Shown: positions 1 to 64,000 of the stretch, piece after piece
Position numbering within the stretch: position 1 is the first letter of the stretch
How the letters are laid out: each line of letters starts with the position of its first letter
Source of the DNA: Rhizodiscina lignyota
Lineage: Eukaryota > Ascomycota > Dothideomycetes > Aulographales > Rhizodiscinaceae
Assembly (NCBI GenBank): GCA_010015805.1
Contig: ML978130.1
Location: 992,001-1,056,000 of the forward strand
DNA length: 64,000 bases
Direction of reading: 5' to 3'
Translations under genes and position numbers: made by a program
The notes under the pieces: generated by a model
Database searches by the model: none
What the model saw: only the letters and a program-made list of their open reading frames with translations
What the model was told of the DNA's origin: nothing

Positions 1-1206
1 GGCCAGACGGCATCCACTTGAGGTACCGCCTGTAGCCACCGCAGGTAACTTTCCGACGCGCACATTGCTGGCAATTTGGCTTCGTTTCATCACACTTTAT
101 CTTTCTTCCTCTGCAAGTAACGCAGCCTGCAGGAATACAATAGTCCGTTAGAGTCCCAATCACTTAGGCATCAAGCAGAAGCATGGACTGACACTTGGGA
201 ACTTGCCATTGCGACTCTTCGGCTGCTTGCGTTTTGAGGACTCGTCGATTTTCCTGATGCCATCGGTCCAATCTTTGGAACGTAGGAGGCGAAGTCGCGG
301 CGCATGTCTGGCATTTGCTGTCGGCGTGATGGACAGAGAAGGTGGGCAGCCAGCATCGACTTCTTCCATGTGACTTAGGCTGCCAGGCAGGAAAATTGAG
401 GACAGGACTGAAGGGAATTGGCTGGTTAACGGCAGGCGAGTTGAAAGTTCACGAGATGCGATCAGATCGGGATATCGGCTGCCCTGATAAGGACCACGTC
501 TAAGGCACGATAAGGAACCCCGGTTTAAAATCCCGCTCACGGAAGCACGAGAGTTAGACAATTGTACTTACTACGATTATGCTTTATCTACAGCTGTCTG
601 GTCTGGCACGAAGTCCACAATTTTCTAGGCAGTTTTGATGATGAAGGAGCCTCGAATTTCTGTCTCTATTCTGTCAAGTGCCTTTTCAAGCAGCACAAAA
701 GAGATTCCAGCATTGACTTTGATGACGCACGAGCCGAACAAGGCATATCAAGGACTTGTTGTGAATAAGCAGGGAATAGCTGTTGAAGAGCAAGTTGAAC
801 AACCCCCAAATCTTGAGGATCTGAATATGAGATGCTGTAAGGACAAGAGTTATGCAGAGCCAATAAGAACCCTTCATTCGTGCGCCAAAGTCTACCCATT
901 TGAGTCTAGCGGGGGCAAACGTCCAGACTCGGATTTTGTGGGTGCAAGTCACAACGCGAACCTATCGCTGTAGACTGCTCTTTTGACGTGCTCTTCCAAT
1001 CATGCTATCGGAATCGTTCACCCAACGTAGAAGTCCGGGGCAAATGGCAGGCTTCGTGCGGCAGCTACGGAGCCCAACAAGCTTGTAAATAATATAAAGG
1101 AGATGAAGTGAAATGAAGAGATCGGTTTAAAGAAACAGCCGTGTCGGTAGCAGAGTACACCATTTATACTTGATTTCTAACAAAACCGCACTCTCGATTC
1201 CCTATC
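1..1206. other. Intergenic, no supported gene
   Basis: Several short open frames exist on both strands but none shows a recognisable domain, a convincing start context or splice structure. A TATA-like TATAAAGG lies at about 1093-1100, roughly 110 bp before the start of the Rieske gene, and is the only regulatory-looking site I can point to. Confidence 0.6.
1093..1100 (+). promoter_or_regulatory. TATA-like box before Rieske gene
   Basis: TATAAAGG about 107 bp upstream of the ATG at 1207, at a plausible distance for a fungal core promoter. Motif match only. Confidence 0.35.
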
Positions 1207-2471
1207 ATGTCTCCTTCAGTTGTTCAACCTTTGCCAATGGAAGGCACTCTGCCCGCTTCTTGGTACACCAGCCCAGATATATACGAGCTTGAGCGTCGCG
1301 CCATCTACTCGAAACATTGGCAGCTCTTAACCCACAAGATCCGAGTTCCAGAGGTGGGCTCATTCGTCCGATATGAAGCTGCTGGCTTCCAGTTCTTCAT
1401 TATCAAGGACCGTAAGGGCGAGGTCAACGCTTTCCATAACGTGTGCAGGCATCGAGCATATCCCGTAATTGAAAAGCCCTCGGGAAAAGCATCGATTATT
1501 GCTTGCAGGTACCATGGTACGATATTACTGCAGCGAAGCGGAGATCGAATATTGACGTGAGTAGGCTGGTCATACGGCTTGTCGGGGAACTTGGCAAAAG
1601 CGCCAGCCTTCAACGACGCCTCTGGATTCGACAAAGGTCAGTACTCTCTGTTCAAGATCCATACTCGTGTCGATAAGCGCGGATTCATTTGGATCAATTT
1701 CGACGCTTCCGAGACGCCGGTCCCCTGGGAAGAGCTGAACGAGAGCGTCGATGTGGAGCCTCGGCTCGATAAGTATGATCTGGAGAATGGCTACAAGTAC
1801 GACCATACGTGGTCGCTAAAAGGAAACTACAACTGGAAGGTGATGCAGATAATTTCAATGAGTGCTATCATTGCAAGACTAGTCATCCCGGCATTGCAGC
1901 AGTCACGGACCTCGACAACTACGCTGTGAAGCCTGCAACTGGCCGAATCGAGCACTACGCGCCGGGAAAAAAGAGAACTGAAGGAAGGACAATTTGGCCA
2001 GTACGGCGACTCAGCTCTTACACTTGTCTTTCCGAATGTCGGCGTGAGCATCAGCAACCCGTACTTCTACATCATGCGAATCATCCCGCCGGGGCCGCGT
2101 AGTGTTGTGCAAGAGTACGAGGTCTTCCGCAACGTAAATATTTCTGACCAGGAATTCGAGGACGCCGATAAGTTCTTCAAGGAGTTCGAGGCCGAGGATA
2201 AGGATCTCTGTAATAATGTGGGCGTCAATTTGGCCAGCAACACCTACGTCCAAGGGCCGCTACACCCCGGCAAGGAAAATGGTGTTCTTCATTTAAAGCA
2301 CTTGTGAAGTCGGAGCTGAAGAAGCACGACGCCGTTGAGAAGGAGACAGGGAGACAATATTGGCCGGCTCGCTGGAACCAAATGCTGGAAGGCTCTGTGG
2401 ACGAGGATGAACTCTTTTGTAATAACATCTGTGGTGCGGGCGGTGAAAACCACTCGGGCTTGGGTTGGTGA
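1207..2471 (+). pseudogene. Rieske 2Fe-2S aromatic-ring/amine oxygenase, frame-disrupted
   Basis: Family: Rieske non-heme iron oxygenase alpha subunit, of the choline monooxygenase/betaine-demethylase-like type, which oxidises quaternary amines or aromatic substrates with electrons from a reductase. Seen: start ATG at 1207; the Rieske cluster ligands as C-R-H (in NVCRHRAY) and C-R-Y-H-G-W, the second pair split by an intron at 1517-1564; the mononuclear iron site in NFNECYHCKTSHP; and a normal C-terminal region ending at TGA 2469-2471. The conserved protein sequence changes frame three times: near 1848 (one base missing before NFNECYHC), near 1968 at an A6 run (one extra base) and near 2291 (one base missing before KALVKSEL). 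The middle two-thirds therefore cannot be read from one frame, and no intron can explain the shifts because conserved residues sit on both sides. Two of the three sites are in or beside homopolymers, so sequencing error is a real alternative to a decayed gene. The adjacent FAD oxidase on the same strand suggests a lost or error-masked amine-catabolism pair. Confidence 0.75.
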
Positions 2472-3160
2472 CAAGTAAATAGATATTGAAGTCGAATGGT
2501 GAAGCTGAATACGTCAAGATAGCTGTGTACAGCAATGAGTGATCGAATGCGAGCGTTAGATTACGTACATTTAATTAGCGTGATTGAAGCTGCTGAGGTG
2601 CTAATGAAGCACTTCAGAAAAGCTTGGATACAGCTATTTCGCTAAGAAAGGGGGTTTGCGGCCGTGCGAGAAGGTGAAGCCGAAGGACTTCGGAAATTGC
2701 AGCGGCGGCGGAGACCTGTGGATTGTGACAAAATCTCCCTTCCAACCTCAACCCCGTTCGGCTCCCACGGCCCTCGCACGAGGTGTTATCGCAAGAGCCG
2801 TGGCTAAGATCCCAATGTTGGCGCCTCCGCCTCGAAGTCATCCTGTCTTCCCGTACATATAGATGGTTCCCAATACTCTATCGTATGTATTCGGACTGGA
2901 GCTGACTGGACAGCCGGAGGCGCGTCGATTTACCCTATCGGGAAGCCAAAATCAGTGCACAAGGGAGAGATTCCCCGGAACTTTTACTCATTGAAACGCA
3001 ATTATATGTTCGAGATGGCGCAGGTAGGACAAATACTTATTGTTCTGGAATCTCTGAGTCGGCATTGGGTGATTTGTTTTGCGATACACTCTCAGTTCTT
3101 CCATTAGATCGCGCCAGCATATCCGTCCGAGCTCACATATTTATTCAAGCTATTCACAAG
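2472..3160. other. Intergenic, promoter of FAD oxidase
   Basis: No coding potential that I can support. It separates the disrupted Rieske gene from the FAD oxidase on the same strand, so it should hold the 3' end of the first and the promoter of the second. No clear TATA box or other motif seen. Confidence 0.5.
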
Positions 3161-4579
3161 ATGTCTGGATCTCCTGAGGGAATTTATGAGCCTGGCATTG
3201 TGGACCCCAAGACGCCTCTGCCAAAGTACACCTCTCCGTACTGGCATATTGCGCCACACAAGCATGCCAACCATCAGTCGCCCTGGCCAAAAGACACCGT
3301 GGATGTTGTAATTATCGGCTCTGGTATCTCGGGCATGAGCCTGGCCCGCACGCTTACGACCAAGAACCCACGCCTGAGCGTCGTGCTTGTTGATGCGAGA
3401 CAGCTCTGTGCTGGAGCTACAGGTCGCAATGGCGGCCACATCAAGACCATGACCTTTGCCATGTGGGAGGAGCGCAAGAGGATATTTGGAATTGAAGAGG
3501 CCATCCGGATCTCGCTTTTCGAAGACAGCCACCTGGAAGCGACGCACGCGGCAATGAAGGAGAATGCCATCGACGCCGATCTGGTCCTGACCGAGGGTAT
3601 TGAGGCATATTACGACCAGGCTGTGTTTGATAGGGCCGTCAAGGCTCTTGAAGACATGCGTGCTCATATCCCCCAGCTGGCCGCAAAGCACAAAGTCTAC
3701 AATAACTCGGCCTCCCTGCAAGAGATGAAACTGTCACCGCGATGCATTGGTGCTATCGGTATTGCGGCCGCATCAGTTTGGCCTTACAAGTGGATTACAG
3801 GAGTCTTAGGCAAGCTTATTGACGCCGGAAAACTTAATGTGCAGACACATACTACGGTGACGGCGATCGAGGATGAAGACTCTGACTTTGCCGTTGTGCA
3901 CACAAATCGCGGCACAATCAATGCCAGGAACGTAATCCACGCCCAAAACGCTTGGGTTGGCCACCTGCTGCCCGAACTGAGACCTTTCGTGTCGCCTGTC
4001 AGAGTTAATGTGGTCCACTATGGCGCCCTCACGAACGATAAGAATGCAAGCGCTTCGAGCAAGTCTCCTCTGGGACTCGACAGCAAATACTCTCTCTGGC
4101 TTCGATATGGTGAGAAGGACTACGACTATGTCATCCAGCGCAAGGACGGAGGCCTTGTTGTTGGGCGTGCCTGCACTGGTCGTAAGACAACCTCCGATGA
4201 CAGCACGACAGATCTGCCGCCAATGCAGCATCTGCGCGGCTTCGCGGAAGAGACCCTTACTACTGCTCCTCCCGGCTGCTCCTCCCATGTCGATCGTACT
4301 TGGTCCGGCATCGTGGCATTCACTCAGGACGGCGTACCATTTGCAGGCCGGCTGCCGTTTCCAGGGCGTAAGCATCAGTGGGTGTGTGGTGCCTTCCATG
4401 CTACCGGCATGATCAAGTCTTTCCGCACTTCGCAGAACGTTGCCGCAATGGTTCTCGGGGAGGAGGTCAGTGAGGATTTCCCGAAATCGATGCTGATAAC
4501 GAAAGAGAGGATCAACGGGCTCAGGCGATCATTGGATGTTGGCGGATACCCAATCCATGTGCAGAAGGCAAAGCTGTGA
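3161..4579 (+). CDS. FAD-dependent amine/amino-acid oxidase (DAO family)
   Basis: Predicted flavoprotein of 472 residues, one exon. It belongs to the DAO fold that oxidises the C-N bond of amines such as sarcosine, glycine or N-methyl amino acids to an imine with transfer of electrons to FAD and O2. Seen: the dinucleotide-binding motif IIGSGISGMSLA at residues about 51-62, followed by the second FAD-contact region with ARQLCAGATGRNGGH, and a typical C-terminal FAD-closing block with WSGIVAFTQDGVPFAGR and a final GAFHATGM. The ATG at 3161 (context CAAGATG) is preferred; an in-frame upstream extension to 3065 adds a non-conserved leader. It follows a disrupted Rieske oxygenase by 690 bp on the same strand. 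Rieske oxygenase plus DAO oxidase is the pairing used for stepwise demethylation of betaine-like compounds, so a linked role is plausible but inferred. The substrate is unknown. Confidence 0.85.
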   Translation: MSGSPEGIYEPGIVDPKTPLPKYTSPYWHIAPHKHANHQSPWPKDTVDVVIIGSGISGMSLARTLTTKNPRLSVVLVDARQLCAGATGRNGGHIKTMTFAMWEERKRIFGIEEAIRISLFEDSHLEATHAAMKENAIDADLVLTEGIEAYYDQAVFDRAVKALEDMRAHIPQLAAKHKVYNNSASLQEMKLSPRCIGAIGIAAASVWPYKWITGVLGKLIDAGKLNVQTHTTVTAIEDEDSDFAVVHTNRGTINARNVIHAQNAWVGHLLPELRPFVSPVRVNVVHYGALTNDKNASASSKSPLGLDSKYSLWLRYGEKDYDYVIQRKDGGLVVGRACTGRKTTSDDSTTDLPPMQHLRGFAEETLTTAPPGCSSHVDRTWSGIVAFTQDGVPFAGRLPFPGRKHQWVCGAFHATGMIKSFRTSQNVAAMVLGEEVSEDFPKSMLITKERINGLRRSLDVGGYPIHVQKAKL

Positions 4580-4779
4580 ATCCTTTACTGTTTCAAACTC
4601 ATCACGGAATGACGTTTCATGGCCAGACAATATGATATAACCCAGCTGCAGGAGGTTGTCCTTAAAAACGATCCTCAACACCTCTTTAAACATTCAATCA
4701 ATGGCGCCAAAGTTTCGTAAAGCTCATAGATCATCCCAATTCGTTGATCCCTTCACAGTTTCTCCTCCTGCAAGGTCCA

Positions 4780-6258
4780 TCACAGTTCTCTGCTTCCCTG
4801 TGCCTCGAAAATTCTTTTGATCAAGTCCTTCCCTACAGCTTCAGCATCATTCGTCTCTTTCCATTCCCCCTTTCCGGCTACGACGTCGCTCAACACGCCA
4901 ACACCCTCCCAATTCGTGCCAGTAACAGCGTGAACGGGCCGCTCTCTCGGCACCGCAACAACCCACCAGCTCTTCCCAAAAATGTCCTCGCAAATAAATC
5001 TCGGGTTGGTAACGGGATTGGCCGCGCCTGCTGTAGCATCATTGCCTTCTCCAATCACTGCTTTACTGCGTTTGAATGCTTGCAGATCGTACGCCATCTC
5101 TTCGCCGCCCGAAATAGTATCCTTGGCCGTAAGTACGAAAAGCGGCTTTGTGCCCCCGAAACATGTGGTACCTGCGGGAAGTTCGGAGACTGGAAGGGTC
5201 GAGAAGGACTTGATAATTTCCCCAGAACGGTCCACCATGTCGAGTATATGTACGGGAGCGTCATCGACGAAGTAGGACAGGACAAATGCCACGGTCCAAG
5301 GGCTTCCTCCTTCATTCCGACGGAGGTCAATAATTAGTGCATCGGTATCTGAGACGGTGCTGAGAATCTTGCCTATAGCGGCGCGAATCTCTTGATATTC
5401 AGGGAAGTCCGGTTCGGTGGGGAGGAAGCCGTTGATCGCGACGGTGACAATGGTCCGGCTCGGAATGGTGTCGTAATCGAGGGAGACGTTGAAGAGGAAG
5501 TTTACGCTGCGGAGATCCTCAAGGAGCTTTCCAGGAGGTGGTTTCTTAGGCTCGCCATCAGGGTCGCCCCGAGGCTCGATGAAGAAAACACCCATGTGCT
5601 TATCGTGTCCGGACGCGTGTAAATCTTCTGTCAGGCGAACGGCGTACTTTTCGCTCTCGGTAAAGTTGTCATAATCGCCGTTGTCGAGGTGGCCTTTCAG
5701 CGCAGAGACCATAGTCTCTACTTTGTCTGGGATGACATATTGATTTCTCAAGACCTCTCCAATTCCATCAATTAGGGCTCCTCGGGTGTATGTTGTTAAT
5801 GGGTGGAGAGCCTTCTCGTACCTAGGTCGCCGTGGATCGTCTTTTGGAATGAATTTGATTGGTGTTGTGATGGGATGAATACCAAACTTCGTGACCGGAT
5901 GGATGTCTTTGGACACATCCACAACCATCGAAGCTCTGGCATATTGAGGACGGAGTTTCTCCTTCATGACCACTACGACGGTGGACGGTTCTGATATAGA
6001 CTCGATGTCTACAACATCAAATCCACCAGTGGCTTTAGCGAGTCTCAGCTCCCGGTTGATATCGTCGACATCATGGCTGGCGGCAGAGTATGGAAATGCT
6101 GGTCCTGTGTGGTATTCAAGCAGTGCTTGTTTGTCGGCGCGATTGAAAACGGTGAGCCACGCTGAGAACTGAATTGATGCAGGGTGATCTGAGGGCAAGG
6201 TTGGGTATGCTGGGCCCATCAGCCCTCCGATTTTTAGGATTGTCTGCCAGAAATTCAT
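4780..6258 (-). CDS. S41-family (tail-specific/IRBP-like) serine peptidase
   Basis: Single-exon protein of 492 residues. S41 peptidases cleave near protein C-termini with a Ser/Lys catalytic pair; this one resembles the stand-alone TSPc domain of interphotoreceptor-retinoid-binding-protein type rather than PDZ-containing Tsp. Seen: the strand IIDLRRNEGGSPW, a block with LTAKDTISGGEEMAYDL in which the serine of SGGE occupies the nucleophile position, then the segment KAVIGEGNDATAGAANP corresponding to the conserved glycine-rich turn, and the C-terminal GTNWEGVGV (family GxxWEGxGV). The start ATG at 6258 has a near-perfect context (GCCACCATGA); a TTG start 12 bases earlier is unlikely. No signal peptide is obvious, so it may act in the cytosol. 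It lies convergent to the FAD oxidase with about 200 bp between stops. The family is common in bacteria and patchy in fungi, so transfer is possible but untested. Confidence 0.8.
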   Translation of the reverse strand: MNFWQTILKIGGLMGPAYPTLPSDHPASIQFSAWLTVFNRADKQALLEYHTGPAFPYSAASHDVDDINRELRLAKATGGFDVVDIESISEPSTVVVVMKEKLRPQYARASMVVDVSKDIHPVTKFGIHPITTPIKFIPKDDPRRPRYEKALHPLTTYTRGALIDGIGEVLRNQYVIPDKVETMVSALKGHLDNGDYDNFTESEKYAVRLTEDLHASGHDKHMGVFFIEPRGDPDGEPKKPPPGKLLEDLRSVNFLFNVSLDYDTIPSRTIVTVAINGFLPTEPDFPEYQEIRAAIGKILSTVSDTDALIIDLRRNEGGSPWTVAFVLSYFVDDAPVHILDMVDRSGEIIKSFSTLPVSELPAGTTCFGGTKPLFVLTAKDTISGGEEMAYDLQAFKRSKAVIGEGNDATAGAANPVTNPRFICEDIFGKSWWVVAVPRERPVHAVTGTNWEGVGVLSDVVAGKGEWKETNDAEAVGKDLIKRIFEAQGSREL

Positions 6259-6882
6259 GGTGGCGAACAATAGATGCTGTGATCTGAAGAGAAAAGGACA
6301 CTCGCGCTACATCAGTCAATTATTTAAAGGTAGGCATACACAAAGGTTAGAGAGCCATCTTGCAACGTATTAGTTCTGATCAGGCAACCAGAAGGAGACT
6401 AAGCGGAGGTGGAGGTGTACCATCGTAAAGAGGGTGGGGTACGACGAAGGGAATGTGATGCCTGCTGCCTGAGCTACTCTTATACGCCCAATGAGTGCAC
6501 AAGGATTCAGCTCAAATCTAATTGGGAAATATCTTGGAAGGTCTTTCGTGTCAAAATCAGAGAATTAGCGCTTGCCAGGGTTGCAGGTACCTAGAAAGAA
6601 AGCAGGTATGCATGTCGTTAACCGGCGGGGCATGAAATCCTTGATTCCTTGTACAATCGTAATTAAGTATTATCATGTAGTCTCATGTACATACAGATCA
6701 AGCAGCCTTATTCAGATCAGGATAAACCAAGTCCTAGACTTCGTCGCCGACAATGTTTCTTAAATATACTCCAGATATCAAAAACGATGCCGAACAATAT
6801 CATACGCTGCCTTTTTAGCTTAGGAAAAGAAGATATCGAATAAAGAGCTGGGACTCTGATCACTCACCATCCGCCACCCATA
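6259..6882. other. Intergenic between two minus-strand genes
   Basis: Holds the promoter of the S41 peptidase and the 3' flank of the GTPase-patatin gene. I see no gene or clear motif in it. Confidence 0.5.
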
Positions 6883-9800
6883 TTAGTAGGCCCGTTCCGA
6901 AAGCTCGATGGCTCTCTGGAGCTCTATCAAGTTCGTCCCGTTCGCCGTATATCGGTTGGGCGTTTGTAAACTCTTCGCTATAGCTCGAGCTAATTCTTCC
7001 TCATCCTCATCAATTTCCAGTAAGCTCTCTCGTCCGCTATCTTCATAAGGACTTGATGGTGCCGGGGAGCTCGCACTTCCAGTGACGGATGCGGTAGAGC
7101 TCACATCTTCGTTCGATCCTAAAAAGCGCAAAGAGGGCATGATTCGCAGGGCGTTCCGAAACCGAGTGGCCGTTAAACCACCAGTACGCTCTGATTGAGC
7201 GGTTTCCCAATCTGAGAAGACAGATGATGATGCTCTCTCCACTCTAATCTCTGGTGTCTCTACTGGTAGTTCTACGGTCTCTGCATCTTCCCCCAAAGGA
7301 AATCCTATGACAATCGAGGCAGTATCCCCGCAATCATCTTCATTTTCCGGGACGTCGAAGAGCGATATCGGTCTATCTTCTGCTACAAGTGCCACTTCTC
7401 TCTCCCTACCACTTCTGGTGGGCCGAGGTCCTGGACGGAGCATACCAACTTTCGGGCTTGCGCTGCTTTCTTTGGCTAAAGAATCCATGAAATCAGTGCA
7501 GATTCGCCCAGTTTCTAACCATCATATGACTCACAATCTTGCAAAACATCTAACACCAAGTTTCGGGGAAAGCCAGAGATCTGAATTAGGTCTACTCCCC
7601 GCCATTGGTCCCAGAGCGCTAGAGCAATTGCGATTTCGCCATGTTTTTCAGAGACTTTGACTCTGATTGATCCCATGTCAAAGGACGAAGTCGTGCACAT
7701 TCCTTCAATCACGATAGGGTCAATTCGATGCACCATCTCCCTTTTATGGCCAGACCGATGCAGTTCCCTCACGCTGAAATGCAGCTGGAAAGCTTCACCT
7801 GCAGCAAGCTGATGATCCTTAAGGAATTGACCCAGTTGACGAAGCTCTTCAGAACCAGTTGCAAATTTGCAGTTGATTTTGCCTACTCCGCGTCAGCATT
7901 GCTCGGCGGGGGGCACAAAACAGGCCTTACCCCAGCAGTGATAGCCATCGTCTTCTTTGTGCACACTAAGTCTTTCAAAGTAGAATGAAGATGCCACAAG
8001 CTGATGGGCTACCCTAGATATCTTTTTCAGGTATCGTTCCTCCTCTTGAAGTTTCACTCGGACTGTTGCCTGAAGGAGATCCAACTGGCGCTTGTCATCC
8101 AAGTTTGGTGGCCGAAAGCCCAACTTTGGATTTATGCGCTGATACCGTCGAGAATCCGGAGAGTTCTTAGATGGCAGGACATCCTTCTTGAAATCTTCCC
8201 ATGCCTGGTCGGAATTTAGAATGTTGTCAACGCGATTGATCATCACGCTCAAGCTTTGACCGAGCTCTGTGCCCTTGATCCACTCAGCAAGTCGGAACTT
8301 CCTCTCTCGAGGACTCGGAGTAACTATGATGTCAGATATGATCTCAGCGCGCCGCCAGCGCCTTTCGTACGGTTCAGCTGTCCCGGTTGTTTCTTCTCCG
8401 TTATGGCCAGTGCCGATTGAAAGAAGAATATCGGGCTGGTATTCCGCGACATCCAACCACAAAAGCTTGCTCTCATGATATGCAACACGGACTGGATTGT
8501 TGTGATATAGTGCTCCATCCAAGTAGCCTTCTTGTGTCTCCTTTTTCACAAAGGGCTTGAAATAGCCGGGAGCAGCCGAAGCAGCACGAAGCCTGAAGTG
8601 AAAACTTAGCGAAGATGCAATCTGAGTCAAGACACAGTAATCGTACACTTCCCATCGCTTTAGCTCGTTGCGAGGATTGTCGGGACGAATCAATTTGTAG
8701 CTTACTACTACGGCATTAGCACAGTATGACACAAGCGAGCATATCAACTACACTTGAACTAACCTTGTCGCTCGACCTCTCTATTATAGTTAGTGAATAT
8801 GACCGGACTCTGCCCTGTATCGGTTGTGCTGGTTATCGCGACTCGTCTGTGGTAGCTCCTTGGGTCATCGTGTTCTCCGCCAAACATGTACTCATCGGGG
8901 AGAACCTCTTTCAGACACTCTTCGAAAGGTCGGGTTCTATACTTTCGCCCAAGTCTCATGCCAGGCAGGCGTAACGTGAAGGCTTTGTCGCACAGTCTTG
9001 TGAAGTGCCTGATGCATGTTTCGACGGGCCAGTTTTCAACCCCGAGACCCATTGCCAGAATACCTCCAGTGCTGTACTATAGCGTAAGTATAAGATAGAA
9101 GATAGTATCTGGAATGTAACATTATTACCTGGTTCCGACAATGAGATCGAAGAATGACTGGATCGGAATGCGCCCGCCAAGATAGAGTTCCAATGCTCGT
9201 AAAACCTCGAGCTCTACGATGCCCCGAACTCCACCTCTGCAAAAGTCAGACAGAGTTGAACTATACAGCTGTTCTCTAGAGTACCAAATACGCACCCATC
9301 AAGAGAAAGGATACGAATACCAGATAGGTCTGGTTTTAATTTAATCTCCCATGGCTCAGTGAACCAGAGACCGTAGCCCTCCAGGGTATGACTGTGCAAA
9401 GGACATCTGTGCAATATGATGCTGTTCTTGTCCTTTGATTCACTTGATCTTTCCTGCTCGTCCAGTTTCTTCTCGTCCAGCTCGCTGTATGTCCTCGCAC
9501 ATGGTGTGCACAGCACATGACCACAGTCAAGAGGGTGTTCTGGCAGGCCTCGCAAGCAACAAAAACAAGCAGTGTGACTGCAAAAGCGCCTTGAGCTTTG
9601 ATAACGTCGATAGAATTCTTGAACATTGCTGCGATGCCTCTCTGAGACTGAATCCTTCTCGGAGACTGTTGGGTTGAGACCCATGTCTTCGACAGTCATC
9701 TTTTGAAATTTGATGACGTTCAGCATAATGGACCTACGCCAGATTGGTCGATACTGCTCAAAGGAGAAAGTTGAAATGTAGTCTCCTCCACTGATGATTT

Positions 9801-11699
9801 TTCCCTTTTCGTTTTGATGTCCTTTTTTGTGACCTTCCAGTACGTTGATGCAGTGCCCTAGTCGATTGCTGAATTCACAGGGCCAGAAACGCCTGCAGAA
9901 ATCCTTTAATGCATCATCGCAGAATGACACGTAGTTTCTTTCGAATAGTTCTTTCGCGGGGCCTATCGACACTAAAAGTCAGTTCCATTTGGGGAGTCCA
10001 AGGAGACCACCTGCCTTTCAATCCATGCCGTACTAAATCAAGGACGATACATGAAGCGACCATGACGCTTAAGCTTTCGAATATTGTCGACACCGGTGGT
10101 CCCGTTGAGACACTCAGGATAGCAACGGCCAGTTTCAAGATGTTGCCTCCGAAATCCCTGGGTATCGGGCTGTTCCGAAAGGCCACCTCCATGAAATTGA
10201 ATGGCATGTCCAGATTCTGCGCAAAGTGGTCAAAGCCGGCCTGTAAATACTGATGCAGTTCGTCTGAGTTGGCCAGCATACGTGATTTCCGCTTTGTATC
10301 ATAAGATTTTGCGCAGGCGATGTTAATTTCCTCGTAAGGCTTAGAAACTTGTTGTTCAACGAGCATGTAACGGTCTCTTGGAATCCGTACAACGCGAATT
10401 GAGGAATAGTAGCAACCAATGAGATCTGACATCGAATGAACTGGTTTGCCGTGGCTACTCCAATATTCTACGTATTTTCGATACTTTTCGTCCTGCCATA
10501 TACTCGACGAGACTCTATCCATGAGGTCTTGAGTCGAGACATCGACGTCCCACTGGCTTGCATCGATTCTTGGGTCGCTTGCGTTTAAAGCAATAATAGC
10601 ATGAGGCAATACCGGCTGGTTTGTTGATTTCTCGACGACTGCATCTGCCCACTCGATCAACTTGCTCAATACAGATGATTGGAAAACTCTATTATATGGT
10701 CAGCGTTCTCTATCCAACAGCATGCAGATTATTGGCGACAGACTTGGGATTCTGAAGAACAAATACAACAACATCAGAAAATGTATAAAGGAGTCTTGGA
10801 TAGAGTTCCGTGACTCCATACTCTCGCTTTTGCTTCTCGGGAGAGTCAGCCCACGTTATATCTCTCTGCACATTTCGCGAAAGTCTGAGGCGCTTTTTCA
10901 GTCTGCCACTGTCGTGAGCTCGGGAATCTCCTCCAGAATTCCTGGATTGGGCTCCGATCGGGAGTGTTTCTCCCCCGTCGAGTCCCTCGCAGTCCGCATA
11001 CAACAACGGGAACTGGCCGAAATATGTAGGAGGGTCGGCGTAAAGATGCACATCTCCTGAGGTTGGAACGATATCATTTTTCATCGTCCCAACAACTGGA
11101 GTTGGAAAGAGATGTCTCTCATCGAAACCGTTCGTCTTCCTCTCGATTAACATTTTGACCAAAGTGCTCTTTCCAGCTCCAGTCTGGCCGATGAATGAGA
11201 CAAGTCGTGGAAATCTGACCGCGTTCTCCTCAAATGCACTATTGGCGAAAAGCGTCGCATACCTTCCATAATCTTGGAAGATTGGATGATTGGCCGAGTC
11301 TCGAGCGATCCCAAACCACGTGGTCTCTTCATCTTCGAGATGTAACCTTTCCTGAGTCACCTCGTCCGAGGGTGGATTGAACGTCGCTTTCAAGCGATCG
11401 ACGACCTCGGGCAACGCTTGTTCATGGGGAATTCCTTTTGGTTGCTTTCCTGGCCTGTGTAAAACTTGCGTTTTCCAGCACTGCCCACAAAAATAAGACT
11501 CGCACTCTCCACAAAGGAAGATCGGAGGCTCAGCGATATCGCAAACAGCACAGCTGGGAGCCGAATGACTCTGATCTGCAATTGAAACGGCAGAGGCAGC
11601 ACCTGGCTCGCCATAGTCGTACAATGATGATGAGTCGTATTGAGATTTTTGCATCTCACGCACACCTGCCTCGAAAGCGTCAAGTAAAGATTCGTCCAT
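6883..11699 (-). CDS. Zinc finger - P-loop GTPase - RING - patatin - UIM protein
   Basis: Predicted protein of 1481 residues from eight exons: 11699-10744, 10688-10015, 9962-9296, 9236-9129, 9071-8764, 8707-7931, 7882-7520 and 7475-6883; the lengths sum to an exact 1482 codons. Order of domains: a B-box-like finger at residues 50-81 (CAVCD, CGEC, CGQCW); a large-GTPase-like P-loop GQTGAGKST at 171-179 and switch DCEGLDGG at 237-243; a helical region with LNQ-like EKSTNQPVLPHAIIALN; a RING-like finger at about 671-733 (CSHTACFCCL, DCGHVLCTPC); a patatin lipase starting near 760 with oxyanion loop DGGGVRG, nucleophile elbow GTSTGG near 803 and the DGA aspartate near 968; a C2-sized tail; and two ubiquitin-interacting motifs (EEELARAIAKSL and IELQRAIELSE) at the C-terminus. 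Both residues of the Ser/Asp dyad are present, so the lipase should be active. The second intron needs a GC donor (9963-10014). I know no characterised protein with this order. A nucleotide-gated, ubiquitin-linked phospholipase, by analogy with patatin immune effectors, is inference. Confidence 0.8.
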
Positions 11700-12640
11700 C
11701 TCAGCGCCGTCTTCAGCGCTTCAGGTGGCCTTGCGTGCTTCACTTGGAAAGTAAAGGATCGAGGCACCCGCAAGCCTTATAGGAGCTGAAAGCCGCATGG
11801 CCTAGCCCGGCCCTTGGAGTTTTGCATTGACAAGGCTGAAGGAGCCTCGCTTGCCGTGTCCACGGCATGGTCAGGTGGAGAGATTACCCCTGGACAATGC
11901 TCTTCTTCGATACTTACTTTGAAGCACAGGTTTATTTTCTTCGAGAAAGATTCTATAGCGGCCGACATCATGTTCAAATATCTTTGCGCTGGAGTAACTG
12001 GTTGAAGGTTGGCCGCTGGCCGAGAAGGGACCGAGCTCCGAGATAACGCTCGCGAACGCCATGTGTCCCTATCACGGCTCTCCATCACTCGTTTGAGCGA
12101 TTCTGCCAAGCACAGAACGCTCTGCAAGCGCGCCAAATGGCCCGTCCGCAGGCGGTGAGGTCGTGCTCAGCATTCCCGAGACATGTGGCGGGAGGTTGAG
12201 CAGCTAAACTTGACGTCCGCTATCTCGAGTTGAGCTCCGCCCGCTCTTCCGCCGCGTCTCAACAACCTCCCCTTCTCTCTGAATACGCTGTATTTCTGAG
12301 CACAGCTTACCATCCATCCCACGTTCTCACAACTACTGTGCGATCAACAGGAGCCGCGGTGACTCACATGAAAAATCCATTTGGAATGTGCATTTTCCGA
12401 AGTCCGTCAGCCATTTGACCCACACCCGTATCTGTCCGAAGATGCATTGAACATAGCTCAGCTTCATGTTGATAGTCCCTGATCGATGATGATACACCTC
12501 CTCACTCTCCGCATCTTGGTCAAGTAGTTCTCGTCCCTTATCCGATCTTTTGCTTCTTGTCTACTTTATCGTCGGCTGCTTTCCTGTTTGGTGTTTCTGG
12601 TTAATCTCCACTCCTTTTCTTTCTTTACATATTGTAATTC
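11700..12640. other. Divergent promoter region
   Basis: Lies between the start of the GTPase-patatin gene (minus) and NDH-2 (plus), so both promoters must be here. The last 100 bases before 12641 are pyrimidine-rich (runs such as CTTTTCTTTCTTT), a common feature just upstream of fungal start sites. No gene supported. Confidence 0.5.
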
Positions 12641-14489
12641 ATGATGAATTGTTATAGAAGAATTTATTCCACGCTGCTGCGGAAGCAATTGAGCCCCGGC
12701 GCGCATTATAATGCGCTGAAGGTCGTCTCGGGCATACAGCAGATTGCTATCCGAACGGCATCATCAAGCTCACCACAGCCATCACAATTTCCCAGCTCAC
12801 ATTCGACTCCGCTATGGAACGTCACACAAATTCAAGGCGACCAGCGTAGAACAATCGTCACCGTAGCCGATCTCGATAGAACTCAAGACGGACGAGAGCG
12901 AGTCGTGATCCTTGGTTCAGGTGGGTTGTATCCAAGAAAGGTGCCAGACGCGTAGCTGACAATACGTAGGTTGGGCAGGGTATCCACTCGCACGCGAACT
13001 TGACCACAAGAAGTTCCAGGTCGTAATCGTCAGTCCTCGATCCTACTTTGTCTTCACACCGCTCCTCGCCTCAACTTCAGTCGGCACCCTCGAGTTTCGT
13101 ACTGCTCTCGAACCCATCCGAAATCGACGAAACAAAGCACGCTATATACAAGGTTGGGCTGACGACGTCGATCTATTCAACAAGACTATCACTATTGAAG
13201 AGGCTGTCGCAGACCCAAATACAAGTCTTGCGCCAACGGGATGCAGAAATGAAGGCAAAGATGAAGTTCAAATGGAGTATGAGAAGGTCTCGAAGAGCCG
13301 GAGAGGGCAAATGTTTGACTTGCATTATGACAAGCTGATCATCGGCGTCGGAGCATACAGCCAAACTTTCCGGACCCCGGGTGTGCGAGAACATGCGCAT
13401 TTCCTCAAAGATGTTGGCGATGCGAGGAAGATCCGCAAAAGGCTTCTGGAATGCTTCGAAACTGCCGCGCTGCCAACGACGCCAGACTCCATCCGCAAGC
13501 AGATATTGCACTTCGCAATAGTCGGTGGTGGACCCACAGGTGTCGAGTTCTCCGCCGAATTGTACGACCTAATCCACGAAGATCTCGTAAAGATCTATCC
13601 CGAGCTCCTTCCGCATGCAAAGATTTCTCTCTACGACGTATCTCCCAAGGTACTCACCATGTTCGACGACAAGCTCGCCAAATACGCCATGGACACCTTC
13701 GCACGTGGTGGCATTGACATCCGCACCTCTAAGCAGATCTCCTCCCTCTCACCAGGCCTTCCTTACACTGGTGGCCACGCCGCGGGTCGAGTCGGCCTGA
13801 CTCTCAACGTTAAAGGAGAAGATCCGCAAGGCGTGGGGATGTGCATCTGGTCGACTGGTCTCATGGCGAACCCTTTCATTGCCAAAGCTCTCTCCACGAT
13901 ACGCCGCTTCCCACCCAAGGAGGTCATTTTCAAGGATCATTATCCGCAGGCCGAAGAGGCGCAGTGGAACATTGCACGTGACGAGAAGACCGGACGGATC
14001 GTGACGAACGATCGTCTGCGTGTGGTTATTGATGCACCTCTACCCAAAGACGTCGAGCCGCTGGTTACGTCGGTGGATCCGACGAAGATGTCTGCGCGTT
14101 TGAGAGACGTCTTTGCACTGGGTGATTGTGCGTTCATTCAGCATACGAGCTACCCTGCTACCGCACAAGTTGCGAATCAGAAAGCTGCGTGGCTTGCGAA
14201 GCGACTAAATGCTGGCGATATGGACCGTCTTGGCGTAGACAAGTTCACGTACAAGAGCTTGGGTATAATGGCGTATCTGGGCAATGCGAAGGCTATTGTT
14301 GGCGGTCTGGGTGGACTGAAGAGGAAGAGCGCCGATGGCGATCGGGAGCTCAACCTGAGTGGACGCATGGCGTGGTTGGTGTGGCGTGGGGCGTATCTTG
14401 CCAGGAGTATCAGTTGGAGGAACCGAGTGCTTATTCCGGTTTACTGGTGCTTGAACTGGGCTTTTGGAAGGGACATTTCGAGATTCTGA
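12641..14489 (+). CDS. Alternative (type II) NADH:ubiquinone oxidoreductase
   Basis: Two exons, 12641-12920 and 12970-14489, giving 599 residues. NDH-2 enzymes are single-subunit, rotenone-insensitive flavoproteins on the inner mitochondrial membrane that pass electrons from NADH or NADPH to ubiquinone without pumping protons. Seen: a basic, serine-rich N-terminus (MMNCYRRIYSTLLRKQ) fit for mitochondrial import; FAD motif VILGSGWAGYPLA, split by the 49-bp intron; conserved RSYFVFTPLLAS; nucleotide motif FAIVGGGPTGVEFSAEL; the quinone/FAD block FALGDCAFIQ; and the usual membrane-anchoring end WRNRVLIPVYWCLNWAFGRD. No EF-hand insert is evident. Internal (NDI) or external (NDE) orientation cannot be told. 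Neighbours are unrelated; its start is divergent from the GTPase-patatin gene. Confidence 0.93.
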
Positions 14490-14880
14490 GATGGACTGGG
14501 TTTTGTTCAGGCAGTACATTGCCTGAGCATTTAGAAAAGTCTCACTTTACAAACGGCTTTCACGGGGACAAGGCGTTGGCAGAGAACATTGCATAGAGAA
14601 GGATAGAGAACGGCACCGTTTATGATGTAGACTTTGATTGTCTAAGGTTTTAGACAATCCATATTAGATTGTAACTAGCAATCGACCTTTGTGGGTCATG
14701 CAATACCTTAATTCCATTTCGAAATCATCAAATTGAAAAACTCCGTTGAGGCGCCTTGCTCGTCAATTCATGGCCGCATTGCATCAATTTTCATTCAAGT
14801 AACTCTGATCCACCGGGACGCTGAACACCGCAAATATGCTGACGCCATGAAGCGAGGACGATGATCAAGTGCAGGAAACT
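14490..14880. other. Convergent 3' flanks
   Basis: Region between the stops of NDH-2 (plus) and the acidic hypothetical protein (minus). Contains the hairpin listed at 14636-14659; otherwise nothing seen. Confidence 0.5.
14636..14659. repeat. Perfect 9-bp inverted repeat in NDH-2 3' flank
   Basis: Arms GATTGTCTA and TAGACAATC with a 6-base loop, about 150 bp past the NDH-2 stop. Could be an RNA hairpin in the 3' UTR or a chance palindrome. Confidence 0.5.
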
Positions 14881-15615
14881 TCATGCCTTGATCTCGGCAA
14901 CCGCAATCCTGATTCCGTCGGCTCTCTTCTCGCCGTCCTCATCCTCCTCAGGAATTGCCCACAAATTTGTGACCTCCGGTGCATTTTCTTTGTGACCATG
15001 ACACGGACACTTCTTGATGCTATTGTACAGATTTACAAGTAGCTCGTCGCTATCGCCCTTTGTCATTGCACGCAGCGTCGCCTCGTCTGGTTGTTTTCGG
15101 GGTGGAAGAGACGGAGCAGCTGCTTGAACTGGCGGTTCGTCTTCGTCGGAGGATGATGAGTCGTCGGAGGGGTCGAGGGGCGGTGGCTCAGTGCCGATCT
15201 GGGGAGCGGGTTGGCGTGTGGGTTTTGTGGCACCAGAGGGGAAGCGTGTGAGGGCTAGTTCGTCTTGGTCCGAGTCGCTGGAGAAGTGCTCTGGATCGTC
15301 CTCTGGCTCATCATCTTCGTCATCCTCCTCTACTTCGTCGGGGTCGATTGCGCATAGCCTGCTCGGCGGAGGACTCCTCTTCCGCGTCGTGCTGCCGGTA
15401 CCGGCGGCTTTGAACTTAATTCCTGAGGCGTGCTTTGGCTTGTGCACTGCTGCTGTCTCTTCCTCTATCTCGACGAGTCGGAGAGTGAGATTATCGAGTG
15501 TGAGCGCGTGACCGAGAACGAAGCGAAGATTACGGTCTGGCCGGGTTGCGGCGAGGTGCAATTTGCACTGCGCAGTGTGCGCAAGAGACATCGTTTCACG
15601 AAGAGACGTAGCCAT
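14881..15615 (-). CDS. Acidic hypothetical protein
   Basis: One exon, 244 residues, start ATG 15615 (an upstream in-frame GTG is ignored). The first 50 residues look conserved and helical (LRETMSLAHTAQCKL, then FVLGHALTLDNLTLRLVEIE). The middle is disordered, with acidic runs (EVEEDDEDDEPEDD), serine-rich stretches and prolines. The C-terminal part is again ordered, with NLYNSIKKCPCHGHKEN, whose C-x-C-H-x-H could bind a metal. I do not recognise the family and infer no function; the acidic composition is compatible with a nuclear or chromatin-linked protein. Confidence 0.7.
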   Translation of the reverse strand: MATSLRETMSLAHTAQCKLHLAATRPDRNLRFVLGHALTLDNLTLRLVEIEEETAAVHKPKHASGIKFKAAGTGSTTRKRSPPPSRLCAIDPDEVEEDDEDDEPEDDPEHFSSDSDQDELALTRFPSGATKPTRQPAPQIGTEPPPLDPSDDSSSSDEDEPPVQAAAPSLPPRKQPDEATLRAMTKGDSDELLVNLYNSIKKCPCHGHKENAPEVTNLWAIPEEDEDGEKRADGIRIAVAEIKA

Positions 15616-16337
15616 CGTGGTGGTGGGATCAATAATCACTCCGGGATACTTTGGTTCTCAACACGCGTAGGATTGGTGTTCGAAGCGTTGAAAGGTCAAG
15701 AAAAACGGTGAGGAATGAAAGATGGAGACGCTTAGCCTTTTCTTTGTCGTCGATATAAACTCGCCGGTCGCTCGGCTTTCGCGTCATCAAAGTTTAATGG
15801 CAGGCTTGCCGAAAGAGGAACATCTGCTATGAGTCAAAAGCAGCGAGCTGAAATCTGCAATTGCCAATTGGAGGAGGCGGTCCTCGGCGGAGACTTTCTA
15901 GATGCCGCGAGCGGATCGGTGATTGATAATCGACGCCATTTCACGTGGCTCGTTTGATTACGCGACGGCCAAGAGATTCGCCTGAGCTTCTCCGAACGTC
16001 GTCCATCTCGGCCAGGAAACTGCATTCCTGATCTGTCTTGGAGTCTTGATATAATAAGCTGTATTTCCCAGTTCCGCTGCTAATGCAGGCGGTTATTCGA
16101 GAGCGTCATTTGCAGGGGAGTAGAACGACGATTGGCAGGTTTCAAGATCATCTCCATGATTCGACCGAGACTACATGACTTCGAAAGATATGCGAGCGCT
16201 GGCGTTCAAAGACATCCCAAATCATCTCACTTGATCGACACACTCTGTACACGCAGAAAATGTTCATCGAACTGCAACCCAGAGCATTCCAGCTCCGTGA
16301 GCTCAGCACCCGCCTTCTAGTCAACGATTGAATCGTT
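15616..16337. other. Intergenic
   Basis: Upstream region of the acidic hypothetical gene. No gene supported on either strand. Confidence 0.5.
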
Positions 16338-16652
16338 TCAAAGCGGCTCGCTGCAAAAACCACTGTTGCCTGCACCGCCGTCCTGGCAGCCATCAGCGTA
16401 GAATGTCTGGAAAATGAGGTAGTCGTAACCGTTGTCCGTCGCGAAGAACGTCGAGCCGTCAACGTGGCCCTGGTCGACCAGCTGCTGAGCGCGTTGAAGC
16501 TCCTCCACGATTGAATCGTAGTGGCCACCAAATACGAAATGAGATAGAACATCTTAAGCCGACATGAAAGGGTACGTACGGGCAAGTATAGAGCTTCCAC
16601 AATAGTCAAGATCCCTTCGAGCGGTGACAAGGCCACTGAGAATGATGAGCAT
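16338..16652 (-). CDS. Small secreted cysteine-containing protein candidate
   Basis: Candidate for a small secreted protein of about 80-100 residues. Seen: ATG at 16652 followed by a hydrophobic leader (MLIILSGLVTA), then DLDYCGSS, a GT-rich splice-donor-like site at 16579, and a downstream block reading GGHYDSIVEELQRAQQLVDQ and ending CQDGGAGNSGFCSEPL with a stop at 16338. Paired cysteines, small size and a minus-strand TATATATAAG at 16761-16770 fit an apoplastic or effector-like protein. The exon join is not resolved: the only obvious GT..AG removal is 27 bp, shorter than usual for these fungi, and the gene may no longer be functional. The family is not identified. Confidence 0.4.
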
Positions 16653-16760
16653 GCTAATGGTTGTAGAAAACTTCGTGACAACTGAAATTCGAACAGATTC
16701 TGCTAATTGGCTTTGAAGAAATCGATACGATAGCAAGGACAGCCATCGTCCAATCTCACC

Positions 16761-16772
16761 CTTATATATATA
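16761..16772 (-). promoter_or_regulatory. TATA-like box for small secreted-protein gene
   Basis: TATATATAAG on the minus strand about 110 bp upstream of the ATG at 16652. Motif match only. Confidence 0.35.
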
Positions 16773-17279
16773 CCTTTCGAAGATCCAGTGTTGTCCAGGA
16801 TCCTCTCCTTTCTTTCCGAATCACTGTGGTAAGTACGACTCAGATCTCTTGTCTTCCCTGTTGAACATTTCACATTAATATTTGAACGGACGGCTCCGGA
16901 GTCCTGCGAGTCGGCGCTGTACACGGCTGAGGCAGAACTGTGGGCCTCATTGTAAGAGATATTGTGTGGAATAACCCTTCGACATATGCCTTTCTGTTGA
17001 TTTCGAATGTTTGTGGGCGGTGAGGCTTGAGCCTACTCTTTATATGAGAGTCGAATGGTCGAGGACCGAGGCGGCGCTTGGGCCATTTCCCTTTTTGGCT
17101 TGCGGGTGAGCATTTAACACTTACGCAAGTGAACACAAGTAAACACGGCTATGACGTTACGCATATTTGTTCTATCACTTCTTCAAGCTCGATCCATTCC
17201 ATTTCCTCTTTCTCAGTTACACCAAGCCACGAATCGCTGGTATACTCTGCTTTGTCTTCGTTGGCACACGCTAAAGACT
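16773..17279. other. Divergent intergenic region
   Basis: Between the small secreted-protein candidate (minus) and the F-box-like gene (plus). No gene supported. Confidence 0.45.
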
Positions 17280-18266
17280 ATGGCGCCACGAGAACCGCAC
17301 GCGACGGGAATCTTCAGCCTTCTCGCGAAAACCGGCAATCTGGCCCTACCATCCACGACAGCAACATGGGGATCACCTCAATTGAATACCCACACCTCTA
17401 ACCCGACGCCCTCTCCTCCTCGGAACCTTCAAGATCTGCCAACAGAGATTCGACTTCAGATCCTCAAGTGTCTAATCCCAACTGGCATAGCCATTGACAT
17501 TGTAAGAAATTTCCGCCAATATGTAGATGGAACAGAATATTACGTGGGCATGGATGTGCAGGAACGGGAACGTGTGAGGATCCCAGAGCTTGCGGTAATG
17601 CGTTCGTGCCGACGCCTCTACAACGATGTACTGTCATTGCTCTACGGAAGCAATTCGTTTCACCTCCCTCTCGGCCTCGCGAGTAAGGCAAGACCACCGC
17701 TCAGGATGAACTTCCTACGTTGCCTTCCGACCGATGGCTTGCTTCTTGTTAAACGACTACATCTGAGGGTACAAGATGAATTCGGTGAATCACGGAGATA
17801 CCACGCCATGGAACGTACTCTCGAGAAGCTTGTGCAGGTCCTATCTAGCCCTTCTGGCCATTCTTTGACGCAGTTGACTGTGTCATACACAAACTTCCCG
17901 GCCTACATCTCGGACCACTTCAACCTCATTGTATTCAAGCCTGTGGCAGATGATCCAGACTCAAACAAATATCAGTACGTCCTGGAGCCTTTGGCCATGC
18001 TTAAGGTCGCAGAGGCGATGATTGAAGGCACGAGCCAGGAGTTCAGCGAAAAACTCTCACACTACATCATGGCGAAGAATAGGCCAATCTTGCACCGCTT
18101 GCAGTACCGAACAACCGAAGTCCGGACCTATCGTCGCGCTGGTCATTCGAAAGCACGCAAAGGAACCTGGACTGCGCACACGAGGTCACTGAAGAAGTTC
18201 TGGAAGCCGACATGGGACTGGACACGAGTGAAGCAGGGCGAGCTTGAGGAAGAGCCAGAACGTTGA
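17280..18266 (+). CDS. F-box-like / DUF7730-type protein
   Basis: One exon, 328 residues when started at the ATG at 17280; an upstream in-frame extension to 17151 is hydrophobic and not family-like. Residues about 50-65 read NLQDLPTEIRLQILKCL, matching the L-x2-LP-x-E-I-R-x2-I core of F-box and F-box-like domains, followed by CRRLYNDVLSLLYGSNSF, the classic second part of fungal F-box-like proteins that describe a name-tagged RLYxExxxLLYxxNxF motif. Such proteins may recruit substrates to SCF ubiquitin ligases, but most fungal members are uncharacterised. The C-terminal tail is basic. Function is inferred from the fold only. Confidence 0.65.
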   Translation: MAPREPHATGIFSLLAKTGNLALPSTTATWGSPQLNTHTSNPTPSPPRNLQDLPTEIRLQILKCLIPTGIAIDIVRNFRQYVDGTEYYVGMDVQERERVRIPELAVMRSCRRLYNDVLSLLYGSNSFHLPLGLASKARPPLRMNFLRCLPTDGLLLVKRLHLRVQDEFGESRRYHAMERTLEKLVQVLSSPSGHSLTQLTVSYTNFPAYISDHFNLIVFKPVADDPDSNKYQYVLEPLAMLKVAEAMIEGTSQEFSEKLSHYIMAKNRPILHRLQYRTTEVRTYRRAGHSKARKGTWTAHTRSLKKFWKPTWDWTRVKQGELEEEPER

Positions 18267-19537
18267 GCGTGTCTGGGATGGGCGCATGATTCTATGTGGG
18301 ACTTATCTCGACTCTCGACGAAGTTCCCGCGATCACAGTGCGTTTTGAGGAGTTTGGAAAAGATTGATAACCCTGTCTCTTTTTAGAGAGGCCCTGACGA
18401 GGATACCCAGCTGATGGATTTTGTTGGACGGATAAGTGCTGAGGGCGATTGAAAGCTGGAAAAGTTTCACCATGTGGAAGAGCTCGATTGGAAAAGCGAG
18501 GCGGGAACCGGAGACTTTGGGTGGACATACCAAACGTTGATGGAGGACTGTCAATGGACTTGATGCATCATTATGTGTGAACTTTGCACGCGATGCTCAG
18601 AAATGGACTTCGATATTGATTTCAAACACTAGCACTGTTATAAATACTCCTCATGCAAGAAGCTGTGATTCCAAACATGTGGCGCACAACGTCGCCAACC
18701 CCTGAAAGTAACCCGGTGCTTCACCACACCAAGTGAACTGCAAAGCCGCTTTTCCAAAGCGCGAGAGCATCGCGTTCATTTTAGCTGTGGCTGTGTTTGA
18801 GGAAGCGGGCGCGTAGTGTCTGGTCGCTATCGCTCGAGACATATTCTTCCTACAGCCTTGTTGTGATGCTCTGCCTTGTCCAACAGGACAAGGCAGTGTC
18901 AAGGCAACAACTGTGCGGGCAAAGCAAGGCTGAAATAGCCGTTTCATATTCCAAGTCCCGCTCGTCGACAGTTCATATACTGCTATCCCGTCTCTTCTCT
19001 CGCTCTCCTCGATGATTTCATGACTTCCATATAATCCTTAACTCAATTTAGCCGTCATGCAAGACAAGGCGCAAGCGCTTATGGTGGCACAGGCACACCG
19101 AGGAAGTTTTACTGGGAAATTGGGCGCACGGATGTTGTTTTGTGCCAAACCTCCCTGATCGGCGTCCCCGCAGCTCATACCGATAGAGTAGCTCGCCCGC
19201 TTCGGCGCTTAGCTGCTGTGCCGTACTGTACCTTATCATTATTAGTTCAAGCCTGTGAGCCTTCTTATGTCAATCTGTTTACCATTACTCCAACTTTACT
19301 TCTAAAGATCATGTCCAGAATAGCATCATCGCTCTAGTGCGCGTCTTTCAGTCCGCATCGAGTCAATCACTAGGCCCGCCAGCCCTTTCCGTTGCTCACT
19401 ATATGTACACATTAATGCGTTAACTCTCCTTTCCACTTAAGACTGGCATTTTGAACGTACACCTGTAATGAGAGTCACACGTCCGGCGACCATTTTAGCG
19501 TTCTGCTTCAGTCGATTGTTCCGAGGCGAATGTCGCG
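18267..19537. other. Intergenic, 1.3 kb
   Basis: No gene supported. Contains the 11-bp hairpin at 18871-18896 and the promoter of the NLR gene. Base composition looks ordinary. Confidence 0.5.
18871..18896. repeat. Perfect 11-bp inverted repeat
   Basis: CTGCCTTGTCC and GGACAAGGCAG separated by AACA. The tight, perfect, GC-containing stem stands out from its surroundings. It could be a non-coding RNA stem, a protein-binding palindrome or a remnant of a miniature transposon; nothing else around it decides. Confidence 0.6.
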
Positions 19538-43561: not shown

Positions 43562-44986
43562 ATGGCTGCTGTCAAACAGCTAGCGCCCACAAGCTGTAAC
43601 GACAACTTCGAATACGCGGAACGAACTCCGTCAAGTGTCCCAGTTATGAATTTACCAAGCAGTACCGTGGGACCACCTCCGGATGGTGGATGGGTCGCAT
43701 GGTCTCAAGTTCTCGGCGGTCATCTTGTGGTCTTCCTCTGCTGGGGATACATCAATACGTTTGGCCTCTTTCAGACGTATTACACGACAGAGAGCTCAAT
43801 AAGCGCTTCAACTTCCGACGTAGCCTGGATTGGGTCCATGTTGATATTCCTCCTCATGTTCATCGGTGTATGGTCCGGTTCAGCATCAGACTCTGGATAT
43901 TTCCGCCTTACCACCCTGCTCGGCAGTTTCATGTTTGTGTTCGGCGTGTTCATGACAAGTATCTGCACGAAGTTCTGGCAACTTATACTTGCCCATGGCA
44001 TATGCACAGGTTTGGGCAATGGCTTGCTTTTCGTTCCGACGATATCCGTGGTCGCGACATATTTCTCTCCAAGGAGAAAGAGCCTAGCAATCGGGACAGC
44101 CCTTACCGGTACTTCTGTGGGCGGACTGATCATTCCAGTAATGTTCAACAATCTATTACCGAAGATTGGATTTGGATGGTCAATGAGGGCGTTTGGACTC
44201 CTCGCTCTTGTCCTTTCTGCGATTTCGCAATGCCTGCTACGACAAAGACTACCCCCAAAACAGGCGAAGAGAATCCTGGAGTTCGAAGCGTTGAGGGATG
44301 GTCTATTCGTTTTGTTCGTTATCGGGGCATTCATGAACTTCTTAGGACTGTACTTCGCCCTGACCTTTGTTGGAGCTTACGCAAGGAACGTTCTTGGCCT
44401 GAGTTTCTCCCGGTCGATCAATGTATTGCTGGTGATAAATGGCACTGGTGTTCCCGGCCGGCTGATCCTGATGTGGCTTGCCGACCAACGACAAATAAGG
44501 GGCATTCGGCCAGTAACAGTATATATACCCGTGAGCTTGGTGACAAGCCTTCTCTTCTTCGTTTGGATTGGAGTACATGACCTCAGAGGCTTGTACATTT
44601 TCGCTGCTTTCTATGGCTTCTTCGGCGGCGGATTGCAGTCGCTATACAATGCATCGCTTACAGACATGGCTTTGGACCCGACCAAGATAGGTGCTCAAGT
44701 CGGCTGGGGCTTTACCATTGACAGCTTCTCCATGCTGATCGGCAATCCAATCGCTGGCGTATTGGTTCAGGCGGATAATGGCCGCTACTTATACGCGCAG
44801 CTATTCGCCGGCGCTTGCACTATGGCCGGCTTTATCATCACTTGTATTGTGGTCTGGTTTCGATCCCGCCAGGAGCGGAAATTGGTTGACGAGCCTTCAG
44901 AGATGCGGTCGGAAATGGTCGATGTCGATGTCGATGTCGATGTCGAGCGTACAGAAGATGTAGCTCCTCGAATTGCTGTGGCATGA
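43562..44986 (+). CDS. MFS monocarboxylate-type transporter
   Basis: One exon, 474 residues, twelve predicted TM helices. Seen: the MCT signature region PPPDGGWVAWSQVLGGHL before TM1 ([D/E]G[G/S][W/F][G/A]W in the family), GLGNGLLFVPTISVVATYFSPRRKSLAIG, and the second-half FYGFFGGGLQSLY. Fungal MCT homologues import riboflavin, aromatic or short organic acids, or export metabolites; the substrate here is unknown. The tail contains VDVDVDVDVE encoded by a GATGTC hexamer run at about 44920-44945. It is convergent with the Zn2Cys6 regulator gene. Confidence 0.88.
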   Translation: MAAVKQLAPTSCNDNFEYAERTPSSVPVMNLPSSTVGPPPDGGWVAWSQVLGGHLVVFLCWGYINTFGLFQTYYTTESSISASTSDVAWIGSMLIFLLMFIGVWSGSASDSGYFRLTTLLGSFMFVFGVFMTSICTKFWQLILAHGICTGLGNGLLFVPTISVVATYFSPRRKSLAIGTALTGTSVGGLIIPVMFNNLLPKIGFGWSMRAFGLLALVLSAISQCLLRQRLPPKQAKRILEFEALRDGLFVLFVIGAFMNFLGLYFALTFVGAYARNVLGLSFSRSINVLLVINGTGVPGRLILMWLADQRQIRGIRPVTVYIPVSLVTSLLFFVWIGVHDLRGLYIFAAFYGFFGGGLQSLYNASLTDMALDPTKIGAQVGWGFTIDSFSMLIGNPIAGVLVQADNGRYLYAQLFAGACTMAGFIITCIVVWFRSRQERKLVDEPSEMRSEMVDVDVDVDVERTEDVAPRIAVA

Positions 44987-45671
44987 AACAACTAAGAATA
45001 TGCCAATTAAATTCTTATTCAGAGACAACATACCACAATCAAGATAACGGCACCCTAACCTTGTCGGGAACATAGCCTATGGATATCCGGCTCATGGCAA
45101 TTGTCCCCGGCATGAAGACTACCTCTGATTGTCTGGAATTCGGCCCTCACCGTATCGCGATCTGTTCAATGGAGAATATATTCGGCTTGAACCTGCTCGG
45201 ATCCGCACGGATCCGCAGTACCGCAGTTGCGGTTGCGAGGATGGTTTCTACACTCTACTGAGCCATCCGAGAATAACTTCTTGTATTATGCCACTAAACT
45301 GGCAATGCTCATCATACTGAATACATTGTCGCGAAATTGTTTGAGCAGTCCCGCGTGGATTCTTCATTTGCTCCATATCTCCTTCAAATAACAAGATTTC
45401 TGCGGTGAAATCTTGTGTCACTCCATCGGACGAGACGACATTCAAGACCCCCTTCGCAATCGGCATTATGACATCTGGAATAATACCAAGTCATGATACC
45501 ACCTTTTCCGAACCCTCTGAGAAAGAACCTCGATCGGTCTAATGATGGCAATCTCGATCTTGATATGAAGAATCGGTGCCCGGACGGGATGAATGTGCAG
45601 ATTTTGGCAAGGTAGATCCAAACTCATCAACCGCGAGGCTTTGGTTTTGGATTTGACGCTCTAACCTTCGC
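44987..45671. other. Convergent 3' flanks
   Basis: Contains a perfect tandem copy of the decamer CGGATCCGCA at 45198-45217, each including the palindrome CGGATCCG. No gene seen. Confidence 0.45.
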
Positions 45672-47884
45672 TCAGAAACACCCTTCCATCAATGCATCGC
45701 CGAATTCGTGCAGTAAGTCTTTCATGACGATAGCAGCAGATATCGAACCGGATATTGTCGTCCCTAGCGCAGAGAGCCAAGCGAGAAGCGGCTGGATTGT
45801 GACAAATTCAGCCGCACTGGAAGCATTGCTCCGAAGGGCAAATCGTATTCCTTTAACTAAAGTGGCGACAACAAGAGAGGTGTTGGCGTGAAGTTGGCCT
45901 AATAACAGCTCACTTGTGAGGTTGAAAAGCTGGACTTCTTCTACCAATCGTGCGACTCTGGTCAAGGTCGCCATTGCTTCCGTGGCATACGAATCTCTCT
46001 TGCTGAAGGTTTCGAGATTCTTTGCAGTCGGACCCGATGGACTGGCAGCAATTGCATCCAAAGTCTCAACGAAGGAGAGAACACCGAAGCTCCAGAATGC
46101 CAGAAAGAGTGCTGATACTGTCAGCGAGTCACTCTCATTTCAAAGAATGTCAACCATACCTGAGGACGCTTGGGTGGTGCCAGAAAGGTCAGAGCATTGA
46201 ATTTCAAGTGTTTCCAGCCACTTTCTACAAGTTGGAATTGTCCACTCAATGAAACTGGAGCAGCGTTGAATTGAAGTCTCCAATCGTGATTCGTTCAATC
46301 TTGTGGCCCCAAAACTCTCCTTTGAAGCAGTCTTGACTCTGAGAACAAGCCGAAGAAGCTGAAAGAAGCTTTCTGATCCGTGTTCGCATCCACCCGGAGC
46401 ATCCCCAATTACACTGGCGTTCAGTAATTGTGGTTCGGGATCTAGCATTGAGTTAGAAGGAGCATTGATATAGGCAATGAAACTGAGCCAAGCGCTCATA
46501 TATAACATATACCTTCGTCGTAATGAGTGGCATCTGGAAGGAAGCAAGGACGTTCCCCAACGGAAGAAGCTACAGTGTCTCTTATGTATCCGTACCATTG
46601 AAACACTGAGACGGCAGTTTCTAGCAATGTTCCATAGATCGAATGACTTGGCAGCTGCTTGCAGTACCTCTGCACAAAACCCGCCAACACCTGCATCTCT
46701 TGTAATGCGCGATCCAAGAGACCATTCGGAGTGGTGTCCTCAGATAATTTCTTCTCCATCTCAGTCGGAACAGTCACCATGTGGAAAAGCAATACAGAGT
46801 ATATGTACCGGAATGAGCGTGTTTTGTGACATCTGATAAGGAAATGGTGTGCTCTGTTCCAGGTATCACAATATCTCTCTTCGCCGTCCGACGGTGGTAT
46901 CCACTGCATTGAAAATGCCTGAACAACAGCAAGTACCATCTCTTCCTGTGCATTCTGCTCCTTTTTGGTAAGATGGTTGCCATAGAGATTGCCAAAGTTG
47001 TCCAGAAATCTCGCAATACCGATAAGCGTGAGCTGTGCGGTAGATTCGTCAGAGGCCAATGGAGGGGATTGAGAAGCGGAAAAGCCACTATCAACGTTGC
47101 AATTCCAAATAGTACGTTCGATCTGATCGCTTGAATGGTGACTCTTGGTTTCGCTGGGACTGCTAGGTTTTGAGTAGTTTTGATGGTCGACAAGCGAGTA
47201 CGGGCGGGATTTTGCATATGTGTTGCAAGACTGAGAAAGAAACCGAGATGCACATTCACCGAAAACTGCCTTGTATACTTGATTCAATCTGTCGCCAAGC
47301 ACTTGCGTCATGAAGGCAGAGTTCAGCAGGCCGATCGGGCTGTTCGGTGCGACCCGTGGAACCTCTTGTTCGTACACAGCGATGGCTGAAGAAAGCATCT
47401 CGCCAAAGGAGACGGTCCCACTATCTTCGCTACTTGATGGCGTATCTTGATATGTGATAGGCGAATTGGTAGGATGCTGGTTCCACGCAAGCAACAGGTC
47501 GGCTAGATCTGGAAAGGCCACAGGAAGGAGTTCGAGAAGTTGATTGTCTCGGTCACGTAAGGATGCAGAATGGTCCGTAGTGAGGACTTCTGAAGATCTT
47601 GTCACATCTTGATCCAACCTATCCAACCATGAGATCGCGAACCGATCTTGAATACTCGAATGAGGATCCGGAGCATCGTGAATATTCGGCTCCAGGGAGT
47701 CGTTTTCGGCGAGTATCTTGCGTTTTTCTCCCGCCCGGGCGGTGACAAATTCAAAAGTACATCTTCGCCCAAGATGGTAGCAGTGTCGACACGTCTTTGA
47801 GCCCTCTAGCAGCATGCATCGTCGCTTTGAGCGCCGACAAGAATCGCAGCTCGAGTTCTGGCGTCGTGTGACGTTCAAATTCAT
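45672..47884 (-). CDS. Zn2Cys6 transcription factor
   Basis: Three exons: 47884-46513, 46441-46160 and 46117-45672, giving 699 residues. Fungal-specific regulator. Seen: the binuclear zinc cluster at residues 13-42 as C-x2-C-x6-C ... C-x2-C-x6-C (CDSCRRSKRRC and CRHCYHLGRRC), followed by a long middle region with an acidic/serine-rich linker and a C-terminal helical domain. The resemblance of the C-terminal part (LHANTSLVVATLVKG) to the aflatoxin-regulator (AflR-type) family is loose. The first intron has a perfect TCTAAC branch; the second is only 42 bp. Its neighbours, an MCT transporter on one side and GST-kappa on the other, are candidate targets. Confidence 0.88.
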
Positions 47885-48497
47885 AACTTCTCTGTCACCT
47901 CAGGACGTGCGAAGGGTAGGCGAGAATGTCTGAAAAGGAGGTTAATTGCAGGTAGCAGAGCATTCAGAAATGAAGAAAGCATGGTCGGGACGAAAAACCT
48001 GGGGTTAACTGGAGAAGACATGGAGCCGGGTGTTTGTGGGGAGGCAGAAAGGAGGGCCAGGGGGGGGCGCTTGAACGGCTCGCCCGAGTTTCGGCGTTAC
48101 GCTCTATTTTGCGACATGGCGCATAATTGAAGTTGGATCTCTACAAGGATCAATTAGCTCCTTCCTCTCGGCCAGTATGGAGTCTCCCATCGGATCTGCT
48201 CATCCTGCATACCGAGATCCACGGCTTCTCCGATAATTGCAAGCTTTACTATGCGGAATTCCACATAGGGTAGGACTATGGTCAGCAGGGGCGAACAGTC
48301 AAAATAATGAACGAATCGACACTGATTATTAACTATGACGACCCTGCACGTATTTGATGACGAAATTGTTCTTATCTTTCCAACGAAACAATGTATATTG
48401 TCAGAACTCCAGCGTGTTCGGGATGTGCGGGTCCATAGCTTCAGCTTCAGATCGCACGTAAAACTATCAGGGCCAAATGTTTTATTGGAAAATAATC
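47885..48497. other. Intergenic with G-run
   Basis: Promoter side of the regulator and 3' flank of GST-kappa. A run of G7 lies near 48061. No gene seen. Confidence 0.45.
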
Positions 48498-49367
48498 TCA
48501 TAACATTGGAGGCAGCTTTTTATCAGGAACCAAAAAGTCTAGCACTACCCCAAGATGATCGAAACCCCAAACACTTATGGTGTCGCCATTTTCTCTTTCA
48601 GCCACTACCCATGGTACCCCGCAGGCACCGTCGCGGAACACTTCATCTGTATACTTCTTCAACAAATTCTTTGTTTCTTCAGTTTTGCTCTAGAGACTGG
48701 TTAGCATGTTCGTATTCTGACATTTAAGGCGGCAAAATACACACCAGACTGATGATCTCCTCCGACTTTGATGCACCCAGCACATTCTTTAGAATGGGCT
48801 CAAATTCATGCTCTGGATATATATACAGCCCTCTTGCCCACATAGATTCGTACAGTGCGGCAAGAAGAGGCCCGAAATCGTTAGGATACTTCTCGCCGCA
48901 CGCAGATAATGCCCTTTGGATCTTGACTTGTGTAAGTTTTTCTGCTATCGTATGCGTGAAGGTTCAAGGGTGTACGCTACCTGTAAGCTCGAGGGCGAGG
49001 GATAGTTTTTAGGCCACAGTGGTGCGAGAGGGATGTGAAATCGGCTTGCCCATCGCTGAACGTCGTTTTTCATATTATTCGACCTATCTTTGAAGCTGTG
49101 AGAAGAACTATCAAGAGTGCGTAAGCTGAACGTACTTGGAGAATGCCATGGGGGACCTCCTCCGGCTGCCTTCGCCAGTGCAGCGAGATATACCGGTACA
49201 TATTTCTTCGTGATGTTTCGAAAATTTGCATTATTCTATTCAGGCGTCAGGAAATGTTCGTTGTAGATTCTCATATGTAGGTTGTGGACCTCAAGCATAT
49301 ACCACACAAAGTATGTGTAAGGGCTGTGTATGTCGAAATATAAAGTTATTTGAGGGCCCATCTTCAT
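48498..49367 (-). CDS. Kappa-class glutathione S-transferase (DsbA-like)
   Basis: Five short exons: 49367-49290, 49235-49136, 49087-48981, 48921-48745 and 48689-48498, giving 217 residues, right for the family. GST-kappa and its bacterial relative 2-hydroxychromene-2-carboxylate isomerase have a thioredoxin fold with a DsbA-like helical insert and act in peroxisomes or mitochondria, or in aromatic breakdown. Seen: ITLYFDIHSPYTYFVWYML (the S-P-Y motif with the catalytic serine), VPVYLAALAKAAGGGPPW, DVQRWASRFHIPLAP, IQRALSACGEKYP, and the cis-proline block GVPWVV followed by WGFDHLGVVLDFL. The first intron has the weak donor GTCCAC but a good CTGAC branch. All exon phases agree. Confidence 0.82.
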
Positions 49368-50284
49368 CGTTAGAGCAGGGCAATCGAGAAAACATCTTTC
49401 TCATAAAAATAACGTCTCCTTCATCCTACACGATTTCTTCTCGGAAGTCCGACATTTCCATCACATTTCCAGGGACATAAGCGGCTCCTGAAGGTAAGAC
49501 GGCGAGTCCTCGGCTCTCGGGACCATCTTGTGGAGCCTCGTGCGGATCCGATCAGAACAACATCCATCTATACAACAACTTGCCGAATTTTAATCCAAGT
49601 GCGAGACTTCAATTGCTAGGCGCTCATGTTGCGGTGTGTCTGCGGCGACCCAGAATAAAATCAATGGTTCACCGCCATTTGTTGCTCACCCATGATTTAT
49701 GGTCATTCAGGGGGTATCCCACAATGTTGCAGCACGGTATCTCCACGATTCCTTCTCTTCTTCCTTCAGCACAGAAGCTTAATTATGCTGCAAACATTCC
49801 CATGACATTATGTACTTCTTAAGTCATCTTTTCAGTCTACATGCTGGGGCCATCGAGTCTCGGCATCACATTGAGTGGGTGTATTCCGAGTTCGTGGTAG
49901 GCGTCTCCAATTAAGTGGGTACAATTGGTACTGCATATAACCTGGGCGCAATCATGAAACGGTTGGACGGGGAGAGATGGTGTCAGTATTCGGGAATTTC
50001 TGCCAATACCTTTAGCCGTCTGATCGAATATTCTCTAACCCGCTTCGATAGACTCTTCATCTCGTGTCGGCATACCTTCTGACGCCAGATAATCCAGCAT
50101 CCATGCACAAACAAACAAGGAAGGAGAGAATGCGGGGGCATTCCATTATAGCCCCAATCGTGTAGTAGCAGATCTCGTACAGCTTCCACAGTCGAGCTTT
50201 CCAATATCGTGTACAGAGACTAGCGCTCTCGCGAAGAAAGACGTCCGCGAGTCAACCCTCTGATTTTCTTATAAGCTTTGAAAG
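49368..50284. other. Intergenic, 0.9 kb
   Basis: No gene supported on either strand. It should contain the GST-kappa promoter near 49368. Confidence 0.45.
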
Positions 50285-50989
50285 CTATTCCTGTGCGCGT
50301 CGACGCCTGCTGAGTGACACAAATGTCACTAACGCGATCAAAATGCTCGGTATTCCCATACCCAGTCCGACACCAATCGCTATTTTATCCGACTCGCTCA
50401 GACCGCTCCCATCAGAGAATTTGCCTGAACTAGTGGTTGTTTGCGTCGAATTAACACTAGTGTCAACAGACGTAGAGGAGGATTGGCTTGCAGGAGTTAT
50501 ATTCGATCTCTCTGTAGCTGTGTTCCCAACCGTAATGGGACCTGTCGAGGATGAACCACTCGTCGCTAGCGACGTCACACTGGGGAACACGACACCGGCC
50601 GCGGTGCTGCAGTAGTGGCTCCAGATCGAAAGCGCGGTAGATATTTCACGAGCGATGTCCGGTACAGATGCGCTAGAGCACCTGCTAGACACGCAGCTGC
50701 CGAGGAATGAGGTTACGGAGGTTTCGAAGTCGGTTCGACAGAAGCATCCGTTCAGGTAGGGTGAGCCAGGACAGTCCAGGAACATGACGATGTCAGAGTA
50801 CGGCGCGCCGATATGACCTGAGTCGATCCACACACAGCGCTGTCCGCATGCGCGCTCCTGGATCCAGGCAGGGTCCTGTGAGATAGACAATGTTGCTGTT
50901 GTGCTATCGCTTTGTACATCGTGGAGGAGTAACAAGAGTAGAGGTAGGGTTTCGAAGTAATGGAAGGAAAAGACACGCTGACCGAGCAT
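50285..50989 (-). CDS. CFEM-like secreted/membrane protein
   Basis: One exon, 234 residues. Seen: signal peptide (MLGQRVFSFHYFETLPLLLL); a domain with eight cysteines, including C-G-Q-R-C, L-D-C, the paired C-F-C and C-V-S-S-R-C, then a last one in WSHYC; a Ser/Thr-rich linker likely O-glycosylated; and a TM helix IAIGVGLGMGIPSILIALVTF followed by a short basic tail. The eight-Cys pattern with C-x-C and C-x4-C recalls the CFEM domain of fungal surface proteins, which can bind haem or act in pathogenesis; spacing before the third and the last cysteine is longer than usual, so the match is approximate. The DIVMFLDCPG segment may replace the haem-binding Asp region. Confidence 0.65.
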   Translation of the reverse strand: MLGQRVFSFHYFETLPLLLLLLHDVQSDSTTATLSISQDPAWIQERACGQRCVWIDSGHIGAPYSDIVMFLDCPGSPYLNGCFCRTDFETSVTSFLGSCVSSRCSSASVPDIAREISTALSIWSHYCSTAAGVVFPSVTSLATSGSSSTGPITVGNTATERSNITPASQSSSTSVDTSVNSTQTTTSSGKFSDGSGLSESDKIAIGVGLGMGIPSILIALVTFVSLSRRRRAQE

Positions 50990-51536
50990 ATTAGCGACGA
51001 TGTGGTAATTTGGCGCGAAGGCTCCACGAGATACTTACGAAATAATGGGATTTATCTCAACTCGAGTTAGTGAAGAAACCAATCAAGCTTCCCGTGCTGC
51101 GAGTCGGGGAACTTCAGCCACGCTATGCAGCCAAGCTCCAGTTGACAGTTGAGAAGCTTTATTGGTTTGGTCTAGAAGTGCCACACTCCTTGGCAGACCA
51201 CATAAGAAAGTTTCACCAGCTTATTCACTTCAGCTGTATCTCCAACCCATCTAATTGCGCGCATGGAATTCGCCCTTGGGCTATTTTCCACACCAGCAGT
51301 CAATGCTCTGGCGACATAAGCGGAGGAAAATATTTGCGACTTGTTTCAACGTTAAAGATTCTGCAGATGAACCGAGCTAAACCTTCAAAGCAGAAATCTT
51401 GCGCAATTACATGCCCAGAGACATTTACGCCTGTTTCTGGCCTGAATAATTGAAAGAACCAACGTACATCCATCCTGATAGCGCATCAAAAATTGATACC
51501 GTTATTGTAAATAAGCCAAGAATGCCTAACTGAAAA

Positions 51537-52654
51537 TCAATAAATTTCTTCAACAGTTGTGACATATGCCCTCCCCTTGTCCTGAACATTCTGCTCCTCT
51601 CTCATAAGAGGAATGAATCGGCTTGCCGCATTATCGGGACTGAGTCTCAAATGCCAGTGCCTCTGCTTCTCAGGCAAGTATCCCACGGCGACATTATCAT
51701 GGTCAATACCCGGAGGCGGCGGCATCATCGCAAGGAAGAGGATACAGCTGTAAGCTATGACGGAGAACAACCTGTAGAAGACGGTATGAATAAGCCTCGT
51801 CGTCAAACTTTCTTCGATTTCAGCTTCGCATGTAGTTCGAGGACTTTAAATACGAGTGTCCACAGAAAGTCGAGAAGTGTGCGTAGTGTCATTGCAAACG
51901 CGAGGAGAGCCAAACAGGCCTTGAAGTTTCATTTGGTTTCTTTCAGATACTTTATGGCGAGGTAGACAACTGCTGCGAAGACCGGCATGCAGATGAGAAG
52001 CATGCCGGTGAAGCCAGAGAGTTTCACCAGTTTGTCTTCAGCCTTGTCGAAATTCTTGTCTTTGGAAATGTTGTATGCCTTTTGAGTCTCAAACACCCAG
52101 CGTATTGCCGTGACGACAATATCAGCTATGTTGATCGCGTTGATCAGGCAGGTGAGGAAGTAGCAGAAACGAATCGTCCATTTGCAGCGCGTGTCAGAAG
52201 CATTCCCGTATTTTAGGAGAATTGGCGTTAGTTGCCAAAGGAGGAAGACGACGAGTAGCCCTTGTGTGGTGCCGTTTAAAGCGCTAATGCTCACACTAAT
52301 CGCGGCAGGGTAGAACCATCGAATTGGCTGCCTGATTTCCTGGACGATGTGGTTGTACACTTGCACTGCGTAGATTCTGTACACTTCTGTATCAGCATTT
52401 GTGCGCATAAACAATGCATAAATCGGGTGTACTACTTACAAACCCATACAAAGAGTCGATGCAATAATCGGTTGTCGAAGGTATTTACGACTGAAGCTTT
52501 CTCAACTCGGTTTATTTTTGCCGCGATGCCGGACCCAGCAAGTAGACACTGTCAATATGGTGAAAATGGTCAACCATGCCAGGTCTGCCACAAATTGTGT
52601 TGTGGCCAGAGGGTTCTTGAAGTGATATCCATATGGCATGATCGTGCCATTCAT
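51537..52654 (-). CDS. Multi-pass membrane protein, exon structure unresolved
   Basis: A membrane protein is clear but not its full model. A 5' exon from the ATG at 52654 reads MNGTIMPYGYHFKNPLATTQ followed by a TM helix. A solid block at 52390-51930 holds four TM helices (PAAISVSISALNGTTQGLLV, CYFLTCLINAINIADIVVT, MLLICMPVFAAVVYLAI) and a linker with NISKDKNFDKAED. A 3' block at 51800-51537 reads VFYRLFSVIAYSCILFLAMM and MREEQNVQDKGRAYV. A donor GTATCTG and an acceptor AAAG about 105 bp later would link the last two in frame; the first link is uncertain. Family not recognised. It may also be partly decayed. Confidence 0.4.
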
Positions 52655-54859
52655 CTGAACTTGGAAGAAAAGAGATAGGAATTCCCACTCGTGTCAGTGT
52701 AGTTTTGGTAATATTCAGACATAGCGCAATTACGAGAAGCTCGAACAGGCAAGGCAGTAAATAGCAGAGATAACCAATAGTCTTAGTAGAATGAGCTTAA
52801 AGAGAGCCCTACTGGCAGTAGAAGATGCTTTATCTTGCGCTGCTTCGTGGGTTGAATTTGGATGAGGGAGCTAACTTAATGAGATAGGGCGCGGAGTTGC
52901 TAGCGCTCATGGACCGGTGGAGAGAGCGTATTGCCCATTGTTCCCTTCTCGATGCACACATGTCCTATACCTTCAAGGCGACTATTAATTTGCGACTTCA
53001 GCTGAATACCTTAGGTGTCCAGGCTTCCTGAGACTAGCAATTAAGATTTCCTGCCAAGAAAGGTAACGAAGCTAAAGGACCGAGAAGCGGGAGCCTAGGC
53101 CCTATAGCCAATCGGAAGGAGTGCCAGGATGGAGATTTTTGTAATCGCTGTTAAGCGAACAAGGTTGCGGCAAGTCTTCAGTTGATATCAGCCCTACCAC
53201 GGATTATCAGACGTTCAAGCTGAAGCGGGAAGGATGGAAGAAAGGAACAAGGGCTGATTGCGTTCTGAATGATTAAGGCGTCCGTATCGCATATAGATGA
53301 TATGGAAATGTTGATGGATACAGCTTCCCCAGTTTCAAAAGCCGATTCTGTTGCTGTTGGAATTTCGTAAGTCGTACCACACCATGGCCGGCGCGTACTC
53401 AAGCTTAAACAAACAATTCCCCAGAAAGGAGCCCAGAGAGGCAAGGCATGAGGCTGAACATTTCGTAGAATCAATTGGAGGGGCAATATTTGGACAGGCT
53501 GCATTAAGGCCAAGAAGCGGCCTATTTTGGACTGCTCGAGAACAAAGCCATCACCGTTCTATAGCCAGTCCATGGTGCGCGCGGTCTTCCCGGCACCTAG
53601 GCTGAGCCTGTTGACGAATTGAAACCTCCGAGGAATGACTGCACAATCCCTTTCCAGAACTCTGGTACAGGCACGTTATTGTCATTTATGTTCTTTGTCA
53701 TCCTGCCCTCAACCATTGTCGATAGATAACTGTGAAATCCCATAGAAGTATCGTCTAGAACATCTCTAGAGATGACAAGAAGACTAGAATCTGTTGAATT
53801 GATGACCTCGCGAATTACCTCTTATGGCCATGATGCCAAATCTAAAAACATAGTGGGCTGTGGTGGGCCCACTTCGTGGGATAGAGACTGAGTATTCTCG
53901 TCAAGTAGTGGGGATTGTGCGAGGGCCCCATAGATATGGCCCAGAGCCTCCCATCCGAGCGCTGTACTTGACATTACCTCTTTGCCGAAGTATGGTGTGG
54001 ATCGTCTCGTCTAGGCCGAATTTCCCAGCGCGGATGGTGCCGTCGGCCATTTGAAGCGATCGATATGATTCATCAGTCTTTGGTTGGCAGCGGTAGAGGA
54101 ATGGTGTAGCAGGCCTAACTGCTCTGGATAGTGTTCTCTGCGACATCTTCGCTATAATTTAAAACATGAACGACCGCAACGATATATGATTTCACGCTTG
54201 AGGTTGATGTTGCATGAATTAGCTTACCTAAGCTTGCTCCAGCCACCTTGACTCCCGTGCCCACCCTCTAGCTCAGGTACCCACGTACCTAGGACGCGGC
54301 AACGCGCAGCACGGGAATTCCCGACGCATTATCACGTGCTCTTCAGTGGCCGGGATGGGCTGCTGGTGGGGCCTGGGCAGAGAGATGGGCTGCCCGAAAA
54401 GGTAGCTTATTCTGACTCCTCTTATCGAGCCGACAGTAGCAGATATCTCCTCGTTGCTCTTGTTCCGAGTCTGTACACTCTACTCTTATCTCGCAATAGC
54501 CCAGCGCGACTTCTGAAATGGTAGGGTCTTCAAAGTGTTGTCTCCACCGCCGGAAACGGCATTCCAAGGTGGAATGCGAGATGCCATCCGCGAACGTGAT
54601 GGTGCACAGCTCAGCTCGCACTAGAATGATACGATTTCGACCTCCTTTGGGCATCTGCTTGCGGCTAATCACCGTTCGCGGCAATTTACTGTCTCTGTAT
54701 GTCTTGGGAATGCATCGGATGGTCAATAAAAAAAAGGTTTGCCAGCCCGGCCCATTGAAAACCATGCTCTGCAATCGCAACGAAGATCAATGCACTCTTG
54801 TCTAACTTTGTCGTTCATTCAAATATCTCCATTGCAGTCTTTTATGGTCTCCATTCAAC
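52655..54859. other. Intergenic, 2.2 kb
   Basis: No gene supported. Short frames with no domain on both strands; a chance P-loop-like string is noted under rejected items. Contains the promoter of the dynamin-like gene. Confidence 0.4.
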
Positions 54860-57154
54860 ATGGCCTCAGCCCCCAGCGAGGAGTGGGTCGACCTCGACGT
54901 CCAAACGATGGCCGGCCAAATCGGGTTGTCCACCAACCAAACGTCTGAGAGACTCAATCAGATTGACCGTGTCCGCGCTCTTGGCGTCGCAGAGCACATC
55001 GATCTCCCTCAACTTGTTGTTTGTGGCGACCAGTCTGCCGGGAAGAGTTCTGTCCTTGAGGGAATCACAGGTATTCCTTTCCCACGTCAGGAAGGTATCT
55101 GTACAAAGTTTGCTACCGAGATCATCCTTCGCCATCAACTTGGGATGAACTCTATGACCGCCACAATCTTTCCAAGTGCCAACCGAACGCAGCAGGAAAA
55201 GGGCAGCCTGAAGCAATTCCGACGAGCGTTGTCCTGCTTTGATGAGTTGCCTCAAATCATCGAGGAAGCTTCCGACCTGATGGGGATACGTGGACACACG
55301 ACAGCAGCTGACGCACCTACTTTTACGGCCGACGTCCTTCGATTGGAAATTGTCGGTAATACTGGTCTTCATCTTACCGTTGTGGATGTCCCGGGGCTTA
55401 TATCTGGTGCGGATGACGAAAGCGATTCAGCTCTAGTCGAGGAGCTGGTAACGTCTTATATGAAGAAATCCCGCACGATCATTCTTGCAGTGATTCAAGC
55501 AAACAATGATATAGAGACGGAAACAATCATTCGACGAGCTAAGAAGTTCGACAGATCCGGAGATCGGACAGTTGGAATCGTCACCAAGCCAGACCTCATT
55601 AACGAGCATACAGAAGCACGAGTTGCAGCCTTATCAAGAGACCGGAACAAGCTTAAACTGGGGTTTTTCTTGCTCAAAAATCCGACACCTTCTCAGCTAC
55701 GAGAAAACATCACGTGGCAAAAGCGTATTGAAGCGGAGCGCCTTTTTTTTGATTCCAGCCCATGGAAAGAGCAGGTCTTAGATAAGAGTCGTATTGGTGC
55801 AGGAAACTTGAGAATCTTCCTCCAGGAGCTCCTGGACCGTCATATCGAGCTAGAATTGCCGAAAGTTCGCGGGGACATCCAAGAGCTACTTACCACGGCA
55901 GTTGCAGAATTGAAGCAGCTTGGGATCGAGCGAACCTCTATTGGCCAGAAGCGCATGTTCCTGACCGGACTCAGCATGGAATTCTACAGCATTTCCAAAG
56001 CCGCTTTGGACGGGAACTACTACGGGCGAGAATCACCCTTCTTTGAGGCCTTGGATATGAAGGATTCGAACCGACTGAGAGCAATCGTCCACATGGAAAA
56101 CATGTCGTTCGCAGATTATATGCAAGATCATTCCGAGAAGAGAAAGGCAGTGGGGGATGGGGATTCCTCAGAAGATGGACAGGGAGATAGACAAGAGAAG
56201 AAGCAAGACGATAGACAAAAGAAGAAGCAAGACGATAGACAAAAGAAGAAGCAAGACAACGAGCAACTATGCCTGACGCCTAAACAAATGAGACAGTGGG
56301 TCAAGACAGTGAGTTGAAGCACCCTATCTAGGATGGACAGTTGTTCTAACGTGGCAGGTATACCATGCGACTCGTGGACGCGAATTGCCCGGAAATTATA
56401 ACCATGTCCTCCTATCTGAGCTCTATCATGAGCAGTCTTCACATTGGGGGGACATTGGGCGAAATCACCTACGCGCTGTCACGACTCTAGTTAGTCGATT
56501 CGCCCACTCTGCGCTGCACCGCGTAGTGACAGACGTGGACGTCCGGCGTAGTTTGCAAGTTGTCATTGATGAAAAACTGCAGCAGAACTACGATGCTGCT
56601 GAGGCCGAATTTGAAAGATTGTTAGGTGATGAACAGTTCCATCCTATTACGTATAACCACTACTTTACGGATAACATTCAAAAATCACGACAGGACAAAA
56701 TGAAGAAGCAAATTACGTCGTCAATAAGCCGGGTCATCACTTCTGACTTCAACGGCCACTTTCACGTGAAGAATTCACCTGACGAGATCAACCGACTGGT
56801 TGTGAACCTGCAGAAAGGAATTGTGGTGGACATGGATGAACAAGCTTGTACTGAGGCACTGGATGGCCTAAGGTCATACTACAAAGTAAGCGGAGTTTTT
56901 GGATATTTGGTGATAGATACTAATAGACACAGGTCGCACGGAAGACGTTTGTCGATAATATGTGCCGCCAAGTCATCGAGAGGCACGTACTCGACGGGTT
57001 GGCCGGTGCTTTCGATCCTGTCAGTGTGAGTGAGTATGAGGAGGTGGAGGTTGAGAGAATCACCGCAGAAACTCCCGAGCTGCAGCGCCGCCGCAAGGAA
57101 TTGGCAGATTTGAAGCAGACACTCGAGTGTAGTCTTAGAGAACTGAGAGAGTGA
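54860..57154 (+). CDS. Dynamin-like large GTPase
   Basis: Three exons: 54860-56308, 56358-56885 and 56933-57154, giving 732 residues. Dynamin-family GTPases assemble on membranes for fission or fusion; fungal members outside the Dnm1/Vps1/Mgm1 set resemble animal Mx proteins. Seen: IDLPQLVVCGDQSAGKSSVL (P-loop), the switch TVVDVPGLISG, VGIVTKPDLI (TKxD), and the stalk with REEFxR-like helices from LELPKVRGDIQEL. No pleckstrin domain. The C-terminal third includes a Lys/Gln/Asp-rich insertion with a 24-bp repeat and ends in a coiled-coil GED-like segment (RRRKELADLKQTLECSL). Both introns are canonical. ATG context AACATGG. Function unknown; Mx-like self-defence or organelle roles are both possible. 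Confidence 0.88.
56186..56257 (+). repeat. In-frame 24-bp tandem repeat, 3 copies
   Basis: Three copies of GATAGACAAAAGAAGAAGCAAGAC (first copy with one change), encoding DRQKKKQD, inside the dynamin-like gene. Confidence 0.9.
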
Positions 57155-58405
57155 ACGTGGTTATTCTCTTAGCGCACCGGTTGAGTTCTTTAATGCATTA
57201 GATGCTCCTGGCTGTCTTTTTGGTCTGTTTTTTTTGCTATATTCAGGCACACTTTCTCGATCATGAAAGCATACTTAGTGAGATTACTACAATGACTGCG
57301 CCGTTTTGGACACTGAATGCAGATGCGTTTATTCAAGGGAAGATCAGAGAAAAAGAAAGCTACCATGAACGCTCGGTTGCTTTGCAAATTCTGTCGTGAA
57401 ACAGCTTGACGACGTCCAGGATGCCCTTGTGAATTGCCCAGTCCAATGTGCTGTGACTATTTTCATCCTTTAATTAGGAGAATGGACCAGGATATTCGCA
57501 AAGGTGACGCCGTCTACAATGCCACTCAAGACGCTGCGAAGTGGGCCCGGAGGCTTCGTCACAGGAGGGCTGCTCAACTACACGTGTCCGAAGCGGGGGT
57601 CATTGCAATTCATGTTCCGTTGCGCCAAAGGTATGATAAAGGATAACTCTCTAGCTAATGTACAGTAACAGGTCGCGAAGCCTGTGCGAGCCTGCCTTAA
57701 GAGACGCCGACGTCGTAGCATGAATGAGAGAATTTTCATGGGGATGGTCGGAGTGGATCACGCCACGGGAATAGATAGGATATGTCGATACGCTAGGGAT
57801 ATATGACGGTGGTTGGGAGCGCGTACATATGAGGCATTCCGCCCTGTCTATAGCTTCAGACACGACATCACTTCTACATAAAGCTACTTGAGTCGTACTC
57901 GACAATGCGTAGGTTAAGGTCAGACTCATATCTATTAACTACTTGAGGTCTAACTGCATAATCGGCGTAGAGATCACATAATCCCTAAGACGTAGCTAGA
58001 TAAGAAAGTCGAAGAGCTCGGCAATACGATAGTAAGCTATTCCCTTTATAATTGAATCTTTAATAGCCTCATAGCACATTTACGAGTACGTCATCCACCC
58101 AGCAACCTAGATCAACACCGCTGACAGGTTTCGGAGTTGGGACGCCCTTGGCCAGTACAGAAATCTCCAGGGAGCTTAATGATTAGGTTCCTCACGCTGA
58201 ACCAGTTTCCGGGCTGTCCAACAAACGGGCATTCGTCACTCGGGCCCCGTTTAATGACTATCCGACGGTATTAAAAAAACGAGATAACAAAGGTGGAGCC
58301 CAATTAGAAAGGTGGTGATGAGGAAGCGATGCGACATATGAGATCAGAGTCGGAAGACACGCTGTGTTCGTGCTGGGGCTAAGAACGGATAATTCTTCTA
58401 GTTAT
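57155..58405. other. Intergenic, 1.25 kb
   Basis: Convergent region past the dynamin-like and acyl-CoA dehydrogenase stops. Short unpersuasive frames only. Confidence 0.45.
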
Positions 58406-60043
58406 CTATAACTTAGCGGAGCTACCCCGAACCCTGTTCAGGGCTAACTTCTCAAGCTTATCAGATACTCCATATGCTGCTGCCAATTGCTCCGTTTTAC
58501 TCTTCTGTGACTTGATCTTTGCCAAGGCTGCGTTGCCTTTCTTGTTTTCCGCACGACCGAGTTGTAGCAGGTGGATTTCATCAGGGCCGTCGACAAGTCT
58601 GTGAGTCAAGGTGAGCTGGCAACTCTAAAGCAAAAGTTGGACGCAATGAAAGGAAAAATCGTATCTTACCTCATAGTCCTCCCTCCGGCCCACATGCTTG
58701 CAAGTGGCGTATCTTGGGAAACGCCGGCCCCGCCGTACGCTTGAATGGCCCAGTCGACAACCTCACCAAGAACCTTGGGCACAAATACTTTCGCCTCTGC
58801 AATCTCCTTCAGGGCCTCCTTTGCATTCATCTGATCAATCTTAACCGCGGCACTACAGACGATGAGTCTCGCAGCGTCGATATTCAAGCGAGATTTGGCA
58901 ATACGCTCGGAAATGACTCCATGGTCGCGCAACAGTGTCCCAAAAGGCTTCTTCCTGGGGTCTGCGGCACGGGCAATGAGATATTCGAGAGCTCTTTCGG
59001 CCTATTGCTCTTGTTATTATGGGGTTGGCTGTAATGATGAGAATTGCTAGTAACGTACAGCACCAACAGAGCGCATTGCATGATGGATTCGACCCGGTCC
59101 CAGCCGGCCTTGCATAATCTCAAAGCCGCGACCTGGGCCGAGGACCATATTACTAGCATGAACGCGGACATTCTCGAAAGTAATATGTCCATGGCCATGA
59201 GGAGCGTCATCGTATCCGAAGACGCTGAGCATACGGTCGACGGTCATGCCAGGAGTGTCTGCCGGGACCAGGATAAGGGATTGTTGGCGATATGGGTCGG
59301 GGTTGTGCGGGTCAGTCTTGCCCACGACAAGGTAGACCTCGCAACGGGGGTCTCCAGCACCGCTTGACCACCATTTCTATATAGCACGCAGTCAGTGATA
59401 CTGAGATCGAAATGGAGAAATGGGGAGAGATAAAGGTAGATAGTCGACTGACCGCGCCGTTCAGGACCCAATAATCACCGTCCCTGGTCATTTGCAAGCC
59501 GATGTTTGTAGCATCGCTGCTCGCAACATCTGGTTCGGTCATCAAGAAAGCTGATCTGATCTTCCCATCCAGGAGGGGCTTCAGCCATCTTGCCTGCTGT
59601 TCTGCTGTTCCGTACTTGGCCAAGACCTCCATATTACCAGTGTCTGGGGCAGCGCAATTAGTGACTTCAGGGGCTATCGCGCTCTTGCCCAGAATTTCGG
59701 CCATCAAGCCATATTCGATGTTGCTGTAGCCCGCGGAGATGTCTTTGCCGTGGGCATCGTGGAAGTGGCCCTTGGGAGCGAACAGGTTCCAAAGGCCCAG
59801 TGACTTGGCTTTGGACTTCAAGTCTTCGATGATTTTCGGATGAGCAGAGAAACGCTCTATTGTGTTACGGCCTAGGAGAGAATCGAATACGGGGTCGGAA
59901 GGAATGCACTCATCTTCGACAAAGCGCTCGAGCACATCTAAGGTGCGCTTTGCTTTGTCCCCAACGAGCGGTAAAATGAGGGTGGGTATGCGCTCCGAGG
60001 CAGGGGGGATGGGAGAGTCTTTGATCGGCCTGTTGGAAGCCAT
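58406..60043 (-). CDS. Acyl-CoA dehydrogenase, probably peroxisomal
   Basis: Four exons: 60043-59453, 59376-59059, 59001-58670 and 58598-58406, giving 477 residues. Flavoenzyme that oxidises acyl-CoA to enoyl-CoA. It resembles the ACAD10/11-like group. Seen: [34 protein letters not shown] (signature with TEPDVASSD); [32 protein letters not shown]; and [25 protein letters not shown]. The C-terminus reads RGSSAKL: the final A-K-L fits a type 1 peroxisomal targeting signal, so the enzyme is expected in the peroxisome, where fungal acyl-CoA dehydrogenases occur. No mitochondrial leader is visible. Donor of intron 1 is GTCAGT. Confidence 0.92.
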
Positions 60044-60872
60044 TGCTATTGGATGTGAAGTTACCAGGATGGGACAGAGGATTTAGTTCTGGTAGACCAG
60101 CGAGAGACGAAAACTTTTTTATGATGTCACATGAATGATACGTTGCGACGGATATCTACTAAAACTCATCGATATCGGCGGATGTCGGAGACTGCCAAAA
60201 CGTTGATTTACTCTGCCTTCAAAATTCCTCGGGACAGCGACAAATATAACAAAAGATGGCAAGGGTGATGCTCACACCACACTCAACTGGAAAATTGCCT
60301 CGGTCGAGATTCATCGCTCACTTAGGCGGGTATCCATGTCCATGATGCCCTTAGTCAGACGCTCTGTTTAGTGAGCACCCCCGAGCCGCACGTGATTTGG
60401 TGTTTGTCTCCAAGGGGCACTGCAGGGGGTATCATTACCCTTATAAATATGGAAGCCTTGCAATAGAGGCTGAACCCCGCTTTGATGTGGCTACAAATAC
60501 TCACAAAATGTTGAGTAATGTAATATCTTATAAGAGACAGTATTTTGCCAAGCCGCCAGTTGAAGAGCCGAAGCGACGGAAAACTCTAAGTCTGTGTTCC
60601 TGAGGCAGAAATGTTACACCACGACCCATAGCCACGTGTGCCACATGTTGTATATAGCCAATTTTCTTCTTCCTAGAATTCTCTCATGCGTACTCCGACT
60701 GTTCCCTCGATATAACTTTCCCTTGAGCCTCTACTAAAATGAGTGGAACGGTTCGGATCATAACTGTCTTACTTTGCCGTATTTACATTCACTTAATATG
60801 AATCCTGAATATCAACGCTTACAGTACTTCCCCTGCCATCTCAAGCACCTCTATCCCACACCATCAGCAGCA
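60044..60872. other. Intergenic
   Basis: Between the acyl-CoA dehydrogenase start and the GT25 stop, both minus strand. No gene seen. Confidence 0.45.
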
Positions 60873-62231
60873 TCAAGGCCACTCCCCCATGCTCCTCTCC
60901 ATCCGATCAATCAGACATTCCCCCTTACTATTAATCTGCGTCCTCAAATACCTCAGCGTCTCGGGGTCCTGCGTATACAACTCCTCGCTCCGCGCTCCAC
61001 ACGCAATGTTCGGCGCACCATCCTTCTTCGGCCCGTCTTCGTCCTCCTGTTCGTTCACAGCCGCGATCTCGCTTGGCCCGTCGTCGTGATGAAACAGCTC
61101 CGGATTGACGCTGTAGCACAGCCAGCCGAGGTCGCGGCAGGCCTCGAGGATGCGCACGTCGTACGCGGGCGTGCCCTCGTCGCCTTCCTTGTCGAATTCT
61201 TCGAGTATTCTTTCTGCGCTTTTTCTATTGACTGCGTATGCGAATGTGCAGAGGGGCCAGACGGAGCGGTGCACTAGGCGTGATTGGTGGGGGAGCTGCA
61301 GGTCTTTCCAGAATTTCCGAGTGCGGACGTGTAAGTGTGAGACGGGAGGGAGGGTGGTATCGTGGATGGTGGTATGCGGGAGGTTGTTGCGTAGACGATT
61401 AGCAGAGAAGAAGTCGCCGCAGTGGCCGAGGTAGAGTATCTCCCATTGTGAAGGATGGCCCCAGTAATCAGTTTCGGGGTTGTCGATGAGGGCGGACATG
61501 CTATTGTTTTGGCTAATGTTGTTTGGAGGTGCTTTCTTCAGGCGCTTTGTAGATGTGGGGGATGATGATGGCGAAGGCGATGAAGAAGATTGTGATGAGG
61601 AGACGAGCTTGCGGAAAGCGGCCGAAATGGCGGGGACTTGGGTGGATCGGAGATGGATGTCCCAATCCACGTCGTCCTCGATTATTACTGCTGTGTCGAG
61701 GTTGCTCTGCATGAACCTGCGCCAGTATTATGAGTGTACATAAGCCAGATTGGAATGCATGATATACATACCATCTTAGAGCGTGCAAGTGACCCAGCCA
61801 TGCTCGAGCAGAACCACGGCTAATTTTCGATCCGTCCTTCTTTCGTATTTTCTCAATGTCTTCGTCCGACCAATCTGGCTGTGTGGGGATGGTGATATCG
61901 ATGTCTGTGAGATTTGCTGCGTACAACAAACGCTCTTGTCTCTTCGATCCTTGTCGTGATACTGCTATGACTGTGCCGAACTATATCGAAGGTCAGCGAG
62001 GGTTCTCCGACATGGTAGAGGGCTGCGAGGCCGCTATAGCCATTCGGATTGACATACACCTAGAGTTGCGTTCGCGGGCTCAGGTTTCGCTTCCCTTTCT
62101 TCTTCGTGATGAACGGTGGGGATAGTACGCTTGTGGAGAGATACTGTAGCTCGTGTGGAGCGGAGATGGATCAAGGTTCCGATGCAGCCGAGGAAGAAGA
62201 TAACTAGGAGACGCGTAATGAGCGTTTTCAT
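60873..62231 (-). CDS. Glycosyltransferase family 25 protein
   Basis: Three exons: 62231-62058, 61980-61772 and 61716-60873, giving 408 residues. GT25 enzymes move galactose or related sugars; fungal members are type II membrane proteins of the Golgi. Seen: N-terminal TM anchor (LLVIFFLGCIGTLIHL); NATLGFGTVIAVSRQGSKRQE, the conserved donor-side start; GSARAWLGHLHALRW; AVIIEDDVDWD with the metal-binding acidic triplet; and LCYSVNPELFHHDD near the end. An insertion of Ser/Pro/Lys between residues about 150-190 is probably a loop. Substrate unknown. Confidence 0.88.
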
Positions 62232-63561
62232 ACTCTCCACATCCTCTTCTTGTGATGTACCGAATATTAAGGACGCTAGAAGGGTATGCGTCACCAAAGC
62301 TGGGTATGTCGGTCAACGACGCCAAGCCTTTCAGTCTGGTCGACAGACGAACGAATGGAAGAGCAACGAAAGAGAGCAAAAAAGAGGCTGGCAAGAAGAA
62401 ACGAGTCGCTGGAGGATTGGAAGAGATATATTGGAAGCAAGAGCATGATATTTCAGCGAATGGGCTCCACGTGCAGCACCGCGACGGTGTGCGTTTCAAG
62501 AGCTCTCGGTCCGGAGAGGACAGCGGTGGGGTCTTCCACGCCTGCCATCTTGCAAGCAGGAGACTCTGAGAAACTCCAGACGATTGAGGTCGCAGAGACA
62601 ATGGAGATGTTCGCAGAAGTACGCAAATGGACAGATCGTTTCTGGGCTGTCGCTGTTAAGGAAACTGAATTGAGTACACATAGGGCTCGACGTGGCAGCC
62701 CTACGAGAAATGAAGTGTCTCAAGAGAATTACAATAAGAGTCTTACAGCTTACTACAGATAGCGAAGTGCTTGATTTGGGTTATCCTTCCAAGGTCGAGC
62801 TGATGCTTTGGACATACTTTGTGGGGAGATGGAAGGAGGTCGAGCGATGCTTCTTGGCAAGTCTGGCAAGCTTCTCGAAGCTCATGCGGCGACGGCACGC
62901 GTTTCGAGCTGCCTCTTGGCCGTAGCACGGCATGCGGTCCGAAGGAGAGAAGAAAGAGCGCTCGATTGCAATCCATGTGGCTGACAGGCTCGTGTTACTT
63001 GGCTATCCGCACCGCCAATTGATCGCACAGCGTCCCAGCGACGGTGATCGCCAGGAGAAGCTGGCAAGTCACCGTGTGCGGATGCCTTCCTTCGCGGCCA
63101 GGGGTAGAGTCATGTGCCACAAGCGCGGGAGGCAGGTGAGGCTGGCCTGCAACATGGAAGGCGTGTCGCTGCACCTGCTGTGCACTGCTGCGTGCTGCAA
63201 ATGGCACGCAGAGATGTCTCGAATAAAGTGAGAAGAGTCTGAAGCATCTCAAATAGCGACCTGTCAGACACAAACTCTCCGCAGAGGCGGGCGCTAACGG
63301 GCGGCCCCTGGGCCGATCTCCATCCACGCTCCATCACGCGACCGCATCTCATCTCCACGCCGAGCGAATGGGCAGCAATACGAGCGGAAAGCATGTTTGC
63401 TGCCCTTTTCAGCTCCACCTCCACTTCTTTTGTCACATCTGTCTCTCGCTTCTTTGTGCACGCTCGTCCTTGCATGCCACGCATTCCACTGCCTCGCGAC
63501 ACCCCGAGCAGAACCCCAGCCACTTGCTGACCGGAACATTAAAAAGCGGGCACAACCCACA
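62232..63561. other. Intergenic, 1.3 kb
   Basis: Divergent promoter region between the GT25 gene and the gene starting at 63562. The last 150 bases are CT-rich. No gene supported. Confidence 0.45.
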
Positions 63562-64000
63562 ATGGCGGATGCCGCCGATCCTCCTGGCATAGGCGATTCA
63601 TCTGTCAAAACCGCCGTTGCGCGCTCGCTCTCACGCTACCGTTCGGTGCGCAGGCAGCAGAGCCTCACCTCTTCCAGCCCTCCGCCAGTTCCTGTGCCTG
63701 AGCATGCGGCGCTGCCGCCCAATCGCGCAGATATGAATCAGCAGAATGTGCAGCGCAGCATGTCGCGCTACCACCGCAACCGACCCGCAACGTCTGCTGG
63801 CGCTGAACAGCCGCAGCCAGTCCCGCAACTCCCACCGCAAATGCCACCGCAGACTCAGGCGCGTCCTCTGCGTTCCCCCACCAGATACAAGCACATCTCG
63901 CCTCAGCAGAGCTACGATGAAATCATCGACAACTACGCCCAAGCCCCGCAGCGTCAGCGAACAACCACACGGCCGGGCACAGCAGTGCGGCCCCCTGCAA
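63562..64000 (+). CDS. Partial hypothetical protein, runs off the window
   Basis: ATG at 63562 (context CACAATGG) opens a frame with no stop to the edge, 146 codons. It begins MADAADPPGIGDSSVKTAVA, followed by two copies of a short basic motif SRYRSVRRQQS and SRYHRNRP, and long Pro/Gln/Arg-rich disordered sequence, with SPTRYKHISPQQSYDEI repeating the S-x-x-RY idea. Coding use of GC-rich third positions fits a real gene. No domain visible in this part; identity depends on the rest. Confidence 0.65.
   Translation, partial: MADAADPPGIGDSSVKTAVARSLSRYRSVRRQQSLTSSSPPPVPVPEHAALPPNRADMNQQNVQRSMSRYHRNRPATSAGAEQPQPVPQLPPQMPPQTQARPLRSPTRYKHISPQQSYDEIIDNYAQAPQRQRTTTRPGTAVRPPA

Follow-up and report, generated by a model that had tools for sequence, protein, structure and literature searches.

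The window analysed here, 64,000 nucleotides of the Rhizodiscina lignyota genome, carries on its minus strand, from 11699 to 6883, a gene for which a preliminary description had proposed the order zinc finger, P-loop GTPase, RING-like finger, patatin lipase and two UIMs, and this raises the question of whether one protein unites these parts and, if so, what such a protein might do. Using a homologue-guided splice model, we read the gene (6883..11699; all features of it given below lie on the minus strand) as nine exons encoding 1457 amino acids, with exons 1-5 at 11699-10744, 10688-10015, 9962-9296, 9236-9129 and 9071-8764, and exons 6-9 at 8704-8647, 8592-7931, 7882-7535 and 7475-6883. Eight exons had been described earlier, a 54-base intron in the patatin region (intron 6, 8593..8646), which is in frame and stop-free whereas introns 4 and 7 contain stops if retained, having been read through. 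The eight-exon frame closes too, at 1479 or 1480 amino acids, so the exact codon closure once taken as support does not prove that model, and we rejected it for retaining 18 residues that are absent from the deposited R. lignyota protein P0001 and from P0002. Intron 2 (9963..10014, 52 bases) is best taken as GC-AG type; this reading gives LKGPAKELFE, whose PAKELFE-like residues are kept in relatives, while the deposited junction drops them from P0001 and an acceptor after 9972 yields KVSIGPAK where relatives show KGPA or KGSA. Both splice choices follow the residues conserved in relatives. The gene is adjoined by an S41 peptidase-like gene (window 4780-6306, minus strand) and, on the opposite strand, by an NADH dehydrogenase-like gene (Pyr_redox_2 plus NDH2_C; window 12638-14489, plus strand).

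Of 7466 candidates in a search with the spliced protein, 656 passed E<=1e-3, and the best 120 of the 656 were analysed; since P0001 is the window gene itself, this leaves 119 homologues of 874-1651 amino acids (the best 119 of 656), to which the fractions over 119 below refer. These are the top-scoring matches to the full protein, a ranking that favours proteins holding most segments, so that the presence of segments is partly selected for. BLAST of the window segments at E<=0.01 detected the GTPase, the helical part and the patatin domain in 119/119 each, the RING in 117, the C-terminal domain in 110, the zinc finger and a C2H2-like site in 104 each, the UIM tail in 8 and the linker in none of these best 119; counts from narrow regular expressions (zinc finger 65/120, UIM 20/120) were superseded by alignment and BLAST. 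The GTPase, RING, patatin and C-terminal domains were all detected in 108 of the best 119, in identical order in 108/108. As read from predicted proteins, the core order is conserved: zinc finger, GBP/atlastin-fold GTPase, helical region, C2H2-like site, RING, patatin, C-terminal domain. The order first proposed, down to a UIM-like tail, is thus present in full in the window and, for its core, recurs in other genomes; the C2H2-like site (C572, C581, H588, H592) and the C-terminal domain (about 1140-1257), both conserved, had been overlooked. P0001, which covers 74% of the encoded protein with a 99% match, has 1088 amino acids and joins GTPase, RING and patatin; it is without 183 bases of exon 1 (11481-11663, in-frame GT...AG), which encode most of the zinc finger, and runs into intron 7, ending upstream of the C-terminal domain, two segments that the counts above find in most of the best homologues. 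The shorter P0001 may be a second isoform, with alternative splicing of the zinc finger, or a mis-prediction.

By entry names the best 120 of 656 come from many ascomycete genera, and going by organism names we take the named sources to be Pezizomycotina; one entry is filed under Quercus suber, perhaps through contamination. P0257 from Zalerion maritima, a 2136-residue entry listing PF00909 (presumably an ammonium transporter domain) plus the family domains, is perhaps a gene-model fusion. Two further entries, P0234 and P0274, belong to Triangularia verruculosa, which is related to Podospora. Many family entries are labelled 'FabD/lysophospholipase-like protein' and many carry PF28431 and PF01734; most labels name only the lipase or nothing, and a Septoria entry is already named 'putative Zinc finger, RING-type, patatin-like phospholipase domain-containing protein'. 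What had been called an unrecognised architecture is therefore an order without a name but not a rare one, given the 656 homologues and the several parts named in the Septoria label. A1 drew on 77 and A2 on 48 of the listed proteins, by our own choice.

Profile searches, as had been proposed, placed only the patatin above its Pfam cut-off, with UIM, zinc finger and P-loop matches below theirs and no RING model at E<=1, and for this reason the identities of zinc finger, P-loop, RING and UIM rest on conservation. The B-box/ZZ-like zinc finger (aa 50-92, C50...H92; 11424..11552) keeps its six Cys in 98-107, H81 in 110 and H92 in 118 of the best 119 homologues, and its profile matches are weak, both to Pfam (CEBP_ZZ at 0.0015 for the window protein, B-box at 0.00042 for P0002) and to solved structures (MID1 at 0.0087, TIF1-beta at 0.016). 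The GTPase domain follows at aa 96-430 (10355..11414, spanning intron 1) with the P-loop GQTGAGKST at aa 171-179 (11163..11189); K177 is kept in 117/119, D236 in 119/119 and N354 in 118/119 aligned homologues. A search with the GTPase piece returned only shorter proteins, apparently fragments or partial gene models, which gave P0121 and relatives for folding. In fold searches with AF2 models of homologues, the modelled G domain proved to be of the GBP/atlastin class, atlastin and Sey1 matching as well as GBPs do; the structure prediction suggested earlier thus yielded, through homologues, a fold class that the preliminary description had not recognised. GTPases of the GBP/atlastin (GB1/RHD3) type have a P-loop arginine, GxxRxGKS, and an RD motif for guanine; no Arg occupies that place in the window or in the best 119 homologues, and the window reads N354-A-S-D357 without an RD motif, the fourth place being D in 63/119 and E in 48/119. 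The Pfam GBP model PF02263 has no match in the window protein at E<=1 and in the R. lignyota genome matches only the Sey1 locus. A recount bore out the Sey1 match, the absent P-loop arginine and the lipase dyad counts given below. Nor has the window protein an NB-ARC or NACHT match (Pfam, E<=1), and the fold class of the homologue models differs from that of STAND NLRs. We rejected an NB-ARC/NACHT, ABC or RsgA identity for the nucleotide module, the ABC and RsgA Pfam matches lying below cut-off and mainly over the P-loop; 'Cake' propeller matches (5.7e-5) were discarded because one 26-residue stretch aligned by chance again and again, each single domain having an E-value of about 700 or higher. 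A helical region, seen as helices in the model of P0047, spans aa 431-560 (9913..10354, across intron 2), and the putative C2H2-like zinc site (9817..9879) keeps its ligands in 116-117 of the best 119.

The RING-like finger (aa 676-733; 9394..9567) has eight ligands in cross-brace C3HC3H order, C676-x2-C679-x10-C690-x-H692-x2-C695-x2-C698...C730-P-L-H733, seven of them kept in 116-118/119 and H733 in 111/119 aligned homologues. Profile matches are weak (TRIM34 at 0.0038, RNF141 at 0.005), and no Pfam RING model matches the window protein at E<=1, although sub-threshold matches occur in some homologues, P0003 and P0008 among them; of the possible ubiquitin ligase finger described earlier, the conserved RING-order zinc ligands hold while the Pfam match is missing. 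The patatin domain (aa 762-1110; 8034..9309, spanning introns 3-6) matches PF01734 at 8.6e-21 with 75.4 bits against a cut-off of 27.7, and has CapV as its top profile match among solved structures; in the fold search with a homologue model, iPLA2-beta and plant patatin match as well as CapV. Its motifs LDGGGVRG (764-771), GTSTGG (S802) and DGA (D949) follow the DGGGxRG, GxSxG and DG[AG] pattern, which bears out the earlier statement that both catalytic residues are kept; the nucleophile codon AGC is split by intron 4 (9129..9130, third base 9071), and the Asp949 codon GAT lies at 8517..8519. The C-terminal domain (aa 1140-1257; 7545..7946, spanning intron 7) has ISGFPR near its end and consists of mixed strands and helices in a homologue model. 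Downstream of ISGFPR the tails diverge. In the window the tail bears two UIM-like motifs, one (aa 1417-1434; 6955..7008) matching Pfam UIM at 0.001 with 19.2 bits, below the cut-off of 21, and one (aa 1440-1457; 6886..6939) identified by eye in a tail alignable with the P0015 and P0022 tails; UIM or UIM_2 matches are sub-threshold in P0013, P0014, P0022 and P0058, four of 13 homologues scanned (E<=0.1). The two UIMs of the preliminary description are therefore present as UIM-like motifs, but weak, confined to a minority of the best homologues and outside the defining core. Among five members chosen for unusual precomputed domains, P0040, P0056, P0062 and P0077 have a C-terminal SPRY above cut-off plus ankyrin repeats, the latter sub-threshold for P0056 and P0077, and P0068 has a C-terminal SH3; many other members have a tail without UIM, SPRY, ankyrin or SH3, or hardly any tail. 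This variety fits exchangeable targeting modules.

The lipase site varies among relatives. By one MAFFT alignment, on which these counts rest, Ser802 is kept in 92/119, Asp949 in 109/119 and the intact dyad in 87/119 of the best homologues, and the nucleophile is Gly in 25/119. On a FastTree tree of 120 rows (window plus 119), built with the catalytic columns excluded, with 30 of 117 inner branches open and a long-branch warning, starred branches force six changes at the nucleophile. In all 25 Gly members the P-loop Lys and G3 Asp are intact, as are the three RING ligands that were inspected. Asp is substituted beside a kept Ser in P0084, P0094, P0107 and P0118, Asn stands at both positions in P0108, and P0061 and P0070 have gaps at the dyad; Annulohypoxylon stygium and A. 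moriforme each have, by species name, an intact member (P0046, P0050) and a substituted one (P0118, P0107). Judged by these residues, 30 of the best 119 homologues look lipase-dead, and in several lineages the predicted lipase site is altered with GTPase and finger retained. The R. lignyota genome itself (33.4 Mb, 29 contigs) holds at least two full-architecture copies and one copy with a decayed P-loop. The second full copy, L012 (P0241, 1212 aa), found by homology at G000:C15:533500-540500, about 896-5082 on the plus strand, shares 24-33% identity with the window protein across the stretches that align; it keeps the P-loop and GTSTGG, has Tyr for the third RING ligand (Cys), and shows no UIM tail. 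The third, L013, likewise found by homology (G000:C2:2360500-2367500, 1724-4937, plus strand), is likely a pseudo-GTPase by its sequence, with a decayed P-loop (GKQSKSS, spacing lost) and no G3 glycine (DCEAN), and keeps RING, patatin motifs and GSSAG. Four further matches, L014-L017, resemble the patatin part only. The GTPase, RING and lipase modules thus seem to decay independently of each other, which points to a multi-function protein.

What might such a protein do? Our preferred reading, held at a little under even confidence, is that the gene encodes a self-assembling, nucleotide-controlled effector, with fungal defence or non-self recognition as the likeliest setting. GBPs and atlastins undergo nucleotide-driven dimerisation or polymerisation, and by analogy nucleotide binding would drive assembly of the GTPase module. 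Filament formation turns on the prokaryotic patatins CapV and CapE, whose filaments appear in PDB titles; in like manner, GTPase assembly could gather patatin domains on a membrane and so turn on phospholipid cleavage. The RING, if an active ligase, would ubiquitinate the assembly or its target, and the variable tail would recruit the effector itself, in the UIM form to a ubiquitinated target. Membranes would then be damaged locally, or the cell would die. GTP use, assembly, both enzymatic activities and the defence setting are all inferred. More tentatively still, the family could form a class of its own among fungal innate-immune effectors, in which a GBP/atlastin-like GTPase rather than a STAND ATPase polymerises to switch on ubiquitin ligase and phospholipase, C-terminal sensors are exchangeable, and repeatedly evolved lipase-dead members regulate the active members or serve as their decoys.

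Against the effector reading stands, as a rather unlikely alternative, a housekeeping role in organelle or lipid quality control, where an atlastin-like GTPase would concentrate lipase and ubiquitin ligase at lipid droplets or on damaged membranes. The equally good fold matches to atlastin and Sey1, and to iPLA2-beta and plant patatin, are consistent with it, as is the spread of homologues across many ascomycete genera, but tails varying by member and recurrent active-site change are atypical of housekeeping enzymes, and the several R. lignyota copies, one with a decayed P-loop, speak against it too. Somewhat less probable again is a mainly GTPase-controlled ubiquitin ligase in which lipolysis is secondary and the patatin fold acts as a scaffold or binds lipid: it would account for the recurrent Gly substitution beside an intact P-loop, G3 and RING, and the Pro following the seventh RING ligand is kept in 118 of the best 119, yet the Ser is retained in the window gene and in most of these homologues, L013 shows the reverse decay, and L012 has lost a RING ligand to Tyr. 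That the reading is an artefact of prediction or fuses two adjacent genes is very improbable and we rejected it, in keeping with the single gene first described, since P0001, for all its shortness, itself spans GTPase, RING and patatin, and GTPase and patatin co-occur in 119/119 with the order fixed in 108/108 of the best 119, which is strong evidence although it comes from predicted proteins selected by whole-protein similarity.

We recognised no paper describing this architecture in the open-access papers searched (most subscription papers and bioRxiv preprints lie outside that scope). According to the accessible part of PMC9005921, GBPs act in immunity in animals and plants, and a word search of that part finds neither 'fungi' nor 'yeast'. 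In the accessible text of two fungal immunity reviews, 'GTPase' and 'RING' are absent from PMC12881547 and 'RING' from PMC10197012, and none of these three reviews yielded a fungal counterpart; 'GTPase' and 'RING' are likewise absent from the accessible text of a 2025 Sordariales NLR survey, in which patatin NLRs are nearly all NB-ARC (PMC12258605). Excerpts of expression studies report 6/9 patatin genes up in incompatibility (PMC3689799) and, for nine non-NLR patatin genes, five upregulated in each of two challenges with bacteria and only three in incompatibility (PMC4835503). Zymoseptoria Zt109795, which bears a label also seen in the family, is raised in a mutant (PMC8745584, in part), and the ToxhAT gene, considered as the same architecture, was rejected as patatin-TPR in the available portion of PMC6737239. 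A candidate fungal counterpart of immune GBPs is this fusion of a GBP/atlastin-fold GTPase to patatin and RING, from a family numbering hundreds of proteins, most with fungal labels. The family makes two questions testable: whether a dynamin-superfamily switch can replace a STAND switch ahead of a patatin effector, and what makes the lipase site change repeatedly while switch and finger persist.

Of known systems, the GBP/atlastin/RNF112 families have the P-loop arginine and RD motif that the window protein is without, their Pfam GBP model finds no match there, and we know of no patatin in them. The likeness to nucleotide-gated patatins first pointed out is sensible: PLP-1, a patatin-NB-ARC-TPR NLR of Neurospora crassa, also joins a nucleotide-binding module to a patatin, and in the accessible part of PMC12881547 its cell death requires both lipase and nucleotide motif (PLP-1 is also covered in PMC10197012, in part). 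In PLP-1, however, the patatin comes first, then NB-ARC and TPR repeats, whereas in the window the GBP/atlastin-fold GTPase is followed by RING and then patatin, and no TPR is matched by Pfam at E<=1. The CBASS phospholipases CapV and CapE share the patatin fold, but are, by their PDB titles, small proteins of prokaryotes that bind cyclic nucleotides, while the control module here is a fused GTPase. TRIM ubiquitin ligases likewise combine a B-box-like finger and a TRIM-like RING in one protein, both matches being weak, yet in the window protein about 600 residues, the GTPase among them, separate the leading finger from the RING. The direct homologues of the window protein are the fungal 'FabD/lysophospholipase-like protein' entries.
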